A stretch of 64,000 nucleotides of DNA from Halorubrum sp. GN11_10-6_MGM (GTDB taxonomy: Archaea; Halobacteriota; Halobacteria; Halobacteriales; Haloferacaceae): NCBI RefSeq assembly GCF_005435165.1, contig NZ_SGUC01000003.1, positions 62,001-126,000 of the forward strand. Reading direction: 5' to 3'. The stretch's first letter is position 1; each line of letters opens with the position of its first letter. Shown piece after piece: positions 1 to 64,000 of this stretch. The notes beneath the pieces were generated by a model. That model was given only the letters and a program-made list of their open reading frames with translations, was not told the origin of the DNA and did no database searches. Made by a program: the position numbers and the translations under genes.

Positions 1-30
1 GTTCAAGTGTCTCGACCGCCTACCCGACGC

Positions 31-201
31 ATGGCCGACGCCCCGTCGCTCGCGCTGCGCTACGTCGCCTGCGACGCCTGCGAGACGGTGTTCGCGGTGC
101 CCGACCCGCCCGAACGCGCGGACGCCTGCGACCGGTGCGGCGCCCGTGCCCTCCGCGAACTCCGGAGCGTCCGCGGGCCCGACGCGTACTTTTCGCCCTG
201 A
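31..201 (+). CDS. Small zinc-ribbon protein (56 aa)
   Basis: This short protein carries two CxxC pairs, CDAC near residues 12-15 and CDRC near residues 33-36, separated by about 20 residues. That spacing is typical of a single zinc-ribbon knuckle. Haloarchaea encode many such stand-alone ribbons and their roles are mostly unknown. I chose the ATG at 31. The frame stays open upstream through a GTG at 7 to the window edge, so a longer N-terminus cannot be excluded. The gene precedes a co-oriented HTH regulator by about 60 bp. Its function is not recognised. Confidence 0.55.
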   Translation: MADAPSLALRYVACDACETVFAVPDPPERADACDRCGARALRELRSVRGPDAYFSP

Positions 202-264
202 CACCGCGGAGCGACTCGCTCGGCGGGGGCAAGCCTTTGTGCCCGTCGCCCTAACCTCGACCGG

Positions 265-978
265 ATGGGAACCGGAGAGCCATCGGCGGACGACGCCGCA
301 GCCGCGCCGGACGAGGCCGGAGCCGCGCCGCGCGGCGTTCGCGCGGGCCTCGCGATCCACGGGACCGGGAACTGTCCGGTCGTCGCCGCGTCGACCGCCC
401 ACGACGGCCCGATCACCGGCGTCAACTGGACGCACGCGGGCGACACCCACACCGAGGAGTTCCGCGCTCGCGACCCCGACGCGGTCGACCGCGCGGAGGG
501 AGTCCCGACGCCCACCGCCGTCGTCGACCTCGGAAACGAGCGGGTGTACCGATACGACCGCCCGCGCGACGGGGCGTGCGCCTGTCGGATCATCGAGGAG
601 CTCGACTGCCCGATCGCGGACGCGCGCGCCGAGGACGGCGTCCTCCTCGTAACGCTCCACCTCCCCGACCTCGACCGCCTCCGCGACATCGTCTCGGCGC
701 TCGACGGGGTCGCCGACCGCGTCGAGGTCCGATACCTCGTCGAGGGCGCGGCGCGCGGCGACGGGACGTCGGACCGGACCCTCGTCGACCGCGGCCGGCT
801 CACCGACCGCCAGCGCGAGGTGCTACGCACCGCCTACCGGATGGGCTACTTCGAGCGCCCACGCGACGCCAACGCGAGCGCGGTCGCCGACGCGCTCGAC
901 ATCTCGCCGTCGACGCTCGCCGAACACCTCTCGACGGCACAGCGGAAGCTCCTCGAAGAGACGCTAGACGAGGGCTGA
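265..978 (+). CDS. HTH_10 (Bat-type) transcriptional regulator
   Basis: The last 55 or so residues (LTDRQREVLRTAYRMGYFE... then ALDISPSTLAEHLSTAQRKLL) form the helix-turn-helix of haloarchaeal bacterio-opsin-activator-like regulators (HTH_10). The N-terminal 170 residues have no PAS or GAF signature I can name. They contain several Cys residues (NCPVV, ACACRIIEELDCP), so this part may be a sensor or metal-binding domain. The protein is 237 aa and cytoplasmic. A T-rich TATA-like stretch near 232-240 sits about 27 nt before the ATG, suggesting a leaderless message. It is convergent with the thioredoxin gene. Family assignment is firm; the regulon is unknown. Confidence 0.8.
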   Translation: MGTGEPSADDAAAAPDEAGAAPRGVRAGLAIHGTGNCPVVAASTAHDGPITGVNWTHAGDTHTEEFRARDPDAVDRAEGVPTPTAVVDLGNERVYRYDRPRDGACACRIIEELDCPIADARAEDGVLLVTLHLPDLDRLRDIVSALDGVADRVEVRYLVEGAARGDGTSDRTLVDRGRLTDRQREVLRTAYRMGYFERPRDANASAVADALDISPSTLAEHLSTAQRKLLEETLDEG

Positions 979-1012
979 CGGCTCCCGCCGAAACACGACG
1001 GTTCGAACCGCC

Positions 1013-1501
1013 TTAGGCGACGTGCTCGTTGATCGCGGATTCGAGGGTCGCGCGGTCCTGCGCGCCGACGAATCGGTCGACCGCCTCGCCGTCGGCGTAC
1101 AGCACGAGCGTCGGGATGCTGCGGGCGCCCAGCTGCTGTGCGACCGCCTGGTTCGCGTCCACGTCGACCTTCGCGATCGCCGCGTCGCTCTCGGCCGCGA
1201 GCGCCTCGACCGTCGGCTCCATCATCTGACAGGGTCCGCACCAGTCGGCGTAACAGTCCACGAGGACGACGTCGTGGTCGTCGACCGCGCCCCGAAGCTC
1301 GTCGGTACCGTTCACCTGGATCGGCTCGCTCGGGGTCGCCGACCCGCCGCCGTCGCCGGCACCGGACTCGGCGGCTTCGCCGAGCGTCCCCCCGTCGTCG
1401 AGCCGTTCTTCGAGCTCTCGGCGCTTCCGCTCCCGAATACGCTCGCGCTCCGTCTCCGCGTCGTCGCCCGCCGATTCGTTCCCGTCGGCTGCGTCGCTCA
1501 T
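1013..1501 (-). CDS. trxA: Thioredoxin
   Basis: This is a 162-aa thioredoxin-fold disulfide reductase of the cytoplasm. The active site WCGPC lies at residues 87-91 (Cys88, Cys91), followed by KVDVDANQAVAQQ and the cis-Pro segment RSIPTLVLY. Residues 1-60 are an acidic and basic extension (ERERIRERKRRELEERL) beyond the usual 105-aa core. It probably forms a charged helix, as in other haloarchaeal thioredoxins. It lies 46 bp downstream of cbiP on the same strand. A TATA-like box at 1525-1533, 28 nt before the ATG, suggests its own promoter rather than read-through from the cobalamin operon. Confidence 0.93.
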   Translation of the reverse strand: MSDAADGNESAGDDAETERERIRERKRRELEERLDDGGTLGEAAESGAGDGGGSATPSEPIQVNGTDELRGAVDDHDVVLVDCYADWCGPCQMMEPTVEALAAESDAAIAKVDVDANQAVAQQLGARSIPTLVLYADGEAVDRFVGAQDRATLESAINEHVA

Positions 1502-1523
1502 GCCCCAGTATTGGGTACCTAGA

Positions 1524-1535
1524 ACAATATACGTT
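1524..1535 (-). promoter_or_regulatory. TATA-like promoter of trxA
   Basis: On the minus strand the motif ACGTATATTG is centred about 28 nt before the trxA ATG at 1501. This spacing gives a leaderless transcript, the usual haloarchaeal arrangement. It sits in the short gap behind cbiP, so trxA can be transcribed independently of the cobalamin genes. Confidence 0.5.
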
Positions 1536-1547
1536 CCGCCTCCGGAG

Positions 1548-3158
1548 CTACGCGCCGCCCGGCGTTCCCGCCCCGAGGAGATCGCCGAGCCCGGCCGCCG
1601 TCAGGTCGACGTGGTCCGCGACGAGGTCGGCCGCGCGCTCGTACGGGGACCGGTCGGCGGCCGTCGCGGTCGGTCGCTCCCGGCCTGCGCTCGCGAAGGC
1701 CGCCTCGACGAAGGCGTCGCGCACCGACGCCGTCTCGAAGAGTCCGTGGAGGTAGGTACCGAGGACGCGCTCGGTTGCGACGCTCTCGGCGCCCAGCGGT
1801 TCGACCGCGAGTGAGGACTCCGCCTCGGCGAGCGCTCGGGTCCGCCCGGCGTGGATCTCGTACCCGGTCGCGTGTCCGCCGGCGCCCGCGATTGGCCCGA
1901 CGCCGTCGACTTCGCGGGTGACGCGCTCGACGCGCTTCTCGGTCGAAAACCGCGTCTCGACCGGGAGCAGGCCGACGCCCCGCACGGTCTCCCGGTCGCC
2001 GACCCCCTCGACGGCCGCGTCGACGAGCCGCTCGCCGAGGATCTGGTAGCCGCCGCAGACGCCGACGACCGGGCCGTCGAACGCGCGCAGCCGCTCGTCG
2101 AGGCCGGCGTCGCGCAGCGCGAGCAGGTCGTCGACGGTGTTCTTCGACCCCGGCAGGACGACCGCGTCGATCCCGTCGAGTGCGGCGTCGAGCGGCAGGT
2201 AGGCGACGCGGACGCCCCGCTCCCGCGCCAGCGGTTCGAGGTCGGTGAAGTTCGAGATGCGCGGGAGCCGCGGCACCCCGATCCGGACGGTCTGGCCGTC
2301 CGGGACGCCGTCGTCGTCGCCGAGGACTCCGGCGTCCCTCTCGCTCCCGCCCTCCCCCCGCGCGTCTCCCGTCGCCGCGTCCGGCAGCGAGAGGCTGTCC
2401 TCGGCGGGGAGCCCCGGGTCGTCGTGCGGGACGACGCCGACGACCGGGACGCCCGTGCGCTCCTCGATCTCGGCGATTCCGGGGTCGAGGAGGGCGGGGT
2501 CGCCGCGGAACTTCGTGATCACGGCGCCGCACACGCGCTCGCGGAGGTCGTCGGGGAGCAGTTCGAGGGTCCCGTAGAGGCTCGCGAACGCCCCGCCGCG
2601 ATCGATGTCGACCGCGATCAGGATCGCCGCGTCCGCGAACCGGGCGCACTCGACGTTCGCGAGGTCGCGGTCGCGGAGGTTGATCTCGGCGACGCTCCCA
2701 GCCCCCTCCGCGACGATCACGTCGTGATCGGCCGCGAGGCGTTCGTGTGCCGCGACCGCGGCCGCGCGGGCCTCCTCCCAGTGGTCGTCGTAGTACGCCG
2801 AGGCCGGGACGTTCGCGATCGCCTCGCCGTCGACGACGATCTGACTCTCACCTCCGCCCCGAGGCTTGAGCAGCACGGGGTTGCTGTCGGTCGTCGCCGG
2901 GACCCCTGCCGCCCGCGCCTGGACGTGCTGGGAGACGCCGATCTCGCCCCACTCGCCGTCGGGCGTCAGCGCGACCCGCGCGTTGTTGCTCATGTTCTGG
3001 GCCTTGTACGGGGCCACGTCGACGCCGCGGCGCGCGAGCAGACGGCAGAGCCCGGCCGCCAGCGTGCTCTTCCCGACGTGGCTCGCCGTGCCCGCGATCA
3101 GGACGGTGTCGGCGTCGGAGTCGCGGTCCGCCGACGCGTCGTCCGCGACGTCGCTCAT
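1548..3158 (-). CDS. cbiP: Cobyric acid synthase
   Basis: CbiP/CobQ amidates adenosylcobyrinic a,c-diamide at the b, d, e and g side chains to give cobyric acid, using glutamine and ATP. The N-terminal dethiobiotin-synthetase-like ATPase has its P-loop at residues 23-31 (GTASHVGKS), followed by [10 protein letters not shown] and the EGAGS motif. The C-terminal class I amidotransferase has its nucleophile Cys368 in [12 protein letters not shown], and the final His is in GTYLHGLFE. An acidic insert (about residues 258-290) separates the domains. The length of 536 aa is slightly above the family norm because of this insert. It is the last gene of the cobalamin operon, 19 bp after cobO. Confidence 0.95.
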
Positions 3159-3177
3159 GGCAGCGCGGCCCCCACGC

Positions 3178-3900
3178 TCAGTACTCCGTCCCCCGCCGGG
3201 CGCGCTGCCCGTCGTCGAACGGGTGTGCGACCTTCCGGACGTTCGTGATCAGGTCGGCGACGCCGTCGAGGTAGTCGGGCTCGTCGTGGCTCCCGGTGAG
3301 GACGAGTTCGAGACCCTCCGGCTTCGACTCGACGAGACGGACGACCGATCCGGGCTCGACGAGTCCGCGGTCGGCCGCGTACAGCAGCTCGTCGAGGATC
3401 AGCATGTGGACGCCGTCCTCGGGGTCGCCGTCGAGCGGGAACGGCGCCGTCAGGTCCGCCTCACCCGCCGCCGCGACGAGCGCCTCAGCGCGGTCGAAGG
3501 CCGCGGTCGCCTTCGCCTCGTGCTCGTCGTCCGCCGAGCCGTCGAGCAGGCCGTGCCAGCCGTAGTGGCCGGCGTTCTCGTAGGTGAACCCCGGCACGGC
3601 CGCGATCGCGTTGTACTCGCCCCTGACCCCCTCGACGCTGTCCGCACCGCCCTTCATGAACTGGAGCATGTGGACGCGGTAGCCGTGCCCGGCGGCCCGG
3701 AATCCCATCCCCATCGCCGCGGTGGTCTTCCCCTTCCCGCCGCCCCACCATGCTTGGACGAGCCCGAACTCCGCGGGCGCCGCCGGCTCGATCGGCTCCG
3801 GCTCGGGCGCCTCGCCGCCGCCCGGGGTGCTGGCGGTCCGGTCTCGGTCGTCGCGTTGTCCGTCTGTCCCGTCGTCGGTGTCGTCGTGGTTCGTTGTCAT
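3178..3900 (-). CDS. cobO: Corrinoid adenosyltransferase (CobO/CobA type)
   Basis: This enzyme transfers the 5'-deoxyadenosyl group of ATP to cob(I)alamin-type corrinoids. The P-loop GGGKGKTT (residues 53-60) directly follows QAWW. The family motifs HMLQFMKG, a [12 protein letters not shown] block and LVLTGSH are present. An acidic, Gly- and Pro-rich tail of about 44 residues precedes the catalytic domain and is not part of the bacterial enzyme. The start overlaps the cbiZ stop by 4 bases, indicating translational coupling. Adenosylation here would feed CbiP and CbiB, which act on adenosylated intermediates. Confidence 0.93.
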
Positions 3901-4676
3901 GGATCGAAAACCTCCGCCCGCTCGTCGGTGACGACGCCGTGTTCGGCGTCGACCGTCGACTCGGGCACGTCGCCGTCCGGGTACCGCGACCGCAGGCTCG
4001 CGCGGACCGCGTCCCGGACGCAGGCGCGGGCCGCTCCGCCGACCGCCGTGGCGCTGCCGGAGAACGCGGCCGGCTCGCCGCCGGGATCGTCGGCGACGAC
4101 GACCGCGTCGCTCGTCGTCCCCGGGACCCCGGCCGTCGCGAGCAGCGTCGCCGCCTTCGCTTCGGCCGCGACCGCGACGAGGTTCGCCGCGGCCCCGGGC
4201 GCGAGCCGCCGGGTCGTCCCGACGATCAGGTTGACCGTGCCGGGGTCGGGCGGGCTCTCTGTCGACTCCGCCGGTCCCCGAAACTCGGGCGCGCCCGCTG
4301 GTTCAGTAGGCAGCGTCGCGGGGTTCGAGAGCCCGACGGTCGCGTACGCGACGGCCGAGCCGAGCCGCGCGCCCCGCGCGTGGGCCATCGAGACGCCCGT
4401 GAACAGCGTCGGCGGTGCGTCGCTCTCGAGTCCCGCCCGTCTCGCGTCGCGGTCGCCGTCGCCGCCGTCGGCGCTTCCTCCCGGCCGATCGAACCCTGCC
4501 CGCGCCAACCGCTCGTCGCGGTAGGCCGCGAGGTCGGTCCGGTCGAACCCCTCCGGGACGGTGACGTTGTACGCGACCGCGCCCCGCGAGCGCCCGCCGT
4601 TCCAGCCGGTCGAGAGCCAGCGCGTCCCCGGTCTGCGCAGGCGGAGGACGCCCTCGCGGACGGTCGCGTCAAACAT
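3897..4676 (-). CDS. cbiZ: Adenosylcobinamide amidohydrolase
   Basis: CbiZ hydrolyses the amide linking aminopropanol to the corrin ring of adenosylcobinamide. This returns salvaged cobinamide to adenosylcobyric acid, which CbiB can then reuse. The 259-aa product has family landmarks: GWNGGRSRGAVAYNVTVPEGF, LFTGVSMAHAR, VAYATVGLSNPA, GTVNLIVGTT and EAKAATLLATAGVPGTTSDA. The reading frame is open upstream, but the ATG at 4676 starts the recognisable homology. It overlaps the end of cobD by 8 bases. Its position inside the operon ties salvage and late synthesis together. Confidence 0.9.
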   Translation of the reverse strand: MFDATVREGVLRLRRPGTRWLSTGWNGGRSRGAVAYNVTVPEGFDRTDLAAYRDERLARAGFDRPGGSADGGDGDRDARRAGLESDAPPTLFTGVSMAHARGARLGSAVAYATVGLSNPATLPTEPAGAPEFRGPAESTESPPDPGTVNLIVGTTRRLAPGAAANLVAVAAEAKAATLLATAGVPGTTSDAVVVADDPGGEPAAFSGSATAVGGAARACVRDAVRASLRSRYPDGDVPESTVDAEHGVVTDERAEVFDP

Positions 4677-5742
4677 CGGCGTCGTCACCCCGACTCCCGT
4701 CGCCGTTCGCCTCGCCGTCTCCGTCCGCTCCGTCTCCGACGCCGAGCGCCGCCAGCAGCCGGTCGTTCTCGGCCGGCCGGCGGACGGCGACCCGGACGTG
4801 CGAGTCGAGGCCGCGGAAGGACCGCGCGTCGCGGACGGCGACGCCGCGCTCACGGGCGCGCCCGATCACGCGGTCGACGTCGCGGTCGCCGACGTCCACG
4901 AGCAGGAACGGCGCTTCGGAGGGAGCCACCTCGTAGCGCCCGTCGAGCGCGGCGCGCAGCCGTTCGCGCTCCCGCCGGACGCGCTCGCGGGTCTCGCGGA
5001 CGAAGCCGTCCTGTCGGAGGCAGTACTCGCCGGTCGCGAGCGCGGGGGCGCTCAGGTTCCACGTCCGGCGGGCGCCCCGCAGCGCCGCGCCGAGGTCGCC
5101 CGTCGCGACCGCGAAGCCGGTCCGGATCCCCGGGAGGCCGAACAGCTTGGTGAGCGCCCGCGCGACGACGACGCCGTCGGTCCCCGCGAGCGACTCGCGC
5201 TCGGTGAACCCGAGGAACGCCTCGTCGACGAGCAGGACGGTGTCCGTCGCCCGGCACCGCGCCGCGAACCCGAGCAGCGCCTCGCGGTCGTACCCCGTTC
5301 CAGTCGGGTTGTTCGGCGTACAGACGACCGCGAGCGCGTGGCCGCTCGGGTCGGCGCCGAGGATCTCCTCGGCGTCGACGAACGAGGGTTCGCCCCCCTG
5401 AAGCCGGACCTCGCGGGCGTACTCGCCGAAGCTCGGGGCCGGAAGGAGCGCGGAGTTGCCCTCGTCGACCGCGAGCGCGACCGCCGCGCGGATCGCCGCC
5501 AGCCCGCCGGGCATTGGGACGACGGCCTCCGGGTCGCAGCCGACGTAGTCGGCGGCGGCCGCCCGGAACGCCTCGGGGGGCTCCGGTGGGTACGTTCGGG
5601 CCGTCTCGAAGGCCGCTCGGTAGACGCGCACGACGCCCTCCGGCACTTCGGGGTTCGCGTTCGCGCTGAAGTCGAGCAGGTCCGGGTCGTCGCTGCTCCC
5701 GTGCGGCTCGCGACCCAGCGCCGCCGCCCGGTCGCGGTTCAC
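4669..5742 (-). CDS. cobD: L-threonine-O-3-phosphate decarboxylase / histidinol-phosphate aminotransferase-like
   Basis: This PLP fold-type I enzyme of 357 aa makes (R)-1-amino-2-propanol O-2-phosphate, the linker used in the nucleotide loop. Visible landmarks are DFSANANPEVPE (30s), CTPNNPTGTG (141-150), LLVDEAFLGF (170s) and the PLP-binding lysine Lys199 in ARALTKLFGLPGIRTGF. The same fold includes HisC. The surrounding cbi/cob genes make the CobD role the best reading. No threonine kinase (PduX-like) gene is visible in the operon, so the phosphothreonine source must lie elsewhere. It overlaps cobY by 4 bases. Confidence 0.88.
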   Translation of the reverse strand: MNRDRAAALGREPHGSSDDPDLLDFSANANPEVPEGVVRVYRAAFETARTYPPEPPEAFRAAAADYVGCDPEAVVPMPGGLAAIRAAVALAVDEGNSALLPAPSFGEYAREVRLQGGEPSFVDAEEILGADPSGHALAVVCTPNNPTGTGYDREALLGFAARCRATDTVLLVDEAFLGFTERESLAGTDGVVVARALTKLFGLPGIRTGFAVATGDLGAALRGARRTWNLSAPALATGEYCLRQDGFVRETRERVRRERERLRAALDGRYEVAPSEAPFLLVDVGDRDVDRVIGRARERGVAVRDARSFRGLDSHVRVAVRRPAENDRLLAALGVGDGADGDGEANGDGSRGDDADV

Positions 5743-6464
5743 GCCGCGTCACCCCCGCGGTCCGCCTCCCGCCCACCGAGCCACTCGACCTCACCGTCGG
5801 GCAGCGAAACGGACGCGTCGCCGGCCAGCAGCCGCGCCGCGAGCCGGCGGTCCGCCGGGTAGTTCACGTTGACGGCGAGGCGCGCGTCCCGGGTGACGCG
5901 GGTCGCCTCGTCGCCGTCGCCGTCGAGCGCCCCGACGACGTTGATCCCGGTCGGCGCGAGCTCGCGGTCCCCCGCTGTCCCGTCCGAGTCGCCGCGCTCC
6001 GTCGCCGCGTCGGCGCTCGCTCCCAGCTCTCGTTTGCGTTCCGCGGGCGAGAGCACCGACAGCGAGCCGGCGCCGCTCGCCGCGTGCGCGTCGAGGACGG
6101 CGTCGACGGCCGCCCCGTCGAGCAGCGGGAGGTCGGCCGCGACGGTGAGGACCGGCGCCTCCGGCCCGGACTCCAGCGCATGCCGGAGGTCCGCGACGTA
6201 CCCGTCGCCCGGGGCGTCGACGACCGTCAGGTCGAGCGCGTCCGGCTCGGACCCGCGGGCCGCGGCGTCGCTCCGGGCGACGAGCCGTTCTCGCGTCGCC
6301 GGAACGTGCGGCGAGACGACCGCGTACGCCGCCTCGACCCGGCTCGCGGCGAGGGCGTCGAGCGCGCGGTCGACCATCGCCCGTCCGTCGACCCGGACCA
6401 GCGGCTTCTCGGCGTCGCCGCCGAGGCGGGTGCCGCGGCCGCCGCACATCACGAGAGCGTCCAC
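5739..6464 (-). CDS. cobY: Adenosylcobinamide-phosphate guanylyltransferase (archaeal CobY)
   Basis: CobY transfers GMP from GTP to adenosylcobinamide phosphate. It is the archaeal non-orthologous replacement for bacterial CobU and lacks the kinase activity. The N-terminal nucleotidyltransferase signature ALVMCGGRGTRLGG, followed by EKPLVRVDGRAMVDRALDAL, is clear. I chose the GTG at 6464 because it starts directly at this motif and overlaps cobS by 16 bases. The frame remains open much further upstream without homology. The 241-aa product has an acidic, Gly- and Ser-containing insertion around residues 135-165. Confidence 0.88.
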   Translation of the reverse strand: MDALVMCGGRGTRLGGDAEKPLVRVDGRAMVDRALDALAASRVEAAYAVVSPHVPATRERLVARSDAAARGSEPDALDLTVVDAPGDGYVADLRHALESGPEAPVLTVAADLPLLDGAAVDAVLDAHAASGAGSLSVLSPAERKRELGASADAATERGDSDGTAGDRELAPTGINVVGALDGDGDEATRVTRDARLAVNVNYPADRRLAARLLAGDASVSLPDGEVEWLGGREADRGGDAA

Positions 6465-7261
6465 GCGATCACCCCCGCGTGGAGCCCGACGACGCGGGCG
6501 AGCTCGTTCGTCGCGCCGAGCACGTCGCCGCTGACGCCGCCGAGGCGGGCGTTCGCCCAGACGTACGCGACTCCGGCGACGGCGAGCGCGCCGGCGACGG
6601 TCGCGGCCGGGTAGAACGCGGCCCCGAACGAGCCGGGGCCCGGACGGAGGAACGGCGCCCCGAGCAGCGCGGCGGGGGCAGTCGCGAGCGCGACGCCGAC
6701 GAGGGCCCGCGGACCGGACTCCCCCGTCAGCGCGGAGCCGAGCCCCTCGTGCGGGGCGTCGCCGACGCAGACGAGCGTCGCGGTCCCCCCCTTCGCCCCG
6801 ACCTCCGCGGCGACGACGAGGACGACGGCGTCGACGGGGGAGAGGCGGGCGAGGTCCGCGACAACCGTCGCCGCGGCGACGAGGCCGACGACGACCAGCG
6901 CGAGCGCGACCGTTCCGCCGACGCCGAGCGCGGAGTCCTTCATGACCTCGCGGCGGCGGTCGGCGTCGCCGTGGACGACCGCGGCGTCCCCGAGGTCCGC
7001 GACGCCGTCGAGGTGGGTGATCCCGGTGACGAGGTAGATCCACGCGGGGAACGCCGCCGCGAACGTGGGCGACGGCACCCGGACCGGCGACAGCGCCGCC
7101 GCGGCGACCGGGAGCGCGATCAGGGCGCCGAGCAGGTAGGCGACCGTCGGCAGCGCCGCGGGCGTCCGCCGGAACGCCGCCCAGTCCCCGTCAGCGCGCC
7201 CGACAGGGAGCCGCGAGAGGAACCCGAGCGCGCCGCGGAGCGCGGCGACGGTCAGGACCAC
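6449..7261 (-). CDS. cobS: Adenosylcobinamide-GDP ribazoletransferase (cobalamin synthase)
   Basis: CobS joins AdoCbi-GDP to alpha-ribazole (or its phosphate) and is an integral membrane protein. The sequence begins with ALRGALGFLSRLPVG and contains the family motif ITHLDGVADLGDA, followed by GDADRRREVMKDSALGVGG. There are about six to eight hydrophobic segments. I prefer the GTG at 7261, which overlaps cbiB by 10 bases and begins just before the conserved region. An in-frame ATG at 7291 would add ten Arg- and Gly-rich residues. The product from the GTG is 270 aa. Confidence 0.9.
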   Translation of the reverse strand: MVLTVAALRGALGFLSRLPVGRADGDWAAFRRTPAALPTVAYLLGALIALPVAAAALSPVRVPSPTFAAAFPAWIYLVTGITHLDGVADLGDAAVVHGDADRRREVMKDSALGVGGTVALALVVVGLVAAATVVADLARLSPVDAVVLVVAAEVGAKGGTATLVCVGDAPHEGLGSALTGESGPRALVGVALATAPAALLGAPFLRPGPGSFGAAFYPAATVAGALAVAGVAYVWANARLGGVSGDVLGATNELARVVGLHAGVIAWTLS

Positions 7262-8289
7262 GCGACCACCCCCGCGAGCGCGAGGAGCCACCCCGCCGCC
7301 GCCGCGACCGCGACGCCGCCGGCGACCCCGACGAGCCGGACCGCGTCGCGGGCGGCCGCGGGGGTCGGCGGCTCCGGTCCCCCGGCGAGGGCGTACGCGC
7401 CCGGCTTCTCAAGCCGGACGCCGAGCGCGACCGCGGCGGTCGCCATCGGCCACCCCGAGTTGGGCGAGGCCGGCTCGCGGGCCAGCGGCCGCGCGCGGCG
7501 CAGGCTCCCGGGCGACCGCGCCGCGACGGCGAGGCAGGCGGCGGCGGCTCGCGCCGGGAGGAACATGACCGCGTCGTCGAGGCGAGCGCTCGCCCGGCCG
7601 ACCGGCTTCGACCGGTAGCCGAGCATCGAGTCGAGCGTGTTCACGCCCTTCGCCCAGACCGCCGCGGCGACGCCGAGCGAGAGCGCGGAAGACGAGACGG
7701 CGCCGCCGGCCACCGTCGCTCCGACCGCGCCGGCGGTCGTCCCGAGCGCGTACCAGAGCAGCGGCGCGACGAACCCGTCCGCGAGGTTCTCGGCCGCGCT
7801 CTCGACCGCGGCGCTCCGGAGGTCGGCCGGCGAGAGGCCGGCGGCGTCGCGCCCGACTAGCGCCCGGACGGACTCGCGGGCCGCCTCGGGGTCCGTCTCG
7901 CTCTCGGCGACCACCTCGCGGGTCACGTCGAGCAGCATCCGGAGGCTCGCGGCCGAGAAGAGGGCGCCGGCCGCGACCGCGACGGCGAGGAGCGGTACGC
8001 CGCCCGCCCGAGGCCCGTACGCGGCCGCGACCGCCACGCCGCCGCCGGCGAGGGCGGCCGCGGCGAGCGGGAGGGCGACCGCGAGCGCGACGCCGACGGG
8101 CTCCGGGCGGGCCCACTCGCGGTCGAACCGTCCGACGACGGCGCCGAACAACGCGACCGGATGGACCCGCCGGGGCGGCTCCGCGACCGCGAGGTCCAGC
8201 GCGACCGCGAGGGCGACCGGGGCGAGCAGGGTGACGCCGAACGCGGCGAGTGAGGCGCCGGCCACCGCCTCGGTCGCTCCCCCCGTCAT
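7252..8289 (-). CDS. cbiB: Adenosylcobinamide-phosphate synthase
   Basis: CbiB attaches aminopropanol phosphate to adenosylcobyric acid at the cytoplasmic membrane. The 345-aa protein has several membrane segments. Family motifs are DLAVAEPPRRVHPVALFG near the N-terminus, RDAAGLSPADLRSAAVESAAENLADGFVAPLLWYALG in mid-protein and VNTLDSMLGYRS. The ATG at 8289 overlaps the cbiA stop by 4 bases. The frame continues open upstream inside cbiA, but only this start gives the family N-terminus. It acts directly downstream of CbiP and CbiZ in the pathway. Confidence 0.93.
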   Translation of the reverse strand: MTGGATEAVAGASLAAFGVTLLAPVALAVALDLAVAEPPRRVHPVALFGAVVGRFDREWARPEPVGVALAVALPLAAAALAGGGVAVAAAYGPRAGGVPLLAVAVAAGALFSAASLRMLLDVTREVVAESETDPEAARESVRALVGRDAAGLSPADLRSAAVESAAENLADGFVAPLLWYALGTTAGAVGATVAGGAVSSSALSLGVAAAVWAKGVNTLDSMLGYRSKPVGRASARLDDAVMFLPARAAAACLAVAARSPGSLRRARPLAREPASPNSGWPMATAAVALGVRLEKPGAYALAGGPEPPTPAAARDAVRLVGVAGGVAVAAAAGWLLALAGVVAWS

Positions 8290-9605
8290 CGTCCCGCCTC
8301 GTCGAGGAAGGCGTCGAACGCCCCGCTCTCGGAGTGGACGTGACAGTACGTCCCGAGCGTGCGGTGTTCGGTCAGCCCCTCGCGGTCGCCGTCGATCCCG
8401 GTCCCGCGCTCCACGTCGAACGCGAACCGGGCGTCGTCGTCGACGTCGGCCGCGGAGTAGTGGAACTCGTGACCGCGGAGCCGATCGCCGCCCCCGGCAG
8501 TGAGCGCATCCCGCCGCGCCCGGAGCTCGACGTGGTCGAGCGCCTGATACCGCTCTCGCATCTCGACGCTCGCGGGGAGGACGCCCGCCATCTCGTGGCT
8601 CTCGCCGTCGACGGTCGTCAGCGACTCCGCGAGCGCCATCAGCCCGCCGCACTCGCCGAGCACGGGCGTCCCCTCGGCCGCGGCATCGGCGACCGAGCCG
8701 AGCGCCGGCCCGTCGGCGAGCGCCGCGGCGTGGAGCTCCGGGTAGCCGCCGGGGAGGTAGACGCCGTCGCAGGGCGGGAGGTCGTCGCCGGCCGCGGGCG
8801 CGAACTGGACCACCGTCGCGCGCTCGCGGAGGCGCTCGCGGGTGGCGGGGTAGACGAACCGGAACGCGGCGTCGTCCGCGACCGCGATCCGCGGAGAGTC
8901 GTCGCGGTCGTCGTCGCGCGCGAATGCCGACTCCGTCGCCGGCGGTGTCGGCTCCCGGGCGATATCCAGCAGCCGCTCGGTCCGGAGCGTCTCGGCGGCG
9001 GCGTCGAGCGCCGCCTCGTCGAGCGGGACCTCCTCGCCCATGTGGAGTCCGAGGTGTCGGTCGGGGATCTCCAGGTCCTCCCGGGGCGGAATCCGGCCGC
9101 AGTAGTCGAGTTCGTCGGGGAGCGCGTCGCGGATCCCGTCCTCGTGGCGGCCGCCGTGCGCCCGCTGGGCGATCACGCCCGCCACGTCGACGTCGTGGGG
9201 CGTTCTGTCGGCGTAGGTCGCGAAGCCGAGCGCGGTCGCCCCGACGCTCTCCATCCCGGCGCTCGCGTCGACGACGAGGACGACGGGGAGGTCGAGCGCG
9301 GCCGCGACGCCGGCCGTGCTGGCGGCGCTGCCGTCGTACAGTCCCATCATCCCCTCGACGACGCAGACGTCGCCCTCGCCGCGGGCGTAGTTGCGTCGGA
9401 GCCCACCTTCCCCCTGAAGCCACGGGTCGAGCGTCCGCGACGGGCGGTCGGCGACCGCCGCGTGGTGGCTCGGGTCGATGAAGTCCGGACCGGCCTTCGC
9501 GGGCTGGACGGACCGCCCCGCGGCCTCGACCGCGCGCAGCGTCGCGAGCGTCGCAACGGTCTTTCCGACCCCAGAGGCCGTGCCGGCGAGGACGACCCCG
9601 TTCAT
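8286..9605 (-). CDS. cbiA: Cobyrinic acid a,c-diamide synthase
   Basis: CbiA amidates the a and c carboxylates of cobyrinic acid. The N-terminal ATPase has GTASGVGKT at residues 8-16, [13 protein letters not shown] (37-48) and EGMMGLYDG (84-92). The C-terminal class I glutamine amidotransferase has Cys319 in [12 protein letters not shown] and ends with [10 protein letters not shown]. The length of 439 aa matches the family. It overlaps cobT upstream and cbiB downstream by 4 bases each. The presence of both amidotransferases with the late genes shows that the operon serves de novo synthesis as well as salvage. Confidence 0.95.
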
Positions 9606-10729
9606 CCCGCGTCCCCTCCGTTCGTCGGCGCCGATCCGCTCGCCGACGCGCCGTCCTCGTCGCCTTCGGCGCGCTCGTCGAGCAGCCGGTCGGTCACGGC
9701 GGCGATCCGATCGCGGACGGCGGCGTCGGCGACTCCCGCGCGCTCCGCGAGCGCGAGCGCGCCGCCCATCCCGACGCCCTCCTTCGCCTCGCCCCGGGCG
9801 TACGCCGACATCGCGGGGTGGTCGCTCTCGGCGAATCCGGGGTCGGCCGCCGCGAGCGTCAGGTCGAGGTCGGCCGCGAGCGCGGGGAGGTCGGCGGTGG
9901 GGTCACCGGCGACGAGCGACGTGGTCGCGAGCGGCAGCGGGCGCTCGACGCCCGCGTGCCGCGCGAGCGCCGCCGCGGCCGCGAGCTGGGTGCCGCCGGC
10001 GAGGGTGACGTCGATGCTGGCGTCCACACAGCCGACGATCAGGCCGGCGACCGCGGCGAGGACGGGGTCGCCCGCCAGCCGGACCGCCTCGATCGGGTCG
10101 CCGGCCGCGTCGCCCGGGTCGAGCCCGCTCGCCGCCAGCCCCTCGGCGACGACGCGGCGCTTGCGCTCGATCGGGTTCGCCGGCAGGGACGAGGAGACCG
10201 CCGCACGCTCGCCGAGCGCGGTGAGGGCTCCGAGCGCGGTCGTCGTTCCGCCGGGGATCGTCTCGGCGACGAGGAGTTCCGCGGGCTCGTCGCCTCCCCC
10301 GTCCCCGCCGGTGCCTCCGTCCGCGTCGGCCGTCGCCGCGAGCTCCGGGGCCAGCGCGCGCGCTCGCTCGAAGACGGTCCCCGCCGCCGGGACCGGTTCC
10401 GGGTCGCGAAGGTCGCCGCCCGGCGACGCGCCCACGTCGCGGACGGTCGCCGCGGTCGGCGCGCCGAGCCCGGCGTCGAGGAACTCGACGGGGAGGCGCT
10501 TGGGACCGAGCAGCTCCCTGACTGCGCGGGTGACGACCGCGGGCGTCGGACAGCCGCTCGGGCTCACCGGCACGGGCGAACCCGGGGCGGGGCGTCCCGT
10601 CTCGACGATCTCGAGGTCGGCGCTCGGCGTGTGGACCCGCAGCTCCGGGTCGGCGCCCGCGGCGCTGATACCGTCGATGGCCGCGGTCTCGGTCGTTCCG
10701 GCGACGACGACGAGAATCACGTCCCTCAT
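9602..10729 (-). CDS. cobT: Nicotinate-nucleotide-dependent phosphoribosyltransferase (archaeal CobT, UPF0284 type)
   Basis: Archaeal CobT-like proteins are placed in lower-ligand activation, making alpha-ribazole phosphate from a base and nicotinate mononucleotide. Recognisable segments include [50 protein letters not shown] and [18 protein letters not shown]. It is the first operon gene, and its ATG at 10729 is preceded by a strong Shine-Dalgarno-like GGAGGTGG, unlike most genes here. The C-terminal 25 residues are an acidic and Ser/Gly tail. Family membership is firm; the exact base substrate is inferred from other archaea. Confidence 0.85.
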
Positions 10730-10735
10730 CGGGAA

Positions 10736-10820
10736 CCACCTCCGTCGAGTCCGTCTGCTCCCGGCGCAGCGTCGATTTGTACCACTGGCGGTTCATCGAT
10801 ACAAGTGAACTTTAATCGGT
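10736..10820 (-). promoter_or_regulatory. Promoter, leader and Shine-Dalgarno of the cobalamin operon
   Basis: Reading on the minus strand, a TATA-like GATTAAAG (10810-10818) is followed by a leader of about 60 nt and a GGAGGTGG Shine-Dalgarno (10736-10743) six bases before the cobT ATG. A 5-bp inverted repeat TTGTA/TACAA flanks the likely start of transcription, with arms about 18 nt apart. This could be an operator. I see no B12 riboswitch-like fold in a leader this short. Confidence 0.45.
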
Positions 10821-11055
10821 CGACGCATCGCCGGGGGCGGCGGGCCGATCCCTTTGTCACGCCCACCCACGTGACCCGCGGAGCGAAGCGGTTAAGGGCG
10901 AACCGCGGGTACTCCCGACAACTCGCTGGTGCGGACACAGCGGGCACTCGCCGCCGGGGCCGGCCTCGACGCCGTCGTAACCGTCGACGTCGCGTCCCGG
11001 GACGAGACGATATGTGGCCCCTCGCGGCTGAATCGCAACCGTCCGCGGACAACAT
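10821..11055. other. Divergent intergenic region between cobT and rpl15e
   Basis: The cobT-rpl15e spacer is 326 bp in total. Its rpl15e-proximal part contains GCGGTTAAGGGCG (about 10887-10899) and ACGATATGTGG (about 11006-11016) as possible TATA elements for the L15e gene. The first would give a 5' leader of roughly 130 nt, unusual for this window. No convincing coding frame or tRNA is present. Confidence 0.4.
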
Positions 11056-11646
11056 ATGGCACGAAGCTTCTACTCGCACATCAAGGAGGCGTGGCGGTCC
11101 CCCAAGGAGGGGAAACTGGCGGAGCTGCAGTGGCAGCGCAAACAGGAGTGGCGCGACCAGGGCGCCATCGAGCGCATCGAGCGCCCCACCCGGCTGGACA
11201 AGGCCCGCGAACTGGGTTACAAGGCCAAGCAGGGCGTCATCGTCGCCCGCGTGAGCGTCCGCAAGGGCGGCTCGCGCAAGCAGCGCTTCAAGGCGGGCCG
11301 CCGCTCGAAGCGGCAGGGCGTCAACCGCGTCTCGCGACGCAAGTCGATCCAGCGCATCGCCGAGGAGCGCGCCTCGCGGAAGTACCGCAACCTCCGCGTG
11401 CTCAACTCCTACTGGGTCGGTGAGGACGGCTCCCAGAAGTGGCACGAGGTAATCCTCGTGGACCCCGCTCACCCCGCGATCGAGAACGACGACGAGTTGA
11501 ACTGGATCTGCTCGGACGACCACAAGGGCCGCGCGTACCGCGGTCTCACCTCCGCCGGCACCAAGGGCCGCGGCCAGCGCAAGCGCGGCAAGGGCACCGA
11601 GAAGACGCGCCCGAGCGTCACCTCGAACGACCGGCAGGGCAAGTAA
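11056..11646 (+). CDS. rpl15e: 50S ribosomal protein L15e
   Basis: This archaeal and eukaryotic large-subunit protein has the signature start MARSFYSHIKEAWRSPKEGKLAELQWQRKQEWR and the C-terminal region GRAYRGLTSAGTKGRGQRKRGKG. The 196-aa product is strongly basic, in contrast to the acidic proteins around it, as expected for an rRNA-binding protein. It stands alone between the divergent cobalamin operon and a perfect tandem duplication. The start ATG is unambiguous from the family N-terminus. Confidence 0.97.
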   Translation: MARSFYSHIKEAWRSPKEGKLAELQWQRKQEWRDQGAIERIERPTRLDKARELGYKAKQGVIVARVSVRKGGSRKQRFKAGRRSKRQGVNRVSRRKSIQRIAEERASRKYRNLRVLNSYWVGEDGSQKWHEVILVDPAHPAIENDDELNWICSDDHKGRAYRGLTSAGTKGRGQRKRGKGTEKTRPSVTSNDRQGK

Positions 11647-11651
11647 CCCGG

Positions 11652-11727
11652 CTCGCCCCGCGGTCGACGATACCCGCTTTTATTCCCGACTCGCCCCGCG
11701 GTCGACGATACCCGCTTTTATTCCCGA
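11652..11727 (+). repeat. Perfect 38-bp tandem duplication behind rpl15e
   Basis: Two identical 38-bp units occupy 11652-11689 and 11690-11727, with four more matching bases after the second. Each unit carries a GC-rich part and the T-run motif CGCTTTTATTCCC. It starts six bases after the L15e stop codon. T-runs of this kind can act as archaeal terminators, so the duplication may supply two tandem termination signals. It could equally be a recent replication slippage. Confidence 0.85.
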
Positions 11728-11822
11728 CTCGCTCTCCTCGCACAGCCGCGGCACCGGATCCGCTCGACCCAAGAGCAAAGACACCGCGTCACATACTAAC
11801 GGTACTACGTGGCGATCCACCG

Positions 11823-13301
11823 GTGACCGCGAGCAACCCCATTCCCCTCGACGAGTTCGCGACCGCGGTCGCGTCGCTCGACAGGGACGCGCTCGCGACG
11901 CTCGTCGGCGAGGCGTACGCGGCGACCGCCGACGGCGTGACGGTCGACCCGCCGCGCGTCACGGTGCGGAAGGGCGCCCGACGGACCGATCTGCTCGTCC
12001 GCTCGACGACGGACTGCGTCGACCCCGTCGACGGGGTCGACGCGGTCGTCGTCGCGAGCGACGCGCTGCTCGACGACCTCCCGGCCGACCTCGACGCCGA
12101 CGTCGTGACGCCGGGCGACCTCCGGCAACGGCTCCTGTACGCCGTCCCGTCGGCGGAGGCGAACGCGATCGCGGACCGGACCCTCGGCGTCCCCGTCCGC
12201 TCCGCGACGTACGACGGAGCGGTCGATTCCGACGCCGACGGGGAGGCGGACAGCGACGAGTCGAATGACGACGCAGCGGCCGACGGGGAGGCGACAGATG
12301 CCGACGGGCCGACCGATAGCGATGAGTCGGACGTCGACGCGGCGGCGGACAGCGACGAGGCGGACGTGCCCGCAGCGGCGGGAGCCTTCGCGTCGGGCGT
12401 GACGGGTGGCAGCGTCGCTTCCGGTACCGCCGATCGAACCGCCGGTTCCGACGAGAACTCGCGGCCCCTCGATCGCTCGACCGCCGCCGCCGACGCGAGT
12501 CGCCCGACCGACGCAGCCGACGCGGGTCTCCCGACCGACGCAGCCGACGCGAATCGGCCGAGCGGCGGGGCGCCGTCGGCCGACGCCGGGGGCTCCGGCG
12601 CACCGAGCGATCGGCGGTCTCCGCGGACCGTCCTCGCGGCGGTCGCCGTCGCCGCGCTCCTCGTCGCGGCCGCCGGCGCCGGGTTCGTCGCCGGCACCGC
12701 CGGAATCGGCGGTCCGGACGGGGTCGCCGGCGTCGGGGACGACGAACCGAGCGATCCCTCGGCGACGGATTCGGATGCGGCCGGGTCGACGGACGGGGGT
12801 GGCGACGGGAGCGAGGAGTCGGGAGGCGACGGCGACGACGCGACCACCGTCGCGGTCGCCGCGGGCGACCCGACCGGCGAGGCCGCCAGGAACACGGCGC
12901 TGTCTCCCACCTGCGATCGGTCCGCGCTCCAGGTCGTTCAGATCCAGATGAACGCGCTCCGCTACAACGACGACGAGACGAACGACGGTATCCGGACCCT
13001 GCGGGCGTTCGCGTCGCCGGAGAACAGGGACGTCGTCGGCTCCATCGGGCAGTACGTCGAGCTGTTCGAGACGCCGCGGTACGCGCCGATGCTCACGTAC
13101 GACACGGCGCAGTACTCTGTGCCGGTGATAGCCGACGGGACCGCCGAGGTCGCGGTCGTCACCCGGGAGAACGGCAGCGTCACCGGTCGGTACGAGTTCC
13201 GGCTCGTCCGCGTCGGCGGCGGGACTGGAGCGACGGACGGCTCCCTCGGCGACGTGGACGACTGCTGGATGACCGACGCCGTGGCGGCGTCGATTGAGTG
13301 A
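11823..13301 (+). CDS. Membrane protein with nuclease-like N-terminus, acidic linker and DUF4864-like C-terminus
   Basis: From the GTG at 11823 the product is 492 aa. Residues 1-125 resemble the degenerate Mrr/restriction-endonuclease-like domains of haloarchaea (RTDLLVRSTTD... VDAVVVASDALL... DVVTPGDLRQRL). I see no clear catalytic D-ExK. Residues 135-265 are low-complexity acidic sequence with short repeats. One hydrophobic helix follows (TVLAAVAVAALLVAAAGAGFVAG), then a second acidic linker. The last 125 residues (ALQVVQIQMNALRYNDDETNDGIRTLRAFASPENR) look like DUF4864. The product is probably a single-pass protein with an exposed C-terminal domain. Domain calls are by eye; function is unknown. 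Confidence 0.7.
   Translation: MTASNPIPLDEFATAVASLDRDALATLVGEAYAATADGVTVDPPRVTVRKGARRTDLLVRSTTDCVDPVDGVDAVVVASDALLDDLPADLDADVVTPGDLRQRLLYAVPSAEANAIADRTLGVPVRSATYDGAVDSDADGEADSDESNDDAAADGEATDADGPTDSDESDVDAAADSDEADVPAAAGAFASGVTGGSVASGTADRTAGSDENSRPLDRSTAAADASRPTDAADAGLPTDAADANRPSGGAPSADAGGSGAPSDRRSPRTVLAAVAVAALLVAAAGAGFVAGTAGIGGPDGVAGVGDDEPSDPSATDSDAAGSTDGGGDGSEESGGDGDDATTVAVAAGDPTGEAARNTALSPTCDRSALQVVQIQMNALRYNDDETNDGIRTLRAFASPENRDVVGSIGQYVELFETPRYAPMLTYDTAQYSVPVIADGTAEVAVVTRENGSVTGRYEFRLVRVGGGTGATDGSLGDVDDCWMTDAVAASIE
12503..12551 (+). repeat. In-frame 27-bp-period repeat in the linker
   Basis: A 22-bp block occurs twice (12503-12524 and 12530-12551) at a period of 27 bp, encoding the repeated peptide PTDAADA. 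It lies in the acidic linker of the surrounding membrane protein and preserves the frame, as expected of slippage in disordered sequence. Confidence 0.6.
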
Positions 13302-13446
13302 GTCGCCGCGGCGACGGCGCGTCCGGACCGCACCCGGGACTGGGCCGTGGCGCCACCCCGAGAACGGGCCGTGACGCTGCCCCGAGAGCGTTCCGCGACG
13401 CCGCCCCGGGAACACGATTATATCCGCGCCGGCACTGAACACGGAC

Positions 13447-14259
13447 ATGAGTCTCTCGCTCGACGCGACCCAACTCGACCGCTACTCCCGGCACGTCATC
13501 CTCGACGACGTGGGGCCGGAGGGACAGAAGCGGCTGCTCGACGCCCGCGTCCTCGTCGTGGGCGCGGGCGGACTCGGGGCGCCGGCGATCCAGTACCTCG
13601 CGGCCGCGGGCGTCGGGACGATCGGAATCGTCGACGACGACGTCGTCGAGCGCTCGAACCTCCAGCGACAGGTGATCCACGGCGACGACGATGTGGGGCG
13701 AAAGAAGGTCGACTCGGCGGCCGACTTCGTCGCGGATCTCAACCCCGACGTCGACGTCGAGCGCCACGAACTGCGGCTCGACGCGGGCAACGCCCGCGAG
13801 CTGATCGCGGATCACGACGTCGTCGTCGACTGTTCGGACAACTTCGCCACCCGCTACGTGGTGAACGACGCCGCCCGCATCGAGGGCGTTCCGGTCTCGC
13901 ACGGCGCCATCTACAAGTTCGAGGGGCAGGTGACGACGCTCTCGCCCGAGGGTCCCTGCTACCGCTGTCTGTTCCCGGAGCCCCCGGAGCCGGGGACGGT
14001 GCCCGACTGCGCCAGCACCGGCGTCCTCGGCGTCCTCCCCGGGACCGTCGGCTGCCTCCAGGCGACGGAGGCGGTGAAACTGCTCATGGACGTGGGCGAC
14101 CCGCTCGTCGGTCGGATGCTGTTCTACGACGCGATGGACCTCTCGTTCGAGACGGTGCCGTACGCGCGCAACCCGGCCTGCCCGGTGTGCGGCGACGACG
14201 GGATCGACACGCTCGACGGGATCGACTACGCCGCGGGCTGTCAGATCGACGCCGCCTGA
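13447..14259 (+). CDS. ubaA: Ubiquitin-like modifier-activating enzyme (E1-like UbaA)
   Basis: This HesA/MoeB/ThiF-family enzyme adenylates archaeal ubiquitin-like SAMP proteins. In Haloferax one UbaA serves sampylation, molybdopterin synthesis and tRNA thiolation. The ATP-binding motif VLVVGAGGLGAPAIQYLAAAGVG is at residues 36-58. The candidate catalytic Cys188 is in VPDCASTGVLGVLPG, the position reported for Haloferax UbaA. Zinc ligands are Cys171 and Cys174 (CYRC) with Cys245 and Cys248 (CPVC). The 270-aa length is typical. A TATA-like GATTATATCC lies about 27 nt before the ATG. Confidence 0.93.
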   Translation: MSLSLDATQLDRYSRHVILDDVGPEGQKRLLDARVLVVGAGGLGAPAIQYLAAAGVGTIGIVDDDVVERSNLQRQVIHGDDDVGRKKVDSAADFVADLNPDVDVERHELRLDAGNARELIADHDVVVDCSDNFATRYVVNDAARIEGVPVSHGAIYKFEGQVTTLSPEGPCYRCLFPEPPEPGTVPDCASTGVLGVLPGTVGCLQATEAVKLLMDVGDPLVGRMLFYDAMDLSFETVPYARNPACPVCGDDGIDTLDGIDYAAGCQIDAA

Positions 14260-14328
14260 GCGGTTCGCCCCGACTCGCCGTCGGTCCGTCGTCCGACTCG
14301 CCGCCTCGTCGTCGTCGGCCGCGAACGC

Positions 14329-14775
14329 TCACAGCGACCGGTCGGTCATCGCGGTCCCCGCGGTGACACCGGCGTCGTCGTCGACGAACCCGGACCGCAC
14401 GCACCACCGACAGTATCGGTAGCCGGTGTGGTTCTCGGCGCCGCAGTGGCGGCAGACGACCGTCTCGCCGTCGGCGTCGAGCGGCGGCGGGTCTCGCTCG
14501 GTGCCGTCGCCGTCCCCCGTCTCGTTCGCGCCCGGTTGCTCGTTCGCGCCCGGCTTCCCCTTCCGGCCCGACTTCCCGTCGAGGTCCGCGTCCCCGTCCG
14601 CGCCCGGATTCCCGTCGAGGTCCGCGTCCAATGACCGGGTCGCGACCGAGCCGAACAGCTCCGCGGGGTCGCGGTTCCGCCGGGCGAGCAGCCACGTCAC
14701 CGCGAGGTTGAGCGCCGCCACCCCGACGAATATCGCGGCGAGCGGCAGGAGCCCATCTCCCGTCATACGTGTCAT
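14329..14775 (-). CDS. Membrane-anchored zinc-ribbon protein
   Basis: This 148-aa protein has one N-terminal hydrophobic helix (LLPLAAIFVGVAALNLAVTWLLA) and an acidic, Gly- and Asn-rich linker with short DLDGNPGADGDADLDG-type repeats. It ends in a C-terminal zinc ribbon with ligands in CRHCGAENHTGYRYCRWC. Such single-pass proteins with a ribbon are common in haloarchaea and their role is not known to me. The start is either the ATG at 14775 or the ATG at 14766, three codons later. It is convergent with ubaA and divergent from ridA. Confidence 0.75.
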   Translation of the reverse strand: MTRMTGDGLLPLAAIFVGVAALNLAVTWLLARRNRDPAELFGSVATRSLDADLDGNPGADGDADLDGKSGRKGKPGANEQPGANETGDGDGTERDPPPLDADGETVVCRHCGAENHTGYRYCRWCVRSGFVDDDAGVTAGTAMTDRSL

Positions 14776-14901
14776 GTTACCATTCCATCCGCTTGTGTCT
14801 GACGGTGGCTCAGACCGCTCTCGCCCGTCGCCAGAGGTCGGGGGCGACCGGCGCGGCGGCTCCAGAGTACTCTTGAGGCCGCCGGGCGAAGGCGCACCCG
14901 C

Positions 14902-15282
14902 ATGAAGGAGACCATTCACACGGACGACGCTCCGGCGGCGGTGGGCGCGTACAGTCAGGCGACGACCGACGGCGACCTCGTGTTCACGGCCGGCCAGATC
15001 CCGCTGACGACCGAGGGCGATCTGCTCGACGACGCGCCGATCGCGGTCCAGACGGAGCAGGCGCTCGACAACCTCCTCGCGGTGCTGGAGGAGGCGGGCG
15101 CCGGCCCCGAGGACGTGCTCAAGACGACGGTGTTCCTCGCCGACATCGACGACTTCGACGAGATGAACGGGACGTACGCGGAGTACTTCGACGAGTCGCC
15201 GCCGGCCCGGTCCGCGGTTCAGGCGGGCGCGCTCCCGAAGGGCGCCGGCGTCGAGATCGAGGCGGTCGCCGTCGTCGAGTAG
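14902..15282 (+). CDS. RidA family reactive intermediate/imine deaminase
   Basis: RidA proteins hydrolyse reactive enamine and imine intermediates such as 2-aminoacrylate released by PLP enzymes. The 126-aa product has the family pattern: AVGAYSQATTDGDLVFTAGQIPL, the segment NLLAVLEEAGAGPEDVLKTTVFLADIDDF, then PPARSAVQAGALPKGAGVEIEAVA. The conserved Arg is in PPARSAVQ and the Glu in VEIEAVA. It forms a homotrimer in characterised relatives. The stop codon is immediately followed by the ATG of the next gene (TAGATG), so the two are co-transcribed. Confidence 0.93.
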   Translation: MKETIHTDDAPAAVGAYSQATTDGDLVFTAGQIPLTTEGDLLDDAPIAVQTEQALDNLLAVLEEAGAGPEDVLKTTVFLADIDDFDEMNGTYAEYFDESPPARSAVQAGALPKGAGVEIEAVAVVE

Positions 15283-15543
15283 ATGGTCGATAGCGGGGCT
15301 GAATCGGCGGAGACCCCCGGAACCCCGGCCACGCCGCGCGCCAGAGCGCGCTCCGCGGTGCTGTGGGGGGTCGTCGGCGGGTTCGCCTTCCTCGCGCTCG
15401 CGCAGGGGTACCGCCTCCTCGGTCCCGGGTCGCTCCCGGTCGGGCTCTGGGGGACGGCGCTCGTCGCGGTCGCGGTCGCGGCCGCGTCGGCCGGTATCAC
15501 GTATCTCGCCGAAGCGCGACTCCGCGCGAAAAGAAGGACTTAA
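15283..15543 (+). CDS. Small two-helix membrane protein
   Basis: This 86-aa protein has a 25-residue polar N-terminus and two hydrophobic helices (AVLWGVVGGFAFLALAQGY and LWGTALVAVAVAAASAGITYLA), ending in a basic tail. It begins on the base after the ridA stop. I do not recognise a function. Co-expression with ridA is the only clue, and the protein is probably an uncharacterised haloarchaeal family. Confidence 0.75.
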   Translation: MVDSGAESAETPGTPATPRARARSAVLWGVVGGFAFLALAQGYRLLGPGSLPVGLWGTALVAVAVAAASAGITYLAEARLRAKRRT

Positions 15544-15546
15544 CAG
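15536..15546 (+). promoter_or_regulatory. TATA-like promoter of tRNA-Ser
   Basis: The sequence GGACTTAACAG lies about 27-30 nt before the 5' end of the tRNA-Ser gene, matching the spacing of archaeal TATA boxes. It overlaps the end of the preceding membrane-protein gene. Confidence 0.4.
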
Positions 15547-15570
15547 TCGCACCGGATTATCTCCGCGTGA

Positions 15571-15652
15571 GCCAGGATGGCCGAGTGGTAAGGCGCACGC
15601 CTGGAAAGCGTGTTCCCATCCGGGATCGGGGGTTCAAATCCCTCTCCTGGCG
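15571..15652 (+). tRNA. tRNA-Ser (GGA anticodon)
   Basis: The 82-nt cloverleaf has a 7-bp acceptor stem (GCCAGGA with TCCTGGC) and discriminator G. The anticodon loop CTGGAAA gives anticodon GGA for UCC/UCU serine codons, and there is a long class II variable arm as expected for serine. The T-arm is GGGGGTTCAAATCCCTC. CCA is not encoded. A 9-bp inverted repeat (15656-15664 with 15680-15688) follows directly and may be a terminator or a remnant of an insertion. Confidence 0.95.
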
Positions 15653-15655
15653 CTT

Positions 15656-15688
15656 CGCTGTCGCACCAACGAGCGAGGAGCGACAGCG
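15656..15688 (+). terminator. Inverted repeat just downstream of tRNA-Ser
   Basis: The 9-bp arms CGCTGTCGC and GCGACAGCG are separated by 15 nt and begin four bases after the tRNA. There is no T-tract directly behind, so a terminator role is only a suggestion. Confidence 0.3.
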
Positions 15689-15777
15689 ACGAGCGAGTCC
15701 GGAGTTGCGTTCCGCGTTCCGTACAGATTCTGGTGAAAAATATAAGTAAATATATCTAAAATAGATAGATCGAGCGA

Positions 15778-16272
15778 ATGGTCCCCGAAATGTCCACCGG
15801 ACGTCGTAACCTCCTCGTCAGCCTCGGTGGTGCCAGCCTCGCCGGCCTCGCTGGCTGTACCGACCTCGGCGGAGATTCCACCGAGGACGACAACGATCCC
15901 GCGGTCGTCGACACGATCGAGATCGCGAACGGTCAGGACGTTCCGCGAACGTTCGACGTCGTTCTGCGGTCCGCCGAGCGCGTACTCTACTGGGACTCCT
16001 TCGAGCTTGATGCGAGTGAAGGCACTGAGGCCGACGTGGATCTCGTCGACGGTCCATTCGGGAACGGTGACGAACCGTTGTGGCTGGACGTGAAAGCGGG
16101 GTATCCCGATGACGGTCCCGACTCGGCCGAAGGCGAGACCGTCGTCACCCAGCCTCTCGGTGAGGAGTACGGCGGCTGTATCTATGTGGTGGTCTTCGCA
16201 CCAATTGCTGGTGGGGTCTTGTTCCGCGTTGACCCTGCTGACGAGATCGTATCCAGAGACACTCGCTGTTGA
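15778..16272 (+). CDS. Tat-type lipoprotein
   Basis: The 164-aa protein begins with a twin-arginine signal (TGRRNLLVSLGGASLAGLAGC) ending in a lipobox LAGC. It would be exported folded and lipid-anchored, like many haloarchaeal secreted proteins. The mature part is acidic with no domain I recognise; a Cys pair (GGCIYVV and the final DTRC) could form a disulfide. The start could also be the ATG at 15790. Upstream sequence 15721-15777 is strikingly AT-rich, with a TATA box in AAATATATCTAAAATAG. The gene uses more A/T-ending codons than its neighbours, hinting at transfer next to tRNA-Ser. Confidence 0.8.
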   Translation: MVPEMSTGRRNLLVSLGGASLAGLAGCTDLGGDSTEDDNDPAVVDTIEIANGQDVPRTFDVVLRSAERVLYWDSFELDASEGTEADVDLVDGPFGNGDEPLWLDVKAGYPDDGPDSAEGETVVTQPLGEEYGGCIYVVVFAPIAGGVLFRVDPADEIVSRDTRC

Positions 16273-16330
16273 AATTCGCTGGCGGACTGTCGTTAGGAGT
16301 TTATAAATAATCGATCGTGGATCGACGGCA
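16273..16330. other. Spacer before repeat copy A
   Basis: This short spacer behind the lipoprotein gene contains the AT-rich TTTATAAATAATCG (about 16301-16313). It could be a terminator region or a promoter, but no downstream gene uses it in the right orientation. It opens the 446-bp gene-free stretch 16273-16718, most of which is repeat copy A. Confidence 0.4.
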
Positions 16331-16610
16331 GGTGCCTCCGAAGCCCCAGCCGTGAGGACGACGCACGCTCGCTGTGCTCCTCGCTCAGTCGCTCCGCTCC
16401 TTCGCTGCGGTGCTTACGTCGCCTGCGTCGTCCTCACGACTGCCCCTTCGAGTCCCGCCCCGCACCGCGACCGCACAGTACCTCACGCCTCCCCAGCCTC
16501 GCGGCTCGCGCTCGTCGAGCGCGAGCCGCGTCCCTCGCGCGTGCTCCTCGCGGCCGCCTTCGGCGGCGCGCTCGCAGGCACGCGCCGACCGCACATTCAT
16601 TTATAAGTAA
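16331..16610 (-). repeat. Intergenic repeat copy A, putative structured RNA
   Basis: This is one of four related elements (others near 28533, 30592 and 48108). Read on the minus strand it has a TATA box (16600-16607) and, about 20 nt later, the helix GCGCGTGC/GCACGCGC enclosing a GCGCGCCGC/GGCGGCCGC hairpin. A perfect hairpin with arms of about 14 bp follows (CGCGGCTCGCGCTC with its complement). The invariant GAGGCTGGGGAGG and GGGACTCGAAGGGGCAG come next. A closing pair (GTCGTGAGGACGACGC with GCGTCGTCCTCACGGC) lies ahead of GGCTGGGGCTTCGG. No long open frame is conserved. It lies antisense to both flanking genes. Confidence 0.75.
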
Positions 16611-16718
16611 CCGTCGTCAGCGGAGCTGCTGTTTAAATACCGCGTCGTCACCGCTGGGTGAACAGTCCGCGTACCGACACAAGACTCATATATGTGGGAA
16701 GTGTTGTCACGGGTGACG

Positions 16719-16886
16719 ATGCCAGACACGAAATCGGGCCGCGAGCGGAAAGGGAGGAACAAGCGCCGCCAACTGGAGAACCGCCTCGCACGGCGCGAGC
16801 TCGACGCGGACGACGAACCGCCGGAACCGTATGCCGAGGTGCCCGACGCGGAGTTCCTCGCCGAGTCCGACGACGCGGCCCGGTGA
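16719..16886 (+). CDS. Small charged protein (55 aa)
   Basis: The product has a basic first half (KSGRERKGRNKRRQLENRLARREL) and an acidic second half ending PDAEFLAESDDAAR. A basic helix followed by an acidic tail suggests nucleic-acid or protein binding, but I recognise no family. I chose the ATG at 16719 rather than the one at 16692, because the TATA box ACTCATATATG (about 16683-16693) would place transcription start at 16719. It precedes topA by about 110 bp. Confidence 0.6.
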   Translation: MPDTKSGRERKGRNKRRQLENRLARRELDADDEPPEPYAEVPDAEFLAESDDAAR

Positions 16887-16998
16887 CCGGCCGCCTTCGG
16901 GTCCCTTCTCGCCCTTCTCGCCGACCGTTCGACCCAGTGCCTGCCGGTGATTCTCCGTCGCGAAAGCTTTAGACCCGGGAGCGGCCTATCTCGGCGCA

Positions 16999-19596
16999 AT
17001 GAGTCGCGGCCCCGAACTGATAATCACGGAGAAAGACAACGCGGCGCGGCGCATCGCCGACATCCTGAGCGGCGAGTCCGCGACCGCGGAGCGGATGAAC
17101 GACGTCAACGTCTACGAGTGGGGCGGCAAGCGGTGTATCGGGCTCTCCGGTCACGTCGTCGGCGTCGACTTCCCGGCCGAGTACAACGACTGGCGAGACG
17201 TCGAGCCGGTCGAGCTGATCGACGCGCCCGTCACCAAGACCCCGACGCAGGAGGGGATCGTCGCCGCGCTGCGCCGGCTCGCCCGCAACGCCTCCCGCGT
17301 CGTCATCGCGACGGACTACGACCGCGAGGGCGAGCTCATCGGTAAGGAGGCGTACGAGCTGGTCCGCGAGGTGAACGAGGACGTCCCCGTCGACCGCGTG
17401 CGCTTCTCGTCGATCACCGAAAACGAGGTGCAGGAGGCGTTCGCGAACCCAGACGACCTCAACTTCGAGCTCGCGGCCGCCGGCGAGGCCCGCCAGACCA
17501 TCGACCTTACGTGGGGCGCCGCGCTCACGCGGTTCCTCTCGCTGTCCGCCCGCCAGCTCGGCGACGATTTTATCTCCGTCGGCCGGGTTCAGGGGCCCAC
17601 GCTCAAGCTCATCGTCGACCGCGAGCGCGAGATCCAGGCGTTCGACCCCGAGTCCTACTGGGAGCTGTCGGGCGAGCTGGCGAAGGCCGGCGGCGACCCG
17701 TTCGAGGCGCGCTACTTCTACCTGAACGACGAGGGTAACGAGGCCGAGCGCGTCTGGGACGGCGACGTCGCCGAGACGCTCACCGAGGCGCTTGACGCGG
17801 CCGACGGCGCCACGGTCGACGACGTCACGCGCCGGACGCAGACCGACGACCCGCCGACGCCGTTCAACACCACCGCGTTCATCCGCGCGGCGAGCTCGCT
17901 CGGCCACTCCGCGCAGCGCGCCATGTCGCTCGCGGAGGACCTGTACACCGCCGGCTACGTCACCTACCCCCGGACCGACAACACGGTGTACCCGGACGAC
18001 TTAGAGCCCGAGGAGCTGATCGAGGAGCTCTCGGCGGCCTCGACGTTCGGGAAAGACGCCGCGAGCCTACTCGAGGGCGACGCGGAGATCGATCCGACGG
18101 AGGGCGACGAGGAGACGACCGACCACCCGCCGATCCACCCGACCGGGGAGCTCCCTTCGGCCTCGGACCTCTCCGACGACGAGTGGGAGGTGTACGAGCT
18201 GATCGTCCGCCGGTTCCTCGCCACCTGCGCCGACCCCGCGACGTGGGAGCGGCTCCGCGTCGTCGCGCTCGCGAACGGCGAGGCGACCCCGATCGCCGAG
18301 AGGGCGGACGGGCTCGCCGCGCTCCGCGACCCGGACGCGGCCGACGGCCCGGCCGATCTCGTCGCCGACGGCGGCCTCCGGCTGAAGGCCAACGGGAAGC
18401 GGCTGCTGGAGGCCGGCTACCACGACGTCTACCCGTACCGCTCCAGCGACGAGCGGATCGTCCCGGACGTCGAGGTCGGCGAGACCCTGTCGCTGTCGGA
18501 CCGCGCCACAGAGGCGAAGGAGACGCAACCTCCCCGCCGCTACGGGCAGTCCCGTCTCATCGAGGAGATGGAGAAGCGGCAGCTCGGGACGAAGGCGACC
18601 CGCCACCGGACCATCGAGAAGCTGTACGACCGCAACTACGTCGAGAGCGACCCGCCGCGGCCGACGCGACTCGCCGAGGCGGTCGTCGAGGCCGCCGAGG
18701 AGTTTGCCGACCGGATCGTGAGCGAGGAGATGACCGCCCAGCTCGAACAGGACATGGCGGCTATCGCGGCCGGCGAGAAGGAGTACGACGAGGTGACGGC
18801 GGCGTCCCGAGAGCTCCTCTCCCGCGTGTTCGACGACCTCACCGAGTCGCGCGAGGCGGTCGGCGACCACCTCCAGACGTCGCTGAAAGCGGACAAGACG
18901 CTCGGTCCCTGCCCCGAGTGCGGCTCGGACCTCCTCGTCCGGAAGTCCCGGCAGGGGTCGTACTTCGTCGGCTGCGACGGCTACCCCGACTGCGAGTACA
19001 CGCTGCCGCTCCCCTCGACCGGGAAGCCGCTCATCCTCGACGAGACCTGCGAGGACCACGACCTCCGGCACGTGAAGATGCTCGCCGGTCGGAAGACGTT
19101 CGTCCACGGCTGTCCGCAGTGTAAGGCCGACGAGGCCGACGAGCAGGAGGACGAGGTGATCGGCGTCTGTCCCGACTGCGGGGAGGAACACGGGGGCGAA
19201 CTCGCTATCAAGCGGCTCCGCTCCGGCTCCCGGCTCGTCGGCTGTACGCGCTACCCCGACTGCGACTACTCGCTGCCGCTCCCCCGCCGCGGCGAGATCG
19301 AGGTCACGACGGAGACCTGCGAGGAACACGAGCTCCCGCACCTTCGAGTCCACTCCGGCGACGAACCGTGGGAACTCGGCTGTCCGATCTGTAACTACCG
19401 CGAGTTCACGGCCCGCCAGGAGGGGTCGGAGCTTCAGGCCGTCGAGGGGATCGGCGAGAAGACCGCCGCGAAGCTGAAGGACGCCGGCGTCGTCGGCGTC
19501 GACGAGCTCAAGTCCGTCGACCCGGACGAGTTGGCGGCGGACGTCGAGGGCGTGGGGGCGGACACCGTCCGCGACTGGCAGGCGAAGGCGGACTGA
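16999..19596 (+). CDS. topA: DNA topoisomerase I (type IA)
   Basis: This 865-aa type IA topoisomerase relaxes negative supercoils by single-strand passage. The Toprim domain carries TDYDREGE (105-112), and the catalytic tyrosine is Tyr323 in GYVTYPRTDNTVYP. C-terminal Cys4 zinc modules are visible (CPECGSDLL... CDGYPDCEY; CPDCGEEHG... CTRYPDCDY), with a further CxxC pair in ELGCPICNYREF. The last 50 residues (AVEGIGEKTAAKLKDAGV) form helix-hairpin-helix repeats. A TATA-like AAAGCTTTAGA is about 27 nt before the ATG. Confidence 0.96.
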   Translation: MSRGPELIITEKDNAARRIADILSGESATAERMNDVNVYEWGGKRCIGLSGHVVGVDFPAEYNDWRDVEPVELIDAPVTKTPTQEGIVAALRRLARNASRVVIATDYDREGELIGKEAYELVREVNEDVPVDRVRFSSITENEVQEAFANPDDLNFELAAAGEARQTIDLTWGAALTRFLSLSARQLGDDFISVGRVQGPTLKLIVDREREIQAFDPESYWELSGELAKAGGDPFEARYFYLNDEGNEAERVWDGDVAETLTEALDAADGATVDDVTRRTQTDDPPTPFNTTAFIRAASSLGHSAQRAMSLAEDLYTAGYVTYPRTDNTVYPDDLEPEELIEELSAASTFGKDAASLLEGDAEIDPTEGDEETTDHPPIHPTGELPSASDLSDDEWEVYELIVRRFLATCADPATWERLRVVALANGEATPIAERADGLAALRDPDAADGPADLVADGGLRLKANGKRLLEAGYHDVYPYRSSDERIVPDVEVGETLSLSDRATEAKETQPPRRYGQSRLIEEMEKRQLGTKATRHRTIEKLYDRNYVESDPPRPTRLAEAVVEAAEEFADRIVSEEMTAQLEQDMAAIAAGEKEYDEVTAASRELLSRVFDDLTESREAVGDHLQTSLKADKTLGPCPECGSDLLVRKSRQGSYFVGCDGYPDCEYTLPLPSTGKPLILDETCEDHDLRHVKMLAGRKTFVHGCPQCKADEADEQEDEVIGVCPDCGEEHGGELAIKRLRSGSRLVGCTRYPDCDYSLPLPRRGEIEVTTETCEEHELPHLRVHSGDEPWELGCPICNYREFTARQEGSELQAVEGIGEKTAAKLKDAGVVGVDELKSVDPDELAADVEGVGADTVRDWQAKAD

Positions 19597-19771
19597 CCGG
19601 TCGACCGAACGGTTCGGCGCGGCCCTCGTCGGACCGATCCGGCCTCACTCCGGCCTCCTGATCTGGCCTCACTTCAGCCTCGCTCCCGCCTCGCTCCGGT
19701 GCCGCGGCAGACGCCGCGGAGACACCTAAAAGCACAAACAGATAAACGTACGGCGCGTCGTGGGTCGATAG

Positions 19772-21394
19772 ATGGGAGATCGCGACGTCGGCCCGGAGAA
19801 CACGTCGCCGAGCGACGGCGCCGCCGCGGACGGTATCCTCCGGGCGTTCGTCGAGGCGATTCCGACGCCGACGCTGGTCTGCGATCCCGAGACGCTGGCG
19901 ATCCGCGCCGCGAACCCCCCCGCGGTCGATCTCCTCGGCCACGACCGCGGCACGCTGACGCTGATGGGACTTCCGGACGTCGGAGAGACCGAGGTCACGG
20001 TCGACGGGGAGCCGATAGCGGAGGTCGTCGCCTCGGCCGTCGCGGCCGACCACGAGACGGCCGGCGCCGAGGCGTCAGACACCGAGGCGTCCGCCGGGGG
20101 CGTCCGGCGGTTCGAGTGGGACGTCCGACTCGGCGATCCGGGGCTGCGGGTCGACGCGGCGCTTCACACGGCGACGATCGCCGGCGGCGAGTGGCTCGTC
20201 GTCGGCCTCTCCGACGCCACCGACCGCGTCGCGGCCGCGACCGAGCGCGACGGCGAGCGCCGGCTCGTCGACGCGCTCGCCGAGACCGTCCCGCTCGCGC
20301 TGTTCCGCTGTACCGAGGAGGGAACGCTCTCCCGGTGGAACGAGCGGCTCGCGACCGACTCCGGCTACGACCCCGAGTCGCTCTCGGGGCGGGCGCTCAC
20401 GTCGCTGTTCGACGAGGAGACGCGCGGTTCCGTCGGCGACGCCCTCTCTCGGGTGTACCGCGACGGGGAGACCGTCTCCGGCGAGGCGCGGCTGCTCACC
20501 CGGTCCGGAGAGCGCCTCCCGTACCGGCTCTCGATCGGTCCGGTGACGGAGGGCGACCGGGTCGTCGGCGCGGTCGGCGTCGGGGAGGACGTCACCGACG
20601 CGTCGCTTCGAGAGGAGCGCCTCGCGGTGTTGACGCGCGTGCTGCGGCACAACTTCCGGAACGATCTCAACGTCGTCACGGGGTTCACCGGGCGGGCCAT
20701 CGAGGCGATCGACGACCCCGAGCTCGCGGGGCAGCTCGAACGCGTCGTCGACACCGCACAGCGGCTGCTGCGCCTCGGCGAGACCTCGCGGAAGGTGGAG
20801 CGGTTGCTCTCCGAGCACCCCTCGCCGCGGCCGCTCGCGCTCGCGCCCGCGGTCGACGCGGCCCTCGAATCGCTCGATCCGGCGCTCCGCGAGCGGGCCG
20901 CGGTCGACGTCGACGTTCCGGCGGACCTCGCCGTCTCCGCGGTCGCGTTCCTCCCCGAGGCGATAACCGAGCTCGTCGACAACGCGATCCGCCACAACGA
21001 CGCGGACGCCCCCCGAGTCAGGATTTCGGCCGCGGAGCTGCCCAGCGAGACGTGGGTCTCGCTCGTCGTCGCCGACGACGGGCCGGGAATCCCGCCCGCC
21101 GAGCGGGCCGTCCTCACCGGCGAGGAGACGCCGCTCGACCACGCCAGCGGGCTCGGCCTCTGGTACGTGAACTGGATCGTCACCGCCGGCGGCGGGAGCC
21201 TCGACATCGCGGAGAGCAAGGCCGGCGGCAGCCGGATCGAGCTGTCGCTACGCGCCGCAGAGGGATCGCCGCCCGACGGCACCGATCTGTTCGTCTCCGG
21301 GGAAACGGAACCGTTCGATCCGGACGACGCCGGGCTGTTCGATCCGGACGACGCGGAGCCGTTCGGTTCCGACGAATCCGGTGGCGGCCGGTAG
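19772..21394 (+). CDS. Soluble PAS-domain sensor histidine kinase
   Basis: The 540-aa protein has no membrane segment. Two PAS-like sensor regions occupy about 20-150 and 165-285. The dimerisation/phosphoacceptor segment follows with His293 in LTRVLRHNFRNDLNVVTGF, the haloarchaeal H-box form. The ATPase has an N-box (ELVDNAIRHND), G1 (VADDGPGIPPAER) and G2 (GLGLWYVNWIV). The C-terminal 30 residues contain a duplicated FDPDDA motif. No response regulator is adjacent, as usual for haloarchaea, so the partner and signal are unknown. Confidence 0.9.
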   Translation: MGDRDVGPENTSPSDGAAADGILRAFVEAIPTPTLVCDPETLAIRAANPPAVDLLGHDRGTLTLMGLPDVGETEVTVDGEPIAEVVASAVAADHETAGAEASDTEASAGGVRRFEWDVRLGDPGLRVDAALHTATIAGGEWLVVGLSDATDRVAAATERDGERRLVDALAETVPLALFRCTEEGTLSRWNERLATDSGYDPESLSGRALTSLFDEETRGSVGDALSRVYRDGETVSGEARLLTRSGERLPYRLSIGPVTEGDRVVGAVGVGEDVTDASLREERLAVLTRVLRHNFRNDLNVVTGFTGRAIEAIDDPELAGQLERVVDTAQRLLRLGETSRKVERLLSEHPSPRPLALAPAVDAALESLDPALRERAAVDVDVPADLAVSAVAFLPEAITELVDNAIRHNDADAPRVRISAAELPSETWVSLVVADDGPGIPPAERAVLTGEETPLDHASGLGLWYVNWIVTAGGGSLDIAESKAGGSRIELSLRAAEGSPPDGTDLFVSGETEPFDPDDAGLFDPDDAEPFGSDESGGGR

Positions 21395-21414
21395 CTCCTC
21401 GCTCGGGCGTCGAC

Positions 21415-21774
21415 TCACTCCACCAGCCGTAGCTCGTCGCCGACCGCCACCGACTCGGCAGCGCCCGCCGGGAGTTCGACGACGGTGTCGGCCCGGCCGC
21501 GGCCCACCCCGACGAACGGCGCGAGCCGCTTTTTCGCCGTCACCTCGCCGTCGACGAGCCACGCGGCGTCGATCGCGAACGGCACGAACAGCATGTGGAG
21601 CCACTGCGTGTCGACCTCGTCGAACGGGAACACGAGGGCGTAGCCGTCGGGGATCGACCGCCGGAACATCAGGCCGCGGGCCTGTTCGAACGTCGACCGC
21701 GCGACGTCGACGTCGCTCGCGAGGTCGGTCTCGGCCCGGTCGCTCGCCGAATCGGGACGGTGAACGAGTCGCAC
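21415..21774 (-). CDS. DUF192 family protein
   Basis: The 119-aa product matches the small DUF192 fold: RSTFEQARGLMFRRSIPDGYALVFPFDEVDTQWLHMLFVPFAIDAAWLVDGEV, then ELPAGAAESVAVGDELRL. The motif GLMFR...FP...MLFVPFAID is diagnostic. The biochemical role of the family is not established. It begins with GTG at 21774, and a TATA-like CTATTTATCC lies about 25 nt upstream. The gene is convergent with the histidine kinase. Confidence 0.88.
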   Translation of the reverse strand: MRLVHRPDSASDRAETDLASDVDVARSTFEQARGLMFRRSIPDGYALVFPFDEVDTQWLHMLFVPFAIDAAWLVDGEVTAKKRLAPFVGVGRGRADTVVELPAGAAESVAVGDELRLVE

Positions 21775-21856
21775 GGCTGCCGTCTCGCGGCGGGCGGATA
21801 AATAGCCTCTCGTTCGGTCGGCGCCGCAGCCGAGCGCGGCGTCGACCGCGTCGGGG

Positions 21857-22111
21857 TTAGCTCGCGCTTCCGTACGTCTCTTCGAGGTACTCGACGATGT
21901 CGTCGCTCTCGGCCATCCCCTCGATCCCGTGCTCCTCGTCGACGAGGACGGGGACGCCGGTCTGCCCGGAGACCTCCTCGACCTCCGTCCGCTCGTCGTG
22001 CGAGCGCGGCACCATCACGGAGTCGTACTCCAGACCGAGGTCCGCGAGCTTCGTCTTCACCTTCGCGCAGTACGGACAGCCTTCGAGCTCGTAGAGTGTC
22101 AGGTTCGCCAT
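21857..22111 (-). CDS. Glutaredoxin-like / GST N-terminal domain protein
   Basis: The 84-aa thioredoxin-fold protein starts MANLTLYELEGCPYCAKV with a CxxC redox site (CPYC). It has the cis-Pro in QTGVPVLVDEEHGIEGMAESDDIVEYLEETYG, the glutaredoxin and GST N-terminal pattern. Haloarchaea lack glutathione and use gamma-glutamylcysteine, so the donor is probably different. The ATG at 22111 is supported by the motif and by a TATA-like CTCTTTACAG about 27 nt upstream. A paralogue lies at 62670-63032. Confidence 0.88.
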   Translation of the reverse strand: MANLTLYELEGCPYCAKVKTKLADLGLEYDSVMVPRSHDERTEVEEVSGQTGVPVLVDEEHGIEGMAESDDIVEYLEETYGSAS

Positions 22112-22207
22112 CACCTGCTCATAGACCCTCGACCTGTAAAGAGGTGCGGCCGCGGATGCGCCCGACGCGCACGGGCGACGGGACACGCGTGCGACCACAA
22201 CTCCCGA

Positions 22208-22248
22208 ATCCAGTTGCCACTACCCTCCCACATCCAGTTGCCACTACC
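22208..22248 (-). repeat. 17-nt direct repeat upstream of the glutaredoxin gene
   Basis: The 17-nt sequence ATCCAGTTGCCACTACC occurs at 22208-22224 and again at 22232-22248, a period of 24 bp. It lies about 100-140 nt upstream of the glutaredoxin start and behind the thermosome stop. A tandem protein-binding site is one reading; a slippage duplication is another. Confidence 0.6.
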
Positions 22249-22344
22249 GAGTGACGCGCGAAACGGGGGAAAATCGGAGCGTTTGAACGGGGCAGTCGTC
22301 GGGCGATCGCGGTCGGCGCGAGGGTATCGGGGCGTCTCCCGCTT

Positions 22345-24003
22345 TTACATCGCGCCGCCCATGCCGCCCATACCGCCCATGCCGCCGCCGGGGGCGCCGC
22401 CCTCGTCGTCGCCGCCCGACGTCGAGAGGTCGCCAGCCGAGATGATGTCGTCGATTTTCAGCACGAGGTTCGCCGCCTCGGCCGCGGAGGCGATCGCCTG
22501 CTCCTTCGCGTGGGCCGTCTCGACGACGCCCGCGTCGGCCGTGTTGACGACCTCGCCGGCGAACACGTCGAGCCCGGCGTTCTCGTCGCCGGCCTCGTGA
22601 GCCGCGCGCAGGTCGACCAGCAGGTCGATCGCGTCGAGTCCGGCGTTCTCGGCGAGCACGCGCGGAATCAGTTCGAGGGAGTCGGCGAACGCCTCGACCG
22701 CGAGCTGCTCGCGTCCCTCGACGGAGTCGGCGTAGTCGCGCAGGCGACGTGCGATCTCGACCTCGACCGCGCCGCCGCCGGGCAGGGTGCGCCCGTCGGA
22801 GACGGTCGTCGAGACCACGTCGAGCGCGTCCTGGATGCCGCGTTCGAGCTCGTCGACGACGTGCTCGGTCGTGCCGTACAGGAGGAGCGTGACGCCGTGG
22901 GCGTCCTCGCCCTCGACGTAGAACAGCTCCTCGTCGTCGTCGCGCTTGACCGAGCCGACCGCGAGGTCGTCGGCGGTCAGCGAGTCGAGGTCCGTGACGA
23001 TCGGCGCGCCGAGGACGTTCTTCAGGAACGTGAGGTCGGACTTCTTCGTGCGGCGGATCGCGAGGATTCCCTCCTTCGCGAGGTAGTGCTGCGCGAGGTC
23101 GTCGATGCCCTTCTGGCAGAAGACGACGTCGGCGCCGGACTCGACGATCTGATCGACCTTCTCGCGGAGCTGCTCCTCCTCCTGGTCGAGGAACTTCTGG
23201 AGCTGGTCCGGGGAGTCGACGTTGACGGAGGTGTCGACGTCCGCCTCCTCGACCTCGATCGGGTCGTTGAGGAGGAGGACGTTCGCGTCCTCGAAGTCGG
23301 TCGGCATGTCCTCGTGGACGGGGTCCTTGTCGATCGCCGCACCGGTGAGCAGGCGGGACTCGCCCGCCGCGCGCCCGGTGCGCGTCTCGATGTTGAGGTT
23401 CGCCAGATCGACCACGTGGGAGCCGTCGTCGGCCTCGACCGTGACGCCCTGTACCGCGCGGACGACGAGGTCGGCGAGCACGTCCTTGTCCAGCTCGGCG
23501 CCCTTCCCGGTCATCGACGTCTCGGCGACGTTACGCAGGGTCTCCGTGTCGTCGGGGTCGACGGCGGTCGCGACCTCGTCGACCTGCTCGCGGGCGTACT
23601 CGCTCGCGAGGTTGAAGCCCTTGATCACCGCTGTCGGGTGGATGTCCTGTTCGAGGAGGTCCTGGGCGTTTTTCAGCAGCTCGCCCGCGATGGCGACCGC
23701 GCTGGTCGTCCCGTCGCCGGCCTCGTCCTCTTGGGTCTCGGCGACCTCGACGACCATCTCGGCGGTCGGGTTGTCGATGTCCATCTCCTGGAGGATGGTG
23801 ACGCCGTCGTTGGTGATGGTGACGTCGCCCATCGAGTTGACGAGCATCTTGTCCATCCCCTTGGGTCCGAGCGTCGACCGGACGGACTCGGCGACGCCGC
23901 GAGCGGCGGAGATGTTGTACTCCTGAGCGTCCTTGTCCTGGACGCGCTGGGCGTCCTCGCCCATGATGATCATCGGCTGGCCCTGCTGCATTCGCTGGCT
24001 CAT
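22345..24003 (-). CDS. ths: Thermosome subunit (group II chaperonin)
   Basis: This ATP-driven archaeal chaperonin subunit of 552 aa folds proteins inside a double ring. Landmarks are LGPKGMDKMLV, the ATP-binding GDVTITNDGVTIL and GDGTTSAVAIAGELL, with a later TLPGGGAVEVEIARRLRDYA. The C-terminus ends in a GGMGGMGGMGGAM tail typical of thermosomes. The ATG at 24003 is favoured over upstream in-frame codons because a strong TATA box (24027-24036) lies 29 nt before it. Haloarchaea usually encode two or three paralogues, and I cannot say which one this is. Confidence 0.97.
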   Translation of the reverse strand: MSQRMQQGQPMIIMGEDAQRVQDKDAQEYNISAARGVAESVRSTLGPKGMDKMLVNSMGDVTITNDGVTILQEMDIDNPTAEMVVEVAETQEDEAGDGTTSAVAIAGELLKNAQDLLEQDIHPTAVIKGFNLASEYAREQVDEVATAVDPDDTETLRNVAETSMTGKGAELDKDVLADLVVRAVQGVTVEADDGSHVVDLANLNIETRTGRAAGESRLLTGAAIDKDPVHEDMPTDFEDANVLLLNDPIEVEEADVDTSVNVDSPDQLQKFLDQEEEQLREKVDQIVESGADVVFCQKGIDDLAQHYLAKEGILAIRRTKKSDLTFLKNVLGAPIVTDLDSLTADDLAVGSVKRDDDEELFYVEGEDAHGVTLLLYGTTEHVVDELERGIQDALDVVSTTVSDGRTLPGGGAVEVEIARRLRDYADSVEGREQLAVEAFADSLELIPRVLAENAGLDAIDLLVDLRAAHEAGDENAGLDVFAGEVVNTADAGVVETAHAKEQAIASAAEAANLVLKIDDIISAGDLSTSGGDDEGGAPGGGMGGMGGMGGAM

Positions 24004-24026
24004 ACAGCGTTTGATTGATTGTGATT

Positions 24027-24036
24027 CTATATAAAT
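24027..24036 (-). promoter_or_regulatory. TATA box of the thermosome gene
   Basis: The minus-strand motif CATTTATATAGA is centred about 29 nt before the ATG at 24003. It is one of the best TATA matches in the window and predicts a nearly leaderless, strongly expressed message. Confidence 0.65.
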
Positions 24037-24177
24037 GTCTCGTTGACGGGCCGCCGCGTGCGAGTACACGTCGCCGCCGGGGTCGGAAGAAAAACGCACG
24101 CCTTCGCGGTGTTTTGCCCGAATTCATGCGGGGAGTTAGCATTGATCTCCGTCGGCGACAGAGGCGCGTTCCGACGC

Positions 24178-24190
24178 CGTTTATATACTC
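24178..24190 (-). promoter_or_regulatory. Distal TATA-like element upstream of the thermosome gene
   Basis: GAGTATATAAACG on the minus strand is 175 nt upstream of the thermosome ATG. It could serve a second, longer transcript with a leader of about 150 nt. It reads as a TATA box on the plus strand too, but no plus-strand gene follows. Confidence 0.3.
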
Positions 24191-24225
24191 ACCGTCGACG
24201 CCGCGTCACCCGGTACGCCGCCGCG

Positions 24226-24750
24226 TCACCCCGGCACGCCGCCGGCCAACAGCGCGGCGTCGACGAGCAGCAGGACGGCGAGCCCGGCGCTCGCGAGCAG
24301 GTAGGGTCGAGCGACGGTCGCCAGCCGAGCGGACCCGGGCGCGCTCCCGACTCCGGCGAGCGCGTCCGGCGGGAACCCCTCGGCCATGTACCGCCCCCAC
24401 CCGACGTCGGGGTCGACCTCGCGTCGCATCCGGAGGACGCCCAGCTCGACGAGCCCGTTCATGACGCCCCACAGCGACAGCATCGCGATGACGGCCCACC
24501 CCCGCCGGGTCGTCGCGAGGGCCTCCAGCGGCGTGTACAGCCGCCAGATCATGTACGCGCCGGTGACGGGGAGGACCACCCCCGTCCAGCGCGTGACCAT
24601 GAGGAGGCGGTGCGCGGCGTCGGCGAACGCGTCACGGCCGAGCGTCCCGTCGGTCGCCCGCGGTAGGATCGCGTAGGCGACGTACAGCGTCGCGCCGGTC
24701 CACAGCGCGCCGGAGAGCACGTGGAAGACGAAGGCGGTCGTGAGCAACAC
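24226..24750 (-). CDS. CopD-like integral membrane protein
   Basis: This 174-aa protein has four predicted membrane helices: TTAFVFHVLSGALWTGATLYVAYAIL, WTGVVLPVTGAYMIW, GWAVIAMLSLWGVMNGLVELGVL and YLLASAGLAVLLLVDAALL. The pattern FHVLSGALWTGATLY with conserved His resembles CopD/YebZ-type copper-resistance membrane proteins. A metal or haem role is an inference from this resemblance. The start is GTG at 24750, with a TATA-like GGCTTTATTCCG about 28 nt upstream. Confidence 0.7.
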   Translation of the reverse strand: MLLTTAFVFHVLSGALWTGATLYVAYAILPRATDGTLGRDAFADAAHRLLMVTRWTGVVLPVTGAYMIWRLYTPLEALATTRRGWAVIAMLSLWGVMNGLVELGVLRMRREVDPDVGWGRYMAEGFPPDALAGVGSAPGSARLATVARPYLLASAGLAVLLLVDAALLAGGVPG

Positions 24751-24820
24751 GGGATCGACTGGGCGCGAGAGCGGAATAAAGCCAGCCCCGGACAGGATCG
24801 GGTGGCGGTTCGCCGCCCGG

Positions 24821-25369
24821 TCAGCTCTCGTCGACCGGCACCGCCTCCAGCGCCGCCTCGACGACCCGCACCGCGCTCGCGCCGTCGCGCCGGGGGACGA
24901 CGCAGACCAGCGCGTCGCCCGTCACGCCCGCGGCCGCGACGTCGACGTCGGCGGCGGCGAGCCGTCCGAGCGCGGCCGTCAGCGCCGCGACGTCGACGTC
25001 GCCGGTCGCGAGGATCGCCGTTCGGTCGCCGTCGTCGACGACCGCCGTATCGCCGACGCGGAGGAGGAAGTCGGCGGCGGCCCGGTCGCCGTCGCGTCCC
25101 CCGCCGCCGTTCGTTTCGTCCGTGCCCTCGACCACGCCCACCCCGCTCCGCATGGTGACGCTCGCGCGCCGGGATTCGGTCTCGTACGCCGGCAGTTCCT
25201 CTCGGAAGCGCCGGAGCGCGGCCGCGACCGCGTCCGGGTCGCCGTCGAGGTCGGCGCGCTCCGCGAGCCAGGTCGCGGCGGCGCTGTGGTTCACCAGTCC
25301 GGCGCGGAGCGCGTCGCGGAGGAACGGGCGCGCTCTGACTGCCTCCCGCGTCTCGGCTGCCAGCGACAT
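24821..25369 (-). CDS. Uncharacterised haloarchaeal protein with an ACT-like C-terminus
   Basis: The 182-aa product begins MSLAAETREAVRARPFLRDALRAGLVNHSAAATWLAE, a helical N-terminus found in several haloarchaeal proteins. It has a Gly- and acid-rich loop (about 88-100). The C-terminal 75 residues (VVDDGDRTAILATGDVDVAALTAALGRLAAADVDVAAAGVTGDALVCVVPRRDG) have the beta-alpha-beta rhythm of an ACT regulatory domain. A ligand-binding regulator is plausible but not shown. It is divergent from cbiX. Confidence 0.65.
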   Translation of the reverse strand: MSLAAETREAVRARPFLRDALRAGLVNHSAAATWLAERADLDGDPDAVAAALRRFREELPAYETESRRASVTMRSGVGVVEGTDETNGGGGRDGDRAAADFLLRVGDTAVVDDGDRTAILATGDVDVAALTAALGRLAAADVDVAAAGVTGDALVCVVPRRDGASAVRVVEAALEAVPVDES

Positions 25370-25513
25370 GCGCGGGGGTGCGCGTCGAGCGGGCAAGATC
25401 GTTTCGGTCGGGCGGTCGCCGGAGCGCGCGGCTCCCTCGCCGTCGACGGCTCGGCGTTCCCGCCGTTCCGCAGCCTCCGAAGTCCCTAAGAGCGGCGCGG
25501 CCCCAGTACGGGT

Positions 25514-26383
25514 ATGCAGTCGCTCGTCATCGTCGCGCACGGCTCCCACCTCAACCCCGAGTCGAGCGCGCCGACGTACGACCACGCCGACACGATCCGC
25601 GCCGCCGGTGCCTTCGACGAGGTCCGCACCGGCTTCTGGAAGGAGGAACCGCACTTCCGAGAGGTGCTCCGCACCGTCGAGGGCGACGAGGTGTACGTCG
25701 TCCCGCTGTTCGTCTCGGAGGGGTACTTCACCGAGCAGGTGATTCCCCGGGAGCTCCGGCTTGACGGCTGGGACGTCTCCGAGTGGGGCTCCGACGGCCT
25801 CTCCGCCGACCAGGCCACCCTCGTCGCCGAGGACATCGACCGGGAGGTCCACTACTGCGGTCCGGTCGGCACGCACCGCGCGATGACCGACGTGATCGTC
25901 CGGCGCGCGGAGTCGGTGACGGACGACCCGGACGTCGGCGAGGGGTTCGGCCTCGCGGTCGTCGGCCACGGCACCGAGCGCAACGAGAACTCGGCGAAGG
26001 CGATCGAGTACCACGCCGACCGGATCGCCGAGCGCGACCGCTTCGACGAGGTACAGGCGCTGTACATGGACGAGGAGCCGGAGGTCGACGATCTCCCCGA
26101 CCACTTCGAGAGCGACGACGTCGTCTTAGTCCCCCTGTTCATCGCCGACGGCTACCACACGCAGGAGGACATCCCGGAGGACGTGGGGCTCTGCGAGGAC
26201 CACACCGAGGGGTACGACGTGCCCACCGAGGTCGACGGCACCCGGATCTGGTACGCGGGCGCGGTGGGGACGGAGCCGCTCATGGCCGACGTGGTCTTGG
26301 AGCGCGCCGCCGACGCCGGCGCCGACCTCGGGGCCGCGCTCGACGACGTGCGCGAGACGACCCGCGTCGCCACGGGGGACTGA
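25514..26383 (+). CDS. cbiX: Sirohydrochlorin cobaltochelatase
   Basis: CbiX inserts cobalt into sirohydrochlorin at the entry of the anaerobic corrin pathway. The 289-aa protein contains two tandem CbiX-type halves. The first begins LVIVAHGSHLNPES and includes VYVVPLFVSEGYFTEQVIP; the second has LAVVGHGTERNENS and VVLVPLFIADGYHTQEDIP. Active-site His residues are visible in both halves. It is separated from the late cobalamin operon by about 15 kb and is followed after two bases by a DR2241-type gene. Confidence 0.93.
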   Translation: MQSLVIVAHGSHLNPESSAPTYDHADTIRAAGAFDEVRTGFWKEEPHFREVLRTVEGDEVYVVPLFVSEGYFTEQVIPRELRLDGWDVSEWGSDGLSADQATLVAEDIDREVHYCGPVGTHRAMTDVIVRRAESVTDDPDVGEGFGLAVVGHGTERNENSAKAIEYHADRIAERDRFDEVQALYMDEEPEVDDLPDHFESDDVVLVPLFIADGYHTQEDIPEDVGLCEDHTEGYDVPTEVDGTRIWYAGAVGTEPLMADVVLERAADAGADLGAALDDVRETTRVATGD

Positions 26384-26385
26384 GC

Positions 26386-27579
26386 GTGGTCGACGCTTCC
26401 TCCGCGACCGACGGCGGCGAGCGCGACGATGCCGGAGCGAGCGACGACGAGCCCGCGGTCCCCGCGGTCGACCTCCCGGGCGACGCGTTCGACGCGGTCC
26501 TCGACGCGCTCGCCGACCGCGACCCGGGCGAACCGCTCCGATTCGAGGGGTTCAGCGTCGCGCGCGGCGACGAGGGGGGCTACGTCCTCGCCGACAGCGA
26601 CCGGTCGACGCGGCTTGGGGAGGGCGAACTCCACGAGGCCCTGTCGGAGCGCGCCCCGGCGGTCACGGACTGGTACGCCTTCGAACGCGTCGTGGGCGAG
26701 TTCGGGCCGCGGCGCGCGTTCGTCCGCTGGATCGAGGACGCCGACGGCGAGACCGTCGCGACCCGATACGCGGCGCTCGCCGAGGGGATCGAACGCGCGT
26801 GGGGCGAACTCAAAATAACCGCCACGGTCACTGACCGCGGCGAGCGCCGGTACGACGTGCGCCACGCCGACGACGCCGGCGTCGCGGTCGACGAGCTTGA
26901 GGTCCACGACGATCCGCTCGACGCGCGCGACCTCGTCACCTACGACGAGAAGGGGCGGTACCGCCCGCTCAAGACGGCGCCGTCGCTCGCGGGCGGCTGG
27001 GCGTTCCCCGATCTCGGTCCGCGCGACCTCTACGAGACGGTCGAGACGGTCTACCCCGCGACGGTCGCCAACTGGCACCGCGAGCGCGAGGGCGAGCTCG
27101 ACGTGAACCACTGGCGGGAGACGATGGAGCGCCAGTCGGGCATCTACGGCGTCGTGAAGACGTGGGACCGCGGCGAGGGCCACGAGCACGTCGACTGGGT
27201 CGCGGAGGCCTGTTGCGACGACTCGCAGTGTCTCAAGCGCCGGGAGTGGGAGTACGACGACGAGACCGACCTCGACGTCGACGGCGGCGACGGCGTCTTT
27301 CCCTGCCGCGAGCCCTGCTCCGTCGTCGTGTCGGCCGCGCGGAAGTGGACGCGATTGGAGAGCGAGCAGGAGCGCACCTACGAGTTCGAGCTGACGCCGA
27401 GCGAGAAAGAGCAGGTCGAGGACATCGTCGACGCGGTCGCGGACGGCCGGGTCGACGAGATCCGGGAGGCGGACACGAAGGAGGGCGCGAACCGCTACCG
27501 GACGCGCTTCCTCCGCGCCAAGCGGTTCGACGACGAGGGGAACCTCGGCGGCGTGCCCACCGAGTCGGACGACGAGTAG
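26386..27579 (+). CDS. DR2241 family protein partnered with CbiX
   Basis: The product from the GTG at 26386 is 397 aa and acidic. It contains Cys clusters (EACCDDSQCLKRREWEY and FPCREPCSVVVSAARKW) that could bind an iron-sulfur cluster. The order of cbiX followed by a DR2241-type gene is a recurring haloarchaeal arrangement and suggests a role in cobalt insertion or early corrin steps. The true activity is unknown to me. The stop of cbiX and this GTG are separated by two bases, so they are almost certainly co-translated. The same frame is open far upstream within cbiX but without coding character. Confidence 0.8.
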   Translation: MVDASSATDGGERDDAGASDDEPAVPAVDLPGDAFDAVLDALADRDPGEPLRFEGFSVARGDEGGYVLADSDRSTRLGEGELHEALSERAPAVTDWYAFERVVGEFGPRRAFVRWIEDADGETVATRYAALAEGIERAWGELKITATVTDRGERRYDVRHADDAGVAVDELEVHDDPLDARDLVTYDEKGRYRPLKTAPSLAGGWAFPDLGPRDLYETVETVYPATVANWHREREGELDVNHWRETMERQSGIYGVVKTWDRGEGHEHVDWVAEACCDDSQCLKRREWEYDDETDLDVDGGDGVFPCREPCSVVVSAARKWTRLESEQERTYEFELTPSEKEQVEDIVDAVADGRVDEIREADTKEGANRYRTRFLRAKRFDDEGNLGGVPTESDDE

Positions 27580-27649
27580 CGCCCCGATCTCCCTCGAAGC
27601 ATCGCCGCGCCCCGCAGGCTTTTCTCGCCGCCCCCAGTACGGTGGGGTA

Positions 27650-28456
27650 ATGAACGCCGTCACGCTGGGCCCCGCCGGCACGTACTCGCACCGCGCCGCG
27701 CGCTCCGTCGCCGCCGAGGTGTCGTTCCGGGAGTCGGTCACCGCGATCGTCGACGCCGTCGCGAGCGGCGAGTTCGAGCGCGGCGTCGTCCCCATCGAGA
27801 ACAGCATCGAGGGCTCCGTCACGGAGAGCCTCGACGCGCTCGCCGACTACGACGTCTCCGTCACCCGCGAGGTCGTCACGCCGATCCGCCACGCCCTCCT
27901 CGCGCAGGACGACGAGTTCGAGGTCGTCGCGAGCCACTCGCAGGCGCTCGCGCAGTGTCGCAACTGGCTCGAAGCCAACTACCCGGACGCCGGGCTCGAA
28001 GCGGTCGCCTCCACCGCCCGCGGGGTCGAGCGCGCCCGCGAGGACGCCCGCGTCGCCGGGATCGGGCACCCTGACAACGCCGGCGACGACCTCTCGATAC
28101 TCGCGGCGGACATCCAGGACCGCACCTCCAACGCGACCCGCTTCCTCGTCGTCGCGCCCGAGTCCGCGCGCTCTGACGCCGGCGGAAAGACCACGCTGAT
28201 CGTCTACCCGAACGCGAACTACCCCGGCCTGCTGCTCGAACTCCTCGAAGCCTTCGCCGACCGCAACCTCAACCTCTCGCGGATCGAGTCGCGCCCGAGC
28301 GGCGAACGCCTCGGCGACTATCTGTTCCACTTCGACGTGGACGCCGGCCTCTACGAGGACCACATGGCGAAGGCGGTCGAGGACATCGAGGCCATCGCGG
28401 ACAACGGCTGGGTGAAGGTGCTCGGCTCGTACGATACCGAGCACGTATTGGACTGA
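27650..28456 (+). CDS. pheA: Prephenate dehydratase
   Basis: This enzyme converts prephenate to phenylpyruvate in phenylalanine synthesis. The catalytic periplasmic-binding-like domain starts with VTLGPAGTYSHRAA, continues through GVVPIENSIEGSV and ends with the TRF motif in SNATRFLVVAPE. The C-terminal ACT domain (KTTLIVYPNANYPGLLLELLEAFADRNLNLSRIESRPSGERLGDYLFHFD) carries the ESRP phenylalanine-binding motif, so feedback inhibition is expected. At 268 aa it is the monofunctional form. A T-rich box about 27 nt before the ATG suggests a leaderless message. Confidence 0.96.
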   Translation: MNAVTLGPAGTYSHRAARSVAAEVSFRESVTAIVDAVASGEFERGVVPIENSIEGSVTESLDALADYDVSVTREVVTPIRHALLAQDDEFEVVASHSQALAQCRNWLEANYPDAGLEAVASTARGVERAREDARVAGIGHPDNAGDDLSILAADIQDRTSNATRFLVVAPESARSDAGGKTTLIVYPNANYPGLLLELLEAFADRNLNLSRIESRPSGERLGDYLFHFDVDAGLYEDHMAKAVEDIEAIADNGWVKVLGSYDTEHVLD

Positions 28457-28532
28457 GGTCTGAGCCACGGAAGGCGGCGACTCGACACCGCCGATCCGAT
28501 ATTTAAATGGGCAGCTCCGACGATAGCAACCG

Positions 28533-28822
28533 TTTATAAATGGACGCGGCGGTGCGGTGGCGCGCGCCTCCGAGCGGCCGCCTCCAGCGGCCGTGAGGAG
28601 CGCGTGCGAGGGAGTCAGCCGGCCGGAGCGAAGCGGAGGCCGGCTGACGAGGCTGGGGAGGTGTGAGGTGCTGTGCGGAGCGGTGCGGGGCGGGACTCAA
28701 AGGGGCAGCCGCGATCGGCGAACCCCAGCGACGCAAGCACCGGAGGGAGCGAGCAGCGCGAGCGACTGAGGAGCGCAGCGAGCTGTGGGAGCCGATCGCG
28801 GCTGGGGCTTTGGCGGTGTTCC
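28533..28822 (+). repeat. Intergenic repeat copy B, putative structured RNA
   Basis: A TATA box (TTTATAAAT, 28533-28541) is followed after about 18 nt by the conserved GGCGCGCGCC (28559-28568). This pairs with GCGCGTGC around a GCGGCCGC hairpin. A hairpin follows with arms GTCAGCCGGCC and GGCCGGCTGAC, then the invariant GAGGCTGGGGAGG and GGGACTCAAAGGGGCAG. A long helix CCGCGATCGGC/GCCGATCGCGG closes just before GGCTGGGGCTTTGGCGGTG. It lies between the convergent pheA and cysS genes, within the 463-bp gap 28457-28919. The remaining 97 bp up to the cysS stop hold no other feature I can support. Confidence 0.8.
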
Positions 28823-28919
28823 TTGTCGATCCGCTGGCAACTGTTTATTAGTAACTGCTCGGAGGCTCAGTGATTCTCGCCGTTCCAACGGCTACTTCCG
28901 TGAACGTGGGAACTTCGCT

Positions 28920-30425
28920 TTATTCGAACCGGTACGTCGCGCCGTCCGGGCCGTCTTCGATCTCGACGCCGACCTCACGGAGCGCGTCCCGGAGCTCGTC
29001 GGCGCGCTCGTAGTTGCCGGCCTCCCGTTCGGCCTCGCGCACGTCCAACACGAGCTCGACCAGCTCGCCCGCCAGCTCCACGTCGCCGTCGCTCGCCGTC
29101 TCGAACTGGAGGCCGAGCACGTCGCCGCCGAGGTCGTCGAACGCCTCGACCGCCTCGCGGAGCCCGCGGTAGTCGTAGGCGGCCTCGGCGTCACCGGTCG
29201 CGCCCGCGTCCTCGACCGCGTCGACGTGGCGGTTCACCGCGTCGGTGAGGTCCAAGAGCGCCGCGGTCGCCTCCCGGAGGTTCAGATCGTCGTTCATCGC
29301 GGCCGCGAACTCGTCGCGCGCGGTCTCGACCGCGTCGCGGAGCTCGTCGTCCTCGGATTTGGCGCGGGCCGCGGTCGAGTCCAGCGCCTCGACGGTGCGG
29401 TCGTAGGTCCGCGAGAGGCGCTCCCAGCGCTCCTCGGCCTCCGCCATCGTCTCCTCGGTGAGCGCCTGCTCGGAGCGGTAGGCGGCGCCGGCGTAGAAGG
29501 TGCGGATCACGTTGACGCCGAGTTCCTCCAAGGCGTCGGGCACGGTCCAGAAGTTGCCGATGGAGGAGGACATCTTCTCGCCGTCCATCGCCAGTAAACC
29601 GACGTGGAGCCAGTGGCGCGCGAACGTCTCGCCGGTGGCCGCCTCCGACTGGGCGATCTCGTTTTCGTGGTGCGGGAAGACAAGATCGCGCCCGCCCATG
29701 TGGACGTCGAGCGTGTCGCCGAGGTGCGTCGTCGACATCGCCGAGCACTCCACGTGCCACCCCGGGCGGCCCTCGCTCCACGGCGAGTCCCACGTCTCGC
29801 CCGCGGGCGTCTCCGCGCCGTGGTCGTGTTTCGCGTGCTCGCGCGCCGCGGTCTCGCTCACGCCGTCGGCCTTCCACAGCGCGAAGTCAGCCGGGTTGCG
29901 CTTCTCCGAGCGCTCGTCGGGTTCGCCCTGCGCTTCGAGCGCGTCGACGTCCTGGTTCGAGAGCTTCCCGTACTCCTCGAACGCGGTCACGTCGAAGTAG
30001 ACGGAGCCGTTCGCCTCGTAGGCGTACCCCTTCTCGACCAGCGTCTCGACGAGGTCGACGATCTCCGGGACGTGTTCCGTGACGCGGGGGTACACCTCGG
30101 CGCGCAAAAGGTTCAGCCCCCGCATCGCGTCGAAGGTGGTCACGGTGAACGTCTCGGCCACGTCGCGCTCCGCGGCCCACTCGTCGCGCTCGCCGACGCG
30201 GGCGGTGATCTTCTCGTTGACGTCGGTGACGTTCTCGACGTGGCGCACGTCGTACCCCTCGTGTTCGAGCCACCGGTGGAGCACGTCGGCGTGGAACCAC
30301 AGCCGGGCGTGGCCGAGGTGCGGGTCGTCCGACACCGTCAGGCCGCAGACGTACAGCGTGACGTCGCCGTCGGCCGTGAACTCGACGCGCTCGTCTTCGA
30401 GGGTGTCGGTAACGACGAGACTCAT
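28920..30425 (-). CDS. cysS: Cysteine--tRNA ligase
   Basis: This class I aminoacyl-tRNA synthetase of 501 aa charges tRNA-Cys. The zinc-site cysteine and HIGH motif are in VCGLTVSDDPHLGHARLWF, where the usual CGPTVYD is CGLTVSD. ECSAMSTTHLGDTLDVHMGG and FPHHENEIAQSEA carry further zinc ligands, and KMSKS appears as EKMSSSIGN. The C-terminal DALR-like region shows NDDLNLREATAALLDL. The promoter TATA-like GATTTAAAACG (about 30449-30459) is about 27 nt before the ATG. Confidence 0.97.
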   Translation of the reverse strand: MSLVVTDTLEDERVEFTADGDVTLYVCGLTVSDDPHLGHARLWFHADVLHRWLEHEGYDVRHVENVTDVNEKITARVGERDEWAAERDVAETFTVTTFDAMRGLNLLRAEVYPRVTEHVPEIVDLVETLVEKGYAYEANGSVYFDVTAFEEYGKLSNQDVDALEAQGEPDERSEKRNPADFALWKADGVSETAAREHAKHDHGAETPAGETWDSPWSEGRPGWHVECSAMSTTHLGDTLDVHMGGRDLVFPHHENEIAQSEAATGETFARHWLHVGLLAMDGEKMSSSIGNFWTVPDALEELGVNVIRTFYAGAAYRSEQALTEETMAEAEERWERLSRTYDRTVEALDSTAARAKSEDDELRDAVETARDEFAAAMNDDLNLREATAALLDLTDAVNRHVDAVEDAGATGDAEAAYDYRGLREAVEAFDDLGGDVLGLQFETASDGDVELAGELVELVLDVREAEREAGNYERADELRDALREVGVEIEDGPDGATYRFE

Positions 30426-30591
30426 TACGAGCCCGTTGCCGGAGTGAGCGTTTTAAATCGTCGGATCGAGCGAGACGGAGACATCGCGCCCGCCGCCGGT
30501 TCGCTCGGGTGTCCATCGTCGGCATCGACGTCGGCCGATGGCGGACACCGCCGAAGCCCCGACTGCTCGGCGAGACGTGACCGCCGCAGCG
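30426..30591. other. Intergenic sequence between cysS and repeat copy C
   Basis: This stretch contains the cysS TATA box near 30449-30459. It also contains a degenerate duplicate (about 30542-30562) of the 3' motif of the repeat family, GGACACCGCCGAAGCCCCG on the plus strand. No open frame with coding character is seen. Together with repeat copy C it forms the 407-bp gap 30426-30832. Confidence 0.5.
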
Positions 30592-30822
30592 ACCACCGCC
30601 AAAGCCCCGGCCGCGAGGACACCGGACGCTCGTTGTGTTCCTCACTCGGTCGCTCCGCTCCCTCGTTACGGTGCTCACGTCGCCTCCGGTGTCCTCGCGG
30701 CCGCCCCTTTGAGTCCCACCCCGCACAGCACCGCAGCCTCACACCTCCCCAGCCTCGCGCGGTGCTCCTCGGCCGCAAAGCGGCCTCGCCGGCACGCGCC
30801 ACCGCAGTTTTGTTTATAAATA
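30592..30822 (-). repeat. Intergenic repeat copy C, putative structured RNA
   Basis: On the minus strand the element has TTTATAAAC (TATA, about 30813-30822), then GGCGCGTGCC (30791-30800 complement) around a short GGCCGC/GCGGCC hairpin. The middle hairpin of copies A, B and D is absent, so GAGGCTGGGGAGG follows at once. GGGACTCAAAGGGGC comes next. A helix of about 17 bp (GGCCGCGAGGACACCGG with its complement) precedes GGCCGGGGCTTTGGCGGTG. It would be transcribed in the same direction as ilvA and cysS, between them. Confidence 0.75.
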
Positions 30823-30832
30823 AACGACTCCC

Positions 30833-32095
30833 TCAGGACTCCCGCGTCGTCCACTCAACCGCGTAGCCCGCCTCGCGCACCGCCGTCAGGACGCGGTCGA
30901 CGTGCGCCGGACCGTTCGTCTCCACCTCGAACACGAGGTCGGCGTCGCCCACGGGCAGATCGGGGTGACTGCGCTCGTGGCGCACCGTCCGGATGTTCGC
31001 GCGCTCCCCCCCGATCAGGGTCGCGATCTCGCCCATCGTGCCGGGCGTGTCGTCGATGCGGACGGAGAGCTCGATCAGCTGGTCGCGGTCGACCAGCGCG
31101 TGCGTCACCACCTCCTTCAGCGTCGTCACGTCGATGTTGCCTCCGCACAGCAGCGGCACGACCGTCTCGCCGCTCAAGTCGAGCTCCTCGACCGCGTCGT
31201 CGTTCAACAGGGCGGCCGCGGCGGTCGCGCCCGCGCCCTCGACCATCTGTTTCGCGCGCTCTAAGAGTAGCAGGATCGCGCTCGCCACGTCGTCGTCGCT
31301 CACGACGACGGTCTCGTCGAGGTGCGCGTCGAGCAGCTCGAAGGTGAGCTCGCTCAGCCCGCCGGTCGCGATCCCGTCCGCGATGGTGTCGGGCTCGTCC
31401 CGCCTCACGAGCTCGCCGGCCGCGAGACTCTCCGCGAGCGTCGAGGCGCCCTCCGTCTGGACCCCGACCACGCGCGTCTCCGGCGACCGCGCCTTCACCG
31501 CGGTCGCGACCCCGCCCGCGAGCCCGCCGCCGCCCACCGGGACGAGGACGGTGTCGACGTCCGGCACCTGGTCGAGCACCTCCAGTCCGAGCGTCCCCTG
31601 CCCGGCGACCACGTCCCGGTCGTCGAACGCGTGGACGAACCGCGTCCCGGGGTCGTCGGTGAGCGTCTGCGCGTGCGCCATCGCCTCGGGGAACGCGCTC
31701 CCGCGGAGGACGACCTCGGCGCCGTACGCGCGGGTGGCCTCGATCTTCGCCGCGGGCGCCGACTCCGGCATCACGATCGTCGCGTCGATGCCGGCGTCCG
31801 ACGCCGCCAGCGCCACCCCCTGCGCGTGGTTGCCCGCGCTCGCGGCCACGACGCGTTCGATCGCGGACTCGTCGGCATCCCGATCTGACTCGCCGATCGC
31901 CAGCGAGATCGCGTTGTACGCGCCGCGCGTCTTGAACGAGCCGGTGCGCTGGAGGTGTTCCATCTTGAGGCGCACGTCGGCGCCGCACCGCTCGCTCAGC
32001 GACCGGCTCCGCTCGACCGGCGTGCGCTGGACGATGTCGGTGCCCGTGAGGCGCCCGGCGGCGGCCTCGACGTCGTCGATCGTAACGGAGGACAT
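30833..32095 (-). CDS. ilvA: Threonine ammonia-lyase
   Basis: This PLP enzyme deaminates threonine to 2-oxobutanoate, the first committed step of isoleucine synthesis. PLP-binding Lys55 is in RTGSFKTRGAYNA, with SAGNHAQGVALAAS and the glycine loop VPVGGGGLAGG following. After residue 335 an ACT domain (LIELSVRIDDTPGTMGEIATLIGG) is present. The 420-aa length is that of the short or catabolic-type enzyme with a single ACT domain. A T-rich TATA-like TCCTTTTCACG lies about 27 nt upstream. Confidence 0.94.
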   Translation of the reverse strand: MSSVTIDDVEAAAGRLTGTDIVQRTPVERSRSLSERCGADVRLKMEHLQRTGSFKTRGAYNAISLAIGESDRDADESAIERVVAASAGNHAQGVALAASDAGIDATIVMPESAPAAKIEATRAYGAEVVLRGSAFPEAMAHAQTLTDDPGTRFVHAFDDRDVVAGQGTLGLEVLDQVPDVDTVLVPVGGGGLAGGVATAVKARSPETRVVGVQTEGASTLAESLAAGELVRRDEPDTIADGIATGGLSELTFELLDAHLDETVVVSDDDVASAILLLLERAKQMVEGAGATAAAALLNDDAVEELDLSGETVVPLLCGGNIDVTTLKEVVTHALVDRDQLIELSVRIDDTPGTMGEIATLIGGERANIRTVRHERSHPDLPVGDADLVFEVETNGPAHVDRVLTAVREAGYAVEWTTRES

Positions 32096-32237
32096 GCCCG
32101 CGGTGTTTGCCGGGTCGCGTGAAAAGGACTCGGATACGAAACCGCGTTACTGCGCCGGTCTGATCCCCGAACGCCTCCCGGTCAGCGTTTTCCGATCCGC
32201 TCTTTCCGATTCACGTTCCCCGAATCGCGTTCCCCGA

Positions 32238-33623
32238 TCAGCGCTTCCCGAGCGCCTCCTCGAAGACCCGCTGCGCGCGCTCGTACCCCTCGTTCCGGTC
32301 GACGATCGGGTGGTGGTAGTCCGGCGCCAACTCCTCGCGTTCCCCCCGCGAGAGCGTCGGCCAGTCGACGACCTTCCCGGCCGGCACGTCGGCGAGCTCC
32401 GGCACGTAGGCTTTCACGAAGCGCGCGTCCTCGTCGTACTTCGCCATCTGGCTCACCGGGTCGAAGATGCGGACGTCGACGGAGTCGGTCCCGGTCGAGG
32501 CCGTCCACTGCCACGCGCCGTGGTTCGAGGCGTAGTCGTGGTCGATCAGCTGCTTCGTGAAGTAGCGCGCGCCGCGCCGCCAGTCGATCAGGAGGTGTTT
32601 CGTCAGGAAGCTCGCCACCACCTGCCGCGGGCGGTTGTGGACGTACCCCTCCGCGTTCAGCTGCCGCATCCCGGCGTCGACGAGCGGGTAGCCGGTCTCG
32701 CCGCGCGCCCACGCCTCGAAGGCCTCGTCGTCGTCGCGCCACGCGATCTCGTTCGGGAACGATTTGTAGTTCGAGACGGCCAGGTCCGGGGTGTAGTACA
32801 GCAGGTGGTACATCTGTTCGCGCCACGAGAGCTCGTAGCGGTACTTCTCGACGTTGCGGCGCTCGCCGCCAGTCACGGCGTCGTAGACGTCGCTCGCGCC
32901 CGCCCACAGCTCCCGGATCCCGATCGCTCCCGTCGCGAGGTACGACGACATCCGTGAGACCGCGTGTGTCGGCGCCTCGACGGCTCGCGCGAGGTCGTCG
33001 CGGGTGTCGTTGTACGAGGTGATCCCGTAGTCGAGGAACTCGTCGAACCGCTCGCGCGCCGCCTCGTACCCCGCCTCGGGGAGGTCGATGTCGGCGTCCG
33101 GTTCGGGAACGGTCTTCCCGTCGCGCACGGCCGCCAGCGCGTCCGCGTCCGGCTCCGCGTACGGCCCCCGCTTCGGGACGGCCTCCCAGTCGTCGTGGAA
33201 CCGGCTGTGGTTGGGGTAGCGCTCGTCGAGCCGGCCGGGGTCCACCAGCACGAGGTCGGTCCGCGAGTCCGTCTCGACGCCCGCCCCCGCGAGCGCGTCC
33301 TCGACGGCCCGCTGTCGGTTCCGGCGGGCCGGCCGGTAGTGGTCGTTGTAGAACACCGTCTCGGCGTCGTACTCGTCGGCGAGATCGACGAGTACCTCGT
33401 CGGGGTCGCCGGCGCGAACGACCAGATCGCTTCCGAGTTCGCGGTACCGATCCTCCAGCCGCTTCACGTGGCGGAGGAAGAAGGCGCGCTGTCGCGCGCC
33501 GACCGTCGCGAGCAGGTCCGAATCGTACACGAAGACGGGGACGACCGCTCCGTCCCGCGCCGCGGCCGCGAGGCCGGCGTTGTCCCGCGTCCGCGCGTCG
33601 CCTCGGTGCCAGAACAGGCGCAT
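32238..33623 (-). CDS. phr: Deoxyribodipyrimidine photolyase (cryptochrome/photolyase family)
   Basis: The 461-aa flavoprotein repairs UV-induced cyclobutane pyrimidine dimers using blue light. Its start MRLFWHRGDARTRDNAGL is the family N-terminus. The FAD-binding region shows SRMSSYLATGAIGIRELW, ELSWREQMYHLLYYTP, TGYPLVDAGMRQL, NRPRQVVASFLTKHLLIDWRRGARYF and ASNHGAWQWTASTGTD. The Trp chain for electron transfer appears intact. The open frame extends 240 codons upstream, but only the ATG at 33623 gives the family start. It is divergent from an Hsp20 gene. Confidence 0.95.
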   Translation of the reverse strand: MRLFWHRGDARTRDNAGLAAAARDGAVVPVFVYDSDLLATVGARQRAFFLRHVKRLEDRYRELGSDLVVRAGDPDEVLVDLADEYDAETVFYNDHYRPARRNRQRAVEDALAGAGVETDSRTDLVLVDPGRLDERYPNHSRFHDDWEAVPKRGPYAEPDADALAAVRDGKTVPEPDADIDLPEAGYEAARERFDEFLDYGITSYNDTRDDLARAVEAPTHAVSRMSSYLATGAIGIRELWAGASDVYDAVTGGERRNVEKYRYELSWREQMYHLLYYTPDLAVSNYKSFPNEIAWRDDDEAFEAWARGETGYPLVDAGMRQLNAEGYVHNRPRQVVASFLTKHLLIDWRRGARYFTKQLIDHDYASNHGAWQWTASTGTDSVDVRIFDPVSQMAKYDEDARFVKAYVPELADVPAGKVVDWPTLSRGEREELAPDYHHPIVDRNEGYERAQRVFEEALGKR

Positions 33624-33746
33624 GCGATCGGCAGGGGCGCCAGCGGATAGTGTCTGTCGCCGTCGCCCCGCCGCGCTCCTCGCCGGCGCGCCGACCTCCT
33701 CTCCCGCCAGTACGTTCAAGACGCTCCGCCACGAATCCTGTCCTGT

Positions 33747-34295
33747 ATGACACGACGAGATCCCTTCGACGAGATCGAGGACCTGCTCGAACGGATGGGC
33801 CGCGAGTTCGAGGAGCTCGGCGGCACGCTGGAGGGGACCGGCCCCGAGGTCCCGCGGTTCCCCGGCGCCCGCGACGTCGACGTCGACGTGATCGAGGACG
33901 ACGAGTCGATCACCGTCGTCGCCGACCTCCCGGGATTCGACGCCGACGACGTCGACGTCGAACTGCGCGACGACGCGCTCGTGATCGCGGGCTCCCGCGA
34001 GGAGTCCACCGACCTCGCCGTCGACGACGCGGCAGACGATCCCGACGCGGGCGACGATCTCGACGCGGCAGACGATCCCGACGCGGGCGACTCGGACGAC
34101 GCCGTCGAGGGCGCCGACGAGGTCCGCTACCATCGACGCGAGCGGCGTCTGCGGTCCGTCTCCCGCCGCGTTCCGATCCCCGAGCCCGTCGAGGCCGACG
34201 CCGCGACGGCCTCTTTCGACGCCGGCGTGCTCACCGTCACGCTCCCCAAGCGCTCGCCCGACGACGACCGCGGCCACACGATCGACGTCAGCTGA
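33747..34295 (+). CDS. Hsp20/alpha-crystallin small heat-shock protein with acidic insert
   Basis: The alpha-crystallin core is visible as VDVIEDDESITVVADLPGFDADDVDVELRDDALVIAGSREE, and the C-terminal strand as TASFDAGVLTVTLPKRS. Between them lies an acidic insert of about 30 residues that includes a duplicated DAADDPDAGDDL segment. Holdase activity is expected from the family. It is followed after 94 bp by a second, shorter Hsp20, and the two may be a local duplication that has diverged. The C-terminal IxI-type motif is weak. Confidence 0.88.
   Translation: MTRRDPFDEIEDLLERMGREFEELGGTLEGTGPEVPRFPGARDVDVDVIEDDESITVVADLPGFDADDVDVELRDDALVIAGSREESTDLAVDDAADDPDAGDDLDAADDPDAGDSDDAVEGADEVRYHRRERRLRSVSRRVPIPEPVEADAATASFDAGVLTVTLPKRSPDDDRGHTIDVS
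34025..34091 (+). repeat. 31-bp perfect direct repeat inside the Hsp20 gene
   Basis: A 31-bp block occurs at 34025-34055 and again at 34061-34091, a period of 36 bp (12 codons) that preserves the reading frame. It encodes the acidic insert of the chaperone. This is a recent in-frame duplication by slippage or unequal exchange. Confidence 0.8.
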
Positions 34296-34389
34296 TTCCG
34301 ACGGGGTCGCACGCCTCGATACCGGCCGCGAGATAGCACGCGTCAATCGCTGTTTAATACCTCACGACGCGTTCTACATACTGATTCTC

Positions 34390-34803
34390 ATGAACGCCAC
34401 CAATCCCTTCGACGAGATCGAGCAGTTCTTCGGCCGCACCCCCCTCGGCGGCGACCGAGCCTGGGGCCGCGACCTCCGGACCGCCGACATCGACGTCACC
34501 GAGTACGACGACGAGTTCGTCGTGATGGCCGATCTCCCGGGCTTCGACCGCGACGGGATCGACGTCCGCGTCGACGACGGTCGACTCGCGATCGCCGCCG
34601 AGCGCGACGCGGAGCGCGAAGACACCGACCGACGCTACATCCGGCGCGAGCGACGCCACGAGTCCGTCACCCGCACCGTCGACCTCCCGGCGACCGTCCG
34701 CCCCGAGGACGCGACTGCGACGTACCGGAACGGCGTCCTCACCGTCACGATCCCGCTCGACGCGATCGACGCGGACGAGGGCCACCGGATCGACGTGAAC
34801 TGA
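34390..34803 (+). CDS. Hsp20/alpha-crystallin small heat-shock protein
   Basis: This 137-aa protein has the clean alpha-crystallin layout: IDVTEYDDEFVVMADLPGFDRDGIDVRVDDGRLAIAAERD, the segment RRERRHESVTRTVDLPATVRPEDATATYRNGVLTVTIPLD, and a short tail. A predicted N-terminal motif NPFDEIEQFFGR resembles NPFDEIEDLL of the neighbouring paralogue. It lacks the neighbour's acidic insert. Possible promoter elements (TGTTTAATACC and CTACATACTG) lie within 45 nt of the ATG. Confidence 0.93.
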   Translation: MNATNPFDEIEQFFGRTPLGGDRAWGRDLRTADIDVTEYDDEFVVMADLPGFDRDGIDVRVDDGRLAIAAERDAEREDTDRRYIRRERRHESVTRTVDLPATVRPEDATATYRNGVLTVTIPLDAIDADEGHRIDVN

Positions 34804-34961
34804 CCGCGCTGACGTGAACTACCCTGACCGCGCTGACGTGAGCTGCCCGCGGCGGCGCGAATCAACGGACTCGGGACGAACCGCCCCCGTTTCGGGGCGA
34901 ACCGGTCCCCGTTTCACCTCCGGCCGATGCTTTCTCCACGCTCCCCGTGGTAACTAGCCGC

Positions 34962-35594
34962 ATGAACGACGCCGACCGCGCGGTCGCCAGACGCGAACTG
35001 GTGAGCGCGCTCCGCGACCGTCTCGACGCGAGCGAGCCGGTGCTGTCGGCGATCGGCGCGGTCCCGCGCCACGAGTTCGTCCCGGCGGCACAGCGAGCGT
35101 CGGCGTACGCCGACCGCCCGCTCCCGATCGGGCACGATCAGACGGTCAGCGCGCCGCACATGGTCGCGCTGATGACAGAACTCCTTGACGTCGCGCGCGG
35201 CGACCGCGTCTTCGAGGTCGGGGCCGGCTGCGGCTACCACGCCGCGGTCGTCGCCGAGCTCGTCGGCCCTGGGAACGTCTTCTCGGCCGAGCGCGTCCCG
35301 GAGCTGGCCGCGGACGCCCGCGAGCGACTCGCCCGCCTCGGCTACGACGTGACCGTCGCGACCGGCGACGGGCGCGAGGCGTTCGCCGACGAGGCCCCGT
35401 TCGACGCCGCGTATCTCACCTGTGCGGCGCCCGAGGCGGTCCCGGACGCAATCGTCGACCGCGTCCGGACGGGCGGCCGAGTCGTCGCTCCCGTGGGCGA
35501 GGACCGCGGGCAGCGGCTCGTTCGGCTCACGGTCCGGGAAGACGGGGTCGACCGCGAGGACCGCGGCGGCGTGCGGTTCGTCCCGATGCGGTAG
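34962..35594 (+). CDS. pcm: Protein-L-isoaspartate O-methyltransferase
   Basis: This SAM-dependent enzyme repairs isoaspartyl residues formed by protein ageing. The 210-aa product shows VPRHEFVPAAQRASAYADRPLPIGHDQTVSAPHMVALM, the substrate-binding signature of the family, then the SAM motif VFEVGAGCGYHAAVVAEL. FDAAYLTCAAPEAVPDAIVDRVRTGGRVVAPVG follows. The ATG at 34962 removes a five-residue extension from an in-frame upstream start. A second, divergent family member follows after 49 bp. Confidence 0.93.
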   Translation: MNDADRAVARRELVSALRDRLDASEPVLSAIGAVPRHEFVPAAQRASAYADRPLPIGHDQTVSAPHMVALMTELLDVARGDRVFEVGAGCGYHAAVVAELVGPGNVFSAERVPELAADARERLARLGYDVTVATGDGREAFADEAPFDAAYLTCAAPEAVPDAIVDRVRTGGRVVAPVGEDRGQRLVRLTVREDGVDREDRGGVRFVPMR

Positions 35595-35643
35595 CCGACC
35601 CGCCGAACGCACAGTTTTAGACGACCGAGTTCTGAGACCAGCC

Positions 35644-36444
35644 ATGGACGACGCATCGCTCAGGGCGGACATGATCGAGGGGCTCGAACACCAGCTCGGC
35701 GAGCCCATCGAGCCGCCCGTGTTGACCGCGCTCCAGCGCGTCTCGCGTGACCCATTCGTCGACGACTCGCCCGGCGGCACCGTCGACGGCGACGACCCGC
35801 ACTCGCTGTCGCTCGCGACGCTGGTCCGGCTCGTCACCGCGCTCGACGCCGAGGAGGGGGATTCCGTCCTCGTCGTCGGCGCCGGAGTCGGGTATTCGGT
35901 CGCGATGCTCGCCGAGATTGCGGGCGCGCAACGCGTCCACGCCGTCGACATCGACCGCACGGCCGTCGTCGCCGCGAGGTCGAACCTTGACGCGGCCGGC
36001 TACGGCGCGGTCCTCGTCGACCGCGCGGACGGCGCCGACGGGCTCCCGGCGTACGCACCGTACGACCGGATCCTGATCGAAACCGCCGTGGTCGAGCCCC
36101 CGCACGCACTCTGCGAGCAGCTGGCACCCGGCGGCCGGATCGCCTACCCGCGCGGCGCGGGCGTCCAGACGGTCGCGGCGATCGAGCCGATATCCGACGC
36201 GAAAAGGGACCCGACCGCTCCGACCGAGACGGACGCCGACGGGAGCGAGGACCCGGCGCCGGCGGGGTTCGAGACGGTCGAGACGTACGGACCGACGCGA
36301 CTCCAACCGATGCTCGTCGACGGTGAACAACCCGGAACGGAGCGGAACCGAACGCGGCGGGAGGACGCCGAACGCGCCGAGCGCGGCCGTCAGCGTCGAC
36401 ACGGCTGGGAACAGGACTGGATCGACTGGGACGACCAGCTCTGA
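35644..36444 (+). CDS. Divergent PIMT-family methyltransferase
   Basis: The 266-aa protein has a recognisable SAM-binding core, VLVVGAGVGYSVAMLAEIAG and VDIDRTAVVAARSNLDAAGY, followed by YDRILIETAVVEPPHALCEQLAPGGRIAYPRG. The substrate motif TVSAPHM of true Pcm is replaced by DDPHSLSLATLVRL. The C-terminus is extended by an acidic and Arg-rich tail ending GWEQDWIDWDDQL. Catalysis on isoaspartate is therefore doubtful. It may act on another substrate or assist Pcm; the tandem position suggests an old duplication. Confidence 0.85.
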   Translation: MDDASLRADMIEGLEHQLGEPIEPPVLTALQRVSRDPFVDDSPGGTVDGDDPHSLSLATLVRLVTALDAEEGDSVLVVGAGVGYSVAMLAEIAGAQRVHAVDIDRTAVVAARSNLDAAGYGAVLVDRADGADGLPAYAPYDRILIETAVVEPPHALCEQLAPGGRIAYPRGAGVQTVAAIEPISDAKRDPTAPTETDADGSEDPAPAGFETVETYGPTRLQPMLVDGEQPGTERNRTRREDAERAERGRQRRHGWEQDWIDWDDQL

Positions 36445-36476
36445 CCGGTCCGCCCCGCTCTCTTCCGATCGCCCCG

Positions 36477-36953
36477 TCACTCCTCGACGACGAGCACCTC
36501 GGTGTTCCCCCGCTCGTCGACGTAGTCGCCCTCCGCCGGTGGCTTGATATCGATCGTGAGCGTCCCGTCGGCCTGATTCGGTCCGAGTTCGGGGTCGACG
36601 TCGACGCTCGCGACGCCCTCGCCGTTCGTCTTCGCGGTGACGACGCCGTCTATCTGCGCGGAGCCGCCGCGAACGATGACCGTCGCGTCCGCGACGCGGG
36701 AGCCGTCGGGGTCGACGACCGCGACGTCGATCGACTGGTCGCCGGGCGTGGTCACCTCCGGCTGCGGCTGCGCGTCGAGCTCGGTCGCGGCCAGTCCGTC
36801 GATGTCGCCGATCATTCCCATCATCACGCTGAGACTGGCGACGCCGACGACCAAGGCGATAACGAGACGGACCGGAAGCCCCTCGATGGCACGGGTGTCG
36901 GTGCTGAACGTCCGGCGGTTCGCGGTGCGCGAGTCGTGTGTTCGATCGGACAT
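36477..36953 (-). CDS. Pilin-like secreted/membrane protein with Ig-like C-terminus
   Basis: The 158-aa protein has a 25-residue polar leader ending RAIEGLPVRLVIALVVGVASLSVMMGMI, which resembles the class III signal and hydrophobic stretch of haloarchaeal pilin-like proteins. The rest (QSIDVAVVDPDGSRVADATVIVRGGSAQIDG... KTNGEGVASVDVDPEL) looks like a carboxypeptidase-regulatory or Big-type beta-sandwich. The ATG at 36953 is supported by a TATA box (ACTTATAAAG read in the plus orientation, 36976-36985) 27 nt upstream. Surface exposure is expected; function is unknown. Confidence 0.75.
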   Translation of the reverse strand: MSDRTHDSRTANRRTFSTDTRAIEGLPVRLVIALVVGVASLSVMMGMIGDIDGLAATELDAQPQPEVTTPGDQSIDVAVVDPDGSRVADATVIVRGGSAQIDGVVTAKTNGEGVASVDVDPELGPNQADGTLTIDIKPPAEGDYVDERGNTEVLVVEE

Positions 36954-37096
36954 ACGACCCGCTGGCCGCGGCATTACTTATAAAGAATCGGACGGATCGG
37001 ACCGCAGCGAGACGGGACCTGCGGATTCGCTCGACGCCGACCCGACGGACGCGGTCTCCCGAGCGTTTTTATCCGATCCCCGGGCCACCCGGCCGC

Positions 37097-38335
37097 GTGT
37101 ACGTACTCGGTCGCGACGAGACGGACGCCGACCGCGACGGCGGAAACGCCGACCGCGACGATGAAACCGCCCACGCAGGCGGGGCCAAGCGCAGCGAGGG
37201 GGCCGACCGCCACGTTGAGGAGACCGATCGCCACGACGAGGGGTCCGACCGCCACGGCGATCGCCCGCCCCACACCGCCCGAATCGGGTCCTTCCTCGCC
37301 CGCGACGGGAGCGCCGGCGCTCCCGTCGGGATCGACATCGACCGTCCGCACGCGGGCGTCATCTTCGGCAAACGCGGCACCGGGAAGTCGTACACGCTCG
37401 GCGTCCTCGCCGAAGAACTGGCCGACGCAGACGGCGTCGTCCCGATCGTCGCCGACCCGATGGGCGTCTTCGGTGGCCTCGACGCGGCCGGCGGCCGAGT
37501 CGTCGACCCCGCGGTTCGCCCCGCCTCGATACCGCCCTCGACGTGGCCGGACCTGCTCGGCCTCGATCCCGAGAGCGGACCGGGAAGCCTGGTCTGGCGC
37601 GTCGTCGCGGACGCGGTCGACGGCGGCGAGGAAGACGCGGCCGGGGTCGGCGTTTCCCAGACAGACGGCCGACCGTCCCCGTCGCTCGCCGCGCTCCGCG
37701 AGGCGGTCGACGCGGCCGACGCGCCGGCGGAGACCCGGCGCGCCGCGGCGAACCACCTCCGGCTGGCGGCCTCGTGGGGCGTCTTCGACGCCGACGCGCC
37801 GCCGGTCGCGTCGCTCGCGGTCGACGGGGACCCCGCCGTGCTCGACCTCGCCGGCGTGCCCGACGTCGCCGCGGCGGCCGTCGTCCGCGCGGTCGCTCGC
37901 GGGCTCTACGACGCTCGGGTCGCCGACGACTCTCCGCGGCTCCCGTGGCTCCTCGTCGACGAGGCGCACGCCTTCTTCGACGGGATCGCCGAGCCCGCGC
38001 TCCGGACGCTCCTCACTCGGGGGCGCGCACCCGGCGTCTCGCTGGTCTGTGCGACCCAGCGCCCGGCCGCGTTACCGAGCGTCGCCGTCTCCCAGTCCGA
38101 CCTCCTCGTCTCCCACCGGCTCACCGCCGCGCGCGACGTCGACCGACTGGCCGAGGCGGAGGCGACGTACCTCGCCGACGACCTCGCCGCGCGGCTCCCC
38201 GAAGGAGTCGGCGAGGCGCTCGTCGTCGACGACGCCACCGAGACGGCTCACACGGTCCGGGTCCGGGAGCGACGCACGCCCCACGAGGGGGAGAGCCCCC
38301 GTGCGAGCCGGCTGTCGAACGCCGAACCTCGGTGA
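37097..38335 (+). CDS. HerA/VirB4-like ATPase
   Basis: The 412-aa protein starts with GTG at 37097. It has about 60 residues of charged low-complexity sequence with DRH/ETDRHDEGSDRHG repeats, then a P-loop GVIFGKRGTGKSYTLGVLAEEL and Walker B LPWLLVDEAHAFFDG. An Arg-finger region SLVCATQRPAALPSVAVSQSDLLVSHRL follows. This is the HerA-FtsK pumping ATPase pattern. No NurA partner is adjacent, so a role in resection is not implied. A TATA-like GTTTTTATCC is 27 nt before the GTG and rules out the longer open frame. Confidence 0.82.
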   Translation: MYVLGRDETDADRDGGNADRDDETAHAGGAKRSEGADRHVEETDRHDEGSDRHGDRPPHTARIGSFLARDGSAGAPVGIDIDRPHAGVIFGKRGTGKSYTLGVLAEELADADGVVPIVADPMGVFGGLDAAGGRVVDPAVRPASIPPSTWPDLLGLDPESGPGSLVWRVVADAVDGGEEDAAGVGVSQTDGRPSPSLAALREAVDAADAPAETRRAAANHLRLAASWGVFDADAPPVASLAVDGDPAVLDLAGVPDVAAAAVVRAVARGLYDARVADDSPRLPWLLVDEAHAFFDGIAEPALRTLLTRGRAPGVSLVCATQRPAALPSVAVSQSDLLVSHRLTAARDVDRLAEAEATYLADDLAARLPEGVGEALVVDDATETAHTVRVRERRTPHEGESPRASRLSNAEPR

Positions 38336-38377
38336 GCGGGACAGAACGCACAAACCCTCTCGGCCTCACTCACGCCC

Positions 38378-38782
38378 ATGGAACGGACGCCGTACGGTTT
38401 TCTGCTGGTCGCGGTCGGCGGGTTCCTCGGCGCGGTCGCTAGGTACGCGGTCGACGTCGGTGTCGCGGGCTTCCTCGCCGCGGGAGTCGCCGGTGACGGT
38501 CTCGCGGTCCTCGGTGGAGCCCCGTCCGGCGCTGGGACGCTGGTCGCGAACGTCGCGGGATCGTTCGCGCTCGGACTCCTTTTACCGCTCGCGTCGAACG
38601 ACCGGGTCCGCCTGTTCGTCGCCACCGGCGCGCTCTCGTCGTTCACGACGTACAGCACGTTCGTCGCCGACGCGGTCGCGCTCGGGACGCCCGCCGGCGC
38701 CTGGTTCGTCGCCGTCAGCTACGTGACCGGATTCGCCGCGGCCGCGCTCGGTCTCGCGGTCGGGGGGAGGATTCAGGGGTGA
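38378..38782 (+). CDS. crcB: Fluoride channel CrcB/FluC, first subunit
   Basis: FluC proteins export fluoride across the membrane as dual-topology dimers. This 134-aa subunit has four helices and the motifs GGFLGAVARYAVD, VANVAGSFALGLLLPLA and ATGALSSFTTYSTFVADAVAL. The key Asn (VANVAGS) and Phe/Thr box (SSFTTYSTF) are present. The stop overlaps the start of a second crcB by 4 bases (GTGA), consistent with an obligate heterodimer encoded as a pair. Confidence 0.92.
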   Translation: MERTPYGFLLVAVGGFLGAVARYAVDVGVAGFLAAGVAGDGLAVLGGAPSGAGTLVANVAGSFALGLLLPLASNDRVRLFVATGALSSFTTYSTFVADAVALGTPAGAWFVAVSYVTGFAAAALGLAVGGRIQG

Positions 38783-39141
38783 CCGCCTCGCCGGTCTTCG
38801 CGACCGCCCTCGTCGGCGTCGGCGGGGCGCTCGGCGCCGTCTCCCGGCACGCGGTCGGCCTCCGCGTCGAGGGGGGCCGGTCGGTCCTCCTCGTCAACGC
38901 GCTCGGCAGCTTCGCCCTCGGCGCCGTCTCCGCCGGGCCGATAGGGTCGACGGCGGCGCTGCTCTTCGGCGTCGGCTTCTGCGGCGCGTTCACGACGTTC
39001 TCGTCGTTCGCGGTCGGAACCGTTCGCGCCGCGAGCGAAAACGGCGCCCGCGCCGCCGCGACGGTCGCGGTGTCGAATCTCGCGGCCGCGCTCGTCGCGT
39101 TCCTCCTCGGCTCGCTCCTCGTCGGAGCGAGCTTCGGGTGA
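38779..39141 (+). CDS. crcB: Fluoride channel CrcB/FluC, second subunit
   Basis: The 120-aa partner starts with GTG overlapping the first crcB stop. It shows GVGGALGAVSRHAVGLRV, LLVNALGSFALGAVSAG and GFCGAFTTFSSFAVGTVRA. Both the Asn and the Phe box are kept. It probably pairs with the first subunit in inverted topology, as known for two-gene Flu channels. Four hydrophobic segments are visible. Confidence 0.92.
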   Translation: MTASPVFATALVGVGGALGAVSRHAVGLRVEGGRSVLLVNALGSFALGAVSAGPIGSTAALLFGVGFCGAFTTFSSFAVGTVRAASENGARAAATVAVSNLAAALVAFLLGSLLVGASFG

Positions 39142-39207
39142 CCGTCGACCCCCGGTCCCGGCTCGGGAAGCGATAGGTACAGCATCCTTCGGCCCGTATC
39201 CGAGGCC

Positions 39208-39522
39208 GTGACCGACACCGACCGCTCCGTCGACGCCGAGTCGACCGATCCGGCCGACTCGGACTCCCTCTCCGACGGCGTCGAGCCCGAGAACGTCCCC
39301 GAGTTCGGCGACCTCTCGATCCCCCAGCGCGCGTTCGTCGCCGCCGCGCAGAACCCCTCTCGCGGGCTGCTGGTCGTCGGCCTGTTCGCGTTCGCGCTCG
39401 CCTTCTACGCCGCGTTCTGGCTGTCGTTCCCCCGCGCCGCCGGGCTCCTCTCGGCGGTCGCGCTGATCGTCGTCGCCGTCGCGGCGGTCGTCTACTGGCT
39501 CCTCGACCGCGTCTCTCGCTGA
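39208..39522 (+). CDS. Small membrane protein with acidic N-terminus
   Basis: This 104-aa product starts with GTG and has about 45 residues of acidic sequence, then a short amphipathic stretch (LSIPQRAFVAAAQNPSRG). Two membrane helices follow (LLVVGLFAFALAFYAAFWL and GLLSAVALIVVAVAAVVYWLL). The pattern PQRAFVAAAQNPSRG...FWLSFPRAAG is likely a conserved haloarchaeal family, but I know no function. It lies 66 bp behind the crcB pair. Confidence 0.75.
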   Translation: MTDTDRSVDAESTDPADSDSLSDGVEPENVPEFGDLSIPQRAFVAAAQNPSRGLLVVGLFAFALAFYAAFWLSFPRAAGLLSAVALIVVAVAAVVYWLLDRVSR

Positions 39523-39601
39523 GTCTCCTGCCTCGTCGGCGCACGGTTCGACCGGCCGCGCGCCGACCGTCCCGCGAGGTGACCGTTCCGCGGCCGCGAC
39601 C

Positions 39602-41083
39602 TCACGGCCGCGGCTCGTAGAACTCCCGGAGCGGTCGGCCGAACGCGGGCGCGAGCGTCGCGACCGCCTCGCCGACCAACACGTCGCGGTCGGCGAACGC
39701 CGGCTCCACCCGCGCACCGAGCGCCACGTCGCCCGCGGCCTCGCTCTCCAAGTACTCCCGTACGGTTGCGAACTCCCGCTCGCGCTCGACAACGTACCGG
39801 TCACCGTCGATGAAGGGACCGTAAGTGTCCGGGTCGACGTCGTCGACGTACGACTCGTAGAAGCTCGCGGCGTGTTTCCGGACCGCGACCGGCGGCCCCT
39901 CGTGGCGCTCGACTACCGGGCGCTCCGTCACCTCCAGTTCCGCGTACAGCGCGGCCCGAACCTCCTCGTTCGACCGTCCGGCGTCACCGGACTCCGCGAC
40001 CCCGTCCGCCTCGGTCCCCGTCACCGACTCCGTTCCCGTCATCGACTCCGTTCCCGTCACCGACTCCGTTCCCGTCGCCGCCTCTGCGTCCGTCATGGCG
40101 CGCGCTCGGAGCACGTCGAAGCCGCGGTCGTTCAACCCCCCGACGATCCCGTCGAGCGAGCGCCGGAGCTGCGGCCACAGCTGGTCGTCGACCACGTCGG
40201 GGGCGTCGAAGACGACCGCGACCGGGGTCGTGCCCCGCCGATCGAGATGCGCACGCACCGCTTTGGAGTCGAGCGGTTCCGGTGCCTCCGGCTCGAAGAG
40301 CGCCTCGCTCGGGGCCGCGAGCAGCTCCCGCGCGTAGTGCTGGAACCGCGCGAGGTTCGTCGCCGACAACACCGCGGCGACGTTCCGCGTCGGGTCGGTC
40401 GGATCGACGACGACGAGCGGGTCCTCGAACGTCCGCTCGGCGTGTCCCTCCGGGTCGAACTCCACCGGCGGGTGCCAGCTCCGTGCCGACTCGACGAGCG
40501 GGACGAACCCGCCCAGTTCCAACACGAGCAGCTCCGTGAGATACCCCGAAAAGCCCTCCGTGCGGAGGTCGCTGCCGTACGCGCCGATCCCCTTCAGGAA
40601 CGCCTTCGCCAGCACCACGTCGGCCGCGAGGTCGTCGTCGAGCCGCGCCGAGAGGTACGCGTCGTGGAAGGGGGTGCGGTCGACCGCGGAGACCAGATCG
40701 CCGGCCGTCTCCACGTCGTGACAGGGGACCAAATCGACGTCGAACCCCTCGTAGCTCCCCTTCACGTACGGGTGCTCCGCGTACTCCTCGTGGCCGTCGG
40801 GCAGGACCGCGTGGCCGATTTCGAGTCCGTACTCCTCCAGCTGCGCACGGTCGAGGTCGGCGTCGAACCGGACGAAGAGGTCGATGTCGCGGTCGCCCGC
40901 GACCCACGTTCCTCGCGCGGTCGACCCGACTTGGACCACGTCGGCGTCGACGGGGAGGTCGGCGATCGCCTCGCGGGTCCGGTCGGTCAGCGTCGCGGCC
41001 GCCGCGCTCAGGCGCTCGCGCTCGCCCGGCTCCGGGAGGACGCGCTCGCGGACCCGCGACAGCACCGCCTCCAGATCGTCCAT
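39602..41083 (-). CDS. cca: CCA tRNA nucleotidyltransferase, archaeal class I
   Basis: This enzyme adds or repairs the 3'-terminal CCA of tRNAs without a nucleic-acid template. It is needed here because the tRNA genes in the window do not encode CCA. The catalytic signature GSTARGTWVAGDRDIDLFVRF is at residues 53-73, with carboxylates Asp65 and Asp67. DVDLVPCHDV and LAKAFLKGIGAYGSDLRTEGFSGYLTELL follow. The 493-aa length exceeds the usual 440-460 because of a TGTES-repeat linker near residues 335-360, which arises from an 18-bp tandem repeat. Confidence 0.95.
   Translation of the reverse strand: MDDLEAVLSRVRERVLPEPGERERLSAAAATLTDRTREAIADLPVDADVVQVGSTARGTWVAGDRDIDLFVRFDADLDRAQLEEYGLEIGHAVLPDGHEEYAEHPYVKGSYEGFDVDLVPCHDVETAGDLVSAVDRTPFHDAYLSARLDDDLAADVVLAKAFLKGIGAYGSDLRTEGFSGYLTELLVLELGGFVPLVESARSWHPPVEFDPEGHAERTFEDPLVVVDPTDPTRNVAAVLSATNLARFQHYARELLAAPSEALFEPEAPEPLDSKAVRAHLDRRGTTPVAVVFDAPDVVDDQLWPQLRRSLDGIVGGLNDRGFDVLRARAMTDAEAATGTESVTGTESMTGTESVTGTEADGVAESGDAGRSNEEVRAALYAELEVTERPVVERHEGPPVAVRKHAASFYESYVDDVDPDTYGPFIDGDRYVVEREREFATVREYLESEAAGDVALGARVEPAFADRDVLVGEAVATLAPAFGRPLREFYEPRP
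40008..40079 (-). repeat. 18-bp tandem repeat (four units) in the cca linker
   Basis: Three near-identical 18-bp units (40026-40043, 40044-40061, 40062-40079) and a more diverged fourth (40008-40025) encode TGTES-type hexapeptides in frame. They sit in a linker outside the catalytic motifs, so copy number may vary between strains. Confidence 0.8.
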
Positions 41084-41209
41084 ACCGAACGGTCTCGCGG
41101 TCCGGCCGAAAACGTGTCGGTCGGATCGGTGCCGGAGCGGTACGCACTTTGGCGCCGTTTCGACGCTATTTGGGCAGTCGGATTCCCGCAGTCGGGCGGA
41201 AACGAAAGC

Positions 41210-41220
41210 CCTATCAAAAC
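41210..41220 (+). promoter_or_regulatory. TATA-like promoter of tRNA-Asn
   Basis: CTATCAAAAC lies about 27 nt before the 5' end of tRNA-Asn, the expected archaeal spacing. Confidence 0.45.
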
Positions 41221-41241
41221 AACGCGAATACTCGGAGATGA

Positions 41242-41314
41242 GCCGAAGTAGCTCAGTTGGTAGAGCGCCTCGCTGTTAACGAGGCGGTCCCAGGTTCGAG
41301 TCCTGGCTTCGGCG
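41242..41314 (+). tRNA. tRNA-Asn (GTT anticodon)
   Basis: The 73-nt gene folds with a 7-bp acceptor (GCCGAAG with CTTCGGC) and discriminator G. The D-arm contains AGCTCAGTTGGTAGAGC, and the anticodon stem-loop CTCGCTGTTAACGAG gives GTT. The T-arm is CCAGGTTCGAGTCCTGG. No CCA is encoded and no intron is present. Confidence 0.96.
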
Positions 41315-41349
41315 CCTTCTGCTTTCAGCCGCTTCGTCGCGAGTCGGTA

Positions 41350-41360
41350 CGCTAAAAAAC
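41350..41360 (+). promoter_or_regulatory. TATA-like promoter of the CAT-anticodon tRNA
   Basis: CGCTAAAAAAC is about 28 nt before the tRNA 5' end, so this tRNA seems to have its own promoter despite lying only 69 bp behind tRNA-Asn. Confidence 0.5.
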
Positions 41361-41383
41361 GTCTCGGCCGTACCGACGAGTAC

Positions 41384-41458
41384 GGGCCTTTAGCTTAGTC
41401 CGGTTAAAGCGACTCGCTCATAACGAGTTGATCGCCGGTTCGAATCCGGCAGGGCCCA
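41384..41458 (+). tRNA. tRNA with CAT anticodon (Ile2 or elongator Met)
   Basis: The 75-nt gene has acceptor GGGCCTT with AGGGCCC (one G-U pair) and discriminator A. The anticodon loop CTCATAA gives CAT, and the T-arm is GCCGGTTCGAATCCGGC. CAT tRNAs can be Met or, with C34 modified to agmatidine, Ile2 reading AUA. The acceptor and the ACTCATAA...GTTGATCGC region resemble Ile2. Haloferax elongator tRNA-Met carries an intron whereas this gene has none, so I favour Ile2 without certainty. Confidence 0.9.
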
Positions 41459-41538
41459 TCGTTTCCCCACTCGCTCCCGATCGCTTTTGCCCGTGGTAGC
41501 TGCCCGACCAATCGGGAAGACCGGTCGAACGCCGCCGC

Positions 41539-41997
41539 CTACTCCCCTCGAAGCGTCACGTCGGTCGGGGTCTCGTTCGCGAGGTTGTCGCTCACCGGAC
41601 AGCGCTCCTCGACGGCGGCGGTGAACTCGGCGAGCGCGTCGTCGTCGACGTCGCCGGCGAAATCCACATCCACGGTCGCCTCCACGCCCTGGTAGCCGGC
41701 CCGGGGCTCCTCGGTCCGACCGAGGTGTTTGCGGGGGTCGAACTCGCCGGCGACCTCGACCTCGACGCCCTCGACGTCGAGGTCGTAGTCCGGCGCCACG
41801 GCGCGGACGGTCGCGTTGAGACAGCCGGTCCAGGCCGCGAGCAGGTACTCGATCGGCATCGCGCCGGCGTCGCCGCCGCCCATCGCCTCGGGGTCGTCCA
41901 TCACCAGTTCGTGGTCGCGGGCTCGGGCGACGAACTTCGACTCGCCGTCGCTCTCGCCGCTGACCGCCATCCGCTGCGTCGCGTTGGCGTCACTCAT
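41539..41997 (-). CDS. OsmC/Ohr family protein
   Basis: The 152-aa protein belongs to the OsmC-like peroxide-handling family. It has MPIEYLLAAWTGCLNATVRAVA with the first redox cysteine and VEERCPVSDNLANETPTDVTL with the second. In characterised members the two thiols reduce organic hydroperoxides. The ATG at 41997 is chosen over an upstream in-frame start because MSDANATQ is directly followed by the conserved beta-sheet. It is convergent with the tRNA gene. Confidence 0.9.
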   Translation of the reverse strand: MSDANATQRMAVSGESDGESKFVARARDHELVMDDPEAMGGGDAGAMPIEYLLAAWTGCLNATVRAVAPDYDLDVEGVEVEVAGEFDPRKHLGRTEEPRAGYQGVEATVDVDFAGDVDDDALAEFTAAVEERCPVSDNLANETPTDVTLRGE

Positions 41998-42185
41998 TAC
42001 CCGTACTACCGTCCCAGCGGGCATAAAACGTCAAAATCGGGCGGTTTAGTGCCGCCGACCGTGACGCGCTGCTATCGCGCGAACGTCGCCGATGGAGGGT
42101 GTAAAGTCGGAAGCGGCGGCGTTCGACGCTCAGTTCTGCCGCGACGCGTTACGGATACCGGCGAGTTCCGCGAGCGCGCCGCCGG

Positions 42186-43049
42186 CTACTCCAGTAGCTC
42201 CACCAGTTCGTTCACGTCCTTGACGACCGCGTCGGCGCCGGCGTCGGCGAACTTCTCGCGACCCGATTCACCCGTGAGTCCGCCGGTCAGGACGCCGATC
42301 CCGTAGTAGACCCGGGTTTCGTCAGCCTCGTCGGCGTTGCGCGCGGTCCGCACGTCGTCCAAGGTGTCGCCCGCGAACGCGACCCGCTCGGCGTCGAACC
42401 GCTCCGCGAGCTCGACGAGCGCCCGGGGGTGCGGCTTCCCCGCCTCCCAGTCGTCCATCGTGAACCGGCGGTCGTCGGGCACGTCGAGGCCGACACGCTC
42501 CAGCGCGATGTCGGCCTCCGCCGCCGGTCGACCGGTGAGGACGCCCACGTCGAACCGTCGGGTCAGGTCGTCGATCGTCACGGGGTCGACGAGCGTCGGC
42601 TCGTCGTGGATGTAGCCGTCGGCTTCGATCGGCGGTTCGCCGCCCTCCAGTTCGCGGTACAGCTCCGAGCCGAGGTACAGCGCCTGGAACGTCTCGCGGA
42701 GCGCGTCGCGGTCCCACTGGTCGCGGACGCGGGCCTGTGCGACCCGCGGGAGGTCGCCGACGACCTCCTTCGCGGCGTCGAGGCCGCCACCAAGTTCGCG
42801 GACGCGGTCGGTGAACTCGGCGACGTCCATTCGGAGCCCCTCGCGGCGGGCCAACACGAACAGCGCGGCCGCGTCCGTCAGCTCCCAGTCGTTGTTGAAC
42901 CCGCCGGCGTCCTTGAACGCCTGAACCGTCTCCCGGTCGATCGGCTTGCCGCAGACTCGGTCGACCGACTCGAGGATAGCCCGCCGGTAGGAGTCCGCCA
43001 CGTCGACCAACACCCCGTCGATGTCGAGGACGACTGCGTCGACCTGCAT
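42186..43049 (-). CDS. HAD-superfamily hydrolase (TIGR01548-like)
   Basis: The 287-aa protein has HAD motif [18 protein letters not shown], motif [19 protein letters not shown], the lysine in [13 protein letters not shown], and motif [19 protein letters not shown]. The cap region is helical with [18 protein letters not shown]. It resembles the haloarchaeal subfamily IA group captured by TIGR01548. The substrate is unknown; a phosphatase on a small metabolite is the family expectation. The ATG at 43049 gives the canonical start. Confidence 0.88.
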
Positions 43050-43143
43050 ACCGCTACGCCGACTGGCGGCGGAATGAACGTTCGGGTTCGCGGCCGACGT
43101 CGCCGGTTCGCGGGGCGAGGCGGTCGGCGCTGGTCCCCCCGCG

Positions 43144-43617
43144 TCACCGCGCGACGTACACCGTGGTCCCCGACTCCGTCGACCGCTCGCGAACGTCGAC
43201 GATCGGCTCCTCGAACCCGAGCGTGGTGAACAGGCAGGCGGCGTCGAGGCGCTCCGCCAGCGCGACGGTCGGTCGCTGAAGCTCGGCGGGGAGGTTCCGC
43301 GCGTAGACGGCGTCAAAGCCGTCCTCGAACGCCTCAAGGCCGAGCGCGTCCCGCACGCCTCGGTCGTCGTCGGCCGCCGCCAGCGCGGTCACGTCCGCAG
43401 TGACGACGCGGAGGGCTCCCGCGCTCGACGGCCGGGTCGCAGCCGCCGCGCCGCGCGCTTCCTCGCTCGCGTCGACGTCGATCGCGACGACCTCGCGACC
43501 CCGGTCCGCGAGCGTTCGTGCGACCTCCGGCCGCCGGCCGACGCCGATCTCGATCACCCGCTCGTATCCGTCGAGCGCGCCCGCGAGCGCCCGCTCCGAC
43601 GGCGGTGGTTGTGCCAC
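43144..43617 (-). CDS. UPF0146 family protein
   Basis: The 157-aa product (GTG at 43617) reads [30 protein letters not shown], a Rossmann-like start that looks like a SAM-binding motif, then [40 protein letters not shown]. This matches the archaeal UPF0146 family, whose function is unknown. A small methyltransferase-like fold is plausible but lacks clear catalytic residues. It is divergent from the archaemetzincin gene with about 40 bp between the starts. Confidence 0.82.
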
Positions 43618-43656
43618 GGCGCGGCCTTTATGACCGCGGCGGTCAAAAGCGGTTCT

Positions 43657-44178
43657 ATGCTCGTGGACATCGTCCCGGTCGGGGAGGTCACCCCCCAAGT
43701 GAAACGGGAGGCCTCCGGTGCGCTGCGTTCCGTGTACGACTGCGACGTGACGGTCCACGACGATCAGGCGATCCCAGACTCCGCGTTCGACGCCGACCGC
43801 GGCCAGTACCGCGCCGAGGACCTCATCGAGACGGTCACCCGCGTCGGCGGCGGCGAGAAGAACATCGGCATCACGCCCGAGGACCTCTACTACCGGCGCC
43901 GGAACTACGTGTTCGGGCTCGCGTACCTCAACGGGAGCGGCTCCGTCATCTCCACGCACCGCCTCCGAACCTCCTCCGACGGCGGCGTCTCGACCAAGCC
44001 CGCGGTCGACGTCTTCGGCGACCGCGTCCGCAAGGAGGTCGTCCACGAGATCGGCCACACCCTCGGGTTGGAGCACTGCGACAACAGCAAGTGCGTGATG
44101 TCGTTCTCTCCGACCGTCCGCGAGGTCGACGTGAAAGAGGAGAACCTCTGTGGCACCTGCTCGCGGCTCGTCCGCTGA
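43657..44178 (+). CDS. amzA: Archaemetzincin (zinc metalloprotease)
   Basis: The 173-aa protein has the archaemetzincin zinc motif HEIGHTLGLEH at residues 130-140. The ligands are His130, His134 and His140, with catalytic Glu131, followed by CDNSKCVMSFS and a later CGTC. Cys141, Cys146, Cys165 and Cys168 form the second structural zinc site of the family. Physiological substrates are not known. I chose the ATG at 43657 since upstream in-frame ATGs overlap the promoter region of the divergent gene. Confidence 0.94.
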   Translation: MLVDIVPVGEVTPQVKREASGALRSVYDCDVTVHDDQAIPDSAFDADRGQYRAEDLIETVTRVGGGEKNIGITPEDLYYRRRNYVFGLAYLNGSGSVISTHRLRTSSDGGVSTKPAVDVFGDRVRKEVVHEIGHTLGLEHCDNSKCVMSFSPTVREVDVKEENLCGTCSRLVR

Positions 44179-44251
44179 CGCGGCGCGCTTTCGGGTCGAG
44201 TCCTTTCCTCCCGCCGGTAGACGTAAAGTCCGCCCCGTACAAGGGACACGT

Positions 44252-44551
44252 ATGGCCGCAAAGCCGGAATACCGCGACCGGCCGGACGTCGAGGTCGCGC
44301 TGCTCGACGCGCTCGTCGACCGCGGCGACGAGGGGATGACCGTCCTCGAACTTCGCGCGGCCGTCGACGCCGATATCGACGCCGTCGAAGAGGCGCTCTC
44401 GACGCTGAAAGAGGACTCGCTGATCACCGTCGAGTCCGAGGAGCGCGTCCGGGTGTACGCCCACGACAAGGTCGTTCCGGACCCGGAGGCGCCGGACGAC
44501 GACCCGTCGGAGAGTCTCGTCGACGCGATCCGCGACCGGCTCGGACTGTAG
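44252..44551 (+). CDS. Small winged-helix protein
   Basis: The 99-aa product begins MAAKPEYRDRPDVEVALLDALVDRGDEGMTVLELRAAVDADIDAVEEALSTLKEDSLITVESEERVRVYAHDKV, a compact winged-helix with a wing near residues 60-70. The acidic C-terminus ends SLVDAIRDRLGL. The haloarchaeal family (I believe DUF6432) is uncharacterised. It follows amzA by 73 bp and precedes a YgfZ-like gene. DNA binding is an inference from the fold. Confidence 0.78.
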   Translation: MAAKPEYRDRPDVEVALLDALVDRGDEGMTVLELRAAVDADIDAVEEALSTLKEDSLITVESEERVRVYAHDKVVPDPEAPDDDPSESLVDAIRDRLGL

Positions 44552-44598
44552 CCGCCGGAGACGGCGGCCTTTTGGCCCTCGATCGCGTTTCTCCGACC

Positions 44599-45756
44599 AT
44601 GACGCTCGTCTCCGGCACCCACGACGCGCACGGCGCCGCGTACCGCGACCGCGGCGGCCGAGAGGTCGTCGACCACTACGGAAAGCCCGTCCGCGTCGGC
44701 AAGGCGGTCCGCAACGTCGCCGGCGTGATCGAGATGGGATACGGCGTTCTCGCCGTCAGGGGGGCCGATCGCGTCGAGTTCGTCGACAATGCCGTCTCGA
44801 ACCGCGTCCCGACCGCGGACGGCGAGGGGACCTACGCCCTCCTGCTCGACCCGCAAGGCGGGATCGAGACGGACATGTACGTGTACAACGCCGACGAGCG
44901 GCTGCTCGTCTTCCTCCCGCCGGAACGGGTCGAGTCGGTCGCAGCCGACTGGGCGGAGAACGTGTTCATCCAGGACGTCGAGATCGACGACGTGACCGAG
45001 GAGTTCGGCGTGTTCGGCGTCCACGGCCCCAAGTCGACCGAGAAGGTCGCCTCCGTCCTCGGCGGGCCGGGCGCGCCGGAGGGGCCGCTCTCCTTCGTCC
45101 GCGGCTCGATGGTCGACGCCGGCGTCACGGTGATCGCGACGGACTCGCCGCTGGGCGAAGAGGGGTACGAGATCGTCTGCGCCGCCGCCGACGCGGGCGA
45201 CGTGTTCGACACCCTGATCAACCGCGGCCTCAACGCGGCCCCGTTCGGCTACCGGACGTGGGACGCGCTCGCGACCGAGGCCGGCACCCCCCTCTTCGAG
45301 TACGAGCTGGCCGGGACGGTCCCGAACGTCCTCGGCCTCCGGAACGCGCTCGACTTCGAGAAGGGGTGTTACGTCGGGCAGGAGGTCGTCTCCCGCGTGG
45401 AGAATCAGGGCCGCCCGAGCCGGCGGCTCGTCGGCCTCGAACTCGACGGGCTCGCCGAGGCCGTCGCCGGCGTCGACGCGAACGCCGACCCCGAGGAGAT
45501 CGACGCCGCGCTCCCCGACGCCGGCGCGGCCGTCTTCGACGGCGACGAGGCGGTCGGCGAGGTCACTCGGGCCACGATCGGCCCCGCGACGGATGCCCCG
45601 CTCGCGCTCGCGCTCGTCTCGTTCGACGCCGCCCTCGGGGCGGTCGGCGTCCGCCTCGACGGCGAGGAAGTCTCCGCTACCGCCGTCGACCTCCCGTTCA
45701 TCGACGGGAGCGCTCGGTCGGCGCGGCTACCGGCGTACCCGGAGCTGCGCGCCTGA
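44599..45756 (+). CDS. Folate-binding YgfZ/GcvT-like aminomethyltransferase family protein
   Basis: The 385-aa protein has the GcvT fold and the YgfZ signature in FEKGCYVGQEVVSRVENQGRPSRRLVGLELDG, which includes the conserved Cys of the K-G-C-Y-x-G-Q-E motif. YgfZ-type proteins help assemble or repair certain Fe-S enzymes in a folate-dependent way. GcvT proper acts in glycine cleavage. No glycine-cleavage genes are adjacent, so the YgfZ reading is preferred. The ATG at 44599 gives MTLVSGTHDAHGAAY; an upstream in-frame start adds nine residues. Confidence 0.87.
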   Translation: MTLVSGTHDAHGAAYRDRGGREVVDHYGKPVRVGKAVRNVAGVIEMGYGVLAVRGADRVEFVDNAVSNRVPTADGEGTYALLLDPQGGIETDMYVYNADERLLVFLPPERVESVAADWAENVFIQDVEIDDVTEEFGVFGVHGPKSTEKVASVLGGPGAPEGPLSFVRGSMVDAGVTVIATDSPLGEEGYEIVCAAADAGDVFDTLINRGLNAAPFGYRTWDALATEAGTPLFEYELAGTVPNVLGLRNALDFEKGCYVGQEVVSRVENQGRPSRRLVGLELDGLAEAVAGVDANADPEEIDAALPDAGAAVFDGDEAVGEVTRATIGPATDAPLALALVSFDAALGAVGVRLDGEEVSATAVDLPFIDGSARSARLPAYPELRA

Positions 45757-45789
45757 GGTGCCCGTCCCTCGGTCGGTCGGGTGCGGCCC

Positions 45790-46965
45790 TCACACCACGA
45801 AGTCGACCGCGGAGTAGAGGCCGAACCCGATCGTGAACGCGCCGACGAGCGACCCGACCCACGCGAGGACGGTGTACCCCATCTTCCGCCGGCTCACGCC
45901 CGCGTCGCCCGCGGCGTAGCCCGCGCCGACGATCGCCGAGACGATGATCTCGTTGAACGAGACCGGGATCCCGAAGGCGACGGCGGTCTGCGCGATCGCG
46001 AACGACGGGATGAGCGCCGAGATCGACCGCCGCGGGCCCATCGAGGCGTAGTCCTGCGCGAGCGCCTTGATCATCCGCGGCGCGCCCGTCCACGACCCGG
46101 CCAGCAGCCCGACGCCGCCGCCGACGAGCAGCGCCCACAGCGGGACGCCGACGTCGCCGAAGATCGGGACGAGCGGACCGATCGCGAGGCCGACCTGCGA
46201 CCCGCCGGCCGAGAACGCGACGAGACCCCCCATCGCGAGCAGAAAGCGCCGCTGGGCGCCCTCGCGGTCGCGGCCGAGGTCCGCGTACACGGCGACCGCG
46301 ATGAGGGCGGCGATCGCGAGGCTCACCGCGGCGGGACCGGCCCCGCCGATCCCGAGCCCCGACCCGAGCACGCTCGCGACCGACGCCTGTTCGCCGGCGG
46401 GCCCGAGCAGCGCGAACCCGACGTTCGCGAGGATCCCCCCGACGATCCCGGCGAGCGCGGCCGTGAGCGGTCGCTCGGGGAGCGACTCGCCGATGAGTCC
46501 CCGAGCGACGCCGTAGGCGACTCCGCCGCCGACGAACGGCGTGAGCACCCACAGCGTGGCGATCTCGGCGTACTTCGGCCACGCCGGGTCGCCGCCGAGC
46601 GCGAGGCCGACGCCGACGACCGCCCCGGTGACGGTGAACGCCGTCGCGATCGGGTACCCGGCGAACACGCCGATCGCGACGAGCGCGGCGGCGGTGACGA
46701 GCGCGACGATGGCCGCCGCGGCCGTGAGCGTCACGCCGCCGATCAGTTCGGTGCCGACAGCCTCCGTCACGTTCGCGCCCTGGAGGATCGCGCCGAGCAG
46801 CCCGAGGACGCCGACGACGAGCCCGGCCCGCATCACCGAGATGGCGTTCGCGCCGACGGCGGGCGCGAACGGGGTCGACCCGGACGATCCCGCGCCGATC
46901 GACCACGCCATGAAGAGGCTGGCGGCGGCGGCGACGACGAGCGTCCCGGCGGTGACGAGGACCAT
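45790..46965 (-). CDS. pitA: Inorganic phosphate transporter (PiT family)
   Basis: This 391-aa permease has ten or so hydrophobic helices and the PiT repeats: FAPAVGANAISVMRAGLVVGVLGLLGAILQGANVTEAVG in the N-half and RRSISALIPSFAIAQTAVAFGIPVSFNEIIVSAIVGAG in the C-half. It imports phosphate with a cation. The start codon overlaps the stop of a 42-aa membrane peptide by one base (TGATG), so the two are translationally coupled. No PhoU-like gene follows. Confidence 0.9.
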   Translation of the reverse strand: MVLVTAGTLVVAAAASLFMAWSIGAGSSGSTPFAPAVGANAISVMRAGLVVGVLGLLGAILQGANVTEAVGTELIGGVTLTAAAAIVALVTAAALVAIGVFAGYPIATAFTVTGAVVGVGLALGGDPAWPKYAEIATLWVLTPFVGGGVAYGVARGLIGESLPERPLTAALAGIVGGILANVGFALLGPAGEQASVASVLGSGLGIGGAGPAAVSLAIAALIAVAVYADLGRDREGAQRRFLLAMGGLVAFSAGGSQVGLAIGPLVPIFGDVGVPLWALLVGGGVGLLAGSWTGAPRMIKALAQDYASMGPRRSISALIPSFAIAQTAVAFGIPVSFNEIIVSAIVGAGYAAGDAGVSRRKMGYTVLAWVGSLVGAFTIGFGLYSAVDFVV

Positions 46966-47093
46966 CAGTTCCGCCCGTCGTTGTACCCCTCGTTCAGCCC
47001 GGCCACCGTGCGCCGGACGAGGAGGAACCCGAAGAAGAACAGCCCGAGGAGACCGACCAACAGGAGCACGAACAGCGGCTGGACCGGGAGCAT
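46965..47093 (-). CDS. 42-aa membrane peptide upstream of the PiT permease
   Basis: The ORF encodes MLPVQPLFVLLLVGLLGLFF and continues through one hydrophobic helix to a charged tail RRTVAGLNEGYNDGRN. It ends on the A that begins the permease ATG. A TATA box (GTTATAAGTT in the plus orientation, 47117-47126) lies 28 nt before the ATG, making it the first gene of the transcript. This helix may be a small accessory subunit of the phosphate permease. It is too short for most gene finders, but the promoter and coupling support it. Confidence 0.7.
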   Translation of the reverse strand: MLPVQPLFVLLLVGLLGLFFFGFLLVRRTVAGLNEGYNDGRN

Positions 47094-47551
47094 AGGCGTG
47101 AATCCGTCGGAACGCGGTTATAAGTTTCGAGGCGAGCGGTCGCGCGACGCGCCGAATTCACCCGCCGGCGGGCGATCGGATCCGTGACTAAAACGCGCTT
47201 TTGTCCCTCAGCCACGTATATGTCGGTACCCGCACTACGTGTAACTGCGACCCCCGCTTCGGCCCTCACACGCTCGAACCGCCGGCCGACCGTCGGCTCG
47301 TCGGACTCGCACCCCGCTCCCTGCCCGGTCCGGTTACCCCTCCCCGGTCGACCAGCGACCGACAGCCGGCGCCGACACCCGCACCGATCCGGGTCCTCCG
47401 TTACGCCCTCCACCGCGCACACGACCGTCGGCCGGTCCGGCCGTCTGCGGGGCGTCGCGACCGGTCTCCGCCGACGCGACGGCGACCCACTCGACCCGCT
47501 TCTCTCGCCGGCGACTCCCCAGTACGCTTCTCGTGACTCGGCCAGTCTCCG
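47094..47551. other. 458-bp stretch with no convincing gene
   Basis: This region holds the promoter of the small membrane peptide near its left end and a possible TATA (CACGTATATG, about 47213-47222) reading rightward. Frames open here on both strands encode Arg-, Pro- and Ser-rich peptides without the acidic bias of real genes. None starts near the TATA with a plausible protein. An unannotated RNA is possible but nothing specific supports it. Confidence 0.4.
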
Positions 47552-48085
47552 TTACTCGCGGGCTCCGCCCTCGATCCGGAACGTCTCGAAGACCTCACCG
47601 CTCGGCGTCACCAGCTTCCCGTCCAGCGCGTTCTCGGCCCCGCCCTCGTCCGGCGTCAGCTCCGCGTGCGCCGGGCGGTTCCCGCGCGGCTGGGCGTGGC
47701 TCCCCGGGTTCAGTATCGGGAGCCCGCCCGAGTCGTCGAACCGCGGGCGGTGGCTGTGGCCGCAGATCACGGCGTCGCCGTCGCGGCCGCGACCGAGCAT
47801 GACGAGCCCCGCGTCGCCGCTGCGATGGCGGTGCGTAACCGCGAACCGAACCCCGGCGTACTCGACGGTCCGCACCTCGGGGACCCGGTCGCGGATCGCG
47901 GCGTCGTCGTTGTTGCCGTAGACCGCGCGGAGGCTCGCGGCGGCCGACCCAAACGCGTCCAACACCGGCTCGCGGTAGAAGTCGCCCGCGTGGATCACCA
48001 ACTCCGCCTCGCGGACCGCTTCGGCGGTCCGCCCCTGGAGCCGCGACTCCTCGCGTGCGTGCGTGTCGGAGACGACGACGAGCAT
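47552..48085 (-). CDS. YfcE/MJ0936-type phosphodiesterase
   Basis: The 177-aa calcineurin-like metallophosphoesterase has the metal-binding motifs VSDTHA (D6, H8), HAGDF, the NND motif GNNDDAAI, THRHRSG and CGHSHRPRF. These match the small YfcE/MJ0936 group that hydrolyses phosphodiesters with Mn or Ni. The physiological substrate is unknown. The upstream TATA-like region overlaps the promoter of repeat copy D, which reads the opposite way. Confidence 0.9.
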   Translation of the reverse strand: MLVVVSDTHAREESRLQGRTAEAVREAELVIHAGDFYREPVLDAFGSAAASLRAVYGNNDDAAIRDRVPEVRTVEYAGVRFAVTHRHRSGDAGLVMLGRGRDGDAVICGHSHRPRFDDSGGLPILNPGSHAQPRGNRPAHAELTPDEGGAENALDGKLVTPSGEVFETFRIEGGARE

Positions 48086-48107
48086 ACCACTGCTCGGTGC
48101 CGGCGTG

Positions 48108-48342
48108 ATTTAAAAAGCGCGTCCGCCGCGGTGGCGCGTGCCTGCGAGCGGCCGCCACCGGCGGCCGCGAGTCAGCACGCGCGAGGGAGTCGGCCGACCG
48201 GAGGGAGGCCGACGAGGCTGGGGAGGCGTGAGGTGCCGTGCGGTCGCGGTCGGGTGGGACTCAAAGGGGCAGTCACCGGCGGCGAAGCCGCCGGTTGCCC
48301 GTGACGCGTAGCGCCCTCGCGGCTGGGGTTTTGGCGGTGTTC
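48108..48342 (+). repeat. Intergenic repeat copy D, putative structured RNA (compact form)
   Basis: A TATA-like GATTTAAAAAG (48107-48117) precedes GGCGCGTGCC (48133-48142), which pairs with GCACGCGC around a GGCCGCcaccGGCGGCC hairpin. The next hairpin has arms GTCGGCC and GGCCGAC, followed by GAGGCTGGGGAGG and GGGACTCAAAGGGGCAG. A self-contained hairpin ACCGGCGGCGAAGCCGCCGGT sits before the final GGCTGGGGTTTTGGCGGTG. It is the shortest copy and best defines the shared core. It lies between the minus-strand phosphodiesterase and rfcS genes and is antisense to both. Confidence 0.8.
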
Positions 48343-48403
48343 GTCATCCGTCCGCGCCGACTGTATATAGAAGAACGAGCGGAGATCCGGTCCCAGTCTA
48401 TTG

Positions 48404-49387
48404 CTATTCGTCCAATGAGAGCGCCGCGAGCAGCGACTCCAGTTGGACCTGCTCGTTGGCGCCCTCCGCGATCCGGTAGTCGGCCTCGCCGATGCGCTCC
48501 ATGAGCCGCACCGCCTCGCGCTCGCTCAGCTCGAACTCCCAGACGGAGCGGTGGAGCTGGTCGATCACGTCCCCGCCCGCCATCCCGGTCTCCGTGAGCA
48601 GCGTGTCGAGCGTCGAGCGCGCCCGCGCGAAGTCACCGTTCAGCGCGTCGGTCACCATCGACTCGATCTCCTCCGGGCGGGCCGTCGCCGTGATCGCGTA
48701 CACCGCCTCCTCGTCGACGACGTCGCCGGTCGTCGCCGCCGCCTGAAGCGAGTTGATCGCGCGGCGCATGTCGCCGTCGGCCGCGTACACCAAGGCGTCG
48801 ACGCCCGCGTCGGTCACCTCGATCCCCTCCGCGGACGCGATCTCGCGGACCATCCCTCCGACCGCCTCGTCCGACAGCGGCGAGAACCGGAAGACGGCGC
48901 AGCGCGACTGGATCGGGTCGATGATCTTCGACGAGTAGTTACACGAGAGGATGAAGCGAGTGTTGTCGGAGAACTGCTCCATCGTCCGGCGGAGCGCAGC
49001 CTGTGCATCATCTGTGAGTGAGTCGGACTCGTCGAGAAACACGATCCGGAAGTCGCCGCCGAACGACGAGCGCGCGAACCCCTTGATCCGGTCGCGGACG
49101 ACGTCGATCCCGCGCTGGTCGGAGGCGTTCAGTTCGAGGAAGTTACCGCGCCAGTTTTCTTCCCCGTAGATTTCACGGGCGATGGCGGTGGCCGCGGTGG
49201 TTTTCCCGACGCCTGCAGGCCCCGAAAAGAGCAGGTGGGGAACGTCGTCCTGCGCGATGTAGCTCTGGAGGCGCTCGACGATCTCTTCTTGCCCGTGGAT
49301 GTCGTCGAGCGTCTGCGGCCGGTACTTCTCGATCCAGATCTCCCGACCGGTGGCGGTCGCGGCCTGCTGCTCGTCGGCCTCGCTCAT
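48404..49387 (-). CDS. rfcS: Replication factor C small subunit
   Basis: RfcS is the AAA+ clamp-loader subunit that places PCNA on primed DNA. The 327-aa protein has [23 protein letters not shown], Walker [13 protein letters not shown] (K62, T63), Walker [10 protein letters not shown], sensor 1 FILSCNYSS, and the SRC Arg-finger in [15 protein letters not shown]. The collar domain is all helical. A TATA-like CGTTTATCAC is about 28 nt before the ATG at 49387. Confidence 0.96.
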
Positions 49388-49492
49388 TGCCGGATCGGAG
49401 GGTCGGTGGGGTGATAAACGAACCGAGACCCATCGCGGTCGCGGCGGGACGCGACGGAGTCCCCGGACTCGGTGACGAGCCCCGCCCGACGA

Positions 49493-49591
49493 TCACTCGC
49501 TCCGCGAGACGCGCTGGAGTTCGTCGGCGAACACCCAGACGCCCATCAACACGCCGAGCGGAACGACCACCTCGGCGATCTCCCGCGACAC
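49493..49591 (-). CDS. Possible 32-aa membrane peptide behind etfA
   Basis: From the GTG at 49591 the frame encodes VSREIAEVVVPLGVLMGVWV followed by FADELQRVSRSE. This is one hydrophobic helix flanked by charged residues. It lies 86 bp after the etfA stop on the same strand and has the codon usage of a real gene. An extended version would start further upstream without an obvious start codon. It could be a membrane anchor for the flavoprotein, but this is speculation. Confidence 0.35.
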   Translation of the reverse strand: MSREIAEVVVPLGVLMGVWVFADELQRVSRSE

Positions 49592-49677
49592 CGGCAGCTC
49601 CGCGACGTCCGGGACGCAGGCCGTCGTCGGCGCGCGTCGCGCCGTCGCAGCCGCCGTCAGAGGACCCGTCGACGGGC

Positions 49678-50622
49678 TCAGGCGAACTCGTCGATGAGCT
49701 CGGGCACCACGTCGAAGAGGTCGCCGACGATCCCGTAGTCGGCGATGTCGAAGATCGGCGCGTTCGGATCGGTGTTGATCGCGACGATCGTGTCCGATCC
49801 CTTCATCCCGGCGACGTGCTGGACCGCACCGGAGATGCCGACCGCGATGTACACGTCCGGCGTGACGACCTTCCCCGACTGACCGACCTGTCGGTTCTTC
49901 GGTAGCCAGCCGTTGTCGACGATCGGCCGCGACGACGACAGCGTCGCGCCGAGCGCGTCCGCGAGATCCTCGACCAGTTCGAGGTTCTCCTCCTCCTCGA
50001 TGCCGCGGCCGACCGAGACGAGCACGTCGGCGTCCGCGATGTCGACGTCGCCCCCGCCGACCTCTTCGAAGCCCGTGACGCGGGCGCCCGACTCGGGGAT
50101 CTCGATCTCGGCGGTCTCGACGGTCGCGTCGCCGACACCCTCGGCGGGCGGCCACTCGCCGCCGCGGACCGTGAGGACGAACCGGTCGCCCGCCACGTCG
50201 ACGGTTGTCTCGACCTTCGAGCCGTACATCTCGCGGGTGACGGTGAGCCCGTCGTCGTAGGCGATCCCGACCGCGTCGGTCACGATCGGCACGCCGAGTT
50301 CCTCGGCGAGCGCCGGGGCGTAGTCGAGGCCGTTGACGGAGTTCGGCGTGACGACCGCTCCGGCGTCGAGCCGGTCCGCGAGCGTCGAGACCGCCGCCTG
50401 GTACGCGTTGTGATCGAACTCCTCGCCGTCGGCGACGGCGTGGATCGCGTCGACGCCCTCCCGGTTCAGCTCCTCGGCGAACCGGTCGACGTCGCCCGCG
50501 ACGACCGCCACGTGAAGGTCGGTGTCGCGCGCGTCGGCGAGCTCCCGACCGGCCGTGATCGCTTCGTACGACACCTCTCGAAGCTCCCCGCGGCGGTGTT
50601 CTGCGGCGACGAGCACGCTCAT
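49678..50622 (-). CDS. etfA: Electron transfer flavoprotein alpha subunit
   Basis: EtfA with EtfB carries electrons from FAD dehydrogenases to the quinone pool. The 314-aa protein ends with the FAD-binding region [43 protein letters not shown] and [30 protein letters not shown], characteristic of alpha subunits. The ATG at 50622 overlaps the etfB stop by one base (TGATG). A GTG directly before it is an alternative start. Confidence 0.95.
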
Positions 50623-51410
50623 CACGCGCCCACCCCCTTATCCCGCAGGACCTCGGCAAGACGACTCGCGGACTCGCTCGCGTCGCCCTCGATGATCTCG
50701 GCGTCCGACTCGCTCTCCGGCTCGTACATCTCGGTGATCGTCAGCGCGCTCTCGACGTCGGCGGCCTCCAGCCCGAGGTCGGCCAGATCCTTCGCGGCGA
50801 TCTCCTTGCGCTGCGCCTGTCGGATCCCGCGGAGGCTCGCGTACCGCGGCTCGTTGAGGCCGGTCTGGACCGTCAACACGGCCGGGAGGTCGACGTCGGT
50901 CAGCTCCTCGACGCCGCCCTCGAGCTCGCGGTGGACGTGCGCCACGCCCGCGTCCGCGTCGACGTCGAGGTCGTTGACGACCGCCGCGTGCTCGAAGCCG
51001 ATCCGCTCTGCCAGCGCGACGCCGGTCGCGCCGAACCCGGTGTCCGCCGCCTGAACGCCGCCGAGGACGAGGTCTGGCGCCTCCTCGTCGACGACCGCCT
51101 CGAACAGGTCGACCTTCGAGGCGACGTCCGCGAACCCGCCGTCGAGCGCGTCGTCCCAGACGCGGACCGCTCGGTCCGCGCCCTTCGCGAGCGCCATCCG
51201 GATCGTCTCCTCGGCGCGCTCCGGGCCGACGGTGACGGTCACGACCTCGTCCGCGATCCCCGCCTCGGCGAGCTGGACGGCGGCCTCGACGGCGTAGTCG
51301 TCCCACTCGTTCAGGTCGTACTCGAGGTCGGACTCGGCGATGTCGGTCCCCTCGATCGCGAAGTCGTCGTCCGCCTCTGCGACCTCCTTGACGGTCACCA
51401 GAACTTTCAT
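50622..51410 (-). CDS. etfB: Electron transfer flavoprotein beta subunit
   Basis: The 262-aa beta subunit binds AMP and partners EtfA. Typical segments are MKVLVTVKEVAEADDDFAIEGTDIAESDLEYDLNEWDDYAVEAAVQLAE, GPERAEETIRMALAKGADRAVRVWD and PAVLTVQTGLNEPRYASLRGIRQAQRKEI. It is the first gene of the etfBA pair and lacks an EtfQO-type quinone oxidoreductase gene nearby. The start MKVLVTVKEV is the family start. Confidence 0.95.
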   Translation of the reverse strand: MKVLVTVKEVAEADDDFAIEGTDIAESDLEYDLNEWDDYAVEAAVQLAEAGIADEVVTVTVGPERAEETIRMALAKGADRAVRVWDDALDGGFADVASKVDLFEAVVDEEAPDLVLGGVQAADTGFGATGVALAERIGFEHAAVVNDLDVDADAGVAHVHRELEGGVEELTDVDLPAVLTVQTGLNEPRYASLRGIRQAQRKEIAAKDLADLGLEAADVESALTITEMYEPESESDAEIIEGDASESASRLAEVLRDKGVGA

Positions 51411-51531
51411 GATCGATACTCCGTCGCTCGCCCTGTAATGGTTTTCGGAACGGGCGAGGACGGACCAGCGGTTTCCGTTCGCCCCGGACGGTTACCGGTC
51501 CGGCAGCCGCCTTCGGTCGACGTCGATTTCG

Positions 51532-52827
51532 CTACTCGTCGGCGTCGCCGCGACCGTGCTCGTCATCGCCGTCCCCGTCCGCGTCGTCGGGCAGGGAGAT
51601 GAGGTTCTCGCGGCCCAGTCGGAGCTTCTCGACGCGCTCCTCGTCGGCCATCGCCGAGAGCAGCTGCGACACCTTCGCGTCCGACCAGCCGGTCTCGGCG
51701 ACGATGTCGGCCTGCCGCATCCGGCCGCCGTTCGCGTCGAGGAGCTGCTCGACGCGCTCCTCGTCCGAGAGCAGCGAGAGGTCCGGCTCGTCGCCGTCCG
51801 TCTCGTCACCCTCCTCGGCGCCGTCACCGGCGGCGTCGGATCTGGAGGGGGCGGCGGCGCTCGGGTCGCTTTCGGTGCCCCGATCGGCGCCGTTCGGCGA
51901 CGATCCGTCGCCGTTCGTGTATACGTCGCCGTCTCCTCCGGAGTTGATCCGGCGGTACCCGACGACGCTCCCGGCGACGAGGGCCGCCGCAAGCACTATG
52001 GCGGCCATCAACATCGCCCACGGCGGACCGCCGACGCCCGCGGGGCCGTACACTATCACCACGGGCTCCCCCTCCTCGAACGTCTGGGGTCCCTCGACGA
52101 TCACGTCGCCGTCAGAGAGCTGCGTCACGGCGCTGCTCGGCGTGCCGGTCACGGTGTATCCCTCCGGCGTCGCTACCTCCAGCGTCTGGGTCGATTCGAG
52201 GCTGCGGAGCCACGTCTCGTTGCCCGGCGTCGTCAACACGTCGCCGAGGACGAGGCTCTCGCCGTCCTGCGCGAGGAACGCCGTCCAAGTGAACCGCAGC
52301 CGGAGCTCGCCGACCGCGACAGCCTCCTCCCCGGCGACGTCGAACTCGCCCGGGTCCTCGTGGACGATGACCTCGCGGCCGACGTCTTCGATGGCCATCG
52401 ACCGGTCGACGTTCCGGTTCGCCTCGCGGCGGAACCCCTCGAACAGCTCGGCGCTCGGGCCGACCTCACCGGCGCGGAAGCGGTCGCCGGCGGCCCTGAA
52501 CGCCGCCGTCTCGTTCTCGTCCGCCAGCGAGTACCGCACCGAGACGGTCCAGTCGGCGCTGCGGTCGGGATTCAGCCCGATTCGGATCTGCGTCGCCGAC
52601 GGCGACGTGACTCCGTCGCCCGTCTGTTGGCGAATCGCCGTCGAGACGTCCTCGATCGCGTCGCGGACCCGCGGGTCGTCGCCGACGGCCGACGCGTGGG
52701 CCGACGGGTCGTCCGCGGAGAGGGTGGAGGGGATCGTAGCCGCGCCGGCCGCCGCGCCGCCGGCGTTCGCGACCAGCGCGAACGCGACGAGGGCGATCAA
52801 GAGCGCGCGAAGGGCGGGGTTCCGCAT
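51532..52827 (-). CDS. Exported membrane protein with C-terminal winged helix
   Basis: The 431-aa protein has an N-terminal signal peptide (ALRALLIALVAFALVANAGGAAAGA) and an extracellular region of about 220 residues rich in beta structure. A membrane helix follows (PWAMLMAAIVLAAALVAGSVVGY), then an acidic linker and a cytoplasmic winged helix (LSDEERVEQLLDANGGRMRQADIVAETGWSDAKVSQLLSAMADEERVEKLRLGRENLI). This layout is that of haloarchaeal membrane-bound regulators with an extracytoplasmic sensor. It is divergent from a secreted protein gene at 53016, and the pair may be co-regulated. Confidence 0.8.
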   Translation of the reverse strand: MRNPALRALLIALVAFALVANAGGAAAGAATIPSTLSADDPSAHASAVGDDPRVRDAIEDVSTAIRQQTGDGVTSPSATQIRIGLNPDRSADWTVSVRYSLADENETAAFRAAGDRFRAGEVGPSAELFEGFRREANRNVDRSMAIEDVGREVIVHEDPGEFDVAGEEAVAVGELRLRFTWTAFLAQDGESLVLGDVLTTPGNETWLRSLESTQTLEVATPEGYTVTGTPSSAVTQLSDGDVIVEGPQTFEEGEPVVIVYGPAGVGGPPWAMLMAAIVLAAALVAGSVVGYRRINSGGDGDVYTNGDGSSPNGADRGTESDPSAAAPSRSDAAGDGAEEGDETDGDEPDLSLLSDEERVEQLLDANGGRMRQADIVAETGWSDAKVSQLLSAMADEERVEKLRLGRENLISLPDDADGDGDDEHGRGDADE

Positions 52828-53015
52828 ACGTCTCGGGTCACTCGCGCGCCGGGCAAAACGCTTTCCATATGCTATTTTTTGACACGACGTCCGGCCGAAT
52901 CTCCGCTCAGCCTCGCCCGCGGAATCGACGGGCAGGGCGGCGACGCCGTCGGGGCGACTCCGACGGCCGACCGCAGTGGGTGGATTTTTTGTATCGCGGG
53001 TCGAACCCGGAGACG

Positions 53016-54401
53016 ATGAGAGCCCTCCCGATCGCCGTGGTCGCAGTGCTGCTGCTCGTGGCCCCGGTCGCCGGCGTCACCGCCCCGGGCGCCGTCTCCC
53101 CGTCTCCGGATGCCGTCTCCCCGTCTCCGGACGCCGTCTCCCCGTCCCCGGACCCGGTGCCGTCGGCCGATTCGATCGCTTCCACCGATTCCCACCCGTC
53201 TGCCGGTCAGGAGTCTGCCGGCAGTCCGACGCCGTCCTCGGAGTCGCCGTCGACCACCGCCGGGCAGACGACGCCGCAGATCGACGCGGCGAACCTCACG
53301 CTCCGAACGCTCTCGACGCCGCCCGGGGCGGAGACGCGCGTCAGCACGTACTCTCGCGGCCCCGACCTCGGTTCGTCGCTCGGGTTCGCGACCGCCGACA
53401 CCGACGCCGCCGTCGAGACCGCCGCGGTCGTCGACCGGATCGAGCGCGCCGACCGGGGCGTCGAGCGACAACAGCAGATCCTCGCTGAGATCAACCGCGT
53501 CGAGCGCGCGGAGGTGGCGCTGAACAGCCGGCAGACGGACGCCTTCCGCGCGCACGCCGCCGGAGAGATCACCGACCGCCAGCTGGTCGACGAGCTCGTC
53601 CGCGTGGCCGCGACCGCCCGCGAGTACGACGAGCGGCTCGACGCGATAGACGAGCTCGCCGAGGCGACGGACGACTTCAGCTCCCCCGGCCGGCTCGACG
53701 AGCTTCAGGTGGCGCTTCAGGTGTACGAGGGACCGGTCCGAGATCACGCGCTCGCGCTCGCCCGCGGGCAGACCGGTTCGAACGCCATCTACGTCGAGTC
53801 GAGCCGAGGCGCGGTCGTACTGGCGACGATCGTCGACGGCGAGTACGTCCGCGAGGTGTTCCGCACCGACCGCTGGGACCGCGGCGGCGGCGACATCTCG
53901 AACGACGTCGCGATAGAGGCGACCGAGGCCGCCTACCCCGAGACGGCCGCGCTCCGCGAGCCCGACGCCTTCGGCGCGGGCGCCGTCCACCGGATCACTA
54001 TCCCCCACGAGTTCGGCACCCTCCGGACGTTCGTCAGCGGCGGCACGGAGCAGGTGTTCGTCGAACACCAGCGGATCGACCTGTCGTCGTTCCCCGACAG
54101 CGACCCGGTCTCGGAGGCCGGGGACGGCTTCAACGTCACCGTCGAGCGGACCTACCCCGGCGGCCCGGTGACCGTCACCGTCCTCGACGAGGAGACCGGC
54201 GAACCGGTTCCGGACGTGACGGTCACCAAGTCCGTGGGCGACGGCGACAGTCAGGCGATCGGCGCGACGAACGACGCGGGGGTCGTCCGAACGCTCTCGC
54301 CGGCGGAGACGTACCGCATCACGGTCGTCGACGAGCCCCGGGTCGTCGTCGTCGGCGATATCGAGCCCCTCCCGGTCCCTCGGCCGGTCTTTTCGGTCTG
54401 A
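53016..54401 (+). CDS. Secreted haloarchaeal protein with coiled and Ig-like regions
   Basis: The 461-aa product has a signal peptide (MRALPIAVVAVLLLVAPVAGV) and a Ser- and Pro-rich linker with three AVSPSPD heptads. A helical section (residues 130-240) has heptad-like RIERADRGVERQQQILAEINRVERAEVAL, probably a coiled coil. Beta-rich sequence follows, ending in a Big/carboxypeptidase-regulatory-like domain (GPVTVTVLDEETGEPVPDVTVTKSVGDGD). It is probably exported to the cell surface; no enzyme motif is seen. The ATG at 53016 fits the signal peptide. Confidence 0.75.
   Translation: MRALPIAVVAVLLLVAPVAGVTAPGAVSPSPDAVSPSPDAVSPSPDPVPSADSIASTDSHPSAGQESAGSPTPSSESPSTTAGQTTPQIDAANLTLRTLSTPPGAETRVSTYSRGPDLGSSLGFATADTDAAVETAAVVDRIERADRGVERQQQILAEINRVERAEVALNSRQTDAFRAHAAGEITDRQLVDELVRVAATAREYDERLDAIDELAEATDDFSSPGRLDELQVALQVYEGPVRDHALALARGQTGSNAIYVESSRGAVVLATIVDGEYVREVFRTDRWDRGGGDISNDVAIEATEAAYPETAALREPDAFGAGAVHRITIPHEFGTLRTFVSGGTEQVFVEHQRIDLSSFPDSDPVSEAGDGFNVTVERTYPGGPVTVTVLDEETGEPVPDVTVTKSVGDGDSQAIGATNDAGVVRTLSPAETYRITVVDEPRVVVVGDIEPLPVPRPVFSV
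53091..53153 (+). repeat. Three 21-bp tandem units encoding AVSPSPD
   Basis: Units at 53091-53111, 53112-53132 and 53133-53153 differ by one or two bases and encode AVSPSPD three times, just behind the signal peptide. The frame is kept, so copy number could vary without harm. Confidence 0.8.
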
Positions 54402-54466
54402 CCGCGACGTCGGATTCGGATAGCCGGCGGACGCGACTTTTTCCCCGATGCCGCCGCAGCACCGCC

Positions 54467-54946
54467 GTGTCACCAGCCGTTCATCGCGCCGACCGAGGGA
54501 TGGCGCCCGTCGCGGGCGTGCTGCTCATCGCGATCACGGTCGTGCTGGCCGGCGGCGTCGCGGCCGCCGCGCTCGGGCCGTCGAGCACGACGGTGCCGCC
54601 GTCGGCGGTGCTGTCGCTGTCGGCGACAGACGACCGGATCGCGATCGACCACCGCGGCGGCGACCCGATCGATGTCTCGACCGTGACGGTCCGCGTCAGC
54701 GTCGACGGCGAACCGCTCGACCGCCAGCCGCCGCTCCCGTTCTTCTCGGCTGCCGGGTTCCACCCCGGCCCCACCGGCGCGTTCAACGCCGCCGGCGACG
54801 ACACGCTGCGCGCCGGCGAGACGGCGGCGTTCCGCGTCGCGGGAACCAACGACCCGACGCTCGAACCGGGCAGAACGGTCTCCGTCACGATCACCGCCGA
54901 CGGAGGGCCGATCGCGTCGCTGGAGACGTCGGTCGGGTCGGGGTGA
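54467..54946 (+). CDS. Type IV pilin N-terminal domain protein
   Basis: The 159-aa protein begins (GTG) MSPAVHRADRGMAPVAGVLLIAITVVLAGGVAAAALG, which is the haloarchaeal archaellin or pilin-type N-terminus with a short basic leader, the processing region RG/MAPVAG and a long hydrophobic helix. Downstream is a beta-rich domain (VLSLSATDDRIAIDHRGGDPIDVSTVTVRVSVDGE). It is likely a minor surface pilin processed by PibD, but no assembly genes are nearby. Confidence 0.85.
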   Translation: MSPAVHRADRGMAPVAGVLLIAITVVLAGGVAAAALGPSSTTVPPSAVLSLSATDDRIAIDHRGGDPIDVSTVTVRVSVDGEPLDRQPPLPFFSAAGFHPGPTGAFNAAGDDTLRAGETAAFRVAGTNDPTLEPGRTVSVTITADGGPIASLETSVGSG

Positions 54947-55005
54947 GAAACAGGGTCGGCCTCGGGCGCTGCTCGACCTCCGGGCCTTCGTCGATGTCGA
55001 AGCTA

Positions 55006-55695
55006 CTACTCGGCGCCGGCCGCGGCCGGATCCGCGTCGCGGTCGGCCGACCGGGATCCGTCGTCGTCGTCCTCGCCGCCCGGGACCCGAGCGACGGTCG
55101 TGATGGCCCGCGGGCTCTGCGGGGTCGCCCGCTGGATGTGGTGTTCGAACTCCTCGTAGCCGGCCGCCTCGAACATCCGGTCGGCCTCGTCGGCGTCGTA
55201 GAACAGCATGATCGCGTCGGCCACCCGCTGGAGGATCGGGTTGTGCGGGTAGTCGGGCCCGACGACGAGCACCTGCCCGCCCGGCTTCGCGACGCGCCGG
55301 AGTTCGCGGAGCCCCTCGACGGGGTTCGGCCAGTACTCGATCGAGCCGGACGACCACACCACGTCGAAGCTGTCGTCGCGGAACGGGAGTCGCTCGGCGT
55401 CGCCGCGGTAGAAGTTCACGCGGTCGTGTTTCCCGAACTTCTCGAAGGCCTTCTCCATCTGGTGGACGCTCTGGTCGAGGCCGTGGACGTCGTCGGCGTG
55501 TTCGAGCAGTCCCTCGGTGCCGAACCCGGTGCCACAGCCCACGTCGAGCACCGTCGGGTCGTCGCCGAACTCCAGCCACGAGAGCGCCTCCGCGCGCATC
55601 TCCTCGTTCCAGTTGAAGCGGTTGATCCGGTCGTACACCTTCGAGAGGTACTTGTAGAAGAGCCGGGCGTTCGACTTGTCCTCGAGGATCCCCAT
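55006..55695 (-). CDS. Class I SAM methyltransferase, quinone-biosynthesis type
   Basis: The 229-aa protein has VLDVGCGTGFGTEGLLEHADDVHGLDQSVHQMEKAF and FRDDSFDVVWSSGSIEYWPNPVEGLRELRRVAKPGGQVLVVGP, a canonical SAM-binding fold. The start MGILEDKSNARLFYKYLSKVYDRINRFNWNEEMRAEAL resembles MPBQ/MSBQ and MenG-type methyltransferases. Methylation of menaquinone is therefore the best guess. The C-terminal 25 residues are an acidic tail. Confidence 0.82.
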   Translation of the reverse strand: MGILEDKSNARLFYKYLSKVYDRINRFNWNEEMRAEALSWLEFGDDPTVLDVGCGTGFGTEGLLEHADDVHGLDQSVHQMEKAFEKFGKHDRVNFYRGDAERLPFRDDSFDVVWSSGSIEYWPNPVEGLRELRRVAKPGGQVLVVGPDYPHNPILQRVADAIMLFYDADEADRMFEAAGYEEFEHHIQRATPQSPRAITTVARVPGGEDDDDGSRSADRDADPAAAGAE

Positions 55696-55817
55696 TTACC
55701 GGTTCCTTGGACCGCCCGCCCCATAACGACACGGATCCGGGGACGGAGCCCGCCCCGCGTCCGCCCGAATCGGTCCGCTTCCGACCGGCTTTTCCGCCCG
55801 CCCGCCCACCGTGAGAT

Positions 55818-56699
55818 ATGGACCCGACGACGAGCGGCCGGTTCCGCGTTCACGACCGCCGCCGCCGACCGGACATCGACGACGGCGGGGACGCGGCCGA
55901 TCCGGGCTCGGTCGCCCCCGACGCGAACGAGTCGGACGTGGCCGATCCGGACGCGACCGCCGCGGACGACGAACCCCCCGATGAGTTCGTCCTCGTCGAG
56001 CTCCCCGACGGACCGGTCGATCCGACCGACCCCGACGCCGCGGACCGGTACGACCCCCTCTACGCCACCGCCGAGGGGTACGAGGGCGACCTCGCGGACG
56101 CGGTCGACGCCCTCCGCCCCGGGTTCGTCGTCGACGCGACGCTGGCGTGGACCGACGGCTCCGCCCGCTTCCGCGACGTGGATGTCGTCCGCGAGACGCG
56201 GTTCCGCTTCGCGGACGACGTCGAGGGGATGTTCGAGGCGGCCGTCGACGCGTGGCAGCAGATCCGCGCGGCGGGCGAGCCGGTCGGTTCGATCACGACG
56301 CGGTCGAACGACGGCGACCCCAACGGCGCGCTGTACCTCTTCGCCGACGCGCCCGGCAGCGACGCGTTCGCGGAGCTTCGCGCGGGACGCCTCCCGATCG
56401 AACCGCTCGTCGCCCGCGTGAACGAGTCGCGGGGCGACGGCGACCCGCGGGAGGTGTTCGTGTTGCGCCCCGCGAACCACGAGTTCGTCGCCGTCTACGT
56501 CGTCTTCGACCGCGACGGCGTCCTCGCGCAGACCGTCCGCGACACCTACGACCTCGGGGCCGGGCTCGCGGCGGGGCTCGACGCGAGCTACCCGGGCGGC
56601 GGCGAGGGCGACGCGTCCGCCGCCGACGCCTCGGACGACTCGAACGGCGACGACCCCCTCGACGAGGACGACGACTTCGACGCGCTCGACCGCCTGTAG
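55818..56699 (+). CDS. Acidic haloarchaeal protein (DUF6663-like)
   Basis: The 293-aa product is very acidic, especially at both ends. The core (FVLVELPDGPVDPTDPDAADRYDPLYATAEGYEGDLADAVDALRPGFVVDATLAWTDGSARFRDVDVVRETRFRFADDVEGMFEAAVDAWQQIRAAGEPVGS) is folded and conserved-looking, and I believe it matches a haloarchaeal DUF6663-type family. No catalytic motif is seen. It is convergent with the dehydrogenase gene at 56724. Confidence 0.7.
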   Translation: MDPTTSGRFRVHDRRRRPDIDDGGDAADPGSVAPDANESDVADPDATAADDEPPDEFVLVELPDGPVDPTDPDAADRYDPLYATAEGYEGDLADAVDALRPGFVVDATLAWTDGSARFRDVDVVRETRFRFADDVEGMFEAAVDAWQQIRAAGEPVGSITTRSNDGDPNGALYLFADAPGSDAFAELRAGRLPIEPLVARVNESRGDGDPREVFVLRPANHEFVAVYVVFDRDGVLAQTVRDTYDLGAGLAAGLDASYPGGGEGDASAADASDDSNGDDPLDEDDDFDALDRL

Positions 56700-56723
56700 C
56701 TCGCCGTCGACGCGCTGGCGCGC

Positions 56724-57698
56724 TTACAGCCAGTCCGCCTCGGGATCGACCCGGCCGTCTGGCGTCTCGCCGTTGAGGACCGCCGCCACGTCGGCCGCGC
56801 CGCTCCGGTTCAACTCGTCTCTCGCCTCCTCGCTGTACCACGCCGCGTGCGGCGTGACGACCGTGTCGTCGCGCCCGACGAGCGGATCGTCCTCGGGCGG
56901 TTCCTCGGCGAACACGTCGAGGCCCGCCGCCTTGATCTCGTCCGCCTCCAGCGCGTCGAGCAGCGCGTCGGCGTCGACGACGGGGCCGCGGCTCACGTTG
57001 ACGACGACCGAGTCCTCGCTCAGCCGTTCCAGCGCGTCCGCGTCGACGATCCCCCGCGTCGCGTCCGTGAGCGGCGCGTAGACGCCGACGTGGTCGGCGC
57101 GGTCGAACAGCTCCTCGAACTCGACCTTCTCGACGCCGTCGTCGGCCATCTCCTCGGCGTCGACGAACGGGTCGTACGCGACGAGGTCGGCGCCGAACCC
57201 GGAGAGCTGTTCGGCCGCCCGCCGCGCGATCGGTCCGTACGAGAGCAGCCCGATCGTCGACGCGCTCACGCGCCGGACCGGCGCGCCGGTCTCCCAGCTC
57301 CACTCGCCGGCGACGACCGAATCGTCGTACGGCTTCAGCGAGCGCAGACAGGCCAAAAGCAGCGTCACCGAGTGGGTCGCCACCTCGTCGGTGCAGTAGT
57401 CCGGGACGCGGGTGACGGTGACGCCGCGCTCCGCGGCCGCCGCCACGTCGACGTTGTCGACGCCGACCGCCGACCGGACGACGACCTCCAGATCCAGCGC
57501 GTCGAGCGCGTCCTCGGTGACCGGCGTGTTGATGTCCGTGACGAGCGCGTCGGCGCCGGCCGCCGCCTCGATCAGCCGCTCGGTCGACCCCAGATCCGCG
57601 ACCTCGATCTCGACCGGTCCGTCGACCGCGTCGGTGAGGAACTCGCGATACGTCTCCGGGTCTATCATCGGGAACGCCGACAGCACGACTCTGGGCAT
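56724..57698 (-). CDS. D-2-hydroxyacid dehydrogenase family protein
   Basis: The 324-aa NAD-dependent enzyme of the 2-hydroxyacid dehydrogenase/C-terminal-binding-protein family has VVRSAVGVDNVDVAAAAERGV and a nucleotide-binding loop IGLLSYGPIARRAAEQLSGFGADLVAYD. The usual GxGxxG is altered to GLLSYG. SEDSVVVNVSRGPVVDADALLDALE and TPHAAWYSEEA with the catalytic His are present. The substrate may be hydroxypyruvate or another 2-oxoacid. The ATG at 57698 begins MPRVVLSAFPM. Confidence 0.87.
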   Translation of the reverse strand: MPRVVLSAFPMIDPETYREFLTDAVDGPVEIEVADLGSTERLIEAAAGADALVTDINTPVTEDALDALDLEVVVRSAVGVDNVDVAAAAERGVTVTRVPDYCTDEVATHSVTLLLACLRSLKPYDDSVVAGEWSWETGAPVRRVSASTIGLLSYGPIARRAAEQLSGFGADLVAYDPFVDAEEMADDGVEKVEFEELFDRADHVGVYAPLTDATRGIVDADALERLSEDSVVVNVSRGPVVDADALLDALEADEIKAAGLDVFAEEPPEDDPLVGRDDTVVTPHAAWYSEEARDELNRSGAADVAAVLNGETPDGRVDPEADWL

Positions 57699-57891
57699 AC
57701 CTTCCGGTCCTTCCGCGATCCACTTGACGGCTGTCACTAACGCCGTCAGGCCCTCGTACGTCCGTTTCGATCGTGATAGTAGCGTTTCTCGCCGGGATCA
57801 CGTCCCTCCGGTGCCCCGTTCCTCGCGGGCCTGTCCGCTCCGCGTGTCGCGTTCCGATGGCTCTTTGCGGCCGCCGGCCGTACGCCGACCC

Positions 57892-58197
57892 GTGAGCGAG
57901 GAGAGTTCGAAGCCCCCGATGCTGGTTCTCTTGGAGTCGCTGTCGTTCTACCGCAACGTTCGGATCGGGGCGGCGGTCGGCGCGCTGATCGCGGCGTCGC
58001 TGTACCTCGTCCGGACCTTCGAACTGCTCGGCCCGGTGATCGATACGCGCGATTACCCGCTGTTCGGCCCGGACGTCTGGTTCCTACTGCTCGCGTTCGT
58101 CCTAGCGGCGACGTCGGCGCTGTCCGTCGCGGTCGCGCTCACGATCGGGACGGCGATCCGCGGCGCGCGCGAGGGTGAGGCGGGGCGATCGGAGTAG
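57892..58197 (+). CDS. Small two-helix membrane protein
   Basis: The 101-aa product (GTG start) has a polar N-terminus SEESSKPPMLVLLESLSFYRN. Two hydrophobic helices follow, IGAAVGALIAASLYLVRTFELLG and VWFLLLAFVLAATSALSVAVALTIGTAI, with a basic and acidic tail. No family is recognised. A promoter-like CTCTTTGCGG is about 27-30 nt upstream. The gene is isolated between divergent and convergent neighbours. Confidence 0.7.
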   Translation: MSEESSKPPMLVLLESLSFYRNVRIGAAVGALIAASLYLVRTFELLGPVIDTRDYPLFGPDVWFLLLAFVLAATSALSVAVALTIGTAIRGAREGEAGRSE

Positions 58198-58288
58198 CAG
58201 GCGGCGAGATAGGAGTAGCCGAGCGGCGTCGCTCGAAAGCCGACCCGAAACCCGAGAAGACCGATGCCGCTAGACCAGTGCCCGCGCG

Positions 58289-58570
58289 TCAGTCGGCCGT
58301 ACAGGAGGCCTCGCCCTCGTCGGCGGTGAATTCCTGTGCCGGCTCCGTGAGCTTGTAGAGGTTCTGTCTGGCGTCCGCGAAGTAGACGTCCTCGTCGACG
58401 ACGCCGATTCCTTCGAGCCGTTCGAGCGCGTACCGGACGGTCCTGGCCGACAGCATCGACTCTTGGACGATCCCCTTCTGGGTCAGCGGTCCGTTGTACT
58501 CGAGCACCTTGAAGACGAGTTTGGCGCTCGGCGGGAGGTCGTCGAGCCCCTCCGTCTGAGTTCCTTCCAT
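58289..58570 (-). CDS. MarR/TrmB-like winged-helix regulator
   Basis: The 93-aa protein is essentially one winged helix: LPPSAKLVFKVLEYNGPLTQKGIVQESMLSARTVRYALERLEGIGVVDEDVYFADARQNLYKL, with recognition helix SARTVRYALERL. Such small regulators are widespread in haloarchaea. The ATG at 58570 is preferred because a TATA-like ACATTTATGAG (about 58597-58607) lies about 30 nt upstream. The target genes are unknown. Confidence 0.85.
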   Translation of the reverse strand: MEGTQTEGLDDLPPSAKLVFKVLEYNGPLTQKGIVQESMLSARTVRYALERLEGIGVVDEDVYFADARQNLYKLTEPAQEFTADEGEASCTAD

Positions 58571-58851
58571 CGTTACGATTCGAAACCGCACACGCTCATA
58601 AATGTTGATGGAGCATCCCCGCTGAAACGGCGTTCTCCGGACATTTCTGCCGGTTTTCGCACCACTAACCAGCAACAATGTCTGGTTTTTGCCTGCTAGA
58701 CTGACCAGTCAGTCAGCGATTCGGCTCGCGCGCGCCTCGGCCGCGGCGGCGCTCGCCGGTCGACGCCGGAACGGGTCCGGGTCGCGTCGCCCTCGCCGCG
58801 GGCGGCGGCGGGAACGAACGGCTTTTCACGGGCGCTCGCGGATCCGAAGGC

Positions 58852-59160
58852 ATGAGCGACGATTCGGGCCTGTCAGACCACGCGCGGGGCGTGGTCGTCA
58901 CGACCATCTGCTGTCTCGCCGGTATCGCCGCCGGCGTCGTCTCGGCGGTCTACGTCGGCACCGACCCCGCCGCCGCCGCGAGCACGACCGCGGTGTTCGT
59001 GCTGGGAGCGTTCGTCATCGCGCAGTACCCGATCTTCAAGGCGGTCGGCGTCGGGGACCTCGGGATCAAGGACAACCTCTACGTGGCGTTTCTCACGTTC
59101 ACCCTCTGGTTCATCAGCTACACGGTCCTGCTGACGTCGGCCGTCGACCTGGGGGTCTGA
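58852..59160 (+). CDS. EMC6-like small membrane protein
   Basis: The 102-aa protein has three hydrophobic helices (VVVTTICCLAGIAAGVVSAVYVG, TTAVFVLGAFVIAQYPIF, YVAFLTFTLWFISYTVLLT). Its order of helices and the motif DNLYVAFLTFTLWFISYTVLLT resemble archaeal EMC6-like proteins, which may assist membrane insertion. It directly precedes the ABCE1 gene, one base before its ATG, so the two are co-transcribed. The EMC6 link is by similarity, not proof. Confidence 0.75.
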   Translation: MSDDSGLSDHARGVVVTTICCLAGIAAGVVSAVYVGTDPAAAASTTAVFVLGAFVIAQYPIFKAVGVGDLGIKDNLYVAFLTFTLWFISYTVLLTSAVDLGV

Positions 59161-59161
59161 G

Positions 59162-60982
59162 ATGGCCGACGACAGTATCGCGGTCGTGGACCTCGATCGG
59201 TGCCAGCCCGACCGCTGTAACTACGAGTGTATGAAGGACTGCCCGCCCAACCGGACGGGCAAGGAGTGTATCACGGAGCGCGGCGAGGACGCCGAGGAGG
59301 GCGACCCCGACCAGATACACATCTCCGAGGAGATCTGCCTGGGCGAGACCTGCGGCATCTGCGTCCAATCGTGCCCGTTCGACGCGATCGAGATCATCAA
59401 CCTCCCCTCCGAGCTGGACGACGACCCGGTCCACCGCTACGGCGACAACGCCTTCTCGCTGTACGGCCTGCCGACGCCGGAGCCGGGCAGCGTCACCGGC
59501 ATCCTCGGACCGAACGGGATCGGGAAGTCGACCGCCGTCCACGCGCTCGCCGGCGAGATGGTCCCGAACCTCGGCGACCACGCCGCCGACGGCGACTGGG
59601 AGCGCGTCCTCGACCGCTTCCGCGGCACCGGCCTGCAAAACTACCTCGAATCGCTGAAGGCGGGCGACGTGACGGTCGCGCGCAAGCCGCAGTACGTCGA
59701 CCAGATCCCGAACCAGTTCGACGGCAACACCCGCGAGCTGTTGGAGCGGACCGACGAACGCGGCGCGCTCGACGACCTCGTCGACCGGCTCAACATCCGT
59801 CCGGTGATGGACCAGGACATCGACTCCATCTCCGGCGGCGAGCTCCAGCGCGTCGCGATCGCGGCGTGTCTCGCGCGCGACGCCGACTTCTACTTCCTCG
59901 ACGAGATCACGCCGTACCTCGACATCGGGCAGCGGATGATCGTCGCCCGCCTCATCCGCGAGCTCGCGGACGACGACGCGGCCGACCGCTCGATGCTCGT
60001 CGTCGAACACGACCTCGCCATCCTCGACCTGCTGGCGGACACCCTCCACGTCGCGTACGGGGAGCCGGGCGCGTACGGTGTCATCACCGACCCGAAGTCG
60101 GTGCGGAAGGGGATCAACGAGTACCTGAAGGGGTACCTCGACAACGAGAACATGCGCATCCGTCCCTCCGCGATCACCTTCGAGGAGCACGCGCCGCGGG
60201 TCGCCTCCCGGAGCGAGACGCTGATCGAGTACCCCGACCTGCGGAAGTCGTACGGCGACGGCGAGTTCGAGCTCCGCGTCGAGGGCGGCGAGATCAACCG
60301 CTCCGAGGTGCTCGGCGTCGTCGGGCCAAACGGGATCGGGAAGTCGACCCTCGCGCAGCTGTTCACCGGCGACTTGGAGCCCGACGAGGGCGAGCTCGAC
60401 TTCGCGCTCGACATCTCCTACAAGCCGCAGTACATCGACATCGACCAGCACATGCGGGTCGACGCGTTCCTCTCTTCGATCACCGACGAGTTCGGCTCCT
60501 CCTACTGGAACACCGAGATCGCCCAGCCCCTCCAGCTGGAGCGCGTGATGGAACAGAACCTCTCGGATCTCTCGGGCGGCGAGCGCCAGCGCGTCGCCAT
60601 CGCGGCGTGTCTCTCCGACGACGCCGACCTCTACCTCCTCGACGAACCCTCCGCCCACCTCGACGTCGAGCAGCGCGTGCGGGCGACGACCGCGATCCGC
60701 CGGTACGCCGAGAACCACGACGCGACCGTGATGGTGATCGACCACGACATCTACATGATCGACCTGCTCGCCGACCGCCTGATGGTGTTCGACGGCGAGC
60801 CGGCCGAGCACGGGCGCGCGGCGCCGCCGCAGGACATGCGCGACGGCATGAACGAGTTCCTCGCCGACCTCGAGATCACGTTCCGCCGCGACGAGCGCAC
60901 GGGCCGTCCGCGGATCAACAAGCCGGGCTCGCAGCTCGACAGCCAGCAGAAGCGCGACGGCGAGTACTACTACTCGGGCTGA
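59162..60982 (+). CDS. Ribosome recycling ATPase ABCE1/RLI
   Basis: ABCE1 splits ribosomes after termination. The 606-aa protein has an N-terminal region with eight Cys for two 4Fe-4S clusters (C14, C19, C23, C27 and CLGETCGICVQSCPFDAI). Twin ABC cassettes follow, with Walker A GPNGIGKST at 116-124 and again in the second half. Signatures SGGELQRVAIAACL and SGGERQRVAIAACL are followed by Walker B YFLDEITPYLD and YLLDEPSAHLD. The hinge regions of the family are intact. Confidence 0.96.
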   Translation: MADDSIAVVDLDRCQPDRCNYECMKDCPPNRTGKECITERGEDAEEGDPDQIHISEEICLGETCGICVQSCPFDAIEIINLPSELDDDPVHRYGDNAFSLYGLPTPEPGSVTGILGPNGIGKSTAVHALAGEMVPNLGDHAADGDWERVLDRFRGTGLQNYLESLKAGDVTVARKPQYVDQIPNQFDGNTRELLERTDERGALDDLVDRLNIRPVMDQDIDSISGGELQRVAIAACLARDADFYFLDEITPYLDIGQRMIVARLIRELADDDAADRSMLVVEHDLAILDLLADTLHVAYGEPGAYGVITDPKSVRKGINEYLKGYLDNENMRIRPSAITFEEHAPRVASRSETLIEYPDLRKSYGDGEFELRVEGGEINRSEVLGVVGPNGIGKSTLAQLFTGDLEPDEGELDFALDISYKPQYIDIDQHMRVDAFLSSITDEFGSSYWNTEIAQPLQLERVMEQNLSDLSGGERQRVAIAACLSDDADLYLLDEPSAHLDVEQRVRATTAIRRYAENHDATVMVIDHDIYMIDLLADRLMVFDGEPAEHGRAAPPQDMRDGMNEFLADLEITFRRDERTGRPRINKPGSQLDSQQKRDGEYYYSG

Positions 60983-61113
60983 TCGGGGCCCGGATCGCTC
61001 TCCGCGCGTCGCGATCGTCGCTCCCTCGCACCCGGCGACCGCCGGGCCGACGCCGACGGCCCCCGATTCGCGGTATCGAAGCGATTAAGCCCAGAACACG
61101 CGAACCCGGGCAC

Positions 61114-61380
61114 ATGCACCACCTCATCATCCGCGGCGACCCCGACATCCGGAAGGACGCGGTGATCGAGCACGACGGCGAGGAGCTGGTCTGTTTCGGC
61201 ATCAACGTCCAGGGCGGCTGGCACGGTCCCGACGAGCCGCAGCTCTGGTGTACCGTCGGCACCGAGGACGAGCGCGAGGCCTACGACAAACGCGAGTACG
61301 TCCCCCACTGGCTCGACGTCGAGACGGTCGACGCCGAGGACTTGGACGTGATCAAAGCGAAGGGCGAGCTCTCCGTTTAA
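61114..61380 (+). CDS. HAH_0734 family protein
   Basis: The 88-aa protein (MHHLIIRGDPDIRKDAVIEHDGEELVCFGINVQGGWHGPDEPQLWCTVGTEDEREAYDKREYVPHWLDVETVDAEDLDVIKAKGELSV) belongs to the haloarchaeal HAH_0734 family of unknown function. It is rich in His and Trp and has two Cys. The ATG at 61114 is preceded by a TATA-like GCGATTAAGC about 30 nt upstream. Confidence 0.82.
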   Translation: MHHLIIRGDPDIRKDAVIEHDGEELVCFGINVQGGWHGPDEPQLWCTVGTEDEREAYDKREYVPHWLDVETVDAEDLDVIKAKGELSV

Positions 61381-61407
61381 CTCCGCGGCCGGTCTTCTCG
61401 GGCCTGC

Positions 61408-62031
61408 CTACCCGTCTACTGGCGGGTCCGCCAGCCACGCCTCGATGGCGCCGGCCATCGCGCCGCGGCGGTGGATCGTCCCCGCCTCGGGGTCGACGAC
61501 CGTGCTCTCGGTGCCGGGCGCGTCCCCGTCGTCGATCACGACGGCGACCCCGTCGCGGATCCGGTCGTCGAGGTCGGCGGGGTCGGTGACGCTACCGGTC
61601 CCGGAGACGTTGGCGCTCGTCGCGGTGAGGGGACCGGTCTCGGCGAGGAGCGCGCGCGCGAGGTCGTGGTCGGGAACCCGGATCCCGACGCGGTCGCGGC
61701 CGGCGGTGAGCGCGTCCGGCACGGCGTCGTCAGCCTCGACGACCACCGTCACCGGGCCCGGGAGGAACGCCCGCGCGAAGGCGACGGCGAGCTCCGTCGG
61801 CCGGGTGTACCGCAGCGCGTCGTCGACGCTCGCGACGCCGAGCGAGAGGGGGTTCGATCGGTCGCGGCCCTTCAGGTCGAAGACGCGCTCGACGGCGTCG
61901 GGGTCGAGCGCGTCGGCGCCGAGGCCGTACACCGTTTCGGTCGAGTAGACGACGAGGTCGCCGCGGTCGACGGCGGCGGCCGCCGCGCGCAGCTCGTCGG
62001 ATCGGTCGGTCGGGCTCGTGTCGGCGGTCAC
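61408..62031 (-). CDS. L-threonylcarbamoyladenylate synthase (Sua5/TsaC)
   Basis: This enzyme makes the threonylcarbamoyl-AMP used for the universal t6A modification at position 37 of ANN-decoding tRNAs. The 207-aa product has the YrdC signature VVYSTETVYGLGADALD, KGRDRSNPLSLGVASV and VGIRVPDH. TATSANVSGTGSV follows near the active site. It starts with GTG at 62031, supported by a T-rich TATA-like element about 28 nt upstream, rather than an ATG at 62112. The YwlC-type C-terminal domain of Sua5 is absent, so this is the TsaC form. Confidence 0.92.
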   Translation of the reverse strand: MTADTSPTDRSDELRAAAAAVDRGDLVVYSTETVYGLGADALDPDAVERVFDLKGRDRSNPLSLGVASVDDALRYTRPTELAVAFARAFLPGPVTVVVEADDAVPDALTAGRDRVGIRVPDHDLARALLAETGPLTATSANVSGTGSVTDPADLDDRIRDGVAVVIDDGDAPGTESTVVDPEAGTIHRRGAMAGAIEAWLADPPVDG

Positions 62032-62158
62032 GCGCGTCCGTTCGGCGCCGAGCTGAAAAAGGATGACGAGTGGGTGCGGCCGCCGCGCCGGCCGGTGCGT
62101 GTCGGCCGGCACGCGTCGGGCGACGGAGCCGTCGCGACAGCCGCGGAGCGGGGCGGCG

Positions 62159-62668
62159 TCAGTCGACGAGCTCCGCGACCGCGTCGCCGATCGCCTCGGC
62201 GTCCGGGAACTCGGGATGTTCGCTCGCGACCCACGCGTACTCGACCGTCCGGTCGGCGTCGAGGAGGAAGACGGCCGGCCGGCTCTCCGTGATTCCGGTC
62301 ATCCCGTCGACGTCGTGCGCGAGGCCGTACTCCTCGACCACGTCCGCGCCCGGGTCGGAGAAGATCCGGACGCCGTCGCCGCGCTCGGCGAGCAGGCGCT
62401 TGTGCGCGTACGGCGTCGAGATCGAGAGGCCGAGGACGTCGACGTCGTCGCTCCACCCGTGGTCGTCGACCGTGTTGTAGAGGTACGTCCCCTGGAAGGT
62501 GCCGTCCATGGGGTGGAACAGCAGGAGCGTCGGGCCGTCGACCACGTCGTCGAGCGCGCGATCCTCCCAGTACTCCTCGTTCACGAGCGGGCGGGTGAAG
62601 TCGGGCGCGACCTCGCCCTCGGCGACGTGCTCCGTCTCGGGCAGGGAGACGACGTCGAAGTCGACCAT
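62159..62668 (-). CDS. Peroxiredoxin-like redoxin
   Basis: The 169-aa thioredoxin-fold protein reads FTRPLVNEEYWEDRALDDVVDGPTLLLFHPMDGTFQGTYLYNTVDDHGWSDDVDVLGLSISTPYAHKRLLAERGDGVRIFSDPGADVVEEYGL. The peroxidatic Cys of AhpC/TSA proteins (PxxxTxxC) appears replaced: the segment is PMDGTFQGTY, with no Cys. Peroxidase activity is thus questionable. It starts one base after the stop of the glutaredoxin-like gene, forming a redox pair. Confidence 0.82.
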   Translation of the reverse strand: MVDFDVVSLPETEHVAEGEVAPDFTRPLVNEEYWEDRALDDVVDGPTLLLFHPMDGTFQGTYLYNTVDDHGWSDDVDVLGLSISTPYAHKRLLAERGDGVRIFSDPGADVVEEYGLAHDVDGMTGITESRPAVFLLDADRTVEYAWVASEHPEFPDAEAIGDAVAELVD

Positions 62669-62669
62669 C

Positions 62670-63032
62670 TCAGGCACCCCCCTCCGCGTCGACCGCGCGA
62701 CCGCCGTCGGTCGCCGCGTCGTCGGTTGCGCGGCCCCCGTCGGTCGCCGCGTCGTCGGTTGCGCGGCCCCCATCGGTCGCCGCGTCGCCGTACGTCCCCT
62801 CGAGGTACTCGACGATGTTCGCGCTCTCGGACATCGTCACGCCCGTCTCGCGGTCGACGATCGCCGGGACGCTCCGGGCGCCGGAGACGCGCTTGACGAC
62901 GTTGCGCTCGGAGTGCATCGGCTCGACGTACCGGGAGCGGTACTCCACGTCGAGCTCGTTCAGCGTCCGGACCACGCGCTCGCAGTACGGGCACGCCTGA
63001 AGCCGGTACAGGGTGATCTGTGGCTCACTCAT
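62670..63032 (-). CDS. Glutaredoxin-like protein with repeat tail
   Basis: The first 80 residues are a glutaredoxin fold with CPYC (QACPYCERVVRTLNEL), the cis-Pro RSVPAIVDRETGVTMSESANIVEYLEGTYG and a GST-like ending. A C-terminal tail of about 40 residues consists of DAATDGGRATD repeats and has no expected fold. The ATG at 63032 is the family start; the frame stays open upstream. It is a paralogue of 21857-22111, which lacks the tail, and pairs with the downstream peroxiredoxin-like gene. Confidence 0.88.
   Translation of the reverse strand: MSEPQITLYRLQACPYCERVVRTLNELDVEYRSRYVEPMHSERNVVKRVSGARSVPAIVDRETGVTMSESANIVEYLEGTYGDAATDGGRATDDAATDGGRATDDAATDGGRAVDAEGGA
62695..62787 (-). repeat. 33-bp tandem repeat in the glutaredoxin tail
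   Basis: Three units (62695-62727, 62728-62760, 62761-62787, the last incomplete) encode the eleven-residue motif TDDAATDGGRA. The repeat is in frame and makes the C-terminal tail of the glutaredoxin-like protein. Confidence 0.8.
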
Positions 63033-63212
63033 GTCCCGCGATTCGCTCGCGAGACGGGTAATCGTGTCGGCGGCGGCACGCACGTCGAGGGCGGCCTCGT
63101 CTTCGGTGGCAGCCGCGTCGGGACGCCGCGCCCTCGACGGCATCCCGCCCCTCGTCGACGGGGCTCAGCGAAGGGAACCCTTTAATCGTGGGCCGACAGA
63201 AGGCAAACGAAT

Positions 63213-64000
63213 ATGGGCTTGTGGTCGAGCACGCTGACGGCCGGTCTCCTCCAGATACAGCCGCCCGGCGACACCGTCGTCGCCGGGCTCGGCGCGCTCA
63301 CGATACTCGTGTTGATCGCGCTGTCGGCCTTCTTCTCCTCGTCGGAGATCGCGATGTTCTCGCTGCCGCAACACCGCATCGACAGCCTCGTCGAGGACGG
63401 GGTCCCGGGCTCGGAGACGGTGAAGGCGCTGAAGACGGACCCCCACCGCCTCCTTATCACAATCCTCGTCGGCAACAACATCGTCAACATCGCGATGTCG
63501 TCGATCTCCACCGGGCTGCTCGTCTACCTCGGCCTCGGACAGGGGCAGGCCGTCACGGTCGCCACCTTCGGGATCACGGCGCTCGTCCTGCTGTTCGGCG
63601 AGAGCGCGCCGAAGTCCTACGCCGTCGAGAACACCGAGTCGTGGGCGCTCCGCATCGCCCGCCCGCTGAAGCTCTCCGAGTACGTCCTCCTGCCGCTCGT
63701 CGTCCTGTTCGACTACCTGACCCGGGTCGTCAACAAGGTCACCGGCGGGCGCTCGGCGATCGAGTCGTCGTACGTCACCCGCGACGAGATCCAGGACATC
63801 ATCGAGACGGGCGAGCGCGAGGGCGTCATCGACGAGGAGGAGCGCGAGATGCTCGACCGCATCTTCCGGTTCAACAACACCATCGCCAAGGAGGTGATGA
63901 CGCCGCGGCTCGACGTCACCGCGGTCGCGAAGGAGGACACCGTCGAGGAGGCGATCGAGACGTGTATTCAGGCCGACCACGAGCGCGTCCCCGTCTACGA
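63213..64000 (+). CDS. CNNM/CorC-family membrane protein (truncated by window end)
   Basis: The first 262 codons encode a CNNM/DUF21 transmembrane domain: ILVLIALSAFFSSSEIAMFSLPQHRIDSL, then LLITILVGNNIVNIAMSSISTGLLVYLGL and VLLFGESAPKSYAVENTESWALRIARPL. The start of tandem CBS domains follows (MTPRLDVTAVAKEDTVEEAIETCIQADHERVPVY). Such proteins export Mg or other divalent cations. The ATG at 63213 has a TATA-like CCCTTTAATCG about 30 nt upstream. The C-terminus lies beyond 64000. Confidence 0.93.
   Translation, partial: MGLWSSTLTAGLLQIQPPGDTVVAGLGALTILVLIALSAFFSSSEIAMFSLPQHRIDSLVEDGVPGSETVKALKTDPHRLLITILVGNNIVNIAMSSISTGLLVYLGLGQGQAVTVATFGITALVLLFGESAPKSYAVENTESWALRIARPLKLSEYVLLPLVVLFDYLTRVVNKVTGGRSAIESSYVTRDEIQDIIETGEREGVIDEEEREMLDRIFRFNNTIAKEVMTPRLDVTAVAKEDTVEEAIETCIQADHERVPVY

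Follow-up and report, generated by a model that had tools for sequence, protein, structure and literature searches.

The four intergenic elements found in this 64,000-nucleotide stretch of Halorubrum DNA (the window) are members of an ancient family of folded, ~250-base elements that occupies about a hundred fixed places in Halorubrum. The fold persists through changes in its sequence, implying a function that nobody has described. Structure that is kept at fixed loci amid sequence turnover is a mark of function, not of junk, and raises a testable question: what is the role of a hundred or so near-equivalent structured loci in an archaeon?

Copies in the window and spread of the family

The structure model was derived by folding 40 copies and from RNAalifold. 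In the 5' part, helix P1 (GCGCGYGC/GCRCGCGC) surrounds a 3-bp stem, a GA/GA loop and hairpin P2, and is followed by hairpin P3. The middle part consists of the unpaired motif GAGGCTGGGGAGGYGTGAGG and a TGCGG-rich spacer. The 3' part is a rod made of P4 (CAAAG/CTTTG), a GGG/GGG loop, P5 and P6, the last with short stems and tandem GA between them. Unpaired G-rich motifs join the helices and are invariant.

The positions and order of parts that a first-pass annotation had assigned to elements A, B, C and D were verified in the sequence. The order is shared overall, with P3 missing from C and the P6 region replaced in D, where a two-hairpin insert takes its place and the outer P5 pairs are broken. 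B occupies the convergent gap between pheA (27650-28456, plus strand) and cysS (28920-30425, minus strand). A sits between an unknown gene (15769-16272, plus strand) and topA (16999-19596, plus strand), and C between cysS and a threonine dehydratase-like gene (30833-32095, minus strand). Scores below are for R1, a covariance model that spans the 3' domain beginning at GAGGCTGGGGAGG and was built partly from the window copies.

28559..28813, plus strand: element B, full copy, from the P1 arm to the end of CTGGGGCTTTGG, read from the sequence; R1 match 28649-28813, 148.4 bits
28533..28539, plus strand: TTTATAA box of B, 19 nt before GGCGCG, read from the sequence
28560..28607, plus strand: B, P1 (GCGCGCGC/GCGCGTGC) around the 3-bp stem, GA/GA loop and hairpin P2
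28614..28648, plus strand: B, hairpin P3
28649..28668, plus strand: B, conserved unpaired G-rich motif GAGGCTGGGGAGGTGTGAGG
28692..28706, plus strand: B, GGGACTCAAAGGGGC, the P4 5' arm (CAAAG) and one side of the GGG/GGG loop
28706..28803, plus strand: B, long helix P5 and inner rod P6 (short stems, tandem GA between)
28802..28813, plus strand: B, CTGGGGCTTTGG, the 3' side of the GGG/GGG loop, the P4 3' arm and the start of the tail region
16338..16586, minus strand: element A, full copy; R1 match 16338-16500, 167.6 bits
30599..30800, minus strand: element C, without P3; R1 match 30599-30756, 154.5 bits
30814..30820, minus strand: TTTATAA box of C, 13 nt before GGCGCG, read from the sequence
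48133..48334, plus strand: element D, degenerate, with a two-hairpin insert for P5/P6; R1 match 48214-48334, 66.6 bits

These four had been described as the whole family; they are a sample of ~125 copies per genome. A blastn search of its own genome with copy B gave 40 scored places among 218 candidates, and the 20-base motif GAGGCTGGGGAGGNGTGAGG, allowing ≤ 3 mismatches, is found at 125 places in the 3.3-Mb genome, as against 2 for the reversed motif. At about 250 bases each, roughly 125 copies make up ~ 1% of the Halorubrum genome. With ≤ 2 mismatches, the 20-mer is present in 13-195 copies in 47 of 47 sampled genomes of the genus (own genome included; controls 0 or 1), in 121 copies in another genus of the same family, and in up to 135 copies in single genomes elsewhere. 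Named matches are from Halorubrum, Haloparvum, Halorussus, Halobellus and Halosimplex.

A covariance-model search across haloarchaeal genomes with R1, in which at most 20 candidates were scored per genome and model E-values are rough, gave matches at E ≤ 0.001 in 108 of 145 Halobacteria genomes, which represent 46 of 58 genera. Those distant copies that were read share a core of GTGGGACTGAAAGGGGC, a helix and GGGGCTTTC. Among Halobacteria, 40 of 80 genomes contain this core pattern; outside the class, 3 of 313 genomes of the phylum do, each with a single match, one of which was read and lacks the fold. The family is Halobacteria-specific and class-wide, and recurs in most of the genera sampled. 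In other genera, the P4-P6 core is also seen as head-to-head inverted pairs ~ 30 nt apart (L278, L279, L269; G079:C2:1600867-1600932). Rfam release 15 contains no match at the gathering score or at E ≤ 1, and we found no paper in the open literature that describes the family or quotes its core sequence. These searches support the proposal that the family was earlier uncatalogued as a structurally covarying family.

A phage search returned no match, and viral contigs had 0 matches to the 20-mer and nine to the core, all of the latter in ordinary sequence without the fold. Plasmid matches are few, and partial or divergent only; in G027, every one of the matches listed (99 of 174) lies on the main chromosome. 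Matches in the own genome are split 57 and 62 between the strands, and this lack of imbalance speaks against lagging-strand or replication-strand DNA models.

Contigs of the own-genome assembly often start inside an element (C41:18, C116:24, C125:19, C146:19, C169:9, C179:19) or end inside one (C60:74223 of 74497, C120:42840 of 42893), and the repeat seems to fragment the genome assembly. Contig C146 opens with four 20-mer copies at 35-bp spacing, possibly an assembly artefact.

Covariation and the folded strand

Pairing rather than sequence is kept, as had been proposed from the four window copies. Across 75 distinct own-genome rows of the 3' domain, 97.7% of cells hold standard pairs, compared with 84.5% when partners are shuffled and 28-44% when they are slid by 1-3 columns; the percentage paired was reached by 0 of 500 shuffles, here as in the 5' domain. 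Double-sided changes in this domain number 299 (85 with shuffled partners), and 27 of 37 pairs covary, as do 14 of 21 in the 5' domain, counts in which the sequences are related and the events not independent. The 3'-domain alignment was fitted to the model; the 5'-domain alignment is from MAFFT, and on it 94.4% are paired versus 76.8% shuffled. The covariation is far beyond chance. The 3-bp stem inside P1 covaries (TCC/GGA, TGC/GCA, GAC/GTC, GGT/ACC, GAT/ATC), and across genera P4 occurs as five matched sets: CAAAG/CTTTG (127), CGAAG/CTTCG (58), GAAAG/CTTTC (14) and the rarer GGAAG/CTTCC (5) and GCAAG/CTTGC (1). For structural studies, the copies offer naturally compensated variants that are ready to use.

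In 163 of 179 copies, the GGG/GGG loop reads exactly GGGGC/YGGGGC. It is non-complementary, except that its two sides have become complementary in one copy, L224. Hairpin P2 has a three-base loop in 144 of 178 copies, of the GNA type in 42, and a GNRA tetraloop in one. GNA triloops are very stable in DNA. Hairpins so rich in triloops and poor in GNRA are unusual for RNA and better known from DNA. A kink-turn reading of the GA loops was dropped, as inspection by eye showed the 3-nt bulge to be missing.

Wobble pairs indicate which strand folds. In unfitted, fixed-register P5 arms, G-U outnumbers A-C by 31 to 12 (p = 0.005), and on the fitted alignment by 52 to 14 (p = 3e-6; site-level Wilcoxon p = 0.027). 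The site-level G-U excess in A1+A2 is not significant, and folding-energy z-scores, with RNA or DNA parameters, do not separate the top from the bottom strand. Given that a cruciform would be symmetric, G-U counts so far above A-C mean that one strand folds. The plus strand carries the conserved fold, and its strand-specific wobble tolerance fits RNA or single-stranded DNA.

Fixed positions, age and mobility

In 64-kb stretches of five relatives that are syntenic with the window (topA 93% identical), A, C and D occur at the same place and in the same orientation in 5 of 5, and B in 3 of 5; no other full copies or new insertions were found in these stretches. Orthologs frequently have different hairpins, and their P5 differences are almost entirely two-sided. 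In A, for instance, G027 and G333 have AACCG/CGGTT where G152 has AGCCG/CGGCT. The one-sided P5 changes are mostly from inserted-hairpin copies whose arms were mis-registered.

Within the own genome, the best match of any of 58 copies is at most 85.5% identical, and the near-identical copies by which an active MITE is recognized are absent from this set. Since no two of the 58 are > 86% identical, the family is old and not hopping now. An active MITE was also rejected on the lack of insertion polymorphism in the five relatives' 64 kb. The similarities of P2, P3 and P5 are nearly uncorrelated among the 58 copies. The family is old, vertically inherited and mosaic, with no present expansion.

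Copies can be lost, as remnants at the position of C in L156 and L163 indicate, and some species have lost or truncated copies, so none of them is essential by itself. A clean empty site was found for neither B nor C; in species without B, the gap carries other DNA. End-to-end inverted similarity is weak (15.1 versus 12.7 for the null), as is the flank similarity sought as target duplication (p = 0.04). The best candidate for a younger insertion is copy L019, which is flanked by a 15-bp perfect direct repeat, GCTATTTATAAACGA.

Some elements contain inserted two-hairpin modules with perfect stems, such as ACCGGCGGC..GCCGCCGGT TGCCC GTGGCGC..GCGCCAC. These are found at 48271-48320 of the window, in A of G147 and G011, in C and D of G027, and in L157 and L164. 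Such modules may represent another small family of mobile repeats.

BOX-like repeats, RNA and the alternatives

We placed 127 copies relative to genes called with a codon-model gene caller written for this analysis. Gaps are convergent for 45, tandem for 65 and divergent for 17; 1 of 128 copies overlaps coding sequence. Of the copies placed, 81 lie downstream of a gene on the same strand, the median distance from its stop codon to P1 being 44 nt, and 46 have no such gene ahead. In tandem gaps, 36 are oriented with the genes and 29 against, and no orientation preference is clear beyond avoidance of promoter regions. The element extends 3' into a tail unit, usually of 57 bp, that is present 1-8 times. 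With this tandemly iterated sub-unit, the family is high-copy, intergenic and modular in the manner of a BOX-like repeat. Each tail unit has a TTTATAA box and CTGGGGCTTTGG (window 28814-28870; L150; L165; the G152 copy of D, L204-L205). Unit lengths of 57, 51, 69, 63, 66, 54 and 60 are nearly all multiples of 3, without a shared open frame; a coding tail was dropped when, by eye, no frame was open in both the 57- and 69-base variants.

In its working, the family appears most like the pneumococcal BOX elements. These are structured intergenic repeats, many per Streptococcus pneumoniae genome, that can be transcribed as 5' or 3' operon extensions, have a variable-number sub-unit and a predicted RNA fold, and proliferated in the past but are slow now (PMC3049150). 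Both are high-copy, structured, intergenic and modular, with a variable-copy sub-unit, old proliferation and slow mobility. However, no sequence relation is known, and the haloarchaeal stems differ between almost all copies with compensation, their positions are kept across species and the family is class-wide. The PATE, MITE and SMR repeats of Haloquadratum walsbyi are short, transposase-free and palindromic. They number from tens to hundreds, are mobile, vary between strains and are grouped by terminal repeats or IS605-like ends (PMC3119063). By these descriptions they are set apart from the present family, for which neither recent copies nor insertion polymorphism was seen. ERIC and REP/BIME elements are also conserved imperfect palindromes between genes, and the head-to-head core pairs recall BIMEs. 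By description they differ in being enterobacterial, with shorter or simpler folds and no GGG/GGG rod. Effects of ERIC at the mRNA level have been reported (cited in PMC3049150). The covarying consensus structure resembles that of a curated RNA family, although, as noted, Rfam has no match.

We favor, at about even confidence, an ancient multi-copy, BOX-like structured repeat whose folded strand, likeliest an RNA from neighbor read-through, is kept by selection. The family would have spread anciently in non-autonomous form, much like pneumococcal BOX or ERIC elements, and later been retained at fixed loci because the folded strand acts there. The acting form would most likely be RNA, made mainly by transcription through the gap from neighboring genes. 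The invariant G-rich single strands might serve as a protein-binding platform, or form a G-quadruplex in the potassium-rich cell, and so act on the processing, stability or ending of neighbor transcripts. RNA probably ranks ahead of DNA as the folded strand, judging from the strand-specific wobble, in-place selection at fixed loci and a multi-helix fold with invariant unpaired motifs. Also in favor of this explanation are the class-wide spread, the covariation and the 81 of 127 copies that lie shortly downstream of a stop codon on their own strand. The copies that do not follow a same-strand gene (46 of 127) and the near-balanced tandem orientations (36 and 29) count against this explanation, as do the triloops in 144 of 178 copies with a single GNRA loop, and L224, which shows inversion or palindrome correction at the DNA level. 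The loss or truncation of copies in some species and the lack of a significant site-level G-U excess in A1+A2 weigh on the same side. A more specific proposal is tentative: a class-wide RNA at about a hundred loci per genome, with different stems in each copy, could use a shared fold to present its invariant unpaired G-tracts as a platform, either bound by a protein or folded as a G-quadruplex, that acts on the transcripts of many housekeeping neighborhoods. If true, this would be a genome-wide post-transcriptional system not described before.

The foremost rival, which we consider rather unlikely, is a DNA-level one: an old selfish repeat that folds as single-stranded DNA, with stems kept by occasional mobility, recombination and palindrome repair. 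Variants are a non-autonomous element mobilized by a single-strand transposase, or a structural site of the chromosome. The GNA-type triloops and near absence of GNRA count for such a model, and it is also favored by hairpin modules that are unlinked within copies, a tail amplified in tandem, head-to-head core pairs in other genera, TTTATAA at both ends and the lack of orientation bias. It further gains from L224, where the P4-P6 segment (L224:541-705, minus strand) is inverted and its arms are now a perfect palindrome. However, palindrome repair would erase the GGG/GGG loop, so its retention in 163 of 179 copies, together with the persistence of the GA loops, means that such repair fails to explain the pairing. 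Nor can mobility maintain the fixed copies, given the maximum identity of 85.5% and no new insertions in the five relatives' 64 kb. The strand bias exists without replication-strand bias, and there is no viral carriage and few plasmid matches.

We consider it improbable that the copies are separate small RNA genes under promoters of their own, as the first-pass annotation held. Of 215 copies, 98 have a TATA-like box upstream, with a median gap of 14 nt to GGCGCG; this is an enrichment (about half of copies versus roughly 8% in a control window), and the boxes of A, B and C are kept in most orthologs. These points and the strong covariation favor small RNA genes, but the spacing from box to helix, which had been called constant, varies, and about half of all copies have no box. 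In the window, the box of cysS (TTTAAAA) ends 25 nt before the start codon. Taking this spacing, transcripts of the elements would start ~ 24 nt after the box, which puts the start past the first base of the P1 5' arm in 98% and past the entire arm in 64%, leaving a box-driven transcript unable to form P1. Boxes are no commoner where read-through from a same-strand gene upstream is impossible (16 of 41) than otherwise (51 of 103). The box of D, ~ 25 nt from the start of a metallophosphoesterase gene that diverges from it (48085, minus strand), most plausibly belongs to the promoter of that gene. The 3' tail has a similar TTTATAA box. Such boxes resemble a boundary motif more than a promoter that drives the folded RNA, and some role in other transcripts is possible. 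A promoter-led small RNA family was rejected, as the start before the first helix that it needs is lacking in 98% of boxed copies; of the earlier description, the structurally covarying, uncatalogued family stands and "promoter-led" falls.

Finally, although palindromic sequences of 66-80% G + C pair easily by chance, an artefact of composition or alignment is refuted by reversed-pattern controls (near 0 versus tens to hundreds of matches) and slid-partner controls, and opposed by the orthologous positions, leaving it a negligible prospect.
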